In this document: positions 1 through 64,000 of the stretch, piece after piece
Numbering within the stretch: the stretch's first letter is position 1
Layout: each line of letters starts with the position of its first letter
Assembly (NCBI GenBank): GCA_021773975.1
Contig: JAJFJN010000046.1
Location: 1 to 64,000, forward strand
Origin: Gammaproteobacteria bacterium
Lineage (GTDB): Bacteria; Pseudomonadota; Gammaproteobacteria; Chromatiales; Chromatiaceae
Length of the DNA: 64,000 nucleotides
Direction of reading: 5' to 3'
Translations under genes and position numbers: made by a program
The notes under the pieces: model-generated
Database searches by the model: none
Told to the model about the DNA's origin: nothing
Seen by the model: only the letters and a program-made list of their open reading frames with translations

Positions 1-209
1 GGCTCTGATTCTTCAGTCAGATGATATAGCCCCTGAATCTGTTCACGTAGCGTTGTAGTTTGCTGTAGATGGCGGAGCACACCTAAGCTAATAAAGTCCT
101 CCATAGGGATGGAGGTGAAGCGCTTTGAGTGATAGCGAACATGCTCCAAAGCAACATGTGCTGGCTTGATCAAATCACCAAAAACAGTATTGTTAGTTAC
201 AGCTGTCAT
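1..209 (-). CDS. Transposase N-terminus, IS4-like, partial at left edge
   Basis: An open reading frame without stop runs from an ATG at 209 off the left edge (about 69 codons). Its translation contains VFGDLIKP near residue 9 and YHSKRFTS near residue 28, followed by a helix ending LREQIQGLYHL. This order resembles the N-terminal DUF4372-type region of IS4-family transposases (pattern VFGxLLKP, then YxKxFxxW, then SLRxLxxGL). The catalytic DDE part would lie outside the window. An in-frame ATG at 236 is an alternative start with a GGTGAC-like site upstream. Terminal inverted repeats were not identified. The family call rests on a short motif match and is moderate; it could be an unrelated protein. 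Confidence 0.5.
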   Translation of the reverse strand, partial: MTAVTNNTVFGDLIKPAHVALEHVRYHSKRFTSIPMEDFISLGVLRHLQQTTTLREQIQGLYHLTEESE

Positions 210-695
210 TATTTTTTTGATGCGTGTGTTGAGCATTATGGTCACCAATGGCATGATATATATGCATTCAGGCAGCCATTTTGGATAATGATTGTCAAGC
301 AATATATGAGCTGTTTTCTAATTATTTATAGGCATAATTGAAATCTGCAATCACTACAAAAAAATGTTTTTTTCAAAAATATACTCAAATATTCCGTTAA
401 CGACTTAGGCAGTACTGAGGGCCAGCTGAATGCAGGCATCAACGGCAACTTACTGAATAATGATCGGACACCGTTAGGCAGAGCATACGTCTCAAATGCA
501 TCCAGCTGGGCAAGCCACAATAAATATCTACATAGATAGAGCGCTATAATCAACTGGCCGTTATGGCTAGCTGGCACCATCGCTGAAGTACAGTCCTTTG
601 CTACGCGTTAGTTATGGACATATAACCATGAATGGCTAAATATGGCCTTGTGAGGCATCACCCCAAAACAGAAGTTAGCTCTTGCGGCTTAGACC
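210..695. other. Stretch without a convincing gene
   Basis: This 486-base stretch has only short open frames with no RBS and no family signature. A plus-strand frame from about 342 to 539 lacks an ATG, and the minus-strand frame 326-580 has unconvincing composition. It may be the decayed flank of the element at the left edge. No RNA gene or clear terminator was seen. Confidence 0.4.
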
Positions 696-1778
696 CTACT
701 TATGGTCCCGACGAAAAATGGGGGGATTACTGATTACCAGGCTGCGGAAAAAAGCACGATATGACCCTTTTCTATGCTCCGTTTGCATTGCTAAGCAAAT
801 TATTAAAACTGATGAGCAAGCCATAACAAATAAACACACCAATAACGAGTCGTTGAATGGAACTATTGCTTGCACAGCCGTGAATATTGGAAGATGAAAA
901 AGATAAAAACTAAAGGAGAACGAAGCGAGGTATTTTATCAGATTATCTGCTTTTATGTGGAAAGAAAGCCTAGCGTTATATGCTGCAACAAAGTTAATGA
1001 AAACAATAAGGCCGATAAAATAGTCTCCTAGCAACAAAGGAGGCTCAAACTCATTATTAAATAGAAAACCCCATAAAACAGCGTTATATTGATCCAATGT
1101 ATTATCTACGGCAGTGATTTTTACTATAATAATCAAACCTAAAGTGAAAGCAAGAATTACGCGGGCAATGCTCGTCGATAACCTTATTTTATTTCTAAGG
1201 TAGTACAGCAAACTCCCTGCGATCCACAGGGGAAACAAACTAAGAATTCCTGGCCCAACCAACATCATTAAGCAAAAAACAACCGGCCATCGAAAAAAGC
1301 CACGAATGTAGAAAAAGGCTGCAAAAATTGCATAATACCATACCTCATAATTAAGCGACCAATATGGGAAATTGCCTGGTGGGGTTTCAGATAGATTCCA
1401 TAAGTCACCTGTAAATGTAAGATAGATAGGCAAATAAATCCAAGGCTTATCAAATTGATAACTTATATCTTCGCTAATGTACGCAGAAACAAAAAGGCTA
1501 GCTGCAATCCCAAGAATGATTCCTGGAATAGCAACCGAATATATTCGGGAAGCCCTATTTATGGCAAAATCTATTACCGATTTATCCCGTTCATTTGCAC
1601 ACCATGTAATCACGAAACCTGACAAGATAAAAAATATGATGATTCCGTCTCTTCCTAGATTTGTGACATCAAGATGTTCAGCAAGAGGCTGATAAAACAT
1701 TTTGCCATGACCTAGAAATACTATCAGAGTCGCAATAATTCGCGCGATTTCCAAATAAATAGAAAAATATGGATTCAT
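696..1778 (-). CDS. Membrane acyltransferase, OafA/NodX family (acyltransferase 3)
   Basis: A polytopic inner-membrane protein of the acyltransferase-3 family, which transfers acetyl or other acyl groups to surface sugars. Features seen are an early His (LGHGKMF, H24), the FFILSGF segment near residues 49-55 preceded by RDG, and a basic NRASRIYS segment at 74-81. About ten hydrophobic segments follow. The length of 360 residues is normal for the family without an extra SGNH domain. It is the last minus-strand gene of the exopolysaccharide locus, 230 bases beyond the flippase, so it probably acylates the repeat unit or polymer. The acyl donor and acceptor cannot be told from sequence. Confidence 0.85.
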   Translation of the reverse strand: MNPYFSIYLEIARIIATLIVFLGHGKMFYQPLAEHLDVTNLGRDGIIIFFILSGFVITWCANERDKSVIDFAINRASRIYSVAIPGIILGIAASLFVSAYISEDISYQFDKPWIYLPIYLTFTGDLWNLSETPPGNFPYWSLNYEVWYYAIFAAFFYIRGFFRWPVVFCLMMLVGPGILSLFPLWIAGSLLYYLRNKIRLSTSIARVILAFTLGLIIIVKITAVDNTLDQYNAVLWGFLFNNEFEPPLLLGDYFIGLIVFINFVAAYNARLSFHIKADNLIKYLASFSFSFYLFHLPIFTAVQAIVPFNDSLLVCLFVMACSSVLIICLAMQTEHRKGSYRAFFRSLVISNPPIFRRDHK

Positions 1779-2008
1779 TTCTTATCCTTCATCCCTCTTA
1801 GGCACATGCTTTAACAAGGATACTACTGCAGCAATTTATGCAATATCAGTAGTAGTACCTAACGGGTACAGCAGAACATCCGCTTTTGAAGCACATTTCA
1901 TTCGGATTTGTGGTTGCTCATAAACCCGCACAATTAATTGTGGATTCAGAACATGGCTGCCAATTAATAAACTCCACTTTCTCTTTTTGCATACTTAAAA
2001 AGGCAGTA

Positions 2009-3496
2009 TCATTTTCTTCTAACCCAGCATGCCAGGCGATCTAAAAGATCTTTTTCTACTCCAGCTGACCTATCGGTAAAATACCAGAGTAGAAGAGCTG
2101 TTGACACATAGATAAGCGCACCAAGAAAAACATCAAAGGCCAGACTCAGCATCCGGACACCTTCAAATTCCTGATGAAAAACACTAACGCCAACAACCAT
2201 TACCACTCCAGATACTAAAGGACGGAACAACACACGAAAAACAGCAGCCATACCACAGAATAATGATCGAAATGAAAGGTAGAGTGCAAAAATAACAAAT
2301 ACACCACTTGCAACAAGACGCGCCTCTGCCAGAAGCACCATATCTTGGTAATGAGCAACTATCCCCAAGCATACAGCAAGCAGAAGTAATTGCCCCCAAG
2401 TTAGCAGCGCCCAAAGATTCCAACGCCCAAGTGCGGCAAAGAGAGGCCATGTCGCTGTTGAAATGGCAGACAGCGCCCAGGAAACTGCTAAAATCCTGAG
2501 CAAAGGAACAGCTTGTACCCATTTTTCACCAAGCACAACAAAAGTGAAATCTTCTGCAACCACAGCGAGCCCAAACCCGACTGCTATCGAAATATATGAG
2601 AGCACACCAGCTACACGCTCATAGGCAGCCGCCAAGCGTTTTTTATCATTCTGAATTCGAGCATAACCTGCCATAGCGGCCCTGCCAACCGGCAAAACTG
2701 ATTCATAAGTGATCAATTTGCCAAGCTCAGAACTCATAAAATATGCACCCATATCACGTACACCAAACAGACCGCCAATTAATAATTGGTCTAGTTTTAC
2801 AGACAAAAATTCGCCCACACTTTTTGCAACAGCCCAAACAGAAACCGACTTGAAATCACTCACTTTTGAAAACGAAAACTTTGGTCTGAAAGAGTGCATC
2901 CAATAGCTCAGCAGAACACGGATAACTTGTTGGAAAATCATGCCAATGACCAACACCCAATAACTCTGTAGCAAAAAAGCTAGCGTTACAGTAACAGCGA
3001 AACGAGCCGCTCGAGCTGTAAAGTTATATCGAAAATCCTTGGAAAAATGCAGTTCACGCCTGAAATCCACAACACCAATATTTTCCATTCCTTTAATTAT
3101 GGGTACTATTGCTAACCACTGAATGATTAATTGGACACGTAAATCATCAAAATACCATGCTGCTAGAGGAGCCAATAGAAACAGCGCAAGGCCAATCGTC
3201 AATCCAATAATAAATTGCATTGTCCAGGCAGTATCATAATGCGCCCTTTGGGGGTCTGGATGGCGCAAAACTGCCGAATCAACTCCAATATCAGCAAAAA
3301 CATCGAGGAATCCAACAAAAATCATGGCCATGGCTATTAAGCCAAAATCCTCAGGAGAGAGCAGGCGAGCCAAGATTACAGTGCTGATCAAGCCCATAAG
3401 CTGCATAGACCAACGCATGGCAACCATCCAGATGGAGCCACGGATTATGCGGCCACCGATGGAGGGCTCTTCATTAGAGTTAGAAGATTGTGTCAA
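2009..3496 (-). CDS. Lipopolysaccharide/EPS flippase, Wzx (PST family)
   Basis: A MOP-superfamily polysaccharide transporter expected to flip undecaprenyl-PP-linked repeat units across the inner membrane. Its 495 residues show 12-14 hydrophobic segments. The N-terminal pattern GSIWMVAMRWSMQ followed by ILARLLSPEDFGLIAMA is typical of WzxC/Polysacc_synt_3 proteins. It is encoded in the EPS locus between a GT2 glycosyltransferase and the terminal acyltransferase, which supports a Wzx/Wzy-type pathway with the O-ligase/polymerase-like protein at 10945-12276. No charge-rich soluble domain or truncation is seen. Confidence 0.9.
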   Translation of the reverse strand: MTQSSNSNEEPSIGGRIIRGSIWMVAMRWSMQLMGLISTVILARLLSPEDFGLIAMAMIFVGFLDVFADIGVDSAVLRHPDPQRAHYDTAWTMQFIIGLTIGLALFLLAPLAAWYFDDLRVQLIIQWLAIVPIIKGMENIGVVDFRRELHFSKDFRYNFTARAARFAVTVTLAFLLQSYWVLVIGMIFQQVIRVLLSYWMHSFRPKFSFSKVSDFKSVSVWAVAKSVGEFLSVKLDQLLIGGLFGVRDMGAYFMSSELGKLITYESVLPVGRAAMAGYARIQNDKKRLAAAYERVAGVLSYISIAVGFGLAVVAEDFTFVVLGEKWVQAVPLLRILAVSWALSAISTATWPLFAALGRWNLWALLTWGQLLLLAVCLGIVAHYQDMVLLAEARLVASGVFVIFALYLSFRSLFCGMAAVFRVLFRPLVSGVVMVVGVSVFHQEFEGVRMLSLAFDVFLGALIYVSTALLLWYFTDRSAGVEKDLLDRLACWVRRK

Positions 3497-3738
3497 TGCA
3501 TTATCACTTTGAGAAATAATTCAAACCAAAACTCAACATTAAAGATTATGTAAGCTTAATTTATAAGAGATTACTAAATTATACCGAGATCTGCTTTTAC
3601 CACACAGCATAACTTTTGGAATACATAAGGTCTTGAATAAGATACTTCGCACATATAATCCTATACCTTTCTTATCTATTCAGTAGGTTATGAAAAACCG
3701 CAAGGCGAGGCTTATATTCAATATATATATACAAGATG

Positions 3739-4806
3739 TCATTTCACGAATGACTTAATTTTCTTATAAGTAGGAAATAAAAATGATACTAATGCAGTAT
3801 ATGAGTAATCAGTTACTGAAAGCGGTTTTTTTGAAAGGTTATCAAATTCATTGTATATAGATAGAGCGCGCATTCCTGAAAAAAGCGCCGTTTTTTCAAC
3901 TATTCTCCACCACACCCTGCTTACATCAACTAAAAGAAGTTCTAACTCTTCTCCTTCCACCTTTCTTTTTATTCTAAATGCTTCCACCAACTCACTTAAA
4001 ACACGCCCAACTAATCTGAGCTCACTATGTGAACTGGCTGGCATATTTTTAACTGCTAACCGCCAAATACTTTCCATATCTGTGATTGTTACGGCATTCT
4101 CACCGAGGTATTCATTGTATCGATCCAACAAAAACCGTCTTCCGTTACGCTCCATTTCATCACCACATGTTTTACTGGTGTTGCTTTCATGGTACCTGTA
4201 TTTTCCAATTATATCCGGCAGCAACACCAATGACCCAACTTCACTAAGTCGATGGTAGAGATCGTAATCTTCTGCGTAATGATAGGTCTGCCGGTAATCA
4301 ATGCTATGCTTTCTTAATGTTTCTGCACGTATACATGCAATTGAATGGGTAATCATTGATTTTGTAAATAGCCGCCACGCCAAGCCTACAGGGGAAGGCA
4401 CAGGCAGTTTAGGCCATGGTACTTCACGGGAACCTTCCCAATCCAAAACTCTTCCTGCGACAAGAACTACATTGTCATTATTTTCAAGAACTTCGACTTC
4501 TTTCTCTAATCTGTCTGGAAAACTAATATCATCTTGATCATGTGGTGCTATATAGCGGCCCCTAGCCTCCTCTAAGCCTCTATTGCGTGTATTGCTGATC
4601 CCAATATTTTGGTCATTTTTTATCAGCCGAATTCGAGAATCTTTATATTGCTTAATAATATCTATCGTATTATCTGATGAAGCATCATCAATAATCAGTA
4701 ATTCAAAATCGCCAAAAGACTGAGCAAGCACACTTTCAATGGCCTCACCGATATACGCTTGCCCGTTATATGCAGTCATGACGACACTAACGATAGGATC
4801 CTGCAC
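3739..4806 (-). CDS. Glycosyltransferase family 2
   Basis: An inverting GT-A glycosyltransferase that probably adds a sugar to the lipid-linked EPS repeat unit at the cytoplasmic face. The N-terminal GT2 domain begins VSVVMTAYNGQAYIGEAIES and carries DD at 40-41 and the metal-binding DQDD at 90-93. The C-terminal roughly 140 residues are helical and not diagnostic. No transmembrane anchor is evident. The gene is separated by about 240 bases from the flippase and about 55 from the upstream GT4. It is visibly AT-richer than the core XrtA genes, consistent with independent acquisition. The sugar specificity is unknown. Confidence 0.88.
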   Translation of the reverse strand: MQDPIVSVVMTAYNGQAYIGEAIESVLAQSFGDFELLIIDDASSDNTIDIIKQYKDSRIRLIKNDQNIGISNTRNRGLEEARGRYIAPHDQDDISFPDRLEKEVEVLENNDNVVLVAGRVLDWEGSREVPWPKLPVPSPVGLAWRLFTKSMITHSIACIRAETLRKHSIDYRQTYHYAEDYDLYHRLSEVGSLVLLPDIIGKYRYHESNTSKTCGDEMERNGRRFLLDRYNEYLGENAVTITDMESIWRLAVKNMPASSHSELRLVGRVLSELVEAFRIKRKVEGEELELLLVDVSRVWWRIVEKTALFSGMRALSIYNEFDNLSKKPLSVTDYSYTALVSFLFPTYKKIKSFVK

Positions 4807-4862
4807 TATTTTCTCCTTACCAGATTAAATTAGTATTTATTTTTTAATGATATTTAATACAG

Positions 4863-5972
4863 CTACAAAACCATTCCACGATAATATTCTGCATATCGAT
4901 GCACCATACTATCCATAGAAAATTGGTCAACTGCCCGCTGGCGCGCCTTTTTTGCCTGGCGCTTCCTCAGCTCTGTATCTTGCATTAACTGTACAATATG
5001 ATCCGCCATTGAGCGGGGTTCTTCATATGGACTAAGAAAACCCGTTTCCTTATCCTTTACTAACTCTTTATTCCCGCCTACATCATGAGCAACTACAGGG
5101 AGACTTGCAGACATTGCTTCAAGAATCGCATTGCTCATCCCTTCTAGACGACTGGGTAAAATAAAGATGTCTGAGGCGGCCAAATAGTCATGAACATTAT
5201 CCACATTACCAAGCAATTTTATTGACTTTCCATAAGCAGTCTTCTCAATTTGATCCATCAATTGATCACGCAATGCCCCTTCACCAAGCCAAAGGAATAA
5301 TACTTTCTCAGGAAGCTCAGGTACGGCAAAATTTATGGCATCTAATAATCCTTCATGGTTTTTTACGGGGCTTAGACTGGCAACTGTAGTGGCTATCAAT
5401 GCATCTTGCGGAAGCCCCAAGCATTCACGAGCAGTTTCTTTGACTGGAGCGGCTTCAAAAGCACCAGTGTCAACTCCATTATAAAGAACATCAAATCGTC
5501 CAAGAGCGATTCCAGAGGCACTGGAATAACGCTCTGCACTATCCATGCAGACCGCAAACAATCTATCTGTAAAACGTGATAAAACTTGCGACGCTACCTT
5601 TCGGCGGCCAGGAAATACCTCTCCGTCAGCAAAGCCATGAAAACTCCACACAAGCTTAGCTCTCGACGCACTGATTAGTTTTGCCATGACCGTATCCAGC
5701 CATGTATTCCAATTTCTACAGTGAATAATATCCGGCTGCCATTTGCGGATTACTGCTGCAAGACGTAGCGGGGCGCGAAAGTCATAACTGCCTCTATTAA
5801 CTTCAAAAATCTCTACATCTTGACCTAACCGTTCTGCCATCTCGCCAACATGTTCCAAACAACAAATTGCTTGAACAAAGTCATTCTGCGGAAGACGGTT
5901 AACTATATTTACCACTCCATTTTCAAGACCACCTCTCTGCAAGCCATGAATGACATGGAGAATTCTTATCAT
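4863..5972 (-). CDS. Glycosyltransferase family 4, XrtA system-associated (TIGR03088-type)
   Basis: A retaining GT-B glycosyltransferase of the kind that recurs in PEP-CTERM/exosortase A exopolysaccharide loci (sugar transferase stp2). The N-terminus RILHVIHGLQRGGLENGVVN is characteristic of this group. The C-terminal domain has SLSPVKNHEGLL (about 199-210), GEGALRDQL (230-238) and the EX7E motif with E277 and E285. There is no membrane segment. It is the most distal recognisable core XrtA glycosyltransferase in the locus. The donor sugar cannot be assigned. Confidence 0.88.
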   Translation of the reverse strand: MIRILHVIHGLQRGGLENGVVNIVNRLPQNDFVQAICCLEHVGEMAERLGQDVEIFEVNRGSYDFRAPLRLAAVIRKWQPDIIHCRNWNTWLDTVMAKLISASRAKLVWSFHGFADGEVFPGRRKVASQVLSRFTDRLFAVCMDSAERYSSASGIALGRFDVLYNGVDTGAFEAAPVKETARECLGLPQDALIATTVASLSPVKNHEGLLDAINFAVPELPEKVLFLWLGEGALRDQLMDQIEKTAYGKSIKLLGNVDNVHDYLAASDIFILPSRLEGMSNAILEAMSASLPVVAHDVGGNKELVKDKETGFLSPYEEPRSMADHIVQLMQDTELRKRQAKKARQRAVDQFSMDSMVHRYAEYYRGMVL

Positions 5973-6302
5973 AATGAACGCCTAGGGGTTAAAATGTGCC
6001 ACTAATTACAAATTAGTCATGAGAATAAGGCAGTCAAATAGCACATCCGTCAGTTGCTGCAATGCGATACTGCCAATCCAAACCATCGCAATATCTTGTG
6101 TCTATTTGGGAGAAGCCCGTTACCTTCTCCTACATAGCTATTAAAATATGGCCTTCAGTCATTTTGTATAAAAACTACTGAAACCAAGACAACTTATCTA
6201 AATGCTCCAATCAAGCCGCTAGACAGACACCTAAAAAAGCATTTTAATATAGCATGAATCCGTTGATACTTTTCATCAAACAGTGAATCACTCTATTTCC
6301 AC
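5973..6302. other. Divergent intergenic region
   Basis: This 330-base region separates the minus-strand GT4 gene from the plus-strand TPR gene. It is AT-rich and must hold the start signals for both, but no promoter pair stands out. No RNA gene or repeat was seen. Confidence 0.4.
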
Positions 6303-6974
6303 ATGCTAAAAAATTGGTTCTGCCCGCTTAGCGCCTTACTCTTTATTACCACTCTGCTTCCGCTGGACGCGGTGGCTTCACCTAGAATTACATTTGCTGG
6401 GAATCCATGCCCCCATATAGAGCCTGGACCTTGGGATGGCGTCCCTCAAGACTATCGTGACCACAGCAAGAAACCCCGCCTTAAAAACGTGGAAGAGCAT
6501 CATTTCACCTCAAGTGTCGAACAAATACGGCCTGGGGGAGGAAGAAGCGCCACTGTGATTGATGACATAAATTATACTCTCCGAGCCTTCCCCAATCATC
6601 ATAAAGCGCTCTATGCCATAATGCGCTATAGCTGGAAATATAAAGGTAAAGAATTTGGCACCGTCGCACCTCCTGAATGCCATTTTCAGCGTACTCTATC
6701 TATCTTTAATGATGACCCTGTAGTACACATGCTCTATGGCATTTACTTGCATAAAGCTGGAAATCTAAAGATGGCTTTAATGGAATATCAAGCTGCCGAG
6801 CAGCTGGAATTTAACTCCTCCGAGCTAAGTTACAATATGGGCCTCCTTTTTACAGAACTAAAAGACTATCCAAACGCTAGAAAATATGCTGAGAAAGCAT
6901 ATAGTGCTAAGTATCCGTTGCCCGGCCTTCGCAAGAAGCTAATGCGGTTAGGAGAATGGCTAGAAGCGGAGTAA
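6303..6974 (+). CDS. Secreted TPR-containing protein of EPS loci
   Basis: A predicted exported protein with an N-terminal hydrophobic signal segment (about residues 5-25) ending in a plausible AVA-SP cleavage site. The middle holds VEEHHFTSSVEQIR and DDINYTLRAFPNHHKALYA, a combination I recall from small TPR proteins next to polysaccharide clusters. Residues 135-210 form two TPR-like helix pairs (YGIYLHKAGNLKMALMEY; YNMGLLFTELKDYPNARKYA). The function is not known; it may scaffold the envelope assembly machinery. It is the first of two plus-strand genes inserted in the otherwise minus-strand locus, about 250 bases before the AsnB-like gene. Confidence 0.7.
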   Translation: MLKNWFCPLSALLFITTLLPLDAVASPRITFAGNPCPHIEPGPWDGVPQDYRDHSKKPRLKNVEEHHFTSSVEQIRPGGGRSATVIDDINYTLRAFPNHHKALYAIMRYSWKYKGKEFGTVAPPECHFQRTLSIFNDDPVVHMLYGIYLHKAGNLKMALMEYQAAEQLEFNSSELSYNMGLLFTELKDYPNARKYAEKAYSAKYPLPGLRKKLMRLGEWLEAE

Positions 6975-7220
6975 AATTTCATCACTGTTCACTGCCCTTT
7001 TTAACCCACCATTAAGTAAGCAACCCTTCATTATTGCCAACACCATAATATCAAGTTGGCATCAAATTATAGCTTTTGCTTTAGGACAATTCTGCTCTAA
7101 GCGCTTATAATCGAACGCTGACCATACAAAAATCAATTCAACACCAACAGCACACCATCTATCTAAATTTTCTATGCAGCTAGTGGTCAAAAAACATTTA
7201 AAAATAATTGAGTACAAGTA

Positions 7221-9044
7221 ATGAAAGGACATTTTTTTGGGTACCTGCATTCCAATCCCCTAAGCTCTGCCAGCGAGGCAAGCCAAGCTATGGCAGGGGC
7301 AGCTGCCCTTAAACCGATGCCTGCCAAACCAGGCAATGCATGGATTTCATCCGATGACATTAGCTATACGGCAGATGAGGGGCAATGCCAGGCAGTAGTT
7401 TTAGGCAATCCCCGTTGGGCAAATTCTGAACTGGAATCTATTGCTAGAGAAAAAGGTCATGCAGCTGCACTAATTAAAGGATGGCAGAAATTTGGTAATA
7501 ATGTAGTTGAAAATATTCAGAACCATTTTGCTCTTGCCCTCACTGACTCTACCAAGAATGAAGCATTGCTTGCTATCGACCGTCTGGGAATTGGCAGCCT
7601 CTATTACACTTGTGTCAATAAAAATTTAGTATTTGGCACCCGCATTGATACCATACACAGCCACCCTTCTGTCAGAGCATCACTTGACCCGCAAGGGATT
7701 TTTAACTATCTGTTTTTTCATATGATTCCCAGCCCAGGGACTGCATTTACAGACCTTAGAAAATTGGGGCCAGCACAGTGCCTTCATTGGAAAGGTGCTG
7801 CCTGGCATATATCTAACTATTGGTCTCCAAATTTCATTGAGCAAAGCAATAGAAGCATGGATACGGCGGCTGATGAAATGCTTTCAACACTTGGGGATTG
7901 TGTAAAGGATGCCTCAGCACAAAAAAAAGCAGGTTCTTTTCTAAGCGGGGGAATCGACAGCTCTACCGTTTCGGGACTACTTGCCCAGCAATCTGAAAAT
8001 GCTGTTGATACCTATTCCATAGGGTTTAACGCAGAAGGATATGATGAAATCCCCTTTGCCCGTATCGCTTCTAAGCATTTTGGAACCAACTCGCACGAAT
8101 ACTATGTTAAACCAGAAGATATCGCAGAAACTGTACACACCATTGCTGCCGCTTATGAAGAGCCATTTGGCAACTCATCTGCACTTCCCGCCTACTACTG
8201 TGCAAAAGTAGCTGCGGCTGATGGTATCCAGCGACTGCTAGCCGGCGATGGTGGAGATGAACTATTTGCTGGAAACCAACGCTATTCCAAGCAGTTTATT
8301 TTTGAGCGCTACTTCATACTGCCAAAAATACTACGCCAAGGCTTTATAGAGCCTATCGCCAAACAATTCTCTTCATCTTCAATTAATCTTTTAAGAAAAT
8401 CCTCAAGCTACGTGGAGCAAGCCAGGGTTCCACTCCCGGATCGTTTTGAAACCTATAATTTCCTTAACCGCTTCGGTGATCTTTCTGGCATGTTAGCCCC
8501 AGATTTCCTTTCTCAAATAGATACCGAACACCCTCTAAACTTGATGCGCCAGCGCTATCAGGAACCAGAGAATGCCTCAACCCTCAACCGGATGCTCTAT
8601 CTCGATTGGAAATTCACATTAGCAGACAATGACATAAGAAAAGTCACTGGCATGTGTCATCTTGCAGGAATCGAGGTAGCCTACCCCATGATGGATGACC
8701 GCATGCTAGAGCTATCATGCACAGTTCCCAGCACATGGAAACTATCAAACGGGCAGCTACGTTATTTTTTCAAGCATGCCATTCGTGATTTTGTTCCTAA
8801 CGCAATTATCACAAAGAAAAAACATGGCTTTGGTCTACCCTTCGGCGTATGGACCTCCTCAAATCCTGAGCTACAGGCTCTCGCTTATGAGAATGTGCGA
8901 AACCTCAAAGAACGAGGGATTTTCCGGTCGGATTTTTTGGAAAGCGCAATAAAATTGCACCAAGAGGGGCACTCCACCTATTACGGAACGCTGGTCTGGG
9001 TTCTAATGATGCTTGAGCTTTGGCTGAAAACGCACAAATTGTGA
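7221..9044 (+). CDS. Asparagine synthase-like amidotransferase lacking the nucleophile Cys
   Basis: A two-domain AsnB-like protein of 607 residues. The C-terminal synthetase domain is intact, with the PP-loop SGGIDSS at 242-248, LAGDGGDELFAG near residue 350, and a KKKHGFGLPFG segment in the C-terminal part. The N-terminal Ntn-hydrolase-like domain is recognisable (AIDRLGIGSLYYT near 118-130) but the protein begins MKGHFFGYL and has no Cys2, so glutamine hydrolysis is not expected. Relatives in polysaccharide loci are thought to amidate sugar acids, using ATP to activate a carboxylate. It could use free ammonia, take ammonia from another subunit, or form a non-amide bond. Plus-strand orientation opposite to its neighbours suggests insertion. 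Confidence 0.8.
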   Translation: MKGHFFGYLHSNPLSSASEASQAMAGAAALKPMPAKPGNAWISSDDISYTADEGQCQAVVLGNPRWANSELESIAREKGHAAALIKGWQKFGNNVVENIQNHFALALTDSTKNEALLAIDRLGIGSLYYTCVNKNLVFGTRIDTIHSHPSVRASLDPQGIFNYLFFHMIPSPGTAFTDLRKLGPAQCLHWKGAAWHISNYWSPNFIEQSNRSMDTAADEMLSTLGDCVKDASAQKKAGSFLSGGIDSSTVSGLLAQQSENAVDTYSIGFNAEGYDEIPFARIASKHFGTNSHEYYVKPEDIAETVHTIAAAYEEPFGNSSALPAYYCAKVAAADGIQRLLAGDGGDELFAGNQRYSKQFIFERYFILPKILRQGFIEPIAKQFSSSSINLLRKSSSYVEQARVPLPDRFETYNFLNRFGDLSGMLAPDFLSQIDTEHPLNLMRQRYQEPENASTLNRMLYLDWKFTLADNDIRKVTGMCHLAGIEVAYPMMDDRMLELSCTVPSTWKLSNGQLRYFFKHAIRDFVPNAIITKKKHGFGLPFGVWTSSNPELQALAYENVRNLKERGIFRSDFLESAIKLHQEGHSTYYGTLVWVLMMLELWLKTHKL

Positions 9045-9194
9045 TTAAGCTCAAATGCACCCACTAGTGCCTATCCAGAAACCCCATGATTTTCTTCACG
9101 CTCATAAGTGCTTCTGCAAAGCGACTCACTATTATCATCTTTGAGGCGCAGTCTTTTACGAAAGATTGCTCTGGGCAGCTCTATCTGACAATTT

Positions 9195-10205
9195 CTAACC
9201 AGAGTTAGGAACAGCTGAATCTCCCCGTATATTATTAAACGCTAGACGCGCAGCAAATCTCTCTGGCTGCCTATCCCAAGGCGTAAAACGTGGCAGCTGA
9301 AACAGGTCTGCAGCCGCCCCAACAGCGCCATGGTGAGTTGAAACAGCAGCCTGAAGCCCTAAGCGCTCAACCAGCTGCCTGTCTCTTCTCGTATAATCTT
9401 TAGTCGGCCTGCCATTGGGGTAAGCAAAATATCGGGGGCGTATTCCAATCAACTCTTCAAGCTGATCAACAGAGTCAATAATCTCCTGCTTACTTTCCTC
9501 CTCCGTAACCCTAGCCAGTATAGGGTGGTTAACTGTATGGGCACCCACCTCCATACCTGATCTAGATAACTGCTGCAATTGCTGCTGGGTCATCATTAAA
9601 TCACTTGGCAATTCATTTACCAGCTGGCTAAATGACTCCACTGAAGAGTGGCGCTCTTCTGATGGCAGATACTTTAAGGCTCGAAGCATTTTACCAATCA
9701 GTTCCTGGCGATTAGTAATTGTAGCTATGCTTTCAACACCAAGCCCATAATCTGACAGATCTATTTCCTTTCCCTCAAGGCGACGAACTGTCTCAATTAC
9801 AGAGTCATTCCACATTCGTCCAGAATTAAGAAATCCTGTTGCAATAAAAAAAGTTGCCGGAATCCCCCAGCGCTTAAGAATAGGCAGCGCCACCTCCACA
9901 TTATCTGCATACCCGTCATCAAAGGTTACACAGACAGTACCCGGCGCAAGCCTCCCTTCTTGCGAAGCTTTTAACGCTTCAAAAAGAGATACTGGGCGAA
10001 AATGGCGGGAAAGCAACTCCATTTGCCAGTCAAACATTTTGGCATCCGGCTCACCATTTAATAATGGATCATGTTCACTGAGAACCCGGTGATAAATCAG
10101 AATTGTAAAGCGTCTTTCCAGCACTCCATTTGGAACAAACCTGGCTATTGATCTTAATGAGCTTCCTAAAACCTGATCTAGCATTTTCAAATCATCTCTC
10201 CCCAC
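9195..10205 (-). CDS. Polysaccharide deacetylase (NodB/CE4 family)
   Basis: A CE4 carbohydrate esterase that removes N- or O-acetyl groups from a glycan. Catalytic motifs are visible: TFDDGYADN (motif 1, base and metal Asp) around residue 93 and the zinc-binding HTVNH in GAHTVNHPILA. There is no clear signal peptide, so it may act in the cytoplasm or be exported by an unrecognised route. The gene lies 3 bases downstream of the methyltransferase gene and is probably translated from the same transcript. It differs from the TIGR03006-type deacetylase at 22177, so the locus has two deacetylases. Confidence 0.85.
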   Translation of the reverse strand: MGRDDLKMLDQVLGSSLRSIARFVPNGVLERRFTILIYHRVLSEHDPLLNGEPDAKMFDWQMELLSRHFRPVSLFEALKASQEGRLAPGTVCVTFDDGYADNVEVALPILKRWGIPATFFIATGFLNSGRMWNDSVIETVRRLEGKEIDLSDYGLGVESIATITNRQELIGKMLRALKYLPSEERHSSVESFSQLVNELPSDLMMTQQQLQQLSRSGMEVGAHTVNHPILARVTEEESKQEIIDSVDQLEELIGIRPRYFAYPNGRPTKDYTRRDRQLVERLGLQAAVSTHHGAVGAAADLFQLPRFTPWDRQPERFAARLAFNNIRGDSAVPNSG

Positions 10206-10208
10206 TTG

Positions 10209-10958
10209 CTACTTTTTTCGACCACAAATCAAAAAAGAGTGGCAAAATAAATGAGAAATAATGGGCAACTGAAACAAAAATTGAAGTCGCTCAACCCAAG
10301 ACTGTAGATGATACCAACGTCCGGGCAGCATCGGCATCCAGATTATCTTTATATCTTCTATACCAGCTTCACGTAATAACGATCGCATATAGGCGGGTGA
10401 TTCATAGCGCAAATGATCTGGACAACCTTTGAGTCTTCTTTTCCAGACTTCTATAGCATTCGGAAAACAAAATTGATTAAGTCCATCTACCCAAATTTCT
10501 CCTTCAGATGCAACAACTCTAGCTAACTCACTCACTAGGCTCTTTGAATCTGGAAGCGCCTGAGACACACCCAGTGCAAGAATGCCATCCATTTCTGCAT
10601 CACGTAATGGTAGGCTAGTGGCATCACCCAATATCCAACATATTTGTTCCGCGCCATATTCACGCTCGCGCGCCTTAACCAAGGATGGATAGGAATAGTC
10701 TACTGCAAACACTTGTTTTCCAGCCTTCACTAGTGCCCTGGAATAGGTTCCAGCACCACACCCCACATCCAGCCATCTCTCTCCCGAACGTTGGACATCC
10801 CAGCTTCTCAAAAAATAACGCAATCGAGTTTTTAATCCAGTCTCGCTCCAACCAGCAATTCCCGCATCATCATCTTGATTGCTTGCAAACCTTTCAAACC
10901 GCTGTCGCCACTGCTCTTTAAAGCTGGAATTAGCTATATCTCTATTATTTTTTTGCAT
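10209..10958 (-). CDS. Class I SAM-dependent methyltransferase
   Basis: A Rossmann-fold methyltransferase with motif I WLDVGCGAGTYSRAL (about residue 62), an acidic VFAVDYSYPSLVKA strand-2 motif and WILGDATSLPL. The fold of 249 residues is complete. It overlaps the start of the gene transcribed before it (O-ligase) by 14 bases, which indicates translational coupling inside the EPS operon. The substrate is unknown; methylation of a sugar or lipid carrier in EPS synthesis is the simplest reading. Confidence 0.83.
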   Translation of the reverse strand: MQKNNRDIANSSFKEQWRQRFERFASNQDDDAGIAGWSETGLKTRLRYFLRSWDVQRSGERWLDVGCGAGTYSRALVKAGKQVFAVDYSYPSLVKAREREYGAEQICWILGDATSLPLRDAEMDGILALGVSQALPDSKSLVSELARVVASEGEIWVDGLNQFCFPNAIEVWKRRLKGCPDHLRYESPAYMRSLLREAGIEDIKIIWMPMLPGRWYHLQSWVERLQFLFQLPIISHLFCHSFLICGRKK

Positions 10959-12276
10959 ACCATTGCCTTTTACCCGGCGCTACCGTTTGTGCCAGAGTCC
11001 CTAGACCAGGCGATTGCTCAACCGCTTTTTTAGGATTTGTTGCTGTCTCTCGTTTGTATAATTGGTCTATAAGAACCAAAATAGCAACAAAGTGATACGG
11101 AAGATCAAAATAAGCTAATCCAAGAAATGCCCCTCCAACAAAATAGCCGATTAAACCAACCTGAATCATTGATGCAAGATCAAATGCCCAACGCCATTCA
11201 ATATTATTTTTTAATACTCTTCGTATCCTAGAACCAGTACGCCACGCCAACCAAAAGAACAACAAGAACAAGATCAGCCCTACATACCCATGCTGGCCTA
11301 ACATCTGAAAATAGATACTGTGAGAAGAGTGATAATCTGTTGGATTTGGTGCGTATATTAGAAACAATTCCGGCTCAAAACAATTAAACCCACAACCGGT
11401 AAAAGGATAGTCCTTCGTAAGATTAAACGCGAACCACCACGCATTGATGCGACCCATTGCTGAAGCATCCTCATCATACGTCTGAATGGTATCCATTTTA
11501 TTAAACCACTGCTCCGGCATAAAAAACAAAGCCAAAGGAACCAAAAGCAAAACCAATAAGCCGAGTGCTAGCTTTCCACGACTTTTCCACCATAAAAAAA
11601 CCAACATTGCCGCTCCAGCTACAAACGCTCCTCTAGAATAGGAACCAATAATAGCTAACCCAATCAGCGCCATAGCACCAAGCAAGCCATAACGAACCCA
11701 TTTATTCTCAGAATGTAAATGAAGAAACCGAAATAGAGGCAGAACCATCGTAAGCGCTAGTGATATTTCAGTATTGCCCGATATAAAGGTTCCAGTTGGA
11801 CCCAGTACCATTGAGCTACCACCTGTCAACAACGTAAAGGCACCTCCTTTAATGCCAAAGAACCCAATTGAAAGGGCAATCACCCAGGTTAGAAGAATGA
11901 TTCTTTCCTTTGATTGCATAACCATCATCGTCAGAAAAATCATTAGCTGAATCTTGTAGACTTTTGAAGCTAGTGCCCAAGATATTTCTGGAAAGAATGA
12001 GAATATACTCGTAACCAACATCCATAAATTCAGCAAAATCAAAGCCACAACCGCTCCATTTTTAGGAAGAGGTCTTGACTCTTTAGAGACAAAAAAGCTG
12101 ATGAGAGTAACAGCGCCGACCATGGCGGCAAATGGCATGTTGTGTGCAAAACCCCAGCCCAATCGGTGAGGATTCATATAGCCCAACCAGGACCAGAACA
12201 ACACACCCAGCCATGGCCGTGAGAGAATGAAAGGCAACCCGCCCAAAACAATAAGCGAAACTAGTATATCTCTCAC
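10945..12276 (-). CDS. XrtA-associated O-antigen ligase/polymerase-like protein (TIGR03097-type)
   Basis: A polytopic membrane protein with 10-12 hydrophobic segments, of the type described as putative O-glycosylation ligase of exosortase A systems and related to Wzy/WaaL proteins. The N-terminus ends its second segment in SWLGYMNPHRLGWGFA, a characteristic sequence of this group, and the long periplasmic loop before YHSSHSIYFQMLGQHGY is typical. It starts with GTG. It most likely polymerises or transfers the EPS repeat units on the periplasmic face. It is followed, overlapping by 14 bases, by the methyltransferase. Confidence 0.87.
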   Translation of the reverse strand: MRDILVSLIVLGGLPFILSRPWLGVLFWSWLGYMNPHRLGWGFAHNMPFAAMVGAVTLISFFVSKESRPLPKNGAVVALILLNLWMLVTSIFSFFPEISWALASKVYKIQLMIFLTMMVMQSKERIILLTWVIALSIGFFGIKGGAFTLLTGGSSMVLGPTGTFISGNTEISLALTMVLPLFRFLHLHSENKWVRYGLLGAMALIGLAIIGSYSRGAFVAGAAMLVFLWWKSRGKLALGLLVLLLVPLALFFMPEQWFNKMDTIQTYDEDASAMGRINAWWFAFNLTKDYPFTGCGFNCFEPELFLIYAPNPTDYHSSHSIYFQMLGQHGYVGLILFLLFFWLAWRTGSRIRRVLKNNIEWRWAFDLASMIQVGLIGYFVGGAFLGLAYFDLPYHFVAILVLIDQLYKRETATNPKKAVEQSPGLGTLAQTVAPGKRQWYAKK

Positions 12277-12411
12277 GAGATTTCTCAGATCCCCAGCAAA
12301 ATTTCATATGCAGACAGAAACTTAGAGCGTTCTGCCAAGCATAGTTGGCATTTCATATAACTATGCGAAGTATACGATACACAAGCGTTTCTTACGCCTA
12401 TTTATCTTGAC

Positions 12412-13245
12412 TCATTGGTTCCAATCAGACAGATCCCTTCCAAGAAACTCTGAAAGTCTATCGTTCCATGGCTTATAAAATTCAACCAATCTATTTCTAA
12501 TCTCGGGACTCATCAATGCCTCATAACGGCGCTGCTTGCCCCGGCAGAGTAATCGTTGCAACTGTGGCGTCAAAAAGCGCGTATTTCGAGGGCGCTTAAA
12601 AAACCAACTGTATACAGGATTACTCCATATATTTGATGCATTAAATTTTCGATCCATTTCTGGACATTGAAATTCAGGATCCACACCAAGGAATTCAAAA
12701 CATTTACCGTAAAACGATACGGGATCTGTTTTCAAATCTTCAAATACAAGCACCAATAAACGGTCTCGACCAAAAAGCTGCACGTATTTTTCAATGTACT
12801 GGATATATGTTCCTCGGCTAAAGTAGCCTAACTTCCCTGGCTCAAATACCTCATTCATCGCCGTATCAAACGCCTCATCAAAGGTTAGCTCAGCCTCCAG
12901 ATGGCGCAGATTATCCGTGAATTGTGAAAACGCCCTGTCTACCGGGTTTCGCACCGTTACAATTAGTTTTTCAATATCAGGCAGGTCACGTTTAATACGC
13001 TCTGGAACTAAGGGATGGCATATATACCCAGGGGATGCCTCTCCAACCACCTGCACACTTTGAGGAACATTGCTAAAATAGTTTTTATAATATTCAATGC
13101 CTTTTGAGTACTTATTTTCATAGAAAAAATAGTTTACTTCTTTTGTATCTGGCATATATATTTCAGGATGCTTGCGCAACACATGATACAACGAGGTTGT
13201 TCCCGCTTTTTGCGAGCCAATGATTAAAAAGTTTGGCAATTGCAT
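12412..13245 (-). CDS. Sulfotransferase (PAPS-dependent)
   Basis: A 277-residue cytoplasmic sulfotransferase. The 5'-phosphosulfate loop is visible as IIGSQKAGTTSLYHVL (residues 8-23) and the 3'-phosphate site as IVTVRNPVDRAFSQF (about 94-108). The family transfers sulfate from PAPS to hydroxyl or amino groups of carbohydrates, as in NodH and heparan sulfotransferases. Being within the EPS locus next to the O-ligase, it probably sulfates the exopolysaccharide or a repeat-unit intermediate. No PAPS synthesis gene is in the window; CysZ-type sulfate uptake is encoded just outside the locus at 30468. The acceptor is unknown. Confidence 0.86.
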   Translation of the reverse strand: MQLPNFLIIGSQKAGTTSLYHVLRKHPEIYMPDTKEVNYFFYENKYSKGIEYYKNYFSNVPQSVQVVGEASPGYICHPLVPERIKRDLPDIEKLIVTVRNPVDRAFSQFTDNLRHLEAELTFDEAFDTAMNEVFEPGKLGYFSRGTYIQYIEKYVQLFGRDRLLVLVFEDLKTDPVSFYGKCFEFLGVDPEFQCPEMDRKFNASNIWSNPVYSWFFKRPRNTRFLTPQLQRLLCRGKQRRYEALMSPEIRNRLVEFYKPWNDRLSEFLGRDLSDWNQ

Positions 13246-13535
13246 AGCTTAGATATAATCCATTGATATAAAAGAGTTAAAGTCTATCTAAAAACACCTT
13301 CAAAGTCTCTATTTTACTTATCGACAGCAAGATTCATAGAGCAACTATTTGGGACAACAATCCACCTGATAGTATCAAAAAATAACATGCAGATATGGTG
13401 CCCGAAACAACCCGGTTTTTCGAGCAGCCTGTAATCTGCAAAACTACTTTTTTTGACCCGCTAGATTGTTGTATGCTGCGCCATTACCACCTTAAATATA
13501 TAATCCGTATAACTAAAGCCAATTAGAAAACTGTA

Positions 13536-15137
13536 ATGATAACTATCAATGTAGGCAAATCATGGAAGCGAAATGGGAATACCCATGCACGGGGCTACGC
13601 TATTTATGAAGGAATAGCCTATTCAGGCAGAGACTTAGCTCAGCTTTTGGATAACTGTAATAACACCGAGCTCTGGCAAAACAGAATCACCAATTTAAAC
13701 GGATCATTCTCAATTATTACACTACGCGACGACTGCGTACTGGCAGCAGTCGACCGACTAAGAAGCATACCTCTATTTTTCGGAAGCACTAAATCATCTT
13801 TTTACTTAGGTGACAACGCCGATTGGGTGTTAAACCAACTAGACACACACCAACAGACCCCACTTGCCGCATCTGAATTCATACTCACTGGATATGTTAC
13901 TGGTGCCGATACGTTATATCAGGGCACCAAACAACTGCAAGCAGGGGAATACCTGCACTACAACCCTAGCTCGGACCAGCAACCAATTATAAAACGTTAT
14001 TACAGATTTCATCACACCAATTTTTTCACTGATTCTTCAGATAAGCTCATTGAAAAACTTGAGACTGTTCATCATGATGTATTTACCCGTTTAGTAAAGA
14101 GTGCTAATGGGCGCCAAATTGTCCTACCTCTTAGCGGTGGTTACGACTCGAGGTTAATAGGGATCTCCTTACGCGATGCTGGTGTTAAGAATGTAATTTG
14201 TTACAACTATGGAATCGAAGGAAGCTGGGAATCTAAAATTTCGCGCGAATTAGCTGACTATTTAGGGTTCCGCTGGATTTACATCCCATACAGCGCAGAC
14301 CGCTGGAGGCAATGGTCATTAACAGAGGAATTTAAAAATCATTTTAGTTATGCAGGCAACCTTAGCTCAGTTCCCCACGTACAAGATTGGCCGGCAATTT
14401 TTGAGTTACAAAAACAAGGAGCAATTAATCGTGACAGCATAATTATTCCTGGGCATTCAGGTGATTTTGTAGCCGGCAGCCATATTCCAAAATTATTTAC
14501 TGAGAAACCACAAATCACGCGCCGTGAAATCCTAGACTCGCTGTATGCTGCTCATTACACATTGTGGGACTGGTCAAAACAAAAGAATAAACTCAAAGTC
14601 GGCTTTGATGAAAGAATTGAAGCAGTGACAGGCCCCATTGCAGATTCTTCTTCAGAGCAAGCAGCTGATATATTTGAATTCTGGGATCTTCAAGAGCGCC
14701 AAGCCAAATTCATATGCAACTCTTTGCGCGTTTATGACTTCTTTAATTACGAATGGCGTCTCCCACTCTTTGATCATGAGCTAATGGATTTTTGGGCACG
14801 CATTCCTATAGAGTGGCGCTATCAACGTAGGCTATATCTGGAATTTGCTAATAATCAACAATCCCTGCCCATTACAGATGCAAATGTGGATCGCGGTAAA
14901 TTAGCCACCAACATATTAGATCTACTGCAAACTACGGGGCTAAAACCACTGGCTAAACGAGGCCAGCAATTAGCAAAGGAAATATTTTGGGAGAAGGAAT
15001 ACAACAGCTGCGCATACCCGCCTTTAGCATGGTTTGGAATGTTAGATAAAGAAAACTTTAAGCAGACATACACAGGAAAGGAAACTTTACATAGCTATTT
15101 AGCCAAGTCTTATCTACAACAATCCGAGCGTAGATAA
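13536..15137 (+). CDS. Asparagine synthase-related protein with no catalytic N-terminal Cys
   Basis: A 533-residue protein with a degenerate Ntn-like N-terminal half (residues 1-160, with VDRLRSIPLFFG at 72-83) and an AsnB-like synthetase half. The ATP-binding PP-loop is SGGYDSR at 200-206. There is no N-terminal Cys (starts MITINV), so it should not hydrolyse glutamine. It also lacks the GDGGDELF sequence of classical AsnB and has GHSGDFVAG near residue 309 instead. It is oriented against the surrounding genes and converges on the GT4 at 15152 with 14 bases between stop codons. An amide ligase of EPS acidic sugars is likely but the acceptor is unknown. Confidence 0.75.
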   Translation: MITINVGKSWKRNGNTHARGYAIYEGIAYSGRDLAQLLDNCNNTELWQNRITNLNGSFSIITLRDDCVLAAVDRLRSIPLFFGSTKSSFYLGDNADWVLNQLDTHQQTPLAASEFILTGYVTGADTLYQGTKQLQAGEYLHYNPSSDQQPIIKRYYRFHHTNFFTDSSDKLIEKLETVHHDVFTRLVKSANGRQIVLPLSGGYDSRLIGISLRDAGVKNVICYNYGIEGSWESKISRELADYLGFRWIYIPYSADRWRQWSLTEEFKNHFSYAGNLSSVPHVQDWPAIFELQKQGAINRDSIIIPGHSGDFVAGSHIPKLFTEKPQITRREILDSLYAAHYTLWDWSKQKNKLKVGFDERIEAVTGPIADSSSEQAADIFEFWDLQERQAKFICNSLRVYDFFNYEWRLPLFDHELMDFWARIPIEWRYQRRLYLEFANNQQSLPITDANVDRGKLATNILDLLQTTGLKPLAKRGQQLAKEIFWEKEYNSCAYPPLAWFGMLDKENFKQTYTGKETLHSYLAKSYLQQSERR

Positions 15138-15151
15138 TAAACCTACACCAT

Positions 15152-16339
15152 TCACAACAGACTTAATGAGTGCTTTGCATTTTCCATCCAATTATATTTC
15201 GTTTTAATTAACTCCCGCCCTTTCTGTCCATCAGCTTCCATCATTTGTGGATGCTGAATATAATTTTCCAGCGCACTAATAAAGGATTCAAGATCATTTT
15301 TCTTAAAAATCTTTCCTTGCCCTTCAGTCACCTCAACAATGGGAGGATAATCTGGGGCAACATATGGTTTTCTCAGAGCCATATATTCAAATATTTTCAT
15401 CGGAGAGCCATATTCGTTTGAGTTTGGCATTACCGCAATATTAAATTTATATATATATTTTGGCAGCTCATGGTGATTTATCTTTCCTGTGAAAATGACT
15501 TTTTCAGCAAGTTGTTTCTGCTGCACCAGTTTTGAGATATTTTCATGTTCAGGGCCATCACCAATCAGTAATAGCAAAATATTCGGGTGCTCCTTCGCCA
15601 ATACCTCAAATGCATTGACTAATAGATCGAGTCCATGCCATGGGTAAAACCCTCCCACAAATCCTATAACTAATTTATCTTCAAGTTGTTTTTTATGCAC
15701 AATATTCTCTTCATCCACCAAACGGCCAAAAATATCTAAATCACAGCCATTGGGAGTAACAACAATCTTTTTTTCACTTATACTGTATTTGTCAATAAGC
15801 TGGTCTTTTAGTTTGGTTGATACAACAGCTATACCTGAAGCATACTGAAATAACTTTTTTTCAACATAATAAGCTAAGGGTTCAAAGAGCTTTGCCCTTT
15901 TTCTTACCAAATTGCTTTTTGACGTATAATTTAGTTCTAATACGATTGGAATATTATATTTTTGTGAAAGGTAAACTCCGGCTATACCAAAAATAGCGTA
16001 TCGTTCATAGATGAATTGAATGTCATTATTCTTAATGACGCTTGCCCCACTCCTTATCAGAAAAATATTGCTAAACATCTCCAATATCTCGAATATAAGT
16101 TCAGGCATCCACTTGCTTATAAAACTAAGATAGGAACTTCCTTTCTTGGGATTGCTTTCAGTATTTACAATTGTAGTAGCACCAGTTTCTACAACCCTGG
16201 AAGGAGAAATAATAATCCCTTTATAGCCAAGCTTATCCATGGCATTATTTATTCCATTAATATGCACGCCTTCAACACCTTTCCCCTGAGTCCGGTGCAT
16301 ATATAGATATTTCTTTTTATCTTCCATTTCTAGAGACAT
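15152..16339 (-). CDS. Glycosyltransferase family 4
   Basis: A GT-B glycosyltransferase of 395 residues. The donor-binding domain shows VIGFVGGFYPWHGLDLLVNA, LLLIGDGPEHENI and SPMKIFEYMALRKP, where the last carries the EX7E-like region. The N-terminus KKYLYMHRTQGKGVEGVHIN is unlike the XrtA stp1/stp2 types. The gene is clearly AT-richer than xrtA and the AsnB gene beside it, suggesting acquisition from another source. A start five codons later (second Met) is possible. Sugar and acceptor are unknown. Confidence 0.85.
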   Translation of the reverse strand: MSLEMEDKKKYLYMHRTQGKGVEGVHINGINNAMDKLGYKGIIISPSRVVETGATTIVNTESNPKKGSSYLSFISKWMPELIFEILEMFSNIFLIRSGASVIKNNDIQFIYERYAIFGIAGVYLSQKYNIPIVLELNYTSKSNLVRKRAKLFEPLAYYVEKKLFQYASGIAVVSTKLKDQLIDKYSISEKKIVVTPNGCDLDIFGRLVDEENIVHKKQLEDKLVIGFVGGFYPWHGLDLLVNAFEVLAKEHPNILLLLIGDGPEHENISKLVQQKQLAEKVIFTGKINHHELPKYIYKFNIAVMPNSNEYGSPMKIFEYMALRKPYVAPDYPPIVEVTEGQGKIFKKNDLESFISALENYIQHPQMMEADGQKGRELIKTKYNWMENAKHSLSLL

Positions 16340-16375
16340 TTATTATTGCAGCCTTCTGTGTAAATGAAGAACAAC

Positions 16376-18262
16376 TCAGTGTTTTCTTAAGAATGACTCA
16401 AACATTAGCAACGCCCAAATGCTCGCGCTATGATTGCGAGCACCTTGCTGATGTTGATCTAACAGCTTAGTCAGACAGTCCCGATTAAAAAAACCCGAAC
16501 TTAACATTGTGTCACCCAAAATGTTATCTTCCACTTTTTTACGTAATGGCCCTCGAAACCAACTTGCAAGAGGTACTGAAAACCCCATTTTCTTACGATA
16601 GAGGATCTCTTCAGATAATGCCGGTTCAAGCGCTTTTTTAAATATATATTTTCCCTCTTTATCTTTTAGTTTAAGCGCTGGTGGTAAACATGAAATCCAA
16701 TCCACCAACTGATGGTCCAAGATCGGCACTCGCACTTCAAGTGAATGAGCCATACTAGCCCTATCCACTTTGGTCAGAATGTCCCCTGGAAGATATGTTT
16801 TTAAATCAAGATATTGAATCAGTGAAAGCGGGTGATCTGTTGGAGCATCTTTCGCATATTTTCGAAAAACCTCAACCGCATGATAGCCTTGAAGATTGGA
16901 TTTCAGCGTATCACTGAACAATGAGCCACGCAGCTGACTGGATAGCACAGACATATTGTGGAGATAGCCCTCTAGCGAATCCCTTGCTATTGCTTCGAAC
17001 GTTGACTTTGCACGAAAAACCCTGGGGGCCCAATCTGCCTTAGGATAGGCACGCCCCATAAAGCCGAATAGTGGTCGCCTAATAGACAACGGCATTAATG
17101 ATCGAATGCTCTCTTCTTTAATATGCCATTGATAGCGGCGATAACCCGCAAGATTCTCATCACCCCCATCCCCAGAAAGCACTACTGTAACCTGCTTTTT
17201 CGCAAGCTCACACACACGATAAGTGGGTAATGCAGAGCTATCCGCAAAGGGTTCATCATAGAGATCTGAAAGATGGTCAATCAAGTCAAAATCATTTGGA
17301 TCAACCTGCTCAACACGATGAGCAGTATTGTATTGCCTCGCCACCATAGCGGCATATTGGGATTCATTAAATTTCGGATCACCGAAGGAGATAGAACAAG
17401 TATTCACCGGATCCTTTGATAAACCCGCCATTGTTGCAACTATTGCACTGGAATCGACTCCACCCGAAAGAAAAGCACCCAATGGGACTTCGGATACCAT
17501 GCGAATATTGACGGCATCCTTTAACCGCTCAATCAACTCTCTGCTAGCATCTTCCTCACTTATTGCTTGAATAGGGGAAAAAGAGACATCCCAATACTGT
17601 TGCGGATTTAGCTGCTCCTGACCACGCCGAATAGTAAGATAGTGTCCAGGGGGAAGCTTGAACACACCCTTATAAATTGTTTTAGGTTCTGGTATATATC
17701 CAAAAGTAAAATACTCTTCAACTGCTGCTGGATCAATTGCCCGTGGAAATTTGCTATGTACTTTCAGCGACTTTAGTTCTGACCCAAATATAAAACTGCC
17801 ATCTGCAAGCTTTGTATAAAAAAGTGGCTTTATGCCCAGCCTGTCCCGAGCAACAAAGAGTTCATTCTTATTGCGATCCCAGATTGCAAAAGCAAACATT
17901 CCACGAAAATGTTGGACGCACTCTGTACCCCACTCTTCCCATGCATGTACGATAACTTCTGTATCACAGCACGTCTGAAAAATATGTCCTCGCGAGGTCA
18001 ACTCTTTAATCAGTTCTATAAAGTTATAGATCTCACCGTTGTAGGTTACGGCAACAGATCCATCTTCATTAAACAGCGGTTGCTGCCCGCTAGAGAGGTC
18101 AATAATGGACAGCCTGCGGTGACCAAAGCCAAGGCCAGGCTCAATGTGTAATCCACTTTCATCGGGTCCACGATGATACTGGGACTCATTCATGCAATGG
18201 AGAAGATTGCGATCTATCTCCCGTTTACCTTGTGTATCAAAGATACCGACTATGCCGCACAT
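16376..18262 (-). CDS. XrtA/PEP-CTERM system amidotransferase, AsnB-type (TIGR03108-like)
   Basis: A glutamine-dependent amidotransferase of the asparagine synthase family, about 628 residues. The start chosen at 18262 gives MCGIVGIFDTQG, placing the nucleophile Cys at position 2, with AGGTAGG upstream; a longer frame to 18304 would hide that Cys. Also seen are RLSIIDLSSGQQPLF (50-64), the PP-loop SGGVDSS (266-272) and LSGDGGDENLAGYRRY. The protein therefore keeps both the glutaminase and synthetase halves. In exosortase A loci this family is thought to amidate an EPS component. It lies between xrtA and a GT4 on the same strand, 77 bases downstream of xrtA. Confidence 0.9.
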   Translation of the reverse strand: MCGIVGIFDTQGKREIDRNLLHCMNESQYHRGPDESGLHIEPGLGFGHRRLSIIDLSSGQQPLFNEDGSVAVTYNGEIYNFIELIKELTSRGHIFQTCCDTEVIVHAWEEWGTECVQHFRGMFAFAIWDRNKNELFVARDRLGIKPLFYTKLADGSFIFGSELKSLKVHSKFPRAIDPAAVEEYFTFGYIPEPKTIYKGVFKLPPGHYLTIRRGQEQLNPQQYWDVSFSPIQAISEEDASRELIERLKDAVNIRMVSEVPLGAFLSGGVDSSAIVATMAGLSKDPVNTCSISFGDPKFNESQYAAMVARQYNTAHRVEQVDPNDFDLIDHLSDLYDEPFADSSALPTYRVCELAKKQVTVVLSGDGGDENLAGYRRYQWHIKEESIRSLMPLSIRRPLFGFMGRAYPKADWAPRVFRAKSTFEAIARDSLEGYLHNMSVLSSQLRGSLFSDTLKSNLQGYHAVEVFRKYAKDAPTDHPLSLIQYLDLKTYLPGDILTKVDRASMAHSLEVRVPILDHQLVDWISCLPPALKLKDKEGKYIFKKALEPALSEEILYRKKMGFSVPLASWFRGPLRKKVEDNILGDTMLSSGFFNRDCLTKLLDQHQQGARNHSASIWALLMFESFLRKH

Positions 18263-18339
18263 TTGATGCCTACCTGAGCGATACAAAGGTATATAAATTT
18301 GCATGCATTATTGCTTTTCTCATTCATGGCTTTATAACT

Positions 18340-19920
18340 TTACGAGCTTTCGGCATTACTAAAAGCCTCGTCGAGCACAGATTCAATTTGCGGTAACATT
18401 TCATTAACAAAAGACTGAAGTATAATTTTTGCATCAGAAGGAGATGCTTGGAAGGGTGTGGCAATAATCAATATCGCCCCATCTTGCCGCCCTGACATTA
18501 AGCGAGCCTTGGCTTCGAGCAGCTTTGCATAATAGTTGCTAGCAGTATAATCAGCACCCACTCTATACCAGCGCCAGATTAATAGCTGCACCCCCTCCCC
18601 TCTCAGCTGGCCTTGCTTCAACTCCACGTTTAACCCATTTAAACTTGCATTAACACCATTAACCTTGATCTGTTGCCATCTTTCATCTTTAGCAGCTATT
18701 AATCTATTCTGTGAGCTTACCAACTCTGCTCCTTGCTTCTGATTAAGATATTGCCCTAAATAAACACTAACTATATTGCCTTCTTTCTTATAGAAACGAA
18801 GAGATTCATTGTCGGCCCTTAAAATACTAGGCTTCCAAGCCCATTCTGCTTCATTGTGTATTATCCATCCATTTTTTGAGGCTGGCGCCTGTAAGGGAAT
18901 ATTTTGTGCCATTGATTGAGATTGGCTAAGCCCAAAAGAAAACAATGGCCATACAACCACAATCAGCAAGGTGAGTAAGGCAGGTTTATAATAATGTACT
19001 GGTACATTAGAATCAGAAATTACGCTAGCACTTATCTCCTCACTTGAATTTACAATGACTTCATCAGAATCTCTCCAAATCGCGCCAATAGAAAACAAAA
19101 TTAGCATCACCAAACCAAAAAACACCCATCCATAGAGCAGGTGATCAACACCTACTGCTATGGTCATATCACTCAGGTGACCAAGCATTACAATGCCATA
19201 TGCACGAAGACCATTTGCAATAATTGGCACAATGATTGCAGCTATAATAAACGCTACGCGCTTAGCTAAACTATGGTATGTGATATAAGCAAATACGCAT
19301 CCTAAAGTTATAGATGCGATAAGATACCGGACCCCACTACAACCTTCTATCACTGACCAGTTCCCACTGGGAAGACTAAAGAATAGCCCCTCTCGATAGA
19401 CCGGTATGCCAGTGATCCTCAGGAGTGCTACCGTAAAGTCTGCAGTAAACTCCATCATAGATGGCACCAATTCCTCACCCATAGGGACTGCAAAAAACAG
19501 GAACAGCAAAGGAAACAATATGGCTAGGCCAACTTGATTTCCCAGAACACCCCATATGCCACAAATGAGCATTGCAACAAGCGCAAGCTGCTGAACAATC
19601 AGCACATCAACCAGATTACCCAATAGCCACACAAAACCAGTACCAAATAATACAACCAACGCGCGATACTCTGGTTTTGGCGTTAAATGAACCAGATGCT
19701 GGCGCCTATCCCAAATCAGCCAAGCAGATATAGGAAAGATCAAAAAGCCATGTGCAAAGGTATCTGACCGTAGCCAAATAGAAATTATGGACCAAGCCGT
19801 TTGATAATGCAGCGCAAGAATTCCAATCAGCACGCTAAACGAAAGTATTACCGGAAATCTCCAGCATTGACCAGCCTCTACAAAGTCATCCTTTGGAGTG
19901 TTTTGTGCAAGCTTGTTCAA
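18340..19920 (-). CDS. xrtA: Exosortase A fused to an EpsI domain
   Basis: An inner-membrane transpeptidase-like enzyme that processes C-terminal PEP-CTERM signals. The N-terminal 300 residues have about eight membrane segments. The catalytic triad is visible: Cys194 in EGCSGVRY, Arg239 in ANGLRAYGIV and His260 in VGVDHLLYGW. From about residue 340 to the end an EpsI-type (DUF3485) domain follows, with VSVYLGQYLNQKQGAEL and LLIWRWYRVGADYTASNYY. The fused arrangement is usual for XrtA. The gene begins 35 bases inside the end of the preceding glycosyltransferase gene, which points to coupled translation. No protein with a PEP-CTERM tail was seen in this window. Confidence 0.94.
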   Translation of the reverse strand: MNKLAQNTPKDDFVEAGQCWRFPVILSFSVLIGILALHYQTAWSIISIWLRSDTFAHGFLIFPISAWLIWDRRQHLVHLTPKPEYRALVVLFGTGFVWLLGNLVDVLIVQQLALVAMLICGIWGVLGNQVGLAILFPLLFLFFAVPMGEELVPSMMEFTADFTVALLRITGIPVYREGLFFSLPSGNWSVIEGCSGVRYLIASITLGCVFAYITYHSLAKRVAFIIAAIIVPIIANGLRAYGIVMLGHLSDMTIAVGVDHLLYGWVFFGLVMLILFSIGAIWRDSDEVIVNSSEEISASVISDSNVPVHYYKPALLTLLIVVVWPLFSFGLSQSQSMAQNIPLQAPASKNGWIIHNEAEWAWKPSILRADNESLRFYKKEGNIVSVYLGQYLNQKQGAELVSSQNRLIAAKDERWQQIKVNGVNASLNGLNVELKQGQLRGEGVQLLIWRWYRVGADYTASNYYAKLLEAKARLMSGRQDGAILIIATPFQASPSDAKIILQSFVNEMLPQIESVLDEAFSNAESS

Positions 19921-21142
19921 GGTGCTCTCCTACTATGGGAAGATTGTCATCCCAGTTGAAATTATTGCAAACGAGTTCACGTGCTTTTGAACCCATGGTG
20001 CTACAATCCTGTTCCAGTAGGCGTAGTGACTGTTGCACTAAAGATTCAGCACTATCCGCTATCACCACATCTTCACCCGGTTCAGCATCAATACCTTCGA
20101 TGCCTTGTGACGTAACCAGTGTGGGTTTGCCCATCGCCATGGCTTCTAACACTTTATTTTGGATACCCCTGGCAACACGCATTGGAACCACAGCCAGCGT
20201 AGCATGCTGCAAATAAGGTCGCATATCTGATACAAACCCGGTCACAACAACACCAGGCAGCGTCGCAAGTTTCTGCACAGTTTCTGCAGGTTTACTACCC
20301 ACAATGAAAAAACGCACGTCAGGGTGCTGCTCTCTTATTTTGGAAAGCACATCTTGTGCAAACCAGACCACCGCATCAACATTTGGCCAATAATCCATAG
20401 CGCCGGTAAATACGAGAACCTTCTCTCCTTCGTTATAAGGCGTCGGGAGGTTTTCATCGGGTGAAAAATATTGCGCATCAACTCCGTTGTTGAAATAGCC
20501 CACACGCTGGGCGCAATGCGGCGCTAACTTTTTAAAAAGTTGCGCTTCTACACTGGATACAAACAAGCTGGCATCAAACTGCGACGCCACTTCACATTCA
20601 AAGCGAAGTAACTCCTTAGCTTCACGCTTATAGACCCAGTTCAAAGGCCACGGCTTGCGCCCAGAATATTGCTGCCACTTATCTGAATCAATATCTACAA
20701 AATCAATAACTCTGCACACATCTTTATATCTGGGTGCCATAAGGTATTGAGCCATTGCAGACGAAAACACCAGCGTTCGCTGTATGTTATGTTTCTGCAT
20801 CATTTGGTCTACCCAAGCCTGAAGAGAGCTGTTGGCATAGTATGGCAACGTCAGGGGTTGCTTAAGAAACAGTCCCTGCAAACTCTTTATTTTGGCAACC
20901 GTAGGGTTTAGATCAACAAAGCAGGTCTCTTCACACCACTCCTGCAATTGAGCAACATGCTCCCAGTCAGATTTATCATCGATAAAAGCCCCAAGAAAAA
21001 CCTGGTAGTGTCCCAACAAATACTTCAGTAGATGGTAGGACCGAATTTTATCTCCTTTATTGGGAGGGAAAGGAATACGGTGAACTAAAAAAAGTAACGC
21101 AGGTTTTTTATTGGTAGCTTCCACTGCTATTGCCTCAATCAA
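19886..21142 (-). CDS. Glycosyltransferase family 4, XrtA system-associated (TIGR03087-type)
   Basis: A GT-B glycosyltransferase of the stp1 type found in PEP-CTERM/EpsH1 loci. The N-terminus LFLVHRIPFPPNKGDKIRSY is the signature of this group. The donor-binding half shows VFTGAMDYWPNVDAVVWF, FFIVGSKPAETV and RGIQNKVLEAMAMGKPTLV. The gene overlaps femAB at its start by 4 bases (ATGA) and xrtA at its end by 35 bases, so the three form a tightly coupled unit. The transferred sugar is unknown. Confidence 0.92.
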   Translation of the reverse strand: MIEAIAVEATNKKPALLFLVHRIPFPPNKGDKIRSYHLLKYLLGHYQVFLGAFIDDKSDWEHVAQLQEWCEETCFVDLNPTVAKIKSLQGLFLKQPLTLPYYANSSLQAWVDQMMQKHNIQRTLVFSSAMAQYLMAPRYKDVCRVIDFVDIDSDKWQQYSGRKPWPLNWVYKREAKELLRFECEVASQFDASLFVSSVEAQLFKKLAPHCAQRVGYFNNGVDAQYFSPDENLPTPYNEGEKVLVFTGAMDYWPNVDAVVWFAQDVLSKIREQHPDVRFFIVGSKPAETVQKLATLPGVVVTGFVSDMRPYLQHATLAVVPMRVARGIQNKVLEAMAMGKPTLVTSQGIEGIDAEPGEDVVIADSAESLVQQSLRLLEQDCSTMGSKARELVCNNFNWDDNLPIVGEHLEQACTKHSKG

Positions 21143-22170
21143 CCCAGATCTTTCGCTAAGAGTGGACCAACTGCCTTGACTATCGATAATGGCAGCTTTT
21201 TCCAGGCATGGATAAAAAGTTGGTATTTGGGATTGGTCGGGTTAATTTCAGGCATCTCCTTTGCTTTTACCAGATAGTATTCATAATGCAGTGGTTCCGG
21301 AGTGAATCCCCAGTTCTTTTTAAAACTGTATGGGCCTGTTCCTTTCTTGCTGCGGCCATAATCAAAGATGCGAACACCGCGCTCACCTGCACGGCGCATC
21401 AGATCCCAATACATAAAATCATTGCCTTTTACATTACGTGCAGCAGCAATGCTTCCACCATAATAAGGCAGCACTTCATCTCTAAAGTAAAAGCTCATCA
21501 CGCCAGCAACATCACTGCCTTGATGGGTAATCATCAATACCTCACAGGCATCTCCAAATACCCTGCGTAGATTATTCAAATATTTCTTGGTAAATACCGG
21601 TGTGCCGAGGTTACGCACACTCTCTGCATATATTTCGTAAAGACGGTCACAGCCATCATCCAGCTCACCCACCAATCCAGCCTTAATGCCTTTTCGCACC
21701 ATCGCCCGTTGCTTACGGGGAATGGCCATCATGTTAACTTCAGGGTCAGAATCTATCACTTTGCGGAATGTGACATGAAGATCTTTGGTTGGCCAATTTT
21801 CGTTCCGAGGCTGAAGATTACGCATTTCCAAAGAATCGACACCCAATCGGTCAGCCAATGCACACGCAGCCTGTTCCAATGCTGTACGAGCCTCTTCACT
21901 TTCTGCAGCAATTCCCCCGTAAACGCAAAATGGCAGTGAGACCAAATTGTTTCCAAACAGCAGGCTCTTAACATGGCCCAGCGGTAGAACACCTTCGATA
22001 ACACCTTCTCTCTCTGCAAAAAAGAAATGCGTTTTGTGTCCAAAGCTCTGTTCAATCACCTCTTTCCAACCAGCACAGTGAAAAAATGTTGCCTCACTAC
22101 AGCGCTGGACAAAGGCATCCCATCGCGCTACATCCGCCTGTGTCAGTTCACTGATCTTTATTTCACTCAA
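21139..22170 (-). CDS. FemAB-family XrtA-associated protein (TIGR03019-type)
   Basis: A protein with the GNAT-like fold of FemAB aminoacyl transferases, belonging to the subgroup tied to PEP-CTERM systems. Diagnostic segments are RWDAFVQRCSEATFFHCAGW (residues 16-35), GVMSFYFRDEVLPYYGGS and FDYGRSKKGTGPYSFKKNWG. Family members transfer amino acids or acyl groups to cell-wall or polysaccharide components; the specific reaction here is unknown. It is 6 bases from the upstream deacetylase gene and overlaps the following GT4 gene by 4 bases. Confidence 0.9.
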   Translation of the reverse strand: MSEIKISELTQADVARWDAFVQRCSEATFFHCAGWKEVIEQSFGHKTHFFFAEREGVIEGVLPLGHVKSLLFGNNLVSLPFCVYGGIAAESEEARTALEQAACALADRLGVDSLEMRNLQPRNENWPTKDLHVTFRKVIDSDPEVNMMAIPRKQRAMVRKGIKAGLVGELDDGCDRLYEIYAESVRNLGTPVFTKKYLNNLRRVFGDACEVLMITHQGSDVAGVMSFYFRDEVLPYYGGSIAAARNVKGNDFMYWDLMRRAGERGVRIFDYGRSKKGTGPYSFKKNWGFTPEPLHYEYYLVKAKEMPEINPTNPKYQLFIHAWKKLPLSIVKAVGPLLAKDLG

Positions 22171-22176
22171 CCCAAA

Positions 22177-23097
22177 TTACTCCTGTGCCTTAAGAAAAAC
22201 ATCATCCATCCTTCCCCAACTAAAATCTTGTAGTAGCTGGTTAAGTCTTTGCTCCATTTGCTGAAGATTTAGATAGTGCCGAAAGCGGGTTTTAAATGGT
22301 AATCCCTCTTGCCTGGGTTGCTCAAAATCAATCTCCCATGGATGAAAATAAAAAATTGCCGATTGCCCTTCAGCTTCATTAACGCGATTAATGGCCCAGC
22401 GTGAAAAAGCGTAAGGGAAAAAACGGAACCAACCACCACCACCACAGGGGATTTTACGCCCCATAATTTCAACTGTTGTTATGGGGACTTCAAGCAGCTC
22501 ACTATTATCCGGATGAAAAGCAAAGCGTGGAGCCTCTGGCATACCGTAGTGATCATGTTTAATAGGAAAAATACTGGAGCTGTATATATGCCCTGTCTCT
22601 TCCAGAATATCCAATGCCCAGAGGTTATTAGCACCAATCGAGTAACTTGCTGCACGATAACCTTTTATCTGCTGGCCTGATAAATCCTCAAGGGTTGCGC
22701 GTGTACGGATTACATCGTTACGGAACTCATCTGGCGATTGGTCGCTTACGCGGACATGAGACCAACCATGGCTGGCCAGCTCATGCCCTTCATCAACGAT
22801 GCGCCGTACCATTTGTGGATAACGCTCAGCCATCCAGCCAAGAGTGAAAAATGTGGCTTTAATTTTTTGATCTGAAAACAGAGTCAAGATTTTATCGACA
22901 CTTGCCTCTGCCCGTCCTGGCAATTTATCCCAATCAGATCTATTGATATATTTTTCAAAAGCAGAAACCTGGAAGTACTCTTCAACATCAACACTCATCG
23001 CGTTGATAAGGCGGCCATCCTTACTGCGTACTATTATTTGTTTCACTTTCAGGAACTCTTTGTCGACATAGCTCCAGAACCACGAATTGATTCCCAT
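22177..23097 (-). CDS. XrtA-associated polysaccharide deacetylase (TIGR03006-type)
   Basis: A CE4 deacetylase with C-terminal DUF3473, common in exosortase A loci. The core begins NAMSVDVEEYFQVSAF and contains the metal motif SHGWSH and RAASYSIGANNLWALD. The end PCGGGGWFRFFPYAFSRWA with FYFHPWEID is typical of this subgroup. The ATG at 23097 overlaps wecB by 49 bases; a start at Met34 (22998) or a non-ATG codon between them is equally possible because the family begins close to NAMSVDV. It probably de-N-acetylates the exopolysaccharide. Confidence 0.9.
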   Translation of the reverse strand: MGINSWFWSYVDKEFLKVKQIIVRSKDGRLINAMSVDVEEYFQVSAFEKYINRSDWDKLPGRAEASVDKILTLFSDQKIKATFFTLGWMAERYPQMVRRIVDEGHELASHGWSHVRVSDQSPDEFRNDVIRTRATLEDLSGQQIKGYRAASYSIGANNLWALDILEETGHIYSSSIFPIKHDHYGMPEAPRFAFHPDNSELLEVPITTVEIMGRKIPCGGGGWFRFFPYAFSRWAINRVNEAEGQSAIFYFHPWEIDFEQPRQEGLPFKTRFRHYLNLQQMEQRLNQLLQDFSWGRMDDVFLKAQE

Positions 23098-24224
23098 TGA
23101 AGTAGCACATCAGCAACCCGTTCAGCTGCTTTTCCATCCCAAAGTTCTGGCACTCTTCCTCGCTTTCCTCCAGTGGTAAGAAGCTGTTCAAAACAAGCTT
23201 TTATACAATCTGGATCAGCACCTACAATAGTGTTTGTACCCTCTTCTACTGTAATGGGGCGCTCTGTATTTTCACGCAACGTGATACAAGGAACCCCTAA
23301 TGCTGTTGTCTCTTCCTGAATACCACCAGAATCAGTCAACACCAGTTGAGCTGAACTCATTAGACCCAATAATTCCAAATAGCCTAAGGGCGGTAATAGT
23401 GCAATCCGATCTGAAACCAGCAGCCCAGCTAAATTAGCGGCATCAATTTGCCCACGTGTACGTGGATGTACTGGAAATATTAAAGGCATGCGTTGACTGA
23501 TTTCAGCAAGGGTCTCAAGCAACCTTGCCAGCACCTTGGGGTCATCTACATTTGATGGCCGGTGCAACGTCACTAACCCATAGCCTGACTCTGCTTCCAG
23601 AAACATCTCTGGATTAGACAATTCTACCAACACCTCTTTTGGCGGAACTGCTCGTTTCTTATTTGCAAAGAGCGTATCAATCATGACATTGCCAACAAAA
23701 TGGATACGTTTTGGGTCAATGCCTTCACGCACCAGGTTTGCCTGCGCACTTTTTTCTGTAATCAATAGGAGTTCTGAAATTTGATCTGTCAGCACTCGAT
23801 TAATCTCTTCGGGCATATCCCGATCATAGCTTCGCAGACCCGCTTCGACATGGACAACCGGTATGCCTTTTTTTACCGCCACAAGCGCACATGCAATAGT
23901 GGAGTTCACATCCCCAACAACAAGCACAAGATCTGGCTGACGAGCATCTAATGCCGGTTCAAATTTGCGCATTATTTCAGCCGTCTGTACCGCATGACTG
24001 GATGACCCTACACCCAAATCCACATCAGGTTCAGGAATACCTAATTGATCGAAAAATGATGCTTTCATAGCCGCATCATAATGCTGGCCTGTATGCAGAA
24101 GCTCTGCTGATATACCACTTTCTGGTTGATTGAAGACACGCATCATTGGCGCAATCTTCATAAAATTTGGTCTTGCTCCAACAATGCATAAAATTTTAAG
24201 TTTATTATTCATATTCTTCTTCAT
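23049..24224 (-). CDS. wecB: UDP-N-acetylglucosamine 2-epimerase (non-hydrolysing)
   Basis: Converts UDP-GlcNAc to UDP-ManNAc, a precursor for N-acetylmannosamine and ManNAcA in polysaccharides. Key features are IVGARPNFMKIAPM at the N-terminus, HTGQHYDAAM, HVEAGLRSYDRDMPEEINR, LTDSGGIQEE and CITLRENTERPITVEEGTN. The 391 residues match the family. The ATG at 24224 lies 20 bases inside the ATPase gene; the ATG four codons later is also possible. Its presence makes a ManNAc-type sugar in the EPS likely, though the dehydrogenase that would make the uronic acid is not in the window. Confidence 0.95.
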   Translation of the reverse strand: MKKNMNNKLKILCIVGARPNFMKIAPMMRVFNQPESGISAELLHTGQHYDAAMKASFFDQLGIPEPDVDLGVGSSSHAVQTAEIMRKFEPALDARQPDLVLVVGDVNSTIACALVAVKKGIPVVHVEAGLRSYDRDMPEEINRVLTDQISELLLITEKSAQANLVREGIDPKRIHFVGNVMIDTLFANKKRAVPPKEVLVELSNPEMFLEAESGYGLVTLHRPSNVDDPKVLARLLETLAEISQRMPLIFPVHPRTRGQIDAANLAGLLVSDRIALLPPLGYLELLGLMSSAQLVLTDSGGIQEETTALGVPCITLRENTERPITVEEGTNTIVGADPDCIKACFEQLLTTGGKRGRVPELWDGKAAERVADVLLQWESIRGSGAMSTKSS

Positions 24225-25227
24225 TATTTTTATCCAGCTTCAACTGCATTACTTCAACCATTCTTCTATCTGCTCTTAATCCTGCTTTAAGGGCATCAAT
24301 TTCAGCCTCAAGAATTGCAATTCTTTGAATGAGTTCTGAATCTGTGGAAGATTTAACAGATCTCTGTTTTTTACCCACATTTAACTGTTTTGGCTGTGCC
24401 GCATTAGAAGAGCACCACCCCTCTTCCTTTATTTCATCAGTGACTTTTTTTAACGCACTTAAGTCAATTTCATGCCTCTCCTCTAAACAACCAAAGAGTA
24501 AAATACGATCACATAACGTGTTTACTCTTCGAGGAATCCCATTAGTAAATTCATAAATCTTTCCAAAAACATCATTTCCTAATTTAGGGTCTTCACGCCA
24601 TCCAACCAAACGAAGACGATGAAGAATATAATTTTTCATCTCCTCTTCATTTAAAGCACGCAAATCATAAGAAGCAATAACACGTTGGCGAAACTGCTCC
24701 ATGGTTGGGCTTTGCAATGTCTGTTTTAACTCACCCTGCCCCAACAAAAAGCTCTGAATCAATGCCCGCCCGCCAACCTGAAAATTAGCCAACATGCGTA
24801 ACTCTTCTATAGAGCGTTCCGGTAGATTTTGTGCCTCGTCAACCACCAAGAGCACGCGCTTTCCTTCTTTATAGCGATCATGCAGAAAAGATTCGAGCTG
24901 ATTCAACAGTGTTGCTTTTGATACACCTTCATGAGCAAGCCCAAAAGAGGCACAAACTATTCTAAGAACATCGTCAGGTTCTACTTGCGTTGTAACCAAC
25001 TCCGCAGCAACAACACGGGCACTATCTAATTCATCAAACAGGTTACGCACCAGCATGGTTTTACCCGTGCCAATCCCACCTGTAATTACAATAAAGCCCT
25101 CGCCTTGCTCAAGTCCATAACGAAGATAGGCCATTGCCCTATTGTGCCCTTTACTATTAAAGAAGAAACGGGCATCTGGGCTTAATTGAAACGGCTTCCC
25201 TGTTAAGCCATAAAAATCTTCATACAT
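24205..25227 (-). CDS. XrtA-associated ExeA-like ATPase (TIGR03015-type)
   Basis: A AAA-type ATPase related to ExeA/GspA. It begins MYEDFYGLTGKPFQLSPD, with Walker A GGIGTGKT (50-57) and Walker B LLVVDEAQN (D129, E130). The C-terminal part after about residue 270 is a linker with a predicted helix (IQRIAILEAEIDALKAGL). The family is regularly encoded in XrtA exopolysaccharide loci and may energise or position the export apparatus. It is 3 bases downstream of the outer-membrane protein gene and overlaps wecB by 20 bases. Confidence 0.93.
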   Translation of the reverse strand: MYEDFYGLTGKPFQLSPDARFFFNSKGHNRAMAYLRYGLEQGEGFIVITGGIGTGKTMLVRNLFDELDSARVVAAELVTTQVEPDDVLRIVCASFGLAHEGVSKATLLNQLESFLHDRYKEGKRVLLVVDEAQNLPERSIEELRMLANFQVGGRALIQSFLLGQGELKQTLQSPTMEQFRQRVIASYDLRALNEEEMKNYILHRLRLVGWREDPKLGNDVFGKIYEFTNGIPRRVNTLCDRILLFGCLEERHEIDLSALKKVTDEIKEEGWCSSNAAQPKQLNVGKKQRSVKSSTDSELIQRIAILEAEIDALKAGLRADRRMVEVMQLKLDKNNEEEYE

Positions 25228-25230
25228 AGA

Positions 25231-26793
25231 TTAATTCCACTGTGAAGCGAGTGTAAGGCTGATTTGATTTTCCCTGTATTCACTAGTGCTGTTATCGGAA
25301 GAATCCAAACGCCTGTAGTTATAATCAAGATTAGCATTCGTATGTGGCGTAAGTCTTCTACTTAAGCCAAAGCTCAACGTCCATCGCTTGTCTTCCGTAG
25401 CGTTTTCATCTGCGCGGTTCTTTTGCCAGGACAATCCGACTTTAGCGTCGGTCTTTGGAGTTAAACGCCTATCCAAGCCAATATCTATTCCAATATCACG
25501 TCCTTTGACTCTCGATACCTCATATTTTCGCTGGGTGAAATGTGCATCAATACTAAGACTGCTTCTGCGTGTCTCTAGGGTAAATCCTGTGTTGAAGGTT
25601 TCGACAACATAATGTTCATCCGTGAGGGTAGGATAATCAAAATCAGCAACGTATACCCAATCATCTCCATCCATTCTATCGTACTTGTATGTGTTACCTA
25701 AAAACTGTCTACTAGAGCCTAGATCTATAGGTGATTTCTGCTCATCTGTTCCGTGTATGAGTTGCTGAGTTCTTGAATCAGTGAGCGTCTGGCTATAACC
25801 GGCTCTCCATACTGCACGCTTCCATCTATGATTAAAATCAAACGCAAAGTTCTGTCCAAATACCTGTCGTCCATATGAAACATCCAAATCAGTCCTTGGA
25901 TTTGGTGTCCATGTCGCACCGGCATCCCAGGTAAAACCATCCGTTGAAGAGCGGCTACTTTGGATATCATTATCAACCTTTCCACCAGCCAAATTTATAC
26001 GCCATTTACGATTAACAACATAGCTAACATTTCCGTTGATGCTGGTAGTTTCACTATCGCTCGCACTATTGTCGTTGCTTGTTTCACTCTGGCGATAGCT
26101 TGCTCCCCAAGGGAAACGTGAGAAATAGGGGCCGCTGTTAATTGATAGCAACACCTGGTTGTTATGGCTATCGGAAGCGCCCTTGCCTGAATTAATTACC
26201 TGATCAAATGTATAGCGCGCAAGCATATCAACATAGCGGCCATAATGTTGCTTAAGATAGGGGCTTAAGGAATAGGTATAGGTTTGTATAGGATCACTAA
26301 CATCTCCTACAGTATCATCTCCTCGTTGCCCCCCACTCGTTGCTGAAGTCAGGTACGCTCCCGCACTGGCATCAAGGAAGAGTACATCTTTATACAGCTC
26401 AGCCTGCAAATTGGAGCCCAATGAATGCGCTATTGAACGTCCCCTATTTCCTGGTCTGTTTTCAGTAGAAACAACTCCATAATCAAGATCGAGCTTCACC
26501 CTTCCACCGCCGCCTTCGCGTTTAATAGCTACCGATGGTGTAACCTGGGTATAAAAATCACTTTTCTTATCAGAGCTGGTAAGGTCGGCATTATCTGTAT
26601 AGGTTGCCTTAACTGATATGTTTGGAGAGATTTTCCAGCTACCCGCAGATGGTTGCGTAGAAAATAGCGCAGCCACGCCGCACACCAGCATCATGCAGGC
26701 AGATGATGGCCTGATCATACGAAGCAAATGCAATAACTGTTTTTTATTGTTGATCACTTTCGCTACCGTATCCATAACCATAACCGTAACCAT
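25231..26793 (-). CDS. XrtA-associated outer-membrane beta-barrel protein (TIGR03016-type)
   Basis: A predicted exported barrel of about 500 residues. After a signal segment ending near STQPSAGS the sequence alternates hydrophobic and polar residues in strands, ending with SLTLASQWN, typical of outer-membrane barrels. Recurrent elements include KWRINLAGGKVDND and RRLTPHTNANLDYNYRRL. The 5' end is uncertain: the ATG at 26793 lies within the tyrosine-glycine codons of the upstream kinase gene, and ATG codons at 26781, 26775 or 26718 are alternatives, the last giving a compact signal peptide. It probably forms part of the EPS export channel. Confidence 0.85.
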   Translation of the reverse strand: MVTVMVMDTVAKVINNKKQLLHLLRMIRPSSACMMLVCGVAALFSTQPSAGSWKISPNISVKATYTDNADLTSSDKKSDFYTQVTPSVAIKREGGGGRVKLDLDYGVVSTENRPGNRGRSIAHSLGSNLQAELYKDVLFLDASAGAYLTSATSGGQRGDDTVGDVSDPIQTYTYSLSPYLKQHYGRYVDMLARYTFDQVINSGKGASDSHNNQVLLSINSGPYFSRFPWGASYRQSETSNDNSASDSETTSINGNVSYVVNRKWRINLAGGKVDNDIQSSRSSTDGFTWDAGATWTPNPRTDLDVSYGRQVFGQNFAFDFNHRWKRAVWRAGYSQTLTDSRTQQLIHGTDEQKSPIDLGSSRQFLGNTYKYDRMDGDDWVYVADFDYPTLTDEHYVVETFNTGFTLETRRSSLSIDAHFTQRKYEVSRVKGRDIGIDIGLDRRLTPKTDAKVGLSWQKNRADENATEDKRWTLSFGLSRRLTPHTNANLDYNYRRLDSSDNSTSEYRENQISLTLASQWN

Positions 26794-27760
26794 AGCTTCC
26801 CATTTGAGTCGACAGGAAACCTTTCTTACATTTATTAAGAATCAGGGAAACATTATCTGTAGAGCTTAATTGGGCTAAAGCATCTTTAACCAAATGTTGA
26901 GGGGTCTTACCTGACTCAACCACCAGTGCAATCTGACCTATAAGGCTTGCCAGAACACATGCTTCACTGGTTACAAGCAGTGGTGGAGAATCAAACAGTA
27001 CAATTCGATCTGAATAGCGCGTTGCCAATTCATGAAACAGCTGTTTCATATGGTTGCTGGCAAGCAACTCTGTTGAGTGTGCATGACGCGGGCCAGCAGG
27101 CAACACCGTAAGTTTGGGTATATCTGTACGTAATAACAGTTTGCCAATATCTTTCTGCTCGTCACGAAGATAATTTGTTAAGCCTGGTTTATCACTAACC
27201 TTTAATAGCCTTGACATGCCTGGCTTAGCCAAGTCTGCATCCACGATAAGAACCGTACGATCCATTTCTGCTGCAATAGAAAGCGCCAGGTTCAGCGAAG
27301 TAAACGTTTTACCTTCTCCGGCGATAGCACTGGTCACCATTAAAAGATTTGAATACTCTGATGGCTTATGCTTTTTGCCAAATGCATTCTGCAAAATTGG
27401 GCGCTTAATCATGCGCATCTCTTCTGCATGCCTGGTTCGCTGTGAGTCTGCTGTTAGAACCCCCTGGATCTGCAATGCCATAATTTCTAAATCGGGCTCT
27501 CTTGGCACTTCAGGTTCTGCTTTAGTTCTACCTTCAGGCTGATTCAGCGCACTAGGCTGCAAAGGCACTTCACTCTGTTGAAGTTCCGCCTTTTCTACCG
27601 ACGAGGAAGGCAAGGTATCTTGGGACTCTTGATAAGCAGCATGCTCACCCATTTTTATGCATTGAGAGTCATTAGAAATCTCAACCTGCTGCTGATCCTT
27701 CTTCTTTATGGAAGAATCATCACTTCTCAGTTTATCAACAGCTTTTTCGATAATACTCAT
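26744..27760 (-). CDS. XrtA-associated tyrosine autokinase (BY-kinase, TIGR03018-type)
   Basis: A cytoplasmic bacterial tyrosine kinase partnered with the chain-length determinant. It has Walker A SAIAGEGKT (144-152), Walker A' LIVDADLAKP (171-180) and Walker B RIVLFDSPPLL. The C-terminus carries a tyrosine cluster SYGYGYGYGYG with five Tyr (323-331), the expected autophosphorylation tail. The N-terminal roughly 100 residues are a variable linker rich in Gln and Glu. The gene starts 12 bases after the Wzz gene and its 3' end overlaps the barrel gene. It controls polymer length or export by cycling phosphorylation. Confidence 0.93.
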   Translation of the reverse strand: MSIIEKAVDKLRSDDSSIKKKDQQQVEISNDSQCIKMGEHAAYQESQDTLPSSSVEKAELQQSEVPLQPSALNQPEGRTKAEPEVPREPDLEIMALQIQGVLTADSQRTRHAEEMRMIKRPILQNAFGKKHKPSEYSNLLMVTSAIAGEGKTFTSLNLALSIAAEMDRTVLIVDADLAKPGMSRLLKVSDKPGLTNYLRDEQKDIGKLLLRTDIPKLTVLPAGPRHAHSTELLASNHMKQLFHELATRYSDRIVLFDSPPLLVTSEACVLASLIGQIALVVESGKTPQHLVKDALAQLSSTDNVSLILNKCKKGFLSTQMGSYGYGYGYGYGSESDQQ

Positions 27761-27772
27761 TGCAGCGTCCAG

Positions 27773-29458
27773 TTACACTTTGGGATCTGTCATACTTACA
27801 AGGAAATCAAAACTAATAAAAGTACGTATCTTGTCATAGATTGAGCGCATCTCTTCTGTCTGCAACCCAATATCAACATCCAATAGATAAACACTCATAA
27901 CAATACCGTAGGTTGCAGCTAAGCCCAGTAATACAGCAGTAAAAGCAAGCCCTCGTGACGCACGCGCCTTTTTCTGCTCATCAGTCCACACCATATCAAC
28001 ACTACCCAAGACTGGCAGCCCTGTCATATCACTCATAAAACGGCGATCATCAAAAGTTGGGCGTAGTAGTGACCACAAGAATGCCAGCGCTGTACCAAGC
28101 CCCAACCCGACAACAAAGACTGCACTACTGAATAGTATCCGATTAGGGCCAGATGGCTCATGTGGCACTCTGGGTGGATCAATTACACGAAACTTTACGG
28201 TATCAGTTCGCGTATCCACCTTGCGGCTCAAGCGAGCTGATTCCAAACGAGCAACCAAATCAATATGATTCTTTTTTACCGTAGCATAATCGCGGTTTAA
28301 TCGGGCTCTTTCGGCCTCCACATTAAGTACGCGATCTACAGCCGATTCCAATCCTTTTATCCGGCGAGTATATTCATCTACAATGGCCTTTTTTGCAGCC
28401 ACCTCTGTCTCAGCGGTTGAGTAAGCCATTTTCATCTGTTGATAGACTACATTTCGCTCAAGCTCAGGTGGTGGCGTATTTGGTTCCAGTGCTGCCTGCT
28501 CCTCTGCTTCTTTAACCGCAAGCGTCTCTTCTTCCTTCTGTTTCTCTTCAAGCGTCTTGATAGTTTGCTGTATAGCAACAACATCTGGGTGCTGGTCTGT
28601 ATACCGTAACAGCAATTCATCTAGCTTAAGATTCAGATTTTTTATCCGATTCTCTGTCTCTGAGGTTGCTGCAATGACCCCTGGATCGTTAAGATAATCC
28701 TGTTGAACCAATCCAAACGTTGGAACCTCGCCCTCCAGTTGCTGTTTAAGCACCTTCATGCGATCGCGCTGAATCTTTAAATCTAACTGTGCTGACTGTA
28801 GCTGATCCTTCATACCTCGAAGCCGATTGTAATAACCATCCGCACTACCCGACATAAACCCTAGATTTTTCTGCTTAAATTGCGTTAGATTATTTTCTGC
28901 TTCCAGCAACCGTACTTCATACTCCTCAATCTGCTGTTCTAAAAATTGGTGCGCTGAATCCTGGTCTTTTCGGGTTTCGCCCAGATTACTTTCAACAAAA
29001 ATAGTCAATAACGATTTAACAATCAGCTTTGCCAATTCAGGATCTTCATTCGCATAGCCAATGGTATACATATTGTCATTGCGGCCACCTGCACCCTTAA
29101 ACTCTATATCTTTTTTTAAATCATCCAGCAACCGCTCCATCTCCTCTGGTGTTTTGGCTTTCAGATCAAGATCCGTCATACGAGTCAATTTTTCAAGATT
29201 CGGACGACTCAACAAGGTTTTAGTCATCAACTTAATTCTATGATCTTCATTGGTCTGAACAGCCAACCCCCTCAACAGTGGCTTCAGCAACGAGTGCGTG
29301 TCCACAAACACCCTGGCAGACGCTTGATATTGATCCGGCATATTGGCAACAATTGGCCAGCCGATTATGCAAACAACCCACGCAGTGCCAAGCAGCCACC
29401 ATCGATAACGCAACACACCACGAATGTAGCCAACCAGCTGACGAATTAAATCATGCAT
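27773..29458 (-). CDS. Polysaccharide chain-length determinant, XrtA type (Wzz/PCP, TIGR03007-type)
   Basis: An inner-membrane co-polymerase with an N-terminal TM (WWLLGTAWVVCIIGWPIVAN, 20-39), a long periplasmic coiled-coil region (about 170-410, for example LEAENNLTQFKQKNLGF) and a Pro-rich PPRVPHEPSGPNR stretch before a second TM. A third hydrophobic segment lies near the C-terminus. No kinase domain is fused; that function is in the next gene. It sets polymer length together with the BY-kinase and lies 40 bases downstream of the export protein. Confidence 0.93.
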   Translation of the reverse strand: MHDLIRQLVGYIRGVLRYRWWLLGTAWVVCIIGWPIVANMPDQYQASARVFVDTHSLLKPLLRGLAVQTNEDHRIKLMTKTLLSRPNLEKLTRMTDLDLKAKTPEEMERLLDDLKKDIEFKGAGGRNDNMYTIGYANEDPELAKLIVKSLLTIFVESNLGETRKDQDSAHQFLEQQIEEYEVRLLEAENNLTQFKQKNLGFMSGSADGYYNRLRGMKDQLQSAQLDLKIQRDRMKVLKQQLEGEVPTFGLVQQDYLNDPGVIAATSETENRIKNLNLKLDELLLRYTDQHPDVVAIQQTIKTLEEKQKEEETLAVKEAEEQAALEPNTPPPELERNVVYQQMKMAYSTAETEVAAKKAIVDEYTRRIKGLESAVDRVLNVEAERARLNRDYATVKKNHIDLVARLESARLSRKVDTRTDTVKFRVIDPPRVPHEPSGPNRILFSSAVFVVGLGLGTALAFLWSLLRPTFDDRRFMSDMTGLPVLGSVDMVWTDEQKKARASRGLAFTAVLLGLAATYGIVMSVYLLDVDIGLQTEEMRSIYDKIRTFISFDFLVSMTDPKV

Positions 29459-29498
29459 AATCTAGAATCACTTAAACCGTTAACCACATAAGTAATGT

Positions 29499-30128
29499 CT
29501 AGAACCATGCTTCAGGGATAATCAAGATATCACCTGGTTGCATATCTACATTTGCCGTAATGTCTCCATCACGCACAAGATCATCCAGTCTCACTGTAAA
29601 CTGCTGCCGCTTACCATCACTAAAACGGATAATGCTGGTTTTATTACCATCAGCAAATTCAGTTATACCACCTACTGCAATAACCACATCAAGCGCCGTC
29701 ATAGAATCACGATAAAGCATCGATTGAGGTTTTGCTGCTTCACCAACAATTCTGATCTGTTGGTTATAGGTTCCAACAAAACCATTAACAATGACAGTTA
29801 CCAGGGGATCTCGCAGATAGGTAGCTAGTTTCTTTTCAATCTCTCGCGCCAGATCTGTTGGTGTTTTGCCCGCAGCAGGCAGATCTTCCAAAAGAGGAGC
29901 GGTTAGGTGACCATCAGGTCGGACAGGAACAGATGTTGAAACATCTGGGTTACGCCATACAAAAATTTCAACCGTATCACCCGGTCCAATCAAGTATTGC
30001 GAAGAGAACCGAGCATCACCCGTCGTGGTAGGCAGTTGCGGATATTTTGCTGTACACGCCCCCAGAAACATAAGCAACAACAGCAAACATAATGGATAAC
30101 TTTTGCGAACAACGTGATCAATTCTCAC
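29499..30128 (-). CDS. Exopolysaccharide export lipoprotein, XrtA type (Wza-like, TIGR03027-type)
   Basis: A short Wza-family protein of 209 residues. The N-terminus is a lipoprotein signal with LGAC at 22-25. A Poly_export domain follows (YLIGPGDTVEIFVWRNPDVS and VPVRPDGHLTAPLL) and one SLBB-like domain (IRIVGEAAKPQSMLY). It lacks the C-terminal amphipathic helix of E. coli Wza; the barrel protein in the same operon may supply the outer-membrane channel. The start is GTG at 30128 with GGGGA seven bases upstream. It is the first gene of the long minus-strand EPS run. Confidence 0.92.
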   Translation of the reverse strand: MRIDHVVRKSYPLCLLLLLMFLGACTAKYPQLPTTTGDARFSSQYLIGPGDTVEIFVWRNPDVSTSVPVRPDGHLTAPLLEDLPAAGKTPTDLAREIEKKLATYLRDPLVTVIVNGFVGTYNQQIRIVGEAAKPQSMLYRDSMTALDVVIAVGGITEFADGNKTSIIRFSDGKRQQFTVRLDDLVRDGDITANVDMQPGDILIIPEAWF

Positions 30129-30467
30129 GGCTTTCCCCTTTTTCTTCCAATTTTGAAATAACTGACAATCCGGTCAGGAGCGTCCAACTGCATAATGATG
30201 CCAATCATTGAGCTATCGCACGACCAGACATGCTGAATACATTTGATATAAATTTGTTAAGAATGTCACCTAATACAATGACTTTAAGGATATTTCTTCC
30301 CAAACCCATGCATCATTATTTGCATTCTAGTCTAAAGCAACCTGAGCTGCCAATTATATTACTGCCACTTAAAGTAGTAGTGAATTTGTCATCTGCTGAA
30401 GACAGCTCGCCTGATAGCACGGTAAAATAGAGATATTAATTATCCGCTCACAAGGAATTCAAGCACG
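30129..30467. promoter_or_regulatory. Divergent control region of the EPS operon and cysZ
   Basis: This 339-base gap separates the divergent Wza-like gene and cysZ and must hold both promoters. On the plus strand AAGACA (30399-30404) and TAAAAT (30423-30428) with an 18-base spacer are a weak sigma-70 candidate for cysZ. I looked for a sigma-54 site (TGGCAC-N5-TTGC), which controls many PEP-CTERM genes, on the EPS side and did not see one. No RNA gene was found. Confidence 0.35.
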
Positions 30468-31205
30468 ATGTCAAACAACCCCCTCACTGGTGCAAATTAT
30501 TTAGCACGAGGATTTGGACTCATAATGCGGCCTGGTTTACGCCGTTTTGTACTCATTCCATTGTTGGTAAACGCCATTATCTTCTCTCTCCTAGCTTGGC
30601 TTGGCATCAACCAATTTGAGGTGTTAATAGATCAACTACTGCCTGAAGATAGCTGGCTTTCCTTTCTGCGCTGGCTGCTCTGGCCGCTGTTTGCCTTTAC
30701 GATGATGCTGATCATCATGTATAGCTTTACAGTATTAGCAAACCTAATTGCGGCTCCATTTAACAGCCAACTGGCAGAGCAGGTTGAACTAATTTTATCT
30801 GGCTCATCACCAGAGCTGGCAACCGGCAGCATAATGAAAAATCTCATACCCACACTTAAATCTGAACTCGGTAAACTGGGGTATTTTTTGATTCGCGCAG
30901 TTCCATTACTGATCTTATTTGCAATACCCGGTATAAACATCATTGCACCCTTTCTTTGGCTGCTCTTCAACGCCTGGTTCCTGGCTTTGGAATATGCCGA
31001 TTACCCCATGGCAAACAACAACCTAAACTTCAAAGCGCAACATGCACGCTTAAAAGCCAGCCGCCTGACATCCCTGGGTTTTGGCGGAGGCACCACGCTA
31101 TTAATGATGATTCCAATCCTGAATTTTCTGGCCATGCCAGCCGCTGTAGCCGGTGCAACCGTCTATTGGCATGCACAGCTTCAAAAAGACAATTCAGTCA
31201 CTTAA
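30468..31205 (+). CDS. cysZ: Sulfate transport protein CysZ (EI24 family)
   Basis: A polytopic inner-membrane protein mediating sulfate uptake for cysteine synthesis in gammaproteobacteria. The start PLTGANYLARGFGLIMRPGL and the later APFNSQLAEQVE segment are characteristic, with four to six hydrophobic segments across 245 residues. It converges on the aminotransferase gene, overlapping by 4 bases. Its position next to an EPS locus with a sulfotransferase is suggestive, but CysZ is a housekeeping gene and the link is only inference. Confidence 0.92.
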   Translation: MSNNPLTGANYLARGFGLIMRPGLRRFVLIPLLVNAIIFSLLAWLGINQFEVLIDQLLPEDSWLSFLRWLLWPLFAFTMMLIIMYSFTVLANLIAAPFNSQLAEQVELILSGSSPELATGSIMKNLIPTLKSELGKLGYFLIRAVPLLILFAIPGINIIAPFLWLLFNAWFLALEYADYPMANNNLNFKAQHARLKASRLTSLGFGGGTTLLMMIPILNFLAMPAAVAGATVYWHAQLQKDNSVT

Positions 31206-32371
31206 TGCCCAATAAAGCAGCGTATTCGCTCAACACCCTCTTCAAGATTTTCCAGACTTGTGGTGTAAGCAAAGCGGATATGCTGCTCTGGCTTGTGGCT
31301 ACCAAAATCTCGCCCAGGCGTAACTGCCACACCAGCCTCATTGAGAAGCGATTGAGCAAACTGAAAGCTATCCTGAGCTAGCTTGGAACTTCTAGCATAG
31401 AGATAAAATGCGCCGCCAGGCACTACAGAAATATCAAACCCCAGTGACTGAAGGGCAGGCAACAGATAATCCCGCCGCCGCATGTACTCTTGCCGCCTCT
31501 CTTCCAAGATAACCGCCACCTCTTCTGAGAATGCCTCCAGTGCCGCATGCTGTGACAAGGTTGAAGCCGCCAAAAAGATATTCTGCGCCAGACGATCCAT
31601 AGGCTCCACGCACTCAGGGGGGGCTACCGCCCAGCCCAACCGCCATCCTGTCATTCCGTAATATTTGGAAAAGCTGTTAATAACAAAAATATCATCTGCA
31701 ATTGAGAGTGCTGAACAGCCCTCACCGTCGTAAATCAACCCTTGGTAGATCTCATCAACAATCAGCACTCCCCTCCTCTCCTTTACCACTTGATAAATCG
31801 CACGCAGTGCTTTTACTGAGAGCAATGTGCCCGTTGGATTAGAGGGGGAGGCAACCAAAACAGCACGCGTTTGCGGCGTCCATGCCGCCTCTACCAAGTC
31901 TGCATTTAGCTGATAATCAGTCTCAGACCCCACCGGCACACTAATTGGCTCACCTTCAACCAAACGAACAAAATGCCTATTACAAGGATACCCAGGGTCT
32001 GCCATCAGCACCGCATCACCAGGATTAATCAACACCCCCATCACCAGCTGCAATGCACCAGAGGCACCCGGCGTGATCAGCACCCGGGATGGATCAATCA
32101 ACACCCCATAATTAGAACGGTATGAATCTGCAATCTTCTGCCGCAAAGCTGGCAGCCCTAAAGCCGGAGTGTAATGAGTGTGCCCTGCTCCCAGTGCATT
32201 TTGCCCTGCCTTAATGATTGGGGCTGGCGTGACAAAATCCGGCTCACCAATCTCCATATGAATAATTGAACGCCCCTGAGCTTCAAGATCACGTGCACGT
32301 GCTAAAAGTTCCATCACATAAAAGGGGTGGATGTGCTGCATACGCTGTGCAATAGGGCATCTCTTATTCAT
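31202..32371 (-). CDS. PLP-dependent aminotransferase, class I/II
   Basis: A fold-type I aminotransferase of 389 residues. Lys236 in INSFSKYYGMTGWRLGW is the PLP Schiff-base lysine. Other PLP contacts are ITPGASGALQLV, SPSNPTGT and VDEIYQGL. The N-terminal helix RMQHIHPFYVMELLARARDL is typical of the alanine/aspartate-aminotransferase-like subgroup near dksA in gammaproteobacteria. The amino donor cannot be fixed by sequence. It is oriented away from dksA with 166 bases between them. Confidence 0.88.
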   Translation of the reverse strand: MNKRCPIAQRMQHIHPFYVMELLARARDLEAQGRSIIHMEIGEPDFVTPAPIIKAGQNALGAGHTHYTPALGLPALRQKIADSYRSNYGVLIDPSRVLITPGASGALQLVMGVLINPGDAVLMADPGYPCNRHFVRLVEGEPISVPVGSETDYQLNADLVEAAWTPQTRAVLVASPSNPTGTLLSVKALRAIYQVVKERRGVLIVDEIYQGLIYDGEGCSALSIADDIFVINSFSKYYGMTGWRLGWAVAPPECVEPMDRLAQNIFLAASTLSQHAALEAFSEEVAVILEERRQEYMRRRDYLLPALQSLGFDISVVPGGAFYLYARSSKLAQDSFQFAQSLLNEAGVAVTPGRDFGSHKPEQHIRFAYTTSLENLEEGVERIRCFIGH

Positions 32372-32467
32372 ATTTTATATTCCAAAAAAATCCATCGCAA
32401 AAAAGTGGTTTAAACCTATACTTAGCTTACCTAAAGTGGGATCAGGCTGCATCAAGTCACATCTTTC

Positions 32468-32496
32468 TTGCCGACCCCTGACTATTCTGGTATATG
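32468..32496 (+). promoter_or_regulatory. Candidate sigma-70 promoter for dksA
   Basis: TTGCCG at 32468-32473 and TATATG at 32491-32496 are separated by 17 bases, ending 41 bases before the dksA ATG. Each box matches the consensus at four of six positions. Confidence 0.4.
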
Positions 32497-32537
32497 TAGC
32501 GCCCTTATTTATTGAGAGGCTCGCAGGAGTTGTTTGG

Positions 32538-32975
32538 ATGACAGCAAAAAAGACACCCGCACAAGATTACTCATCTGGCATAGCGCCCTACCAGGCCAAA
32601 GATGACGAAGAGTATATGAATGAGGCTCAAGAAGCCCATTTCAAAAAGATTCTGGAAGCCTGGAAGCAGAGCCTAATGGAAGAGGCAGGTCGAACCGTCC
32701 ATCATATGCAGGACGAAGCCGCTAACTTTCCAGATCCAAATGATCGCGCCTCACAAGAGTCTGAATTTAGTCTCGAACTTCGCACCCGTGATCGCGAACG
32801 CAAGCTGCTGAAAAAGATTGGTGAAATCATCACCACTCTTGATAATCACGACTACGGCTACTGCACTTCCTGCGGCGTTGAGATCGGTATTCGCCGTTTA
32901 GAGGCTCGCCCCACCGCCACTCAATGTATTGACTGCAAGACCCTGGATGAGATCAGAGAAAAACAGATGAGTTAG
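32538..32975 (+). CDS. dksA: RNA polymerase-binding transcription factor DksA
   Basis: DksA binds the RNA polymerase secondary channel and with ppGpp resets promoters during the stringent response. The 145-residue protein has a long coiled coil with acidic tip residues (about 60-110), then a C4 zinc finger with CTSC and CIDC. The start at 32538 is chosen because AGGAGT lies 7 bases upstream and the protein then has the family length; an upstream frame to 32331 encodes unrelated sequence. It is followed by a hairpin terminator and gluQ, the usual proteobacterial order. Confidence 0.96.
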   Translation: MTAKKTPAQDYSSGIAPYQAKDDEEYMNEAQEAHFKKILEAWKQSLMEEAGRTVHHMQDEAANFPDPNDRASQESEFSLELRTRDRERKLLKKIGEIITTLDNHDYGYCTSCGVEIGIRRLEARPTATQCIDCKTLDEIREKQMS

Positions 32976-32996
32976 TACTCACTAACTTCTCGCCTC

Positions 32997-33024
32997 AAAA
33001 AGCCGGCAACACTGCCGGCTTTTT
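32997..33024 (+). terminator. dksA intrinsic terminator, close to gluQ start
   Basis: A perfect stem AAAAAGCCGGC / GCCGGCTTTTT with a six-base loop ends 4 bases before the gluQ ATG at 33029. It can end dksA transcripts and would also include the gluQ ribosome-binding zone in the hairpin. Confidence 0.85.
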
Positions 33025-33028
33025 GCAT

Positions 33029-33931
33029 ATGCCTTCCACCACCCCCTACTGCGGACGTTTCGCCCCCTCACCGACTGGCGCACTACATTTTGGTTCGCTC
33101 ATAGCCGCCGTTGCCTGTTATCTTGATGCTCGCAGCAATAATGGACAATGGCTGGTTCGAATGGAGGATGTTGACCGCCCCAGGGAAGTGCCCGGTGCTG
33201 CTGATGGCATTCTCCGCACTCTGGAGGCGTTTGGCTTTGAGTGGGATGAGGCTATCTGCTACCAAAGCCAGCGCACAGAGGCTTACCAAGCAGCATTGGA
33301 ACAGCTACAAAAACAAGGAATGATCTACCCATGCGGCTGTAGTCGCAAAGAGATTGCCCAACAGGGTCGATTAGGTGCAGAAGGGATAATCTACCCAGGC
33401 ACCTGCCGCAAATACCTTCCTACTGAGCGCAAAGCACGTTCTATCAGAGTTATCACCCATGATAAAAATATCCGGTTCATAGATAGAATTCAGGGAGAGA
33501 TAAAACAATCGATAGCTGATGAAATAGGCGACTTTGTCATTCACCGTGCCGACGGGCTGTTTGCCTACCAGCTAGCCGTAGTTATCGATGATGTCTATCA
33601 GGGGATTACGCATATTGTACGAGGAGCAGACCTTGTTCTCTCCACCCCCCGACAAATCTATCTTCAAGTCCTGCTGGGGCATCCAACCCCCACCTATGCT
33701 CACTTACCACTAGCTGTAGATACGGCAGGTAACAAACTCAGCAAACAGGCCCAGTCTCTACCTGTAAACCGAAAAGTACCACTACCCGCACTACTGGCTG
33801 CACTCCGCTTCCTGCATCAGCCGCTACCTGACGAACAACCCACAACCCTGGATGAATTCTGGGCATGGGCAATAAAAAACTGGGACATTCAACGAGTGCC
33901 CCAGCAATCAACACAACCGCTAACGGGTTAA
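33029..33931 (+). CDS. gluQ: Glutamyl-Q tRNA(Asp) synthetase
   Basis: A GluRS paralogue without the anticodon-binding domain that attaches glutamate to queuosine in tRNA-Asp. It has RFAPSPTGALHFGSL (the HIGH region is HFGS), a zinc site with CGCSRKE and GTCRKY, and a KMSKS-equivalent NKLSKQAQ near the end. The 300-residue size fits. The start at ATG 33029 gives MPSTTPYCGRF; a TTG two codons earlier is less likely. The only SD position is occupied by the dksA terminator hairpin. Confidence 0.94.
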   Translation: MPSTTPYCGRFAPSPTGALHFGSLIAAVACYLDARSNNGQWLVRMEDVDRPREVPGAADGILRTLEAFGFEWDEAICYQSQRTEAYQAALEQLQKQGMIYPCGCSRKEIAQQGRLGAEGIIYPGTCRKYLPTERKARSIRVITHDKNIRFIDRIQGEIKQSIADEIGDFVIHRADGLFAYQLAVVIDDVYQGITHIVRGADLVLSTPRQIYLQVLLGHPTPTYAHLPLAVDTAGNKLSKQAQSLPVNRKVPLPALLAALRFLHQPLPDEQPTTLDEFWAWAIKNWDIQRVPQQSTQPLTG

Positions 33932-34755
33932 AAAAGGCTCTTTAACTTATTGCCCATCTCACCTGCTTTTTGATCCAACCCACCCGGTAGACCTTTAGTG
34001 GCTCCCTCTACCTTTGAGGTTAAACCAGAAACCTGCTTGTCTACCTGCTCTTTGAGTTGCCCTTTAATATCAGCCAATGGACCTGCTACAGCACCACTTG
34101 AAACGGCCAGCACCTTCTCCATAACCAGTTTAAAAGCATCAGCAGCCGAGATACCACCCTTATCCTTACCCAGATCCGTCAACTCAATCTTTGGCAATGG
34201 CGCACTTAAACCCTCTTTTGACAGTGGCGTAACAATCTTGATCTTCCCACCTGTAATCGTTACCCGATTAATCACTATCTTTGAACCACCTTCCTGCTGA
34301 GCCTGACCCGGCTCTGCTGAAGTCTCCTTGCTTTGTGATCCACCCTCTTTCGCAGTAAAGGAGTTAACATTATTCATCAGCTGTTGCAGATTTGACCCTG
34401 CGGCACCACCCGGCTCATAAGTAATCATGGGTGCCATGATATCAATAGATTTAATCACTACAACATCATCAGCCACTGTTTCAGAGTCCAGAGCAATCTT
34501 CAAAGCTCCTAGCTCAAAAGCACTACGCCCCTTATAACCCGCAGGATTACCAATAAGCAGGCCATTCAAACTTCCTTCACCTGATAAGAAAGAGATATTG
34601 GATGATTCAAGCTTAACCTCAGTCTGGGTAACCGGCTTACCAAAGGTCTCAACCGCCTGAACGATTAAGGTATTTAGGTTGTTAGTCACATAAAACAGGG
34701 CAGCAACGACCCCTACAACCATTACCACCAAGCCACCAATTATGATTTTCTTCAT
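33928..34755 (-). CDS. AsmA-like/DUF748-type membrane-anchored protein
   Basis: A 275-residue protein with an N-terminal TM anchor (residues 4-26) and a periplasmic body of alternating strands: SFLSGEGSLNGLLIGNPAGY and IVINRVTITGGKIKIVTPL are repeated-strand elements of the AsmA/DUF748 type. Residues about 140-160 are a low-complexity Ser/Glu/Gln linker. The exact function is unknown; relatives are involved in envelope or lipid transport. It converges on gluQ with a 4-base overlap of the ends. Confidence 0.6.
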   Translation of the reverse strand: MKKIIIGGLVVMVVGVVAALFYVTNNLNTLIVQAVETFGKPVTQTEVKLESSNISFLSGEGSLNGLLIGNPAGYKGRSAFELGALKIALDSETVADDVVVIKSIDIMAPMITYEPGGAAGSNLQQLMNNVNSFTAKEGGSQSKETSAEPGQAQQEGGSKIVINRVTITGGKIKIVTPLSKEGLSAPLPKIELTDLGKDKGGISAADAFKLVMEKVLAVSSGAVAGPLADIKGQLKEQVDKQVSGLTSKVEGATKGLPGGLDQKAGEMGNKLKSLF

Positions 34756-34861
34756 TGTGCCACCTCCGGCAAAAATATTATTAATCCTGATCTAAAACAG
34801 TTAAATCATTGCGAGTCTATTTATTAAATATTCTCTCAAACCATTAGCAAAAAAGGCAACG

Positions 34862-36436
34862 CTAATTCCGTCTGTTTGTATCATCTGCAATATCCGCCCC
34901 AAGCACTACAACGCCATATTTACTAAGTTGCTTCTGGCTTTTAAGTTGAATGCCCAATCGAATTCTTGCAACCTTGCCAGGGTGAATAACACCCCACACA
35001 CTATGTCTGGTTACAGCAGATAACCGCCCCCGAGAGTTACGCAGCCCAACCCCAACCCCAACATTCTGCACAGCTATTTTGGTTTGGTTTTGTACTACCG
35101 CAATCACCTCACCATCGTTAAGCCACTGTAGATGGGTTTGAAGATAGCGATCAGGATTATCCGGCAAATCAAGACGGATCAGCTCCGTGGCTGCGGCAAC
35201 CCCTGCGGGCGATTGCGAGCCTGCCGCTTGCCCAAAGTATTGCTTTGCCTGCTTACGATGACCCGCAGTTAATTCCACCCTGCCCAAGGCGTTATAGGCA
35301 ATTGCAGTAGGCAGTAGCTCAACACTCTTTTTCAGATCCTCCCGTGCCTTTTCACTCTTTTGCAACTTCTCCCAGGTAACGCCCCGCTCCAGATAATAGC
35401 GAAAAAACCCACTATTGCGATCCAGTGCCTGATTGTAATGTTTTAAAGCGTTGTGATAGCGCTCTTGTTTATAGTGAACATCACCTAATAAGCTGTAAAA
35501 CAGTGCTTCTTTGGGTTCAATTGCAATCGCCTTGTTGGCCAATTTCAAGGCCTGCTTTTCATCATCATCCTGCAAGGCTTTTAGCCCTTTTTGCAACGCA
35601 TCATAGGCCGGCTTGGATTTTTTTAATTTAGCTATCATCCGTTGATAGCGCTCTTTTCCCCAGTCACCCCCTTTTGCACCTAACGTGCGCAGCGTCTCCC
35701 GATTCTGTCTCACCCGCTCTTCAGATGGGGGATGGCTGGCAAACAACCCGGCATACCACTGTTGCTTTTTTTTGCGTGATTTAGACAGTCGTACGAAGGT
35801 CTCTTGCAGCTTAACTGCAGCCGCTGGGTCATAGCCTGCACGAGTCATATAGCGCATGCCGTAATAATCCGATTCACTCTCAGCACCACGGGAGTAGCGT
35901 TGATTTAGCAGATTTGCACCTACCGATGCAGCACCCACCACCATACGCGAATAATCACTGCTGCTCGATGCCATTCCAGCCGCCAACACTGCCCCCTGCA
36001 ATAGTAATCCTCGCTCCATACCTTGAGCACCGTGTCGGGCGGCGGCATGCACAATCTCATGACTCAACACCGCTGCCAACTCAGCCTCGCTCTCCAGCTC
36101 CAATAACAACCCACGATTGACCGCTATCTTGCCACCCGGCAGCGCCCAGGCATTGGGAGTCGAATCATTCACCACTGAAAATTCATAAGGAAGTTTACGA
36201 TCACTAACAGCCGCTAAACGCTGACCAACCTGGTTAATATATCTATTTAACGCAGGATCTAAAACATAGTCTCCACCCTGCATCTGACGACTGGGTGCAT
36301 ACTGTGTTTTTCCAATCTCAAGCTCTTTCGACTGAGAGATAAACGCCAGTTCATCCTTGCCTGTTACCGGGTTGGTGGAACAACCAGTAAGCCCCAATAA
36401 AGCGGCTACCAGCGCAATACAAAACCATCTTTGCAT
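34862..36436 (-). CDS. M48-family metalloprotease lipoprotein with TPR repeats
   Basis: An envelope zinc protease of about 524 residues. The start at 36436 gives MQRWFCIALVAALLGLTGC, a lipoprotein signal (C19), with AGGGAG upstream; a longer frame to 36487 lacks that logic. The catalytic HEIVH is at 126-130, with the third ligand in the GAESESDYYGMRYM segment. The middle portion (about 275-400) contains TPR-like helices, as in BepA, and the C-terminus is a beta-rich tail. BepA-like proteins maintain outer-membrane protein assembly. It is followed by a gap of 16 bases from the Clp ATPase gene. Confidence 0.87.
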   Translation of the reverse strand: MQRWFCIALVAALLGLTGCSTNPVTGKDELAFISQSKELEIGKTQYAPSRQMQGGDYVLDPALNRYINQVGQRLAAVSDRKLPYEFSVVNDSTPNAWALPGGKIAVNRGLLLELESEAELAAVLSHEIVHAAARHGAQGMERGLLLQGAVLAAGMASSSSDYSRMVVGAASVGANLLNQRYSRGAESESDYYGMRYMTRAGYDPAAAVKLQETFVRLSKSRKKKQQWYAGLFASHPPSEERVRQNRETLRTLGAKGGDWGKERYQRMIAKLKKSKPAYDALQKGLKALQDDDEKQALKLANKAIAIEPKEALFYSLLGDVHYKQERYHNALKHYNQALDRNSGFFRYYLERGVTWEKLQKSEKAREDLKKSVELLPTAIAYNALGRVELTAGHRKQAKQYFGQAAGSQSPAGVAAATELIRLDLPDNPDRYLQTHLQWLNDGEVIAVVQNQTKIAVQNVGVGVGLRNSRGRLSAVTRHSVWGVIHPGKVARIRLGIQLKSQKQLSKYGVVVLGADIADDTNRRN

Positions 36437-36452
36437 CAAAACCACTCCCTCT

Positions 36453-38897
36453 TTATTTACCATTAATCTTAAAGGTAACAATACCATTCACCAGCCCCAC
36501 ATTTACCTTGCTTTTATCCGGGCATTCACCCTTAACAATCATCATGGCCAGTGGGTTTTCAATCTGTCGCTCCACTTCACGGCGCAGTGGACGCGCACCA
36601 TAGACCAGATCAAAACCATCACTGGATATTTTATCAGTCACGGCATCATCCACATCCAGTTCAATCTCCCTTACCATCATCCGTTCCACTAGCTCTCTGA
36701 TAAACAAAGTCGCAATACTATGTACATGCTCCTTTTCCAGATAGTGAAAGACAATGATGTCATCCAACCGATTCAAAAACTCCGGTTTAAAGAATCTTTT
36801 AACCTCATGCAGCACCAGTTGTTGCGCCTCTTTATAGTCCGGCGTGGCTGACTGTACAAAACCAATTGGGCGTTTATCTGGTGAGAGTGATTCCGTACCC
36901 AGATTAGAGGTGCCGATCAAAATCGTATTACGAAATGAGACGGTGCGCCCCTGGGCATCCGTCAATCGGCCATCTTCAAAGATCTGCAACAGCGTATTAA
37001 AAACATCGGGATGCGCCTTCTCCACCTCATCCAGCAGCACCACAGAGTAAGGATTACGACGCACCTGCTCTGTCAGCTGGCCACCTTCACCGTAGCCAAT
37101 ATAGCCTGGAGGCGCACCAATCATCTTTGAGACCTCATGCCGCTCCATATACTCCGACATATCCAATCGAATAATGCGTGACTCATCATCCAACAGAAAA
37201 GCGGCCAAGGCGCGTGCCAGTTCTGTTTTACCTACACCGGTAGGGCCTAGAAAAAGAAATGAACCAATAGGACGATGACTGGTGGTTATACCTGCACGAT
37301 TTCTGCGAATAGCATCTGCCACCGCTTTTACTGCGTTATCCTGGCCAATAATGCGCCTGTGCAGTTTGGACTCCATTCTGGCTAGTTTATTTGATTCAGA
37401 CTCGGCCATACGCGCAACCGGTATACCGGTCCATTTGGCTACAACCTCGGCGATATCCTCATCAGTAACGACAGCCTCGTCCTTTACATGATCCTTTTTC
37501 CAACCCATTCGAGCCTGTTGAAGCTGCTCTTCAGCCTTCAGCATTTTCATCTGTAGACGGGCAGCTTCTTCAAACTCCTGCGCATGAAAAGCCTCCGTCT
37601 TTTTTCTCAACAGGCGCTGATTTTCACGCTCTAACTCCATGACATTATGAGGAATAGCCGTCAGTTGCAGGTGCTTATGTGAGCCTGCTTCATCAATCAG
37701 ATCGATAGCCTTATCTGGCAGTTGACGATCCATAATATAGCGCTCTGAAAAACGGGCGGCCCCCTCAAAAGCTGACTCTGTATAGCTGATTTTATGATGC
37801 GCTTCGTAGCGTGGCGCAATACCTCGTAGGATTTCAATCGTCTCCTCAATACTCGGCTCCCGCACCAGAATAGGGTGAAAACGCCGTTCTAGCGCCTTAT
37901 CCGCCTCAACATATTTACGGTACTCATCCAACGTATCAGCACCAATGACCTGTAGGCTACCCTGAGCCAACGCCGTCTTCAGCAGACTGGGGGCATCCAA
38001 CCCTCCCGCACCCGCGCCAGCACCAACAACCGTATGCAGTTCATCCAGAAACAGAATGATCTGCCCATTAGCCTGAATCACCTCATCACGTACTGATTTT
38101 AATCGCTCTTCAAACTCACCACGCATGCTGGCTCCCGCCACTATCTCACCCATATCCAGTGAGAGCAGCCGTTTATTGAGCAGCGTATCCGGCACATCTG
38201 CATCTGCAATCCGTTGTGCTAAGCCTTCAACAATCACAGTCTTACCCACACCAGGCTCACCAATCAGTGCCGGATTATTTTTCTTGCGGCGAGAGAGTGT
38301 TTGGATGATGGCGGCAATCTCCTCATCCCGCCCAATCACCGGATCAAGCTCACCGTTGTGTGCCATCTCAGTCAGATCTTTTGTGTAGCGTTCAAGCACA
38401 TTCTGCTTACTCTCAGCATCCTGCGTCTGTAGGGTACGGCCGCCCCGTATCTCCTTCAGCGCCTGCCGAGCCTGCTCTGCATTGATGCCAACGTCTCTCA
38501 GCAGGGTTGCTGTGGCTCCTGCCCGCTCATCAAACAGGGCAATAAACAGGGTGCCCGTACCAATAAACTCATCGCCCAGGCTCTTTGCCTCAGCAAGGGC
38601 AATACGAAACAGCTCTACCGTCTCTTGTGATGTAACAATTTGATTGGCATGTACAGGAGTAGCGTGTTGATAGTGTTGTCGTACCTGGCCAGCGAGACGA
38701 TCCGCTGCTCCTTCAGGATCAGAGAGGATTTTTTCAACGATTTTATAGGCTTCGCAATCCGGCTGGGAGAGCAGTGCCAACAGTATAAAATCCGGAGAGA
38801 TGACGTTTTGCCGCATGCCTGCCAACTCAGCAACAGCCATCTCAAGGCTCTCGATAACCTTTTTTGTACTTTTCTGAACATAGTTTTGAAGCATCAA
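36453..38897 (-). CDS. ClpC-like AAA+ unfoldase
   Basis: An 814-residue Clp/Hsp100 ATPase. The N-domain (1-145) contains two Clp repeats. D1 has GEPGVGKT (213-220); D2 has GPTGVGKT (551-558) and [14 protein letters not shown]. The middle domain (about 425-465) is short and UVR-like, as in ClpC, not the long ClpB coiled coil. RPIGFVQSA (IGF at 678-680) sits at the ClpP-binding loop position. This makes a ClpP-partnering unfoldase more likely than a ClpB disaggregase. An oddity is GADT at 319-322, where relatives have GATT before LDEYR. Gammaproteobacteria usually carry ClpA and ClpB, so a ClpC type is less common. Confidence 0.8.
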
Positions 38898-38939
38898 TTC
38901 ACTCTCCCAATTTAGGCACGAATAAGCCTCGCTATGCAG

Positions 38940-39743
38940 CTATTCTTGACGACACTCATCAGACTTAACCGCCTGCCAATGCAGCTCCAACTCATCTAAA
39001 CTCAATTCGGTCATTGTTTGATTCTGCTCTGCAATACGTTTTTCGATACCCTGAAAACGACGTTCAAACTTACGGTTTCCAGCCACCAACGCCATCTCTG
39101 CATCCACCCCAGCTTTACGGGCAAGGTTGGCACAGGCCATCAGCAAATCACCAATCTCTTCGGCCACCCGCTCTTTACTGCCACGCTGCTCCAGCTCAAC
39201 CGCTACCTCATCCAGCTCTTCTCGCACCTTGGCAAGCACACCAAAGACATCTGGCCAATCAAAGCCACCACGAGCTGCACGGCGCTGTAACTTTTCTGAG
39301 CGCATTAAAGCTGGCAGTGCAGAGGCCACGCCATCCAGCAGGCTATGAGGGCGACCACCTGCTTTTGCTTTACGTTCGGTTGATTTTTGCTGTTCCCAAG
39401 CCAGGGTTTGTGCCTCTGCACTGGCAATCTCAGCATCACCGAAAACATGCGGGTGTCTGCGCCGCATCTTTTCACAGATACCCGCCACCACATCATCAAA
39501 ATCAAAGGCCTTCTCTTCTTTGGCCATCTGCGCATAGAAAACCACTTGAAACAGCAGATCACCCAGCTCATCCTGCAATTCATTCATATCGCCCCGATTA
39601 ATCGCCTCTGCAACCTCGTAGGCCTCTTCAATAGTGTAGGGGGCAATGGTGGAAAAGGTCTGCTTTCGATCCCAGGGGCAACCTGTTTCTGGGTCTCTTA
39701 GTTGGGCCATAATCTCCAGCAGTTGCGTAATGGATTGACTCAT
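38940..39743 (-). CDS. mazG: Nucleoside triphosphate pyrophosphohydrolase
   Basis: MazG hydrolyses NTPs and dNTPs and lowers damaged nucleotides and ppGpp. The start at 39743 ([17 protein letters not shown]) gives 267 residues, the usual length; a longer frame to 39860 is a shadow of znuB. Two MazG helical repeats carry EEAYEVAEAIN with ELGDLLFQVVF and EEIGDLLMACANLARK. The start overlaps znuB at ATGA by 4 bases, hinting at coupled translation with the zinc transporter. Confidence 0.93.
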   Translation of the reverse strand: MSQSITQLLEIMAQLRDPETGCPWDRKQTFSTIAPYTIEEAYEVAEAINRGDMNELQDELGDLLFQVVFYAQMAKEEKAFDFDDVVAGICEKMRRRHPHVFGDAEIASAEAQTLAWEQQKSTERKAKAGGRPHSLLDGVASALPALMRSEKLQRRAARGGFDWPDVFGVLAKVREELDEVAVELEQRGSKERVAEEIGDLLMACANLARKAGVDAEMALVAGNRKFERRFQGIEKRIAEQNQTMTELSLDELELHWQAVKSDECRQE

Positions 39744-40531
39744 TCTCTTCTCCAGCTGGCCGCAGCAAAAAAGAGCAGTGCTGCCGCAACCACCACAGCA
39801 GGGCCAGCAGGCAGATCCCACTGGAGCGAGCCAAACAAGCCGCCGCCCACAGAGAGGCAACCCACCACCGCTGCCAGTACCGCCATCTGCTCCGGTGTTT
39901 GGGCAAATCGACGTGCTGTGGCCGCAGGAATAATCAGCAGAGAGGTGATCAGCAGGATACCCACTACCTTCATTGCAACAGCAATAACCAGCGCAATCAA
40001 TAACATAAACCCCAACCTGACGGGTATTACCGGCACACCTTCAACCTGTGCCAACTCTTCATGCACCGTCATCGAGAGCAGGGGTCGCCACAACCAGGCC
40101 AACAGAGCCAAAGCCACCACTCCACCACCATAAATCCAATAGATGTCCATCACCGTCACTGCCAGAATGTCACCAAACAGATAACCCATGAGATCAATAC
40201 GCACCGTCTCTAACAGTGCCAGTACAATCAGCCCCAGCGAAAGCGCACTATGCGAAAGAATACCCAACAGCGTATCACTGGCCAGTCGTCGCTGGTTTTG
40301 CAGGCTAACCAACACCAATGCCAAGGTGATACAGACCAGGATAATAGCCAGGTTGATATTGACCTCTAGCAGAAACCCCAACGCAACACCCAGCAGCGCA
40401 GAGTGCGCCAAGGTATCACCAAAATAGGCCATACGCCGCCAGACCACAAAGGCGCCCAACGGCCCTGTTACTAACGCCACGCCCAGACCTGCTACAAGGG
40501 CTCGCAGCATAAAGTCATCCATGCTCTGCAT
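39740..40531 (-). CDS. znuB: Zinc ABC transporter permease
   Basis: The membrane component of the ZnuABC zinc importer, 263 residues with eight or so hydrophobic segments. [20 protein letters not shown]-like sequence ([20 protein letters not shown]) and [16 protein letters not shown] are characteristic of ZnuB. It overlaps znuC by 17 bases and mazG by 4 bases on the same strand. Confidence 0.93.
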
Positions 40532-41279
40532 CTCCCTTACAGGACTTTTTCACACCGCCATGCAGGTCGTGCCGATGGTCGTGATTATGGGTATAAAGTG
40601 CCATACTCGGGTGCGTGCCAAACAACTCCAAATAGGAAGGATCACTACTCACTGCTTCAGGATGGCCAGAGCAACAGACATGCTGATTAAGGCACAAGAT
40701 ACGATTAGCTTTAGCCATCACCAGGTGCAGATCATGCGAGACCATAAGGATGCCACAGCCATAGCGATCACGGATGTTGGCGATCAGATCAAACAGCTCC
40801 GCCTGCCCTGTTACATCCACCCCTTGCACCGGCTCATCCAATACCAGCAGGTCTGGCTTTCTCAACAGTGCTCGCGCCAGCAATACACGCTGCATCTCAC
40901 CACCAGAGATATTCTGTACGGGGCTTTTTAGCAGCCGCTCAACCCCCACTTCACTCAACACCTCACGTAGCTGTTGCTCAGTAGCACGATGGCTTAGTGT
41001 CAGGAAACGTTGCACCGTCAGAGGCAAAACAGCATCCACAACAATACGCTGCGGCATGTAGCCAATACGCAGATCAGAAGCAGAGAAACACTGACCACTA
41101 TCAGGTTTTAACAACCCCAATATGACACGCACCAAAGTGGTTTTACCTGCACCATTAGGGCCAATCATGGCCAGAATCTCGCCCGCATGTACGCTAAGAT
41201 CTACTGCATCCAGTACCTTTCTACCACTAAAGGAGTGAGTGACAGCTTTGGCTTCAATAAGAATTTGATTAGTGGTCAT
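40515..41279 (-). CDS. znuC: Zinc ABC transporter ATP-binding protein
   Basis: The nucleotide-binding subunit that powers zinc uptake. Walker [12 protein letters not shown], signature [15 protein letters not shown] and Walker B LLVLDEP are complete, and a switch His occurs in SHDLHLVM. A His-rich C-terminus ([12 protein letters not shown]) follows, as expected for ZnuC. It is divergent from znuA with 86 bases between the likely start codons; no convincing Zur palindrome was seen in this space. Confidence 0.94.
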
Positions 41280-41365
41280 GAATCAATTACAGAAAATAGT
41301 CGTGTTGATGACATAATAGCTAATAAGTGGTTAGCACTTTTTAAACTCGGGCATTGTATAAGCTA

Positions 41366-42373
41366 ATGATTTTACGTTTTTCTCTCACATTATGGGTCTT
41401 TATTTTAACCTTACCTGCATTAGGCAGTGCATCGGAACCGCCAAAGGTTTTGGTCAGCGTGGCTCCCATTCACTCACTGGTCACTGGGGTGATGAAAAAC
41501 ATCAGTACCCCAGCGCTGCTAATGAAAGGTGGATTCTCTCCGCATAGCGCCCACCTTAAACCGTCACAAATGCGTAGCCTGAGCCAGGCAGAGGTTGTTT
41601 TTTGGTTGGGTGAGGAAGCCGAAAGCTTCTTAAAACATCCCCTGGAGAGTGCATCCAACAATCAGCAGATCATTAAAATCTTAGACCTTCCAAAATTATT
41701 GCTGCTACCCCTTCGCCAAGGGGGCGTTTGGGAGAAGCATGACCGCATCACAGATAATACAGCTGACTCTCACCATGAACGTGCTACACAGCGCCCTGAA
41801 AATATAGACAGCCATGTCTGGCTCGACCCACTCAACGCCAAAATCATCGCCCAGGCAATAGCCGACGCCCTAAGCGCCATTGACAATGAACGAGCCGCTC
41901 AATATCAGGAGAATGCCAAGCGGCTTATCTTCCGACTCGAAAATCTACACCTTGAGGTGGGCAATGTGGCCGCTGCCGCTGTTAACAAACCCTACATTGT
42001 CTTTCATGATGCCTATCAGTACTTTGAAAATCGATACAACCTAAAGCCCGCCGGCTCCGTCACTATTGACCCTGATCGCAAGCCCGGTGCCCGTCGCTTA
42101 CGTGAGATACAACAAAAACTTCAGGATACCAATGCACACTGCATATTCAGCGAACCTCAATTTCCATCATCACACTTGAAAATACTGACCGGCGATGGGC
42201 AATACTACAGCGGAAACCTTGACCCCATCGGCATCGATATACCCCCCGGTCAGAACATGTACTTTATTCTGATACGAAGATTGGTAAGCGATTTTGTTAG
42301 CTGTCTTTGCCAGATTTATGCTGGTGAAGAGTTCACAGAAGATGCGCCTACAGTCACCCCAAAACAACCATAA
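41366..42373 (+). CDS. znuA: Zinc ABC transporter substrate-binding protein
   Basis: A periplasmic zinc-binding protein. After a signal peptide (to about GSAS), the first metal region is FSPHSAHLKPSQM with flanking LVTG, then a short His-containing loop (ADSHHERA) and DSHVWLDPLNAKIIAQAI. The C-terminal domain has VFHDAYQYFENRY and CIFSEPQFPS. The start at ATG 41366 is preferred over the TTG at 41354. It faces away from znuCB and is read from the same control region. Confidence 0.92.
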   Translation: MILRFSLTLWVFILTLPALGSASEPPKVLVSVAPIHSLVTGVMKNISTPALLMKGGFSPHSAHLKPSQMRSLSQAEVVFWLGEEAESFLKHPLESASNNQQIIKILDLPKLLLLPLRQGGVWEKHDRITDNTADSHHERATQRPENIDSHVWLDPLNAKIIAQAIADALSAIDNERAAQYQENAKRLIFRLENLHLEVGNVAAAAVNKPYIVFHDAYQYFENRYNLKPAGSVTIDPDRKPGARRLREIQQKLQDTNAHCIFSEPQFPSSHLKILTGDGQYYSGNLDPIGIDIPPGQNMYFILIRRLVSDFVSCLCQIYAGEEFTEDAPTVTPKQP

Positions 42374-42448
42374 CAGTCTGCTTGAACTTTTTAACACCAA
42401 CCCCCATCTATCTACAGCCACTTCCGCAAATAAACAGATCTGTAAAAA

Positions 42449-43813
42449 ATGAACATTATTAGCCGCCTATTAGCCTGTCTGCTCTTGCTCTCTCTTTCAA
42501 CTCTTTCATGGGGAGGGCTACCTGTCGCAGTCGATGGTAAACAGATACCCAGTCTGGCACCCATGCTAAAACAGGTCACACCTGCCGTGGTCAACATCAC
42601 CACTCAGGGGCGGGTAATCGAGCGCAGCCCACTCTTTGACGACCCCATCTTTCAGCGTTTTTTTAATATACCCGACAGACAACGCGAACGCCGCACTCAA
42701 GGGCTTGGCTCAGGTGTCATCATCGATAGTAAAGAGGGGTATATCCTCACCAATAATCATGTCATCAAAGATGCAGACATTATTATCATTCGGCTACAGG
42801 ATGGTCGTCAGATAAAAGCCAAACTGATCGGAACTGATCCCGATACCGACGTGGCTGTACTCCAAATAGAAGCCGACAACATTACTGCCATCCCCTCAGC
42901 TGACTCCAGCCAAATTGAGGTGGGGGACTTTGTGGTCGCCATTGGCAACCCCTTTGGACTAGGTCAGACGGTAACATCCGGTATTGTCAGTGCGCTGGGG
43001 CGGAGTGGACTTGGCATCGAATCCTATGAGGATTTCATCCAGACTGATGCCTCCATCAACCCTGGCAATTCCGGTGGCGCACTGGTTGATCTACAAGGCC
43101 GCCTAGTTGGCATCAACACCGCCATTATTGGCCCAAGCGGCGGCAATGTGGGTATAGGGTTTGCCATTCCCACCAATATGGCTAAAAGCATCATGACTCA
43201 GCTCATCCAACACGGTGAAGTCCGTCGTGGCCGCTTGGGTGTTGGCGCACAAGACCTCACCCCAGAGCTAGCACAGGGTTTTGACATTGATCAGCAGCAG
43301 GGTGCCATCATCACCCAAATCAACCCCAATTCACCTGCAGACAAAGCCGGTTTGAAGGTTGGCGATATCGTCACTGCTGTTAATAATCGGCCACTGCGCA
43401 ACACGCTGGATCTACGCAACATAATTGGCCTGCTACCCATTGGTTCAGAGTTGGATATTGAGATCATTCGCAACGGCCACAGCCACAATATGACAGCAAC
43501 CATTGCACTCCCGGAATTCAGAAAAATCAAAGGCGAAAAACTCAATCAACAATTAAGCGGCTCAACCTTACGTGACATTACCAACGACCCCCGTTATTCC
43601 GGTGAGATCGAAGGCATACTCATTGTAGAGGTTGAATATAACAGTCCCGCTGCACATGCCGGACTACATGAGAGAGATATCATTATCGGAATGAATGATA
43701 CCGCTATTGCTAGCCTGGACATATTGGAAAAGAAACTCAAAAAACGCAGCCGAAGAAAAAACTGGTTGAATATTTTAAGAGGCCGATCAGAGCTTTATAT
43801 TGTGCTGCCTTAA
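42449..43813 (+). CDS. degQ: Periplasmic serine protease DegQ/DegP family
   Basis: A quality-control protease with a signal peptide (residues 1-22), trypsin-like domain and two PDZ domains (about 255-350 and 365-454). The catalytic triad is H104 in TNNHVI, D134 in DTDVAVLQI and S208 in NPGNSGGAL. The total of 454 residues and the short LA-loop (QRERRTQGLGSG) fit DegQ better than DegP. The gene is downstream of znuA by 75 bases but its function is unrelated. Confidence 0.93.
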   Translation: MNIISRLLACLLLLSLSTLSWGGLPVAVDGKQIPSLAPMLKQVTPAVVNITTQGRVIERSPLFDDPIFQRFFNIPDRQRERRTQGLGSGVIIDSKEGYILTNNHVIKDADIIIIRLQDGRQIKAKLIGTDPDTDVAVLQIEADNITAIPSADSSQIEVGDFVVAIGNPFGLGQTVTSGIVSALGRSGLGIESYEDFIQTDASINPGNSGGALVDLQGRLVGINTAIIGPSGGNVGIGFAIPTNMAKSIMTQLIQHGEVRRGRLGVGAQDLTPELAQGFDIDQQQGAIITQINPNSPADKAGLKVGDIVTAVNNRPLRNTLDLRNIIGLLPIGSELDIEIIRNGHSHNMTATIALPEFRKIKGEKLNQQLSGSTLRDITNDPRYSGEIEGILIVEVEYNSPAAHAGLHERDIIIGMNDTAIASLDILEKKLKKRSRRKNWLNILRGRSELYIVLP

Positions 43814-43926
43814 TTTCTATTGGTTGAATATCTAAACAGTGATAAAGCTTTAATTATTGAACAAATACAAAATTGAGCTAATTGAGGTAAATTAAAATTA
43901 TAAAAGGCTCTAAATTCAGGTTTAGC

Positions 43927-43951
43927 ATTAATGCATCTTATATGCATTAAT
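43927..43951. repeat. Perfect inverted repeat between convergent genes
   Basis: ATTAATGCAT / ATGCATTAAT with a five-base loop sits at the stop codon of the 86-residue protein and 114 bases after degQ. There is no run of T, so it is at best a weak bidirectional terminator or mRNA end-protecting hairpin. Confidence 0.6.
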
Positions 43952-44207
43952 CATCCTTAGATTTAGTGGATTGTTTTTCATTGGTTTTTTTAAGCTCATC
44001 CCCACGTTTTTTAATCAGTCGTTGAATTAGCATACCTTCAAGCATTCGGTATACTATTTCTTGCGCCTTTTGATAGGAGGTTTTGGGTTTACCCAGCAAT
44101 GAAAGTCTTGCATCAAAATAGGCGACATCTGCCTCCAGCTCACTCACACTTTTTTGTGGGCGCTTTTTTGCTTTTTCCTCTTGCTCTTGTTTTCCCTCAG
44201 CGCGCAT
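43947..44207 (-). CDS. Small charged protein of the DUF302 operon
   Basis: An 86-residue, very charged protein (Lys, Glu and Gln rich) with a helical centre (SELEADVAYFDARLSLLG and QKAQEIVYRMLEGMLIQRL). There is no signal peptide. Its start overlaps the end of the DUF302-like gene by 11 bases, so it is translated with that gene. No family is recognised. Confidence 0.55.
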   Translation of the reverse strand: MRAEGKQEQEEKAKKRPQKSVSELEADVAYFDARLSLLGKPKTSYQKAQEIVYRMLEGMLIQRLIKKRGDELKKTNEKQSTKSKDD

Positions 44208-44661
44208 CTCTTACATTTTCCAGGATGATTTGTAAATCTCTATTCCAAAGCTTAAAGGTTTCAATAAGCTCAGGTTGGGTAAAAAACTCAGCTAAATAAA
44301 GGGGACTCATTGCTACTAATAAACTCTCTTTACGCTCACCAAAGATCACAATTTGCGGTGGTAGAAAAGGAGTCAGTTCAGGATAGTTTTCTGCCAATGC
44401 CTTAATTTTATCCGGCTTCCCATAGGCAATAACGCTATAGGTTCCATTTGAAAATCCAGCACTGACCAGATCAATATCTACACGCCTGGGGGTTGATGTA
44501 AAGTATCCCAAAGCATTGATCTCTTCTTCTATTTTTGATTGGGTATCAGAAAAAGAGAGCTGCGAACGCACCATCAACAGATCACCGGCCCACAGCGCGC
44601 TTGGTGCCAGCAGCATTAAAATAATAACTGGCCATTTACGCAGGCAAGCACATATCTTCAT
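44197..44661 (-). CDS. Exported DUF302-like protein
   Basis: A 154-residue protein with a signal peptide (residues 1-25, PSALWAG). The body SFSDTQSKIEEEINALGYFT, then YSVIAYGKPDKIKAL and QIVIFGERKESLLVAMSP, resembles the DUF302 fold and is related in layout to the C-terminal domain of the cytochrome encoded just upstream. It overlaps that gene by 4 bases (ATGA). It probably acts in the periplasm alongside the cytochrome; the ligand is not known. Confidence 0.65.
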   Translation of the reverse strand: MKICACLRKWPVIILMLLAPSALWAGDLLMVRSQLSFSDTQSKIEEEINALGYFTSTPRRVDIDLVSAGFSNGTYSVIAYGKPDKIKALAENYPELTPFLPPQIVIFGERKESLLVAMSPLYLAEFFTQPELIETFKLWNRDLQIILENVRDAR

Positions 44662-45794
44662 AATACTGCCGCCTGAAGTATTGTCCGATAGGTTCTATAC
44701 AGCGCTTCTGCAAAGTCATTCAACGCCATGTTATTGAACAGCGCAGCATACTGCTTTGGGTTGCTGGTCAGCACCTTAACCACACCTTCATACTCAGCTA
44801 TGACAATTTTCCCTGGTAGAAAAAGCCCTATACGTGGATCACGACCTAATCCATCTGAGAGCATCTCTAAGTTAGCAAAGTAGATGACATACTGCTTCCT
44901 CTCCCCCTCATCAGGATCGATAATACCCTCTCCCAACAACTGCTCCCGCACAACAGAATAGTCGCTATCAGCTACTGCTTTTTTGACGTTTTCAATAGTT
45001 TGCTGGTAAGAATAGGGCGACTGCTGCAGCAAAACAGCATCCGCTGGCCGTTTGATAATCACTTGCTTTGTCAACTGATTCTGAAATGATCGAATATAAC
45101 TCACCAAATCATTAATATCCTGCTCACTCAGCCCCAGAGCAGGCACAGAGCGCATGGGTGTTCCCTCTCTACCTTGAATCAAGCTGTGTTTAATAATCTG
45201 GTCACTGGCTGACGCAAGAAACCCTGCATTGTTCAACGCAGGGGCTAAAATCGATTTGAACCGTGGCCGAGAAAATGAAACCCCGGTACCCTGCCCTCCT
45301 TCTCCATTAGCGCCATGGCATTGTGCACAAAATGCAGCAAATAGACCACGTCCTGCTACAGGGTCACCCACAACAGGCTCTGAACTAAACTGCGGTTCAT
45401 CCGCCCAATGAAGGCTTCGAATGTATTTGGTAATAGCCAGAACCTCATGACCAGTAAGCCGTGGGAAGGGTGGCATCACCCGCCCTGGTCGGCCAAAGCG
45501 GATGGTCAATGCAATATAACGATCAGTGACACTCTCTAAAAAATCATCCAGCGCCAAAGGGATACCGACCCCTCCAAGGCCATAGTTTCCATGACATGCT
45601 GAGCAGTGCAGCGCATAGAGCCTGCCTCCCTCTGAGCCTTCATCTCGGTCTGAAGTCACTTCTGGCCTACCCATGAGGGAGCAAGCAGATAAAAACAGCA
45701 AGATGACTGAGGCCGACAGTACAACTAACAAGATTGATTTTACAGCCCTCAACACCCCACCTCTAAAGAAAAAACTGAACCATACCAGCATCAT
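44658..45794 (-). CDS. Di-heme cytochrome c fused to a DUF302 domain
   Basis: An exported protein with a hydrophobic N-terminus ending in LFLSAC (possible lipoprotein or anchor), then two c-type heme motifs, CSACH (in LYALHCSACHGNYGLGG) and CAQCH (in FAAFCAQCHGANGEGG). After a linker, about 115 residues resemble DUF302 (QTIENVKKAVADSDYSV and GLFLPGKIVIAEYEGVVKVL). The start is set at ATG 45794 because a frame from 45983 would overlap the fumarase gene; codons nearer 45890 are possible. It probably passes electrons in the periplasm, with the DUF302 part binding a ligand or partner. Confidence 0.8.
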   Translation of the reverse strand: MMLVWFSFFFRGGVLRAVKSILLVVLSASVILLFLSACSLMGRPEVTSDRDEGSEGGRLYALHCSACHGNYGLGGVGIPLALDDFLESVTDRYIALTIRFGRPGRVMPPFPRLTGHEVLAITKYIRSLHWADEPQFSSEPVVGDPVAGRGLFAAFCAQCHGANGEGGQGTGVSFSRPRFKSILAPALNNAGFLASASDQIIKHSLIQGREGTPMRSVPALGLSEQDINDLVSYIRSFQNQLTKQVIIKRPADAVLLQQSPYSYQQTIENVKKAVADSDYSVVREQLLGEGIIDPDEGERKQYVIYFANLEMLSDGLGRDPRIGLFLPGKIVIAEYEGVVKVLTSNPKQYAALFNNMALNDFAEALYRTYRTILQAAVL

Positions 45795-45911
45795 AGTCGA
45801 AAGATAGCCGAGGAATACAGTAACCAATGCAAAATAGAAACAACCAACTTGCGGGATTTGACCCAGCAGAGGAAAATAAGCCCCATCATTAACAACATGA
45901 CAAGACCTCAC

Positions 45912-47426
45912 ATGACTACTATTCGCCAAGAAGACTTTATTCAAAGTATCGCTGATGCCTTTCAGTACATCTCCTATTACCACCCCGCAGACTATATTAA
46001 AGCCCTAACCAAGGCCTGGGAGAAAGAGCAATCGCCTGCTGCCAAAGATGCCATGGCACAGATTCTGATCAACTCCCGTATGTGTGCCGAAGGGCATCGC
46101 CCCATCTGCCAGGATACTGGTGCCGCGGTCGTCTTTCTAAAGATCGGTATGGAAGTGAAATGGGACAGTGAACTCAACATTACCGACATGGTGAATGAAG
46201 GTGTACGCCGTGCCTACACCCAGCCTGACAACAAACTGCGCTTTTCCATGGTCAGCGACCCAGCGGGTGAGCGTAAAAACACCCGCGACAACACCCCAGC
46301 CATCATCAATATGGAGCTGGTTGACGGTGATAAGGTTCAGGTAGCTGTAGCCGCCAAGGGTGGCGGCTCTGAGAATAAGTCAAAGTTTACCGTACTCAAC
46401 CCCAGCAACAGCATCGTTGACTGGGTATTGAGCGTAGTTCCGACCATGGGTGCAGGCTGGTGTCCTCCAGGCATACTCGGCATCGGCATTGGCGGCACAG
46501 CAGATAAGGCCATGCTACTGGCCAAAGAGTCCCTGCTGGATCATATCGACATCCATGAACTCAAAGAACGTGGTCCAAAAAACCGGGTTGAAGAGCTGCG
46601 CCTGGAGCTATTCGATAAGGTCAACGCACTGGGCATTGGCGCACAGGGTCTTGGTGGTCTCACCACCGTACTGGATATTAAGATCAAAGATTTCCCAACC
46701 CACGCAGCCTCACTGCCTGTAGCACTCATTCCCAACTGCGCTGCCACGCGCCATCTAGAATTCACTCTCGATGGCAGTGGCCCAGCCGATCTGGTGCCAC
46801 CTAATTTAAACGACTGGCCTGAGATCACACTGGAAGCCAGCGAAAACACCCGGCGCGTCAATCTGGATAGCATTACGCCAGAGGAGATTGCAACCTGGAA
46901 GGCAGGTGAGCAGATTCTACTCTCTGGCAAGCTGCTTACCGGGCGTGATGCGGCCCACAAGCGCATTGCAGACATGCTGGCAAAGGGTGAATCACTGCCT
47001 GATGGGGTGGACTTCAAAAACCGTTTTATCTACTACGTGGGTCCAGTCGACCCTGTCGGTAACGAAGCAGTAGGCCCCGCGGGTCCTACTACCGCTACCC
47101 GCATGGATCAATTTACCGACATGATGCTCGACCAAACCGGCCTCATCGGCATGGTTGGCAAAGCGGAACGCGGCCAGGCCACCATCGACTCCATCAAACA
47201 ACATAAAGCTGTCTATCTAATGGCTGTTGGTGGAGCTGCCTATCTGGTCTCCAAGGCAATTCGTTCATCACGCATGGTTGCCTTTGAGGATCTGGGTATG
47301 GAAGCCATTCGCGAATTTGTGGTCGAAGACATGCCTGTCACAGTAGCCGTTGACAGTCAGGGTGAATCTGTCCATCAAACCGGCCCCGCCAAATGGAAGG
47401 CGATGATTGGCGATATTATTTCCTAA
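45912..47426 (+). CDS. fumA: Fumarate hydratase class I, aerobic type
   Basis: An iron-sulfur fumarase of about 504 residues converting fumarate to malate. The N-terminus QEDFIQSIADAFQYISYYHP, the SRMCAEGHRPICQDTG motif and the GVVEDMPVTVA-like C-terminus (VVEDMPVTVAVDSQGES) are characteristic of the fused class I enzyme. Cys residues in those motifs bind the [4Fe-4S] cluster. The start is ATG 45912, matching family length; ATG 45897 is an alternative. It is divergent from the cytochrome gene with about 117 bases between. Confidence 0.93.
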   Translation: MTTIRQEDFIQSIADAFQYISYYHPADYIKALTKAWEKEQSPAAKDAMAQILINSRMCAEGHRPICQDTGAAVVFLKIGMEVKWDSELNITDMVNEGVRRAYTQPDNKLRFSMVSDPAGERKNTRDNTPAIINMELVDGDKVQVAVAAKGGGSENKSKFTVLNPSNSIVDWVLSVVPTMGAGWCPPGILGIGIGGTADKAMLLAKESLLDHIDIHELKERGPKNRVEELRLELFDKVNALGIGAQGLGGLTTVLDIKIKDFPTHAASLPVALIPNCAATRHLEFTLDGSGPADLVPPNLNDWPEITLEASENTRRVNLDSITPEEIATWKAGEQILLSGKLLTGRDAAHKRIADMLAKGESLPDGVDFKNRFIYYVGPVDPVGNEAVGPAGPTTATRMDQFTDMMLDQTGLIGMVGKAERGQATIDSIKQHKAVYLMAVGGAAYLVSKAIRSSRMVAFEDLGMEAIREFVVEDMPVTVAVDSQGESVHQTGPAKWKAMIGDIIS

Positions 47427-47520
47427 ACATCTGTGATGAACAGGGATTCAACTTAACTTTGGCTATACTGGTTTTAACGGCGGGATAATCCAGCAAACAA
47501 ATTGAGAAGAGGTAAAGCTT

Positions 47521-48252
47521 ATGGGTGTGATCAGTGGGTTGAAGAGATAGCTTAGATCCGTAATCCAGTGGGACACCGATGCCAATGACCTGCTCTTTTA
47601 TCAGTGGAGCGACAATGGTAACGAAATAAAGAATGCCTCTCAAATTGTCGTGGGGCCTGGGCAGGGATGCATTTTCGTCTATCGCGGCAAAGTAAAAGCC
47701 ATGCTGCACAAAGAGGGTGTCTATCCCCTAAGAACGGCCAACATCCCCTTTATCACCACGCTGAGCAAGTTCATGCAGTTTTTTGAAAGTGAGCATAAGG
47801 TCGGGATCTGCTTTTTCAAAAAAACAAAAATTCTCGACCAGAAATGGGGCACCAGTTCACCCATCAAATACCAGGATCCAAAATATGATTTCCCCGTTGG
47901 CCTCAAGGCCTATGGGAATTATAGCTACCCGCTTTTTAATCCCCGGAATTTTTTCGTTAATGTAGTGGGCGGCCGAGCATCCTTTAGTATTGAAGATCTA
48001 CGCAAAATTATCTCCAAGCGCATTATCCATCCTCTCAGCGATTATCTGGCTGAATGTAAATATAGCTATGCTGACATTGATGCCAATCGTGATGAAATTG
48101 CTGAAGGTATGGCTGCAGCCTTACAAGCAGTCTTTGATAAGCTCGGATTTCACATGACCGATTTCCGAATTGAGGGTACCAATTTTGATGATGATACCCT
48201 GGGTCGCATTAACCGTATTGCTGATGTCACTGCCGATGCCTTCGCAGCTTAA
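47521..48252 (+). pseudogene. SPFH-domain (YdjI/virion-core-like) protein gene with in-frame amber codon 10
   Basis: From an ATG at 47521 with AGAGGT upstream, the frame reads MGVISGLKR, then TAG at 47548-47550, then LRSVIQWDTDAND and an otherwise uninterrupted 233 codons to 48252. The start matches the N-terminus of SPFH/YdjI-like proteins, where this position is commonly Gln (CAG differs from TAG by one base). The rest is intact: VGPGQGCIFVYRGKV, NIPFITTLSKFMQ, ESEHKVGICFF and KIISKRIIHPLSDYL. A GTG at 47650 could allow a shortened product without the first 43 residues. Alternatively a sequencing error or suppression explains it. Confidence 0.8.
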
Positions 48253-48273
48253 TTTTACTCTGACCCCAGTTAC
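48251..48273. repeat. REP/RAYT-associated-type sequence motif
   Basis: Directly after the SPFH gene is TTTTACTCTGACCCCAGTTA, whose complement resembles the widespread GGGGTCAGAGTAAAA sequence that flanks REP-associated transposase insertions in gammaproteobacteria. It is followed by CAGTTACTTAA twice in tandem (48267-48288). The similarity is recalled, not searched. Confidence 0.45.
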
Positions 48274-48284
48274 TTAACAGTTAC

Positions 48285-48680
48285 TTAATACTCTTCCCCT
48301 GTTTGTGTCGACTCCTTAACCATCCTCACAAATGAGGCAATCAACAGCTCTGGCGTTTTAAAGGCTTGACGATCTAAATAATAAAAAGTGCCAATTTGTG
48401 CGGCATCGCGATAGATACGGTACTCAACCTTTGATTTGGGTGTGACTCCAATGATATATGTTTCATTTTCATCCTTTTCTACTCTTTGCTTGCTTTTTAT
48501 TTCATCAAGGTGAAACAGGGCATTTTGCAGCTCTTTGTTACAGATATTTTGAAATAGTGACAGTGAGTTTGTATCTTCTTTTAGATACGGCTCCCAGGCG
48601 GCATCACTTTCATCTGAGCAATTTAGTTGCAGCTTAATCCAACCAAGTATATGTGCCATTGCTCTATTTAAAGCTGCCAT
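48285..48680 (-). CDS. Small protein co-encoded with the AAA+ ATPase
   Basis: A 131-residue soluble protein without signal peptide. It has an N-terminal helical half (AHILGWIKLQLNCSDE) and a C-terminal beta-rich half with VEYRIYRDAAQIGTFYYLDR. It starts 24 bases after the ATPase gene on the same strand, so the two are probably cotranscribed. No family is recognised. A role as an adaptor or substrate of the ATPase is only an inference from position. Confidence 0.6.
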   Translation of the reverse strand: MAALNRAMAHILGWIKLQLNCSDESDAAWEPYLKEDTNSLSLFQNICNKELQNALFHLDEIKSKQRVEKDENETYIIGVTPKSKVEYRIYRDAAQIGTFYYLDRQAFKTPELLIASFVRMVKESTQTGEEY

Positions 48681-48704
48681 TTTATCTCAACCTATTTAGT
48701 CCAA

Positions 48705-50210
48705 TTAATTGTCATCACTGAATGAAAGCTCTCTGCCTTTTCCTTTGGATGCTGGAGTTGCTCTATCCCACGCCCAATCCCTAATCTTTTTCACCTGTTC
48801 TTTCATTGTTTCTGAGAGTGGAACGATTGTATCAATATGCTTGGCAATGTCTTTTGTTGTAAATTTATGGCCTTGACTGGTGGCATCGATTCGCCCGCCA
48901 TTTACTGCCTGTTCAATCTCTGCTGCATTCCACTCTTTTGTTATTTTTGTAAGATGTTTAATATTAAAATCATCAGGATTTTGTCTGTTTGCTTTAATAT
49001 GTATTTTTAGAATCTCTGCCCGTTCTTCATCATCGGGGAGATCACAAAAGAAGACCTGATCAAAGCGTCCTTTACGAATAAGTTCTGCAGGCAGTGATTC
49101 AATTTGATTGGCTGTTGCAGCAACAAAGACCAAGGGGGGCTTTTCTTGCATCCAGGTTAAGAAGGCTGAAAACACGTGTGACTGATTAATGTTGCCACCT
49201 TCAAGCAGACCCAATCCGTTTTCTATTTCATCAATCCATAGCACGGCAGGCGCAGCACTCTCTACGGTTTGCGTTACTTTATGAAACGCGGCTTCTGGGC
49301 TGCCATGCATTTGTGAAAATATAAGATTCATGTCCAATCTAAAAAGCGGCACATTCCATGTTTTAGCTACGGCCTTGGCACACAGACTCTTACCGCAGCC
49401 GCTAATGCCCATAATAAGAATACCTCTGGGTATTGGCATATCATCCAATTGTGCTTTGTGGGTGAAGAGTTGTTTTCTTGCATTGATCCACTCTTTTAAT
49501 CGACCCAAGCCACCCACCTGATTAATATCCATATCAACTGGAACGTACTCTAAACTGCTCATGCCTCCACTGGTTACTCGACGCTTTTTGCATTCATTGA
49601 TTAAATTTGTGACAGCTACAGTGGTTATTTTTTCACAATGATTTATTTGATGCATAACATGGGTTGCATCATTTAGCGTGAGCCCACAGAGAGAGTGCGC
49701 GATATCTTTCAATGCTTTATCACGCAGTTTTCTGGTAGCAGTCTCTTTTTGAAGTTCATTCAGATGAGCTAACATCTCTGCCAAAGATGGCAGCGCAACG
49801 TCCAGCTGATAAATAACGCTGCTTAATCTGTTGGGAACTGTTTTGTCTGGTGAGATGATAAATATAAACAGATCATTTCGTTTACAGAATTTTTCATAGG
49901 CATCTAGCAGCAGCCTATCGAGTTGTGGCTTTCCGGTAAAATCCAGCAGATCTTTCATGATATAAAAGCCTGGCTTGCTATCATCGATAATAAGCTTTAG
50001 TGCTTTTGCCGGATCTTTTGTCTCTTCAGCTACATCTTTAATATCCAGCCCATTTGTACATGACCAGATAACCACGGGAAAGTCATCCGACTGCTTTTCT
50101 GCCAGCTGACGTAGTAGTTTAACAACACGACGCTCTTCTGTGCTATTAAGATAGATTATGGGGTACTGACCTGTAATGGCTTTTTCTATCTCTTTTGTTA
50201 CTTCAGCCAT
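48705..50210 (-). CDS. AAA+ ATPase, Ycf46-like
   Basis: A 501-residue ATPase. The start at 50210 (MAEVTKEIEKAITGQYP) is preceded by AGGAAAC. The N-terminal 230 residues form a Ycf46-like degenerate ATPase region, with YPIIYLNSTEERRV and FIISPDKTVPNRLSS. The C-terminal AAA module has Walker A GISGCGKS (268-275), Walker B VLWIDEIEN (D327, E328) and GRFDQVFFCDLP around the arginine finger. Its biological role is unknown; cyanobacterial and plastid Ycf46 is linked to inorganic-carbon use, but transfer of that role here is unsupported. It is followed by the small partner gene. Confidence 0.78.
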   Translation of the reverse strand: MAEVTKEIEKAITGQYPIIYLNSTEERRVVKLLRQLAEKQSDDFPVVIWSCTNGLDIKDVAEETKDPAKALKLIIDDSKPGFYIMKDLLDFTGKPQLDRLLLDAYEKFCKRNDLFIFIISPDKTVPNRLSSVIYQLDVALPSLAEMLAHLNELQKETATRKLRDKALKDIAHSLCGLTLNDATHVMHQINHCEKITTVAVTNLINECKKRRVTSGGMSSLEYVPVDMDINQVGGLGRLKEWINARKQLFTHKAQLDDMPIPRGILIMGISGCGKSLCAKAVAKTWNVPLFRLDMNLIFSQMHGSPEAAFHKVTQTVESAAPAVLWIDEIENGLGLLEGGNINQSHVFSAFLTWMQEKPPLVFVAATANQIESLPAELIRKGRFDQVFFCDLPDDEERAEILKIHIKANRQNPDDFNIKHLTKITKEWNAAEIEQAVNGGRIDATSQGHKFTTKDIAKHIDTIVPLSETMKEQVKKIRDWAWDRATPASKGKGRELSFSDDN

Positions 50211-50308
50211 TTTTGTTTCCTGTCTATTAAGGTTTAATTGCAATCAGCAACACTAAGCTGCTTTAATTTTTGATAAGCCATGTCTGACTTTGATTAATTT
50301 GTATCGAA

Positions 50309-51721
50309 TTAATCGGGACGTTTTACCACCCGCAATTCACCTACAAACATAATCACTTGAAAGTTGCGCTTTAACTCTTTGCTAAAGAAGTTACGCATTA
50401 CAACCCCATTGGGAAATTGAATGCGCGTACCAATGGGCAGATCACTGACCGGCCCCGCCAACCAGGCGGACAGACCATCATCACGTTGCACTTCTAAATA
50501 ACTATAACGGGCAGCTTGTAAGTGCGTTGCAACCACCGCTTCATTAGGCAGGATTTTTCTTTGCGCCTGTTTTTTTTGTCTCTCAGCATTTTTAGCCGCT
50601 GCTTCTGTTGCTGTTGCCCAATAGCCCATATTACCTAGTTCATTGAACCCAGCATATTCAATACTGCGTTTATATCCAGTTAGATTAGTACCGCCAATAA
50701 CATAAGCAGCATCATTTACTATAAGTGCACTAATTCCCTCTCTGGGCGATTGCAAGGGTGTCGTAAACTGCCATGCACCAAGGCTACCATCTTTATTGAT
50801 TTTGGCTTTTTCTATGCTATCTAAATAGGCCGCCCCATCCAGTCCACCCATGGCATAGAGATAATCGCCCTGCTGCAGGGTGGCCAGCCCATAACGCCCA
50901 ATCTGCAGTGGCTTGGAAAGCTGCCAGGTTTCCAGCCAGCCTTCACTATCTTCCTGGCTCCACTCCACATCGGCAATACCAACACCTTTTTCCTTATCGT
51001 GACCACCAATCATGTAGATGCGGTTTTGCACTTTTTTTACGCCATGAATATAACGCGCTACAGTCATGGTATCTGTTAGCACCACCCACTCATCGAGGCT
51101 ACCATCTGGCAAAATTTCGGCACGCTCTACGCTATCCAGTAAAATGCCACCAAATCCACCAAAGGCATACAAATGGCTGCCTATCACCGCTACTTTGGTG
51201 CAACGTCTTTTGCTATTGAGTTTAAACGGCTCGATTGACCATTTTCCCAGTGTGCCATCTGGCTGGATTTCAGCACGCTCCACGGTATCCAGCAGGATTT
51301 TTCCATGCTCACCCTGGCCTCCGCCCACCACATAGACATAATTTTTATGTCGCACAGCTGAGAAAAAACCACGCTCGGTATTTAGCTTTGACCCTGATTT
51401 CCATTCAGACAAATCACCGCGCTTACCGACTCTAATGTACTCACTGGAACGCAAAAAGTTTTTACCGTCCACACCGCCAATCACATGAATAACATCATCT
51501 GTTGCCACTGTAGCCGAACCAGAACGAGGGGTTTGCATAAGTGGGCCATCACGCCAGCCAGGCACCCAAACCAAATCCTGCTGTTTTTGTTGGGCCATGG
51601 CCTGCGGTCGCACGGATTCATCTGCACTCACTTGATTAAAGGCAGCCAGACAGAGAACCCAAACCATTATGAGTTTGAGTTCAATTCTTTTATGGATTAA
51701 TCGATATTGCCTGTTAGTCAT
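50309..51721 (-). CDS. Exported kelch-type beta-propeller with C-terminal OB-like domain
   Basis: A protein of 470 residues, exported by a signal peptide (hydrophobic core near 19-32, ending VSADE). About six kelch-type repeats follow, each with an aromatic-Gly-Gly core (VYVVGGGQG, LYAFGGFG, IYMIGGHD, LYAMGGLDG, AYVIGGTN) and recurring AEIxPDGSLxxW-like elements. The last roughly 75 residues, with YSYLEVQRDDGLSAWLAG and MRNFFSKELKRNFQVI, resemble small NrfJ-type OB domains. Kelch propellers bind proteins or sugars; the target is unknown. A start at the ATG 51667 is possible and would give a compact signal peptide. Confidence 0.7.
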   Translation of the reverse strand: MTNRQYRLIHKRIELKLIMVWVLCLAAFNQVSADESVRPQAMAQQKQQDLVWVPGWRDGPLMQTPRSGSATVATDDVIHVIGGVDGKNFLRSSEYIRVGKRGDLSEWKSGSKLNTERGFFSAVRHKNYVYVVGGGQGEHGKILLDTVERAEIQPDGTLGKWSIEPFKLNSKRRCTKVAVIGSHLYAFGGFGGILLDSVERAEILPDGSLDEWVVLTDTMTVARYIHGVKKVQNRIYMIGGHDKEKGVGIADVEWSQEDSEGWLETWQLSKPLQIGRYGLATLQQGDYLYAMGGLDGAAYLDSIEKAKINKDGSLGAWQFTTPLQSPREGISALIVNDAAYVIGGTNLTGYKRSIEYAGFNELGNMGYWATATEAAAKNAERQKKQAQRKILPNEAVVATHLQAARYSYLEVQRDDGLSAWLAGPVSDLPIGTRIQFPNGVVMRNFFSKELKRNFQVIMFVGELRVVKRPD

Positions 51722-51741
51722 GGATTACCAAATCAGTTATT

Positions 51742-51762
51742 GAGTATCTCTAAAATATACTC
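51742..51762. promoter_or_regulatory. Dyad upstream of the kelch/HDAC genes
   Basis: GAGTAT and ATACTC with nine bases between, about 20 bases before the likely kelch start and 98 bases upstream of the HDAC ATG. It may be an operator for either divergent gene. Confidence 0.35.
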
Positions 51763-51781
51763 CATCCACTCCGCATTTGCT

Positions 51782-51815
51782 TGAGTGCTATTACTCAATG
51801 AGTGCTATTACTCAA
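51782..51815. repeat. Tandem 17-base repeat, each an inverted repeat
   Basis: TGAGTGCTATTACTCAA occurs twice head to tail. Each copy is itself a dyad, TGAGT-N6-ACTCA. It lies 45 bases before the HDAC-like ATG and within the divergent control region; it looks like a pair of operator sites. Confidence 0.75.
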
Positions 51816-51859
51816 TAAGAGTAGAGTAAATGAAAAGACCTGACAGGAGCCACGCCATC

Positions 51860-52810
51860 ATGAGCAGTCAACCATCCGTCCACGTCTACGCAGGTGAGGA
51901 GATCGCCCGCTATGGCTTTGGCAATGACCACCCCTTTGGCTTAGATCGATTTGGTGCCTTTTGGCATGAATTCAACAGGCGAGGTCTACAGCGCCGTGTT
52001 CAAGTAAGCGCACCAACACAAGCAGACCCGTCTGATATTGAGCTTTTTCACACGGCTAATTACATCGCCAAAGTAAAGACCATGTCACAAACAGGGTCAG
52101 GCTACCTGGATGGTGGCGATACCCCCTGTTTTCCTGATGCCTATCAAACCACAGCCTATGTGGTTGGCAGTGTGCTGGATGCGGTTGACCAGATCATTCA
52201 AGGCAATGCCAAACGCGCTTTTGTACCCATCGCGGGGCTTCATCATGCCCGCCGTGACTCAGCAGCTGGATTCTGTATTTTTAATGATTGCGGCATAGCC
52301 ATTGAAGCCCTACGTGCCAAGCATGATATTCAACGGGTAGCCTACATCGATATTGATGCCCATCATGGGGATGGTGTCTTCTATGCCTTTGAAGAAGACC
52401 CTGACCTGATCTTTGCTGACTTGCATGAAGATGGTAATTATCTTTACCCCGGCACCGGCACAAGTAGCGAGACGGGTAAAGGAGCTGCCAAAGGCAGTAA
52501 GCTCAATATACCGATGGCTCCCAATGCTGATGATCAGGCCTTTTTGTCTGCTTGGGCGAAGGCAGAAGCATTCATTACGGAGGCACAACCCGAATTTATC
52601 ATTCTACAGTGCGGTGCCGACAGTGTTGCAGGCGACCCTCTCACACATCTTAAATACAGTGCCAAGGCGCATGCTCAGGCTGCAAAATCACTGGCGCATA
52701 TTGCCGATGCTCATTGCAGCGGTCGAATGTTAGCTGTTGGTGGTGGAGGCTATAACCGGGACAATCTGGCACAGGCCTGGTGCAATGTGGTTGAAGCTAT
52801 GATTCCATAA
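51860..52810 (+). CDS. HDAC-like deacetylase (AcuC/class I type)
   Basis: A zinc-dependent deacetylase of about 316 residues. The active-site elements are all visible: FVPIAGLHHARRDSAAGF with the His pair, YIDIDAHHGDGVFYAF with Asp-His-His-Gly-Asp, LQCGADSVAGDPL, and AVGGGGYN with the catalytic Tyr. The start chosen at ATG 51860 has CAGGAG 10-11 bases upstream; ATG 51830 is an alternative. Bacterial relatives deacetylate acetyl-lysine, acetylpolyamines or acetyl-CoA synthetase. The substrate is not known. It is preceded by a tandem dyad that may regulate it. Confidence 0.9.
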   Translation: MSSQPSVHVYAGEEIARYGFGNDHPFGLDRFGAFWHEFNRRGLQRRVQVSAPTQADPSDIELFHTANYIAKVKTMSQTGSGYLDGGDTPCFPDAYQTTAYVVGSVLDAVDQIIQGNAKRAFVPIAGLHHARRDSAAGFCIFNDCGIAIEALRAKHDIQRVAYIDIDAHHGDGVFYAFEEDPDLIFADLHEDGNYLYPGTGTSSETGKGAAKGSKLNIPMAPNADDQAFLSAWAKAEAFITEAQPEFIILQCGADSVAGDPLTHLKYSAKAHAQAAKSLAHIADAHCSGRMLAVGGGGYNRDNLAQAWCNVVEAMIP

Positions 52811-52847
52811 AATAGAGAGGGGGGAGAGCACCTGGATCCGGCAGAAT

Positions 52848-53558
52848 CTAGGCACTATAGTGACGCGAATGTGGCTTATTAACCAGATGTATCCGTTGGC
52901 ATAGGGTCTGCCACAAGGTGGGGGGTGAAAAACTTCTATCATGTAATTTTTGCCAGTCGTTCTGACTGGATGACGGATACGGCATATCCTTAAGCCGGTA
53001 TCCACCATCATGCAGTAACACAATACAATCCTGAATATTCTGCTTGATAACTGCATTTGCGGAGTCGAGATGCCTTCCTAAAACATGCTTTGGGATCAAA
53101 ACATCATGCCCTTTCACCTCAACAGGCATGTTTAGCCGATGAGCCATATTCTGAATCGGATCCAAAGGCGCAGTCTTGACATCCAGATGGACACCACTTC
53201 CATCAACTTGCGGAGTAAAACGGTGGGGGTTGGTGCGAAAATATCGTTGTTCATACCTCTCCAGCAGTTCAGCATCTACACCGCGTAACCCTGCAATCAC
53301 ATCAGAGACAACCTGAATAATATGAGAGGCGGTTTCCCGGCCTGGATTCTCAGCCATTAATCCTGAAAGTACCTTTTTTTGATTGCTGGACAGGTTGCGG
53401 CAATCATATCCAACCAGGCTAAATTCTGGCTGTTTTGCCAAATCGGCAAGATACTGTTCCGTGTAGCTATAGTAACGTGAAGTATGACAAAGGAGCTCTT
53501 CTGCACAGTGTGCATAATCGGTATGGGGTCTAGGTTGTGTGGGGTGAAACGATCTCAT
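52848..53558 (-). CDS. Uncharacterised protein with N-terminal CXXH and His-rich termini
   Basis: A 236-residue soluble protein with no signal peptide or TM. It contains CAEELLCHTSRYYSYTEQYL near the N-terminus, LEVVSDV-like helices (HIIQVVSDVIAGLRG), and a C-terminal half with PVEVKGHDVLIPKHVLGRHL. No known family is recognised. It converges on the HDAC gene with 37 bases between stop codons; the opposite side has a 244-base AT-rich control region. Nearby composition is like the rest of the window. Confidence 0.65.
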   Translation of the reverse strand: MRSFHPTQPRPHTDYAHCAEELLCHTSRYYSYTEQYLADLAKQPEFSLVGYDCRNLSSNQKKVLSGLMAENPGRETASHIIQVVSDVIAGLRGVDAELLERYEQRYFRTNPHRFTPQVDGSGVHLDVKTAPLDPIQNMAHRLNMPVEVKGHDVLIPKHVLGRHLDSANAVIKQNIQDCIVLLHDGGYRLKDMPYPSSSQNDWQKLHDRSFSPPTLWQTLCQRIHLVNKPHSRHYSA

Positions 53559-53802
53559 GCGATTTAAATCTCCATGACATTTGTCTTAGTAGTTTAGTAG
53601 ATTTATCAAGTATAAGAAGGGCGCATTCCCACAAATAAGCAAAAATATGTATAAATAGTCCATAACATGTTGTTTTTTCACTATTTATTTTTAATGATTT
53701 AAATTCATTAAATTATGGGACACAAAACTCATGGCAGTTGCTGAAAATCGCCCGTTACTGCCATACTTATACGAGTGACCACAAAATATTGGGTATCAAT
53801 AT

Positions 53803-54468
53803 ATGTCAACTGAAAGATTCGACATCTTTTTCTCTGGAAAAATCATAGAGGGGCAGGCTGAAGATGAAGTACGCACCAAAGTTGGTCGTATTTTTAAAGC
53901 GAATGAAAAGCAGCTTGAGCGGCTCTTTTCAGGACAAACAATAAAAATTAAGTCGGGAGTCGATCTCGACAATGCCGTCAAATATCGCGTTGCCTTTCGT
54001 GATGCAGGGGCACTGATTGATATCAAACCAGCTGCAACAGATAACGCCCCAGCCACACCACAGCCGCAAACGTCAGCCACTCAATCTCCATCAGCAAAAG
54101 ATGAAGTTGAGCTACTGCCCCCAATGACAGGCAGCCTTATCGACTGCGCAGCTGAAGTGATACCTGCCACTATTGGCAATATTGATAACCTGGATTTTGG
54201 CCGTCAGACAGGTCCACTGGATGAGACAGAACCACCACCTCCGGCAAATATTGATACTCATGATCTAACACTGAATTCGGCCAACTCTGAAAGCATGCTG
54301 GATGAAAAAGAGCCACCGCCACCCGCAAATATTAACACTGATGATTTAGCACTCAATCCAGCTAATACGGGGAGTCTTGAAGATTGCCAGCAGGTAGTAG
54401 AGCCTGCCAAAATACCTGATATCAGTGCGCTTGAGGTCGTTGAACCAAAGACTCAGTTTTCACAATAG
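53803..54468 (+). CDS. Uncharacterised protein with two kinds of internal repeats
   Basis: A 221-residue protein. The first 75 residues (FDIFFSGKIIEGQ, RIFKANEKQLERLFSGQ and YRVAFRDAGALIDIKP) form a small conserved module that I recall at the N-terminus of various envelope proteins. The second half is repeated: LDEXEPPPPANIXTXDL twice, flanked by TGSLIDCAAEVIPAXI and TGSLEDCQQVVEPAKI, which are also related to each other. No signal peptide or TM is seen. Its 3' end overlaps the DUF3108 gene by 47 bases on the opposite strand. Confidence 0.65.
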   Translation: MSTERFDIFFSGKIIEGQAEDEVRTKVGRIFKANEKQLERLFSGQTIKIKSGVDLDNAVKYRVAFRDAGALIDIKPAATDNAPATPQPQTSATQSPSAKDEVELLPPMTGSLIDCAAEVIPATIGNIDNLDFGRQTGPLDETEPPPPANIDTHDLTLNSANSESMLDEKEPPPPANINTDDLALNPANTGSLEDCQQVVEPAKIPDISALEVVEPKTQFSQ

Positions 54469-55336
54469 CTGATGGACGCTCTATTTTTTGCTTTAACTGA
54501 ATAACAAAAGTGCCCATCGCATAGTCAACAGAGAAACGGATGGGAGTTTGATGTTCATCTGCTGTCATCCAGATGAAAACAGTTGGGTGAGCAGGTGTCC
54601 CTTTCCACTTGCCATCTTTAAAAGCATCAAATCGCACCTTGATCAGCTCCCTCTTTTGGCCACTATCCTCCAAAGGTTTACGCGTTTGAACTCTGACCAG
54701 GTAGTTGAGTATCTTTTTGCCATCAGATATCGTGAATCGCTTCTCCTGCCCAACAACAAGCTTTTGGCTTCGAACAGCTTGTAACAGCGATAGACGATCC
54801 AACATGCTACCTGATAGCTTTTGACCTGCTTTTCCAGAGCGCCTGAAATCCACCCGTTCATATCCCAAAAGAGCGAACAGATCAAAAACCACACTTTTTT
54901 TAGCTGCCTCTGCTTCACTTGCACCCAAGGTCACCGGGGATGATTTACGTCGCTTATAGCGCTCTGTTACCTTCTCAGCCCAATTAAACCGAACAACTTC
55001 ATGTCGCTCTTTCCGCGTCTTTTTTCGTCTTTCAAACAATAAAGAGCGCTGCATATCGCGACTAAAATAACTCAACAACTGGAACCTAAAGGGGTATAGG
55101 CTCTCCATCTCTTCATGGTGCTCACTGGTTATCTCAACCAGTGCTTTATATGCCATTTCACCACTAACAGGGATTGTTTGCTGTGAAACTTCCAATACAG
55201 CATCACAGATATCAAGCGAAGCCATAGCTGTGAAGGCCCCTTGATAAGAGATTGTATATTCCAGGTGCTCATTAGCTTGGGGCGCAGCTGATAGATAAAT
55301 TGGGAACAAAAAGCACAAAAACAGCACACGGTTCAC
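54422..55336 (-). CDS. Exported DUF3108 protein
   Basis: A 304-residue protein with a signal peptide (LFLCFLFPIYLSAAPQ) and a beta-rich body of DUF3108 type: LEYTISYQGAFTAMASLDI, LLSYFSRDMQRSLLF, FDLFALLGYERVDFRRSGK and PTVFIWMTADEHQTPIRFSV. These proteins are thought to be periplasmic or outer-membrane associated; no reaction is known. It converges on and overlaps the repeat protein gene by 47 bases. Confidence 0.8.
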   Translation of the reverse strand: MNRVLFLCFLFPIYLSAAPQANEHLEYTISYQGAFTAMASLDICDAVLEVSQQTIPVSGEMAYKALVEITSEHHEEMESLYPFRFQLLSYFSRDMQRSLLFERRKKTRKERHEVVRFNWAEKVTERYKRRKSSPVTLGASEAEAAKKSVVFDLFALLGYERVDFRRSGKAGQKLSGSMLDRLSLLQAVRSQKLVVGQEKRFTISDGKKILNYLVRVQTRKPLEDSGQKRELIKVRFDAFKDGKWKGTPAHPTVFIWMTADEHQTPIRFSVDYAMGTFVIQLKQKIERPSAIVKTESLVQRPQAH

Positions 55337-55517
55337 AAAACCTCACCCCCTCTTTACCCGCCAATCGACTTCTGCTATCAATATAGTCTATTCTTTCTAT
55401 TAGTTGCTGCTGAAATAAAACAGACACTTCCTGGCTCAAAACTTGCAAGAACCATAATCAGTAGACTAATTTACATATAAATACGTCATTTATTTGACTT
55501 ACATGAGGGCAGTAATT

Positions 55518-55874
55518 GTGATTACACCTATCTCAAATGACAAGATTCTATCTTCTGGCAACTCTAAATCAGGCAGTGCAGATACAAAAAGCGCTGGCAG
55601 CGCTAGTAAAAGCAACGTGGAAACCAACGCTACCGCAGCTAACGTTACCAAACCAGCAGATGACACAGTAAATGTTGGCCGTGCCAGCCAACTCTACCGA
55701 AGTGCAGCAAGTGAGCCCACCGGATCCGCAAGCAATATCAATACTGCAGAAGAAGCTGCGCAACTGGCAGCCCGTATCACTGAACAGCTGAGTGCTAATG
55801 GTGCGCAGGCAATGCAAGCCCAGACGAGCAGCCTAGGCAGTCAGGTTGGCACTCTTTTGAGCGCGGCGCCTTAA
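55518..55874 (+). CDS. Small Ser/Ala-rich protein
   Basis: A low-complexity protein of about 118 residues. A GTG start at 55518 is preferred because GAGGG lies 8 bases upstream and the frame then begins MITPISNDKILSS; an ATG at 55503 is possible. The first half is Ser, Gly, Ala and Thr rich, the second holds VNVGRASQLYRSAASE and EEAAQLAARITEQLSANG. No family is recognised. It resembles small secreted or flagellum-associated proteins in composition only. Confidence 0.5.
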   Translation: MITPISNDKILSSGNSKSGSADTKSAGSASKSNVETNATAANVTKPADDTVNVGRASQLYRSAASEPTGSASNINTAEEAAQLAARITEQLSANGAQAMQAQTSSLGSQVGTLLSAAP

Positions 55875-55957
55875 ATAAACACTCAGCAACTACTAGATTT
55901 GACTATCGCCCACTCCGGCTCAACATCCCTCGGATTGAGGCGATAGTTACCACCCTT

Positions 55958-56356
55958 CTACTCCCTAACAAACTCCATCCGCTCTACCTCGGCAAGACTA
56001 ACCATTTTGCCATCTAAAGTGAGCAAACTACGTTCCGCCACATCCCCCCTATGGGCTTCATAGCTAACGGTATTACCACTACGAGTATCAATAATACGAA
56101 CCGTTACAATCTGATGGCTATCAACCCATTCCAGATAGACAAAATAGAAGGCTCCAGCCAGCATAATGGAGACCAAGCCATACGCAGCATAGTGAGGCAA
56201 TCGTGGTGGGATGGCTTTAGGTTGCAGTGTTACGGGTGCAGGCGATTGCTGCACACTACGTGCACGTTTACGTAAAGCAAACATCGCGCCTAAAACAACC
56301 GCTATCGTCAGTAGAATTTTCAATAACATAGTAACTACTTTATCACGCAGCTCCAT
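55958..56356 (-). CDS. Membrane protein with two hydrophobic segments
   Basis: A 132-residue protein with two TM segments (ILLTIAVVLGAMFAL; YGLVSIMLAGAFYFVYLEW), a basic Pro-rich linker between them and a C-terminal beta stretch (IVTVRIIDTRSGNTVSYEAH). A conserved unknown; it could be a bacterial inner-membrane protein involved in antitoxin or redox functions but nothing specific can be seen. It is divergent from the ankyrin lipoprotein. Confidence 0.6.
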   Translation of the reverse strand: MELRDKVVTMLLKILLTIAVVLGAMFALRKRARSVQQSPAPVTLQPKAIPPRLPHYAAYGLVSIMLAGAFYFVYLEWVDSHQIVTVRIIDTRSGNTVSYEAHRGDVAERSLLTLDGKMVSLAEVERMEFVRE

Positions 56357-56431
56357 AGGCAGGCCATGGTTGCATTTAGCATCAGAGCACCCTATAACAT
56401 GCGGTATGACAAGTTTATTTTATAGAAACAG

Positions 56432-57073
56432 GTGAAGCCCATAAAAACCATCGCACTCATTTTGCTACTGCTTTTAACCGCTTGTAGTGAACCAGACCCA
56501 CCCAGCCTTGCGCTCTACCCGGCCATACAGCGGGGGGATATTGCTCAAATTGAACGTCACATCAAATGGGGTACAGACCTAAACCAGGCCAATCCAGATG
56601 GCAGCATGCCGCTACATGTAGCTGCCAAGGCGGGACGCTGGGTAGTTGTGAAACTACTGTTAAAGCACGGGGCAGATATTAATATCCTGGACAAGCAAAA
56701 CCATTCTCCTCTCTTCAATGCTGTAATGTCTGGGCGCACGCAAGTGGCAGAGATGCTTATAAAGCGGGGAGCCGCAGTCGATATTAATCAACTTTTACGA
56801 GAGGTCGTATCCAATCAAATAGCTGATCGTGATGTCTTTGAATTTTTAATACGACAAGGGGCCGATATTAATCACACTGCTGAAAATGGAGACACCTCAC
56901 TACACACTGCCGTAAAAAAAGGTTATCGCATCATTGCTAAACTATTAATAAATAACGGAGCTGATATAAATGCTAAAGATGCCACTGGGCATACACCACT
57001 TTGGCACGCCATCGGACATCATAATAGAGATATCAGCGCTTTGCTCAAACGTAATGGCGCGGTGGCTGAATAA
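56432..57073 (+). CDS. Ankyrin-repeat lipoprotein
   Basis: A 213-residue protein with a lipoprotein signal LLLLLTACSEPD (GTG start at 56432). About five ankyrin repeats follow, for example GSMPLHVAAKAGRWVVVKLL, HSPLFNAVMSGRTQVAEML, NGDTSLHTAVKKGYRIIAKL and GHTPLWHAIGHHNRD. It is probably attached to the outer or inner membrane and binds protein partners. There is no neighbour that suggests a specific process. Confidence 0.85.
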   Translation: MKPIKTIALILLLLLTACSEPDPPSLALYPAIQRGDIAQIERHIKWGTDLNQANPDGSMPLHVAAKAGRWVVVKLLLKHGADINILDKQNHSPLFNAVMSGRTQVAEMLIKRGAAVDINQLLREVVSNQIADRDVFEFLIRQGADINHTAENGDTSLHTAVKKGYRIIAKLLINNGADINAKDATGHTPLWHAIGHHNRDISALLKRNGAVAE

Positions 57074-57161
57074 CCAGTGAAAGTACAATAAAAATATTTT
57101 CACTCTATCTTTTACCCTGTACTATATTCATCCACTGAAACTTTCATCGGGCATTACATCC

Positions 57162-57446
57162 ATGGCATCAACTGTAGACGAACTCACCATCAGTTATTCT
57201 GAAGACGGCATCGATATTGTAAAAGAGCTGGATAAACAGATCCTCTCTAAAGGAGCCTGGTCAACAGTTATCTACCGCTACCAAGAATGGAATCGTACAA
57301 AAAGCGAGTATGGCGCTGAAAAATACAGTATTCGTCGCTATCAAAAACGAAATGGCGAATACATGCAGAAATCAAAATTCAACATCTCCAGCAAGGATCA
57401 AGCTAAAAATGTTGTTGCTGCACTTGATAAGTGGATTACAGACTAG
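57162..57446 (+). CDS. Conserved small protein
   Basis: A 94-residue soluble protein with EKYSIRRYQKRNGEYMQKSK and FNISSKDQAKNVVAALDKW, which I recall as a conserved pattern of a small proteobacterial family of unknown function. It is convergent with sbcB, overlapping by 11 bases. No domain with a known role is recognised. Confidence 0.6.
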   Translation: MASTVDELTISYSEDGIDIVKELDKQILSKGAWSTVIYRYQEWNRTKSEYGAEKYSIRRYQKRNGEYMQKSKFNISSKDQAKNVVAALDKWITD

Positions 57447-58872
57447 CCTCAAGCTGATCGCCCCACTCTATTAAATCACCCAGCAACACTATCTTTTCTG
57501 CTGATATATCTGGGGAGATTTTCAATGCGGCAATACGCTCACGGTACTCAGCCAAGGTGATACTTCCCCCTCCGTCGGATTCGCAAATTCGTTTCCGACG
57601 GAACTCATCCCAACGCAACCGTTCATCACTTGATAAGGTTTCTGGCCAGTTACGCGCCTGATAACGAAACAGCATCTCGGGTAATCGTTTATCTTCAAAA
57701 TGAAGCTGTAGATTACTCAACTCCTGCGGCTCTGCATTTCGGACAATATCAATCTGCTTACGGTCATGTCCACTGAAAAAACCGCCGTAGAGATCATGAT
57801 CTGGATCACTTGCAGACTCAAACTGCTGCAAGGTATGTGCCTTTTGTACCTTTTTTTCAAATGCAGGTGCCTGCTGAAGTAGCTCAGCATGCCGCCTGCC
57901 CGCCTCCACATCAATCTGCCAACGCTCCATAGCTTCTGGGGTTAAGGTATTCATCGGAACAACTGCCGGGCTCTTATTCAAATGCACCATTTTGAGCGGC
58001 AGACGCTCCACTCCTTCTGGTAACTCTTTTGCCGGAGTGAACAATCGCTGGTGCAACTCTTCTACACTGAGCTCAAAGAAAGGTTCTGGGTTATAACGAA
58101 GATCATAAACAATCACGCCATTTTTATTTACTGGATGCCGTGTAACAGGAGCCACCATGGCTATACGCCCATAACAGGCGGGGAACATAGAAGAGACATG
58201 CAACACCGGTGTTTTTTTGCGCAGATCAAATTGCTGATCAACCAACCGCTTATTGCGTAGACGAAAAATATAATCAAACAGGCGTGGCTGGCGTTCTCTT
58301 ATCAATCGTGCCAATGCAATAGTGGCATAGACATCTGACAGGGCATCATGTGCCGCTGTGTGGGATATGTTATTGGCTGCCGTTAGCTCTTCCAGCTTGA
58401 AACAGGGTGATCCATCATCATAGGTTGGCCACTCAATACCTTCTGGGCGAAGAGCAAAGGTAAGCCGTACCATATCAATAATATCCCAACGTGAATTGCC
58501 ATTTTGCCACTCCCTGGCATAGGGATCATAAAAGTTTCGGTAGAGGCCATAGCGGGTGAATTCATCATCAAAACGAATGCTGTTATATCCCACGCCGCAG
58601 GTGCCTGGTTTTGCCAATTCAGCATGGATCTGCTTGATAAACTCAGCCTCACAGACACCTTCCTGCACGGCCTTCTGTGGTGATAACCCCGTCACCAAAC
58701 AGGCATCAGGCTGAGGCAAAATATCGTCTGCCGGCTGACAATAGATCATCAGTGGATCACCGATAACATTCAACGCTTCATCCGTGCGAACACCTGCAAA
58801 CTGTGAGGGGCGGTCCCGGCGTGGGCCTATACCCCAGGTCTCATAATCATGCCAATAGAATGTGCCTTGCAT
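57436..58872 (-). CDS. sbcB: Exodeoxyribonuclease I
   Basis: A 3'-5' single-strand DNA exonuclease used in recombination and mismatch repair. The DnaQ-type motif FYWHDYETWG (D9, E11) and GYNSIRFDDEFTRYGLY are present, followed by the HDALSDVYATIALA motif. The SH3-like and C-terminal helical domains account for the remaining length of 478 residues. It is separated from rplS by a terminator hairpin. Confidence 0.95.
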   Translation of the reverse strand: MQGTFYWHDYETWGIGPRRDRPSQFAGVRTDEALNVIGDPLMIYCQPADDILPQPDACLVTGLSPQKAVQEGVCEAEFIKQIHAELAKPGTCGVGYNSIRFDDEFTRYGLYRNFYDPYAREWQNGNSRWDIIDMVRLTFALRPEGIEWPTYDDGSPCFKLEELTAANNISHTAAHDALSDVYATIALARLIRERQPRLFDYIFRLRNKRLVDQQFDLRKKTPVLHVSSMFPACYGRIAMVAPVTRHPVNKNGVIVYDLRYNPEPFFELSVEELHQRLFTPAKELPEGVERLPLKMVHLNKSPAVVPMNTLTPEAMERWQIDVEAGRRHAELLQQAPAFEKKVQKAHTLQQFESASDPDHDLYGGFFSGHDRKQIDIVRNAEPQELSNLQLHFEDKRLPEMLFRYQARNWPETLSSDERLRWDEFRRKRICESDGGGSITLAEYRERIAALKISPDISAEKIVLLGDLIEWGDQLEASL

Positions 58873-58925
58873 ACCCCAAACTCCTTATCATTAGATTGAT
58901 GAGATGATCATCCTCTATTTTTGGC

Positions 58926-58962
58926 AAAAAAAAACCACCCTGCAAAACAAGGCGGTTTTTTT
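58926..58962 (-). terminator. Intrinsic terminator of the rpsP-rplS operon
   Basis: On the minus strand the stem AAACCGCC / GGGUGGUUU has a short G-rich mismatch and a long U tract. It lies directly after rplS and before sbcB, so it ends the ribosomal/tRNA-modification operon. The A/T runs on both sides allow function in either direction. Confidence 0.75.
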
Positions 58963-58979
58963 GACTGCATTAGCAGTGG

Positions 58980-59333
58980 TTACTTCTTAACAATCTTTTC
59001 CTTGATTCGTGCTGCCTTACCTGTCAAACCACGCAGATAATAGAGTTTGGCACGACGAACATCACCACGACGCTTAACTGTTATGTCGCCAATAGCTCGG
59101 CTATAGGTCTGAAATACACGTTCTACACCTTCGCCGTGGGAAATCTTACGAACAGTAAAGGCAGAGTTCAGGCCGCGGTTGCGTTTTGCAATCACGATAC
59201 CCTCGAAGGCCTGCAGGCGTTCACGCTCGCCCTCTTTTACTTTCACCTGTACGACCACGGTATCTCCAGGGGAAAAATCTGGAATCTCGCGCGTAATCTG
59301 TTCAGCTTCGAGCTCCGCAATAATGTTGCTCAT
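58980..59333 (-). CDS. rplS: 50S ribosomal protein L19
   Basis: A 117-residue protein near the 30S-50S interface. The characteristic [20 protein letters not shown] (19-38), [13 protein letters not shown] and [18 protein letters not shown]-like ending ([16 protein letters not shown]) are present. It is the last gene of rpsP-rimM-trmD-rplS, the conserved bacterial order, with 12 bases from trmD. Confidence 0.97.
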
Positions 59334-59345
59334 GGTCGTCTACTC

Positions 59346-60098
59346 CTATTTTGAACTGACGCTAGTATGCGCCTGTATAAATTCATTTAATAAAATTTGT
59401 TCATCTGCGGTCAGCTCTCGATCCTTTATCAGATCTGGCCGACGCAGCCATGTGCGCCCCAAAGATTGCTGAAGACGCCAGCGACGTATCGCTTTGTGGT
59501 TACCACTCAACAACACGGGTGGAACCACTTGTTCATCAAACGTCTCAGGCCTTGTGTAGTGAGGACAATCCAGCAGACCATCACCATGTGAATCCTGCTC
59601 CGCTGAGTCTGCGTCCCCCAATACACCCGGTATAAGGCGAATTACTGCATCCATTAACACCATGGCAGCCAACTCGCCACCACTTAAAACATAATCACCA
59701 ATGGACCACTCTTCATCCACATAGCAATCAATAATTCGTTCATCAATCCCTTCGTAACGGCCTGCAATCAGGATCATTCCATCCCTTTTTTGCAACGTCT
59801 TAGCAGCAGTTTGATCCAATCTGCGGCCTTGTGGGCTGAGATAGATGACCGGCGTTTCTGGTTTTGCCGCTGCCTTGGCATGTTCAATGGCTGCTTTTAA
59901 AGGCGCTGCCTTCATTAACATGCCAGGGCCACCACCGTAAGGCCGATCATCGACGGTACGATGAACATCCTGGGTATAGTCCCGTGGATTCCAACATTCT
60001 AGCTCTACAAGTCCGCGATCCACCGCTCTACCTGTCACCCCCTGCTCATCCAACGCCCGAAACATCTCGGGAAAGAGGGTAATCACATCAAAGCGCAT
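59346..60098 (-). CDS. trmD: tRNA (guanine37-N1)-methyltransferase
   Basis: A SPOUT methyltransferase forming m1G37 in tRNA, which prevents frameshifting. The trefoil-knot motifs [12 protein letters not shown]-like ([15 protein letters not shown]) and [16 protein letters not shown] are present, as is [14 protein letters not shown]. The 250-residue size is typical. The start codon overlaps rimM by one base. Confidence 0.97.
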
Positions 60099-60622
60099 TA
60101 AAAGTCAGGATCCCAGTCGACTGTCATGAGCCCAGCGTCCAGATCTACACTTTGAATAACATCCTGCCAGAGGTACGGGATCAAACGCTCCCGCTCTCCC
60201 TTAACTACGACGACATCATTGGCTCCTGTTTCAAACAGGTGATCTACGACACCTAGGTCCATTCCATCCGAAGTTTGAACCTTTAATCCTTCCAGATCCG
60301 CCCAATAAAACTCGCCTGGCTTCAGCTGCGGTAACTGCTCGCGTGGAATAGCGATATCCGCCTGTAACAGCATCGCCGCCTGATCACGGTCATCACAGCC
60401 CTTCAACTGAACAACCACACCTTTACCGTGGGCACGTCCAGACTGAACCTCATGCCTTACCCAATTACCTGCTTGTCGCAGATACCAACTTGAGTAGGTC
60501 AATATATTGGATCGGGGGGAGGTATGAGAAAAGACTCGCACCCAACCCTTTAAGCCATATATGCCTGACACTCGTCCCAGAATATGCATTTCTGGTATAT
60601 CAGTAGCGGCTTTATCAGCCAT
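60098..60622 (-). CDS. rimM: Ribosome maturation factor RimM
   Basis: A 174-residue 30S assembly factor that binds S19. The N-domain [19 protein letters not shown] and the PRC-type C-domain [20 protein letters not shown] with [10 protein letters not shown] are visible. The gene lies in the conserved rpsP-rimM-trmD-rplS order. Confidence 0.96.
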
Positions 60623-60666
60623 CCTAAACTACTGATTTGGAATATTAGACACAAAAACCGCCAATA

Positions 60667-60918
60667 TTATGCTGCAGCTCTAGCCTGTTCCTTCAATAAA
60701 GAAGCAACACGATCAGAAGATTGAGCACCTTTAGAAACCCAATGCTCAACACGCTCCTGATTAATACGCAGACGCTCTTCACCACCTTTAGCTACCGGAT
60801 TAAAGAAACCCAGACGCTCAATATAGCGACCATCACGAGGATTGCGGCTATCAGTTACTACGATATGATAGAACGGACGCTTTTTAGCACCGCCCCTTGA
60901 AAGACGAATTGTTACCAT
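60667..60918 (-). CDS. rpsP: 30S ribosomal protein S16
   Basis: An 83-residue primary rRNA-binding protein. [20 protein letters not shown] (2-21), [20 protein letters not shown] and [20 protein letters not shown] match the family. It is the first gene of its operon, with a candidate promoter at 60986-61013. Confidence 0.97.
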
Positions 60919-60985
60919 GGCCTACCCTTGAAGTTATCTTGTCACGCGCCACGGCCTCTACTGACCGGCAGCAAGTAAACCGCGC

Positions 60986-61013
60986 ATTGTACGCAATTTT
61001 AGAGAAAAGTGAA
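60986..61013 (-). promoter_or_regulatory. Candidate promoter of the rpsP operon
   Basis: On the minus strand TTCACT (61013-61008) and TACAAT (60991-60986) are 16 bases apart, with five of six -10 positions matching. They lie about 70 bases upstream of the rpsP start, appropriate for a ribosomal-protein operon. Confidence 0.6.
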
Positions 61014-61121
61014 TACCCTTTTAAGAAAAAACTACCCTAGGTGCTTCTTAAATTCGCGTGATTCTTACTTGTGAGCCAATAGACAAGCGAGAACACGTCT
61101 AATTTATAAAATATTATAGGG

Positions 61122-62480
61122 TTAGAACGGCATACCAGGCGGCATTCGCCCTTTCATGCCCCGCATCATCTTGGCCATGCCGCCTCCTTTCATCTTTTTC
61201 ATCATTTTTTGCATTTGGGCAAACTGCTTAAGAAGTTTATTAACATCCTGTACCTGCGTACCAGAACCCGCTGCAATACGGCGCTTACGCGACCCTTTGA
61301 TTACAGCGGGAAATGCGCGCTCTTTTAATGTCATAGAGTTTACGATAGCAACCAGTTTACCCATTTCTTTATCATTGACCTGGTTTTTCACATGATCCGG
61401 CATCGCCCCCATGCCCGGCATTTTCTCCATCATTGAGGCCATGCCACCCATTTTACTCATCTGCTCCAGCTGTTCCTTGAAATCTGACAGATCAAATCCC
61501 TTGCCCTTACTGATTTTCTTAGCAAGTTTTTCTGCCTGAGTGCGATCTACCTTGGCTTCTACCTCTTCCACTAGTGAAAGCACATCGCCCATTCCCAGAA
61601 TACGAGAGGCTACTCGCTCTGGATGGAAAGGCTCCAGGGCAGTGGTCTTCTCGCCCACACCAAGGAACTTAATAGGCTTGCCCGTAATTTCACGAATGGA
61701 GAGCGCCGCACCACCGCGCGCATCACCATCGGTCTTGGTCAGCACAATACCTGTCAGCGGCAAGGCCTCATCAAAGGCTTTGGCGGTATTAGCCGCATCC
61801 TGCCCCGTCATACTATCAACGGTAAACAGTGTTTCAATAGGATCAAGTTCAGCATGTAGCGCCTTGATCTCTGCCATCATCTCTTCATCTACATGAAGAC
61901 GGCCAGCGGTATCAACAATCAAAACATCTACAAACTGTTTACGCGCCTGACTGACAGCTGCCTTTGCAATAGCCAGTGGTTTTTGATCTGGGCTACTAGG
62001 GAAAAACTCAGCTTGAACCTCTGTCGCCAACGTCTTTAGCTGCTCGATAGCTGCTGGACGATAGACATCACAGCTAACCACCATGACTGATTTTTTCTGG
62101 CTCTCTTTAAGCCAACGCGCAAGCTTGGCAACACTGGTGGTTTTACCCGAACCCTGCAAGCCTGCCATCAGAACAATAGCAGGAGGCTGCGCAGCCAGGT
62201 TGAGCGCCTCATTGGCCTCACCCATGATGCTGACTAGCTCATCATTTACTATTTTGACCAGCATCTGACCAGGAGTCAGGCTACTGAGTACATCTGCGCC
62301 CATCGCCTTAAACCGAACACGATCCACAAACTGCTTAACTACGGGTAGCGCGACATCGGCCTCCAATAGCGCCATACGCACTTCACGCATGGTCTCCTTA
62401 ATGTTCTCTTCGGTCAGGCGACCACGACCGCGCAGATTATTAAGTGTCCGACCCAACCGGTCGGTAAGATTATCAAACAT
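61122..62480 (-). CDS. ffh: Signal recognition particle protein Ffh
   Basis: The GTPase subunit of SRP, which directs inner-membrane proteins to the translocon. The start at 62480 gives MFDNLTDRLGRTLNNLRG, the normal N-terminus of 453 residues; the longer frame to 62570 has no support. The G domain shows GLQGSGKTTSVAKLA, DTAGRL and TKTDGDARGGAAL. The M domain is methionine-rich (KMMKKMKGGGMAKMMRGM) for signal-peptide binding. It is divergent from the ypjD-type gene. Confidence 0.97.
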   Translation of the reverse strand: MFDNLTDRLGRTLNNLRGRGRLTEENIKETMREVRMALLEADVALPVVKQFVDRVRFKAMGADVLSSLTPGQMLVKIVNDELVSIMGEANEALNLAAQPPAIVLMAGLQGSGKTTSVAKLARWLKESQKKSVMVVSCDVYRPAAIEQLKTLATEVQAEFFPSSPDQKPLAIAKAAVSQARKQFVDVLIVDTAGRLHVDEEMMAEIKALHAELDPIETLFTVDSMTGQDAANTAKAFDEALPLTGIVLTKTDGDARGGAALSIREITGKPIKFLGVGEKTTALEPFHPERVASRILGMGDVLSLVEEVEAKVDRTQAEKLAKKISKGKGFDLSDFKEQLEQMSKMGGMASMMEKMPGMGAMPDHVKNQVNDKEMGKLVAIVNSMTLKERAFPAVIKGSRKRRIAAGSGTQVQDVNKLLKQFAQMQKMMKKMKGGGMAKMMRGMKGRMPPGMPF

Positions 62481-62616
62481 ACCTGGGTTTCCTGTTCGTC
62501 TACCAATCAGAATGTGGAAAAGTTTGTGGAATCTACTATAAAGGAGTGCAAGCTGCAAAAAAGTCAGCAAACTTCCTTTTCAGAACAGCCTGAGTTATGC
62601 CATTATCACACCCCAT

Positions 62617-63426
62617 ATGAACACTACACTTATCGCAATCCTCGCAATACTCAGCTACCTGGCCAGCAGCCTCATTATCAGCCTGAGACTCTTTGGTAAT
62701 AACACTCAGTGGCAGCCACCTCGCCAAGGTGGAATCGTACTGGGGTTGATAGGCGTTACACTGCATTCGGTAGTGCTCTATCACACAATGTTTACCCACA
62801 ACGGCCTTAACCTGGGGATATTCAACGCTGCCTCACTAGCCGCCTGGATCATTATACTGGCACTCATGCTCTCGGCCATCTCAAAGCCGATTGAAAACCT
62901 TGGCATCATACTACTACCACTGGCCACTATTGCCCTGACTCTTGAACTAATCTTCCCCTCTAACTACATCTTTGCCCCTAGTTCACCCTGGGGGTTACGC
63001 ATTCATGCCGTCATTTCACTCATGGCATACAGCCTATTCGCTATGGCCGCTGTACAGGCCGGGCTACTGGCTATTCAAGATCGGCACCTTCATAACCGGC
63101 ATCCTGGGGGATTCGTTCGCGCCCTCCCTCCGCTACAGACAATGGAAGCTCTGCTATTTGAGATGATTGTCATTGGGTTTGTATTACTCAGCATGGGCCT
63201 TCTAAGTGGCTTTATGTTTCTTGAAAACATGTTTACCCAACACCTCGCGCACAAGACAGTACTCTCCATTGCATCCTGGCTGGTTTTTAGCACATTATTA
63301 TGGGGGCGATTTCGGTTTGGCTGGCGCGGACGCACCGCTATTAAGTGGACGCTATCAGGGTTTGTGGTATTAATGCTGGCCTATTTTGGTAGTAAGGCTG
63401 TGGTAGAGTTAATTCTCAGCGCTTAA
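62617..63426 (+). CDS. ypjD: Cytochrome c assembly-like inner-membrane protein (YpjD/CcsA family)
   Basis: A 269-residue protein with eight hydrophobic segments. GLRIHAVISLMAYSLFAMAA and GFMFLENMFTQHLAHKTVLS hold the conserved His positions of the CcsA/CcmF heme-handling fold. In gammaproteobacteria this gene regularly sits divergent from ffh, which supports the YpjD assignment. Its precise role is not established; it is not a replacement for a full cytochrome maturation system. Confidence 0.85.
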   Translation: MNTTLIAILAILSYLASSLIISLRLFGNNTQWQPPRQGGIVLGLIGVTLHSVVLYHTMFTHNGLNLGIFNAASLAAWIIILALMLSAISKPIENLGIILLPLATIALTLELIFPSNYIFAPSSPWGLRIHAVISLMAYSLFAMAAVQAGLLAIQDRHLHNRHPGGFVRALPPLQTMEALLFEMIVIGFVLLSMGLLSGFMFLENMFTQHLAHKTVLSIASWLVFSTLLWGRFRFGWRGRTAIKWTLSGFVVLMLAYFGSKAVVELILSA

Positions 63427-63444
63427 TTACCTGCTGATCTATCT

Positions 63445-63464
63445 TGAAAAGGCAATTTATTGCC
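63445..63464 (-). terminator. Candidate terminator after fliT
   Basis: On the minus strand GGCAA-TAAA-TTGCC followed by TTTTCA forms a short hairpin with a U tract, 49 bases after the fliT stop. It may also act on the convergent ypjD transcript. Confidence 0.5.
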
Positions 63465-63512
63465 GCTTCTACAGCCAATAATTGCCGTACAGCACTGTTT
63501 AAGAAAAATGCA

Positions 63513-63824
63513 CTATGAGGAATGACTCAGGTATGCACGATTGGCATTGCGCCCCTTTTTCATCGTTGATAGCTCTTTCTTAATGTGGCTTCTAAAATGC
63601 GAGGCCACCTCAAATATCTTCTCATGCAGGGCGAGTATTTCTTGGATAACCTCTGCCGAGGCACTACGGTCTAATGGTGGTTCCTGTTGAAAGCAGTCTC
63701 TCAAAAGAGCTGACTGCTTTTTCTCCAACTCCATAACCCCCTCCCACTCATCCTTCTCTGCCAACTCCAGCATCTTTTGAGTTAGCAAGAGGGCATCACC
63801 CAACAAATCCTCAGGAGCAGGCAC
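63513..63824 (-). CDS. fliT: Flagellar chaperone FliT-like
   Basis: A 103-residue helical protein, with EDLLGDALLLTQKMLELAEK and EVIQEILALHEKIFEVASHF, matching small FliT-type chaperones for the filament cap protein FliD. It begins with GTG whose first base is the last base of the fliS stop, so it is coupled to fliS. The family is poorly conserved and the call is supported mainly by the neighbour. Confidence 0.7.
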   Translation of the reverse strand: MPAPEDLLGDALLLTQKMLELAEKDEWEGVMELEKKQSALLRDCFQQEPPLDRSASAEVIQEILALHEKIFEVASHFRSHIKKELSTMKKGRNANRAYLSHSS

Positions 63825-64000
63825 TAACTGGTTTCCAATGCTGCAATTTCCGCAATTTCCTCAATAGATTTAGCCATGCGAATATTCTCAGGCATAATAC
63901 TCCATGCATCTTTTAGCTCTTTAAGAAGTGAAGCAACCTCATCCAGTGCAGCAATATCATTGTGTGCATTTGCACTAGCAAGACGGCGAATCATATATTC
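63824..64000 (-). CDS. fliS: Flagellar export chaperone FliS, C-terminal part (partial at right edge)
   Basis: The minus-strand frame from the right edge ends with TAG at 63826-63824. Its 58 codons encode EYMIRRLASANAHNDIAALD and then EVASLLKELKDAW, the end of FliS, which binds flagellin. The remainder lies outside the window. It precedes fliT, the conserved order in flagellar clusters. Confidence 0.8.
   Translation of the reverse strand, partial: EYMIRRLASANAHNDIAALDEVASLLKELKDAWSIMPENIRMAKSIEEIAEIAALETS

Follow-up and report, generated by a model that had tools for sequence, protein, structure and literature searches.

A probable pseudogene remnant of an SPFH-SHOCT locus with an in-frame amber codon at position 10

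YdjI, an SPFH protein of Bacillus subtilis, helps bring PspA to the membrane, and the link to PspA and YdjG/H is known for this B. subtilis protein only (PMC8581546). Here we analyse a gene for another SPFH-domain protein in a 64,000-nucleotide stretch of gammaproteobacterial DNA, referred to below as the window. Like YdjI (PMC8581546), the encoded protein has an SPFH domain and, by inspection, no obvious N-terminal transmembrane anchor. Its frame is interrupted by TAG at the tenth codon, and we conclude that it is very probably an ordinary pseudogene, the remaining 5' part of a locus that was acquired horizontally, carries two lesions and has decayed fairly recently.

The reading frame and its tenth codon

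The remnant occupies positions 47521 to 48252 of the forward strand and corresponds to codons 1-243 of a family whose members run to 335-344 codons, a range taken from the relatives whose stop falls inside the fetched DNA. Ahead of its ATG at 47521 lies AGAGGT, which resembles a ribosome-binding site; nine codons follow, then an in-frame TAG on the forward strand at 47548-47550 (codon 10), and then 233 open codons, beginning LRSVIQW, up to the TAA at 48250-48252. An earlier sequence-only reading had described this arrangement and assigned the gene to the SPFH proteins. Both are borne out: the frame after the TAG matches Band_7_1 (SPFH, PF13421) at 6e-37, scoring 127.7 bits where the cut-off is 24, and beyond the amber at codon 10, codons 11-243 carry no further lesion.

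A scan of public genomes yielded 27 related loci, mostly from Methylomonas and other methanotrophs related to it; the nearest relative is Motiliproteus sp. MSK22-1 (82% identical over codons 1-243). The TAG replaces a residue that is invariant among the relatives compared: in the 23 whose 5' end is complete and unbroken, all of them sharing the same ATG, codon 10 is Gln in every case (CAG or CAA). The glutamine that the sequence-only reading gave for the family at this position is thus the right one, and the relatives all begin at the upstream ATG rather than after the interrupted codon. Since Motiliproteus has CAG here, one C-to-T difference accounts for the TAG, which fits well with the single base change proposed before. 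A separate departure at the 5' end is found in a Methyloglobulus bin (L031, around 3971), where AAG stands at the position of the start ATG and the frame is broken; codon 10 is still Gln there.

The missing tail, the missing partner and the break

Full-length relatives continue past the SPFH core through a Gly-rich linker into a C-terminal SHOCT domain (matched at 2.8e-06 in Motiliproteus), and a TFIIB-type zinc-ribbon gene (PF13453 in Motiliproteus) directly follows in nearly all relatives whose loci extend far enough for it to be seen. The window copy ends at codon 243, so that about 95 last codons are missing; homology to Motiliproteus DNA reaches this codon, an alanine before the TAA, and the alignment ends three bases later. 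Neither the SHOCT tail nor the zinc-ribbon gene was found downstream or elsewhere in the window, nor in the rest of the genome in a search run without a positive control. The sequence itself therefore shows two lesions, the amber and the truncation, together with an absent partner. The sequence-only reading had taken everything but the amber to be intact; with the truncation it overlooked, the verdict shifts from a puzzling intact gene to a pseudogene, as the disabling lesions stand against conserved full-length homologues.

The pair itself, an SPFH-SHOCT gene and at once a TFIIB-type zinc-ribbon gene, is conserved at L005 3971-5706 and in the Methylomonas loci. At an E-value threshold of 0.01, no solved-structure relative of the Motiliproteus protein was found. 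In a methane-oxidizing endosymbiont of Gigantopelta (L029 2202-4879), an insertion of about 1.6 kb interrupts the SPFH relative, and the ORFs of this insertion look transposase-like by eye; this split gene in a methanotroph endosymbiont suggests that loss recurs.

Downstream of the remnant, and convergent with it, a small protein gene on the reverse strand (48285-48680) has no Pfam or NCBIfam match and is not part of the SPFH locus of relatives; next to it, also on the reverse strand, lies an AAA+ ATPase gene (48705-50243), which is unlinked to the SPFH gene in relatives. The idea that the SPFH gene is linked to the ATPase and small protein was considered and rejected, as no such linkage is present within the fetched flanks of the relatives.

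The 3' break (48250-48272, forward strand) consists of the TAA and a 20-base motif, TTTTACTCTGACCCCAGTTA (48253-48272), and SPFH homology ends here. Within the genus, 3 of 6 genomes hold exact copies of the motif, compared with 0 of 188 other genomes of the family, and a reversed-motif control gave no matches in the genomes listed. In one relative (G005), two motif arms make a perfect inverted repeat of 23 bp, and its fold is far better than those of shuffled sequences (z = -7.9). In another genome (G001) a truncated N-terminal domain of a phage integrase directly adjoins the motif. In the window's own genome, four places carry the motif with at most one mismatch; one of them (C81:335) is a one-mismatch copy directly after the stop of a transposase-like frame, the C-terminus of which resembles that of an IS200-like transposase, with 10 of 23 residues identical (E 3e-04 in a single comparison). 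Judged by sequence, the break motif looks like a single arm of a palindromic or transposon-end repeat limited to the genus. A classic REP was rejected as its identity, the copy number of four places with at most one mismatch being too low; the high-copy short palindrome and RAYT gene that define REP elements are not what is seen here, where the palindrome is found in one relative. We infer that the loss of the 3' end came about in an event with its endpoint at a mobile-element end, the element not being present whole. That the break is marked by the 20-base motif only, with no whole element, is a counterpoint to the pseudogene reading.

Two further observations concern the mobile sequences themselves. 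The inverted repeat that the two motif copies form in G005 (L092, G005:C153) is possibly a genus-specific miniature element, and at G000:C45:143686-144010 an IS200-like transposase is broken by a TAG and apparently also by a frame shift.

Taken together, the proposed course of events would begin with a horizontally acquired two-gene locus, in which a gene for an SPFH-SHOCT membrane-scaffold protein was followed by one for a TFIIB-type zinc-ribbon protein. The roughly 95 last codons and the partner gene would have been lost in a rearrangement or deletion with its endpoint at a short mobile-element end, and a separate point change would have created the amber at codon 10. Translation initiated at 47521 would yield a nine-residue peptide before the ribosomes stop, and the gene probably gives no SPFH product.

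It is possible, if unlikely, that the amber base is instead an artefact of sequencing or assembly, or a variant carried by a minority strain, in which case the true gene would be a 243-codon one for a C-terminally truncated SPFH protein, possibly still produced. The TAG and the CAG found in the nearest relative differ by one base, the codons behind it are free of other lesions, and the window belongs to a 3.48-Mb genome in 113 contigs, an assembly that may be a metagenome bin. However, polished assemblies seldom contain substitution errors, and the 3' truncation and absent partner indicate decay independently of this base; an error here would still leave the truncation unexplained and the gene not whole.

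Translation, age and acquisition

For a frame that lies open and conserved in pattern beyond its TAG, read-through by suppression or natural misreading, as suggested earlier, could in principle give a working 243-residue protein. We regard this as very unlikely on several counts. An ARAGORN scan of tRNA loci found no CUA anticodon among 35 genes, in a list from which several expected tRNAs are absent, and when a CUA anticodon loop followed by a T-arm was sought with a targeted pattern, the only match was the D-arm of tRNA-Gln(CTG). RF1 is intact, with a family-model match well above the cut-off and no stops, and a second release-factor match resembles RF2. TAG is in ordinary use as a stop, terminating 5 of 34 window ORFs of at least 300 codons, and none of the 46 ABC-domain matches (38 of them strong) contains an internal stop. 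Codon reassignment or suppression was rejected on these grounds. Furthermore, the product of read-through would lack both the SHOCT tail and the partner, and it is extremely improbable that such a truncated core is made at a low level in this way and has taken on a new role.

Restart downstream of the amber fares similarly. An in-frame GTG on the forward strand at 47650-47652 (codon 44) heads an ORF that continues to 48252, and initiation there would give the shorter, 200-residue SPFH protein that had been proposed as an alternative. This candidate start is unlikely to rescue function: it follows a strongly conserved stretch, has no clear ribosome-binding site ahead of it, and would delete residues 1-43, which include the RSVI, NG and EIKNAS runs invariant in all relatives as well as the start of the Pfam domain. 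With the relatives all beginning at the upstream ATG, we hold a GTG-initiated product to be highly improbable.

A further counterpoint to the pseudogene reading is the coding pattern kept by the codons behind the TAG. Because synonymous sites are saturated, dN/dS (NG86, YN00) was mostly unusable and codon-position counts were used instead. Differences between the window and Motiliproteus number 28, 16 and 131 at codon positions 1, 2 and 3, and the codon changes comprise 110 synonymous and 40 nonsynonymous ones. Derived residues are about equal on the two branches (9 on that of the window, 8 on that of Motiliproteus), and at 104 methanotroph-invariant sites the window departs 9 times and Motiliproteus 7 times. 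The near-equal changes on the branches and the codon-position pattern suggest that selection acted over most of the branch, and thus that the loss was fairly recent. The coding pattern and the absence of any other frame break in 233 codons fit recent decay, though they are not proof of it; the recent event already proposed from the sequence fits these data well.

None of five genus mates carries the gene, and other family members hold only relatives of 21-31% identity. At the fumA locus of four genus mates, homology ends at the fumA stop, and the fetched DNA beyond it has no match to the window. This absence and the end of homology place the SPFH gene at a variable site, and it was probably acquired horizontally.

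The significance of the locus is small beyond annotation. It does illustrate why a seemingly isolated in-frame amber should first be compared with full-length relatives, and read-through proposed only afterwards.

Comparison with known systems

The closest counterparts are the SPFH-SHOCT and zinc-ribbon loci of Motiliproteus and Methylomonas, with which the window gene shares its start and SPFH core; it differs from them in the codon 10 amber and in lacking the last 95 or so codons and the partner gene. YdjI itself carries a zinc-finger motif close to the C-terminus and acts together with YdjG/H and PspA (PMC8581546); no such partners are seen beside the remnant. That the intact SPFH-SHOCT family might act similarly to YdjI is offered as a lead only, and the conserved SPFH-SHOCT and zinc-ribbon pairing in methanotrophs gives studies of bacterial SPFH proteins a modest starting point. 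The break motif recalls REP/RAYT-associated repeats (PMC2817692) in the palindrome of one relative and in the copy that directly follows a transposase-like C-terminus, but differs from typical REPs (PMC2817692) in its very low copy number here. Finally, the gene compares with ordinary bacterial pseudogenes that arose through a nonsense change together with a mobile-element-linked truncation; both types of lesion are found in it, its presence in the genus is patchy, and we see no notable difference from that class.
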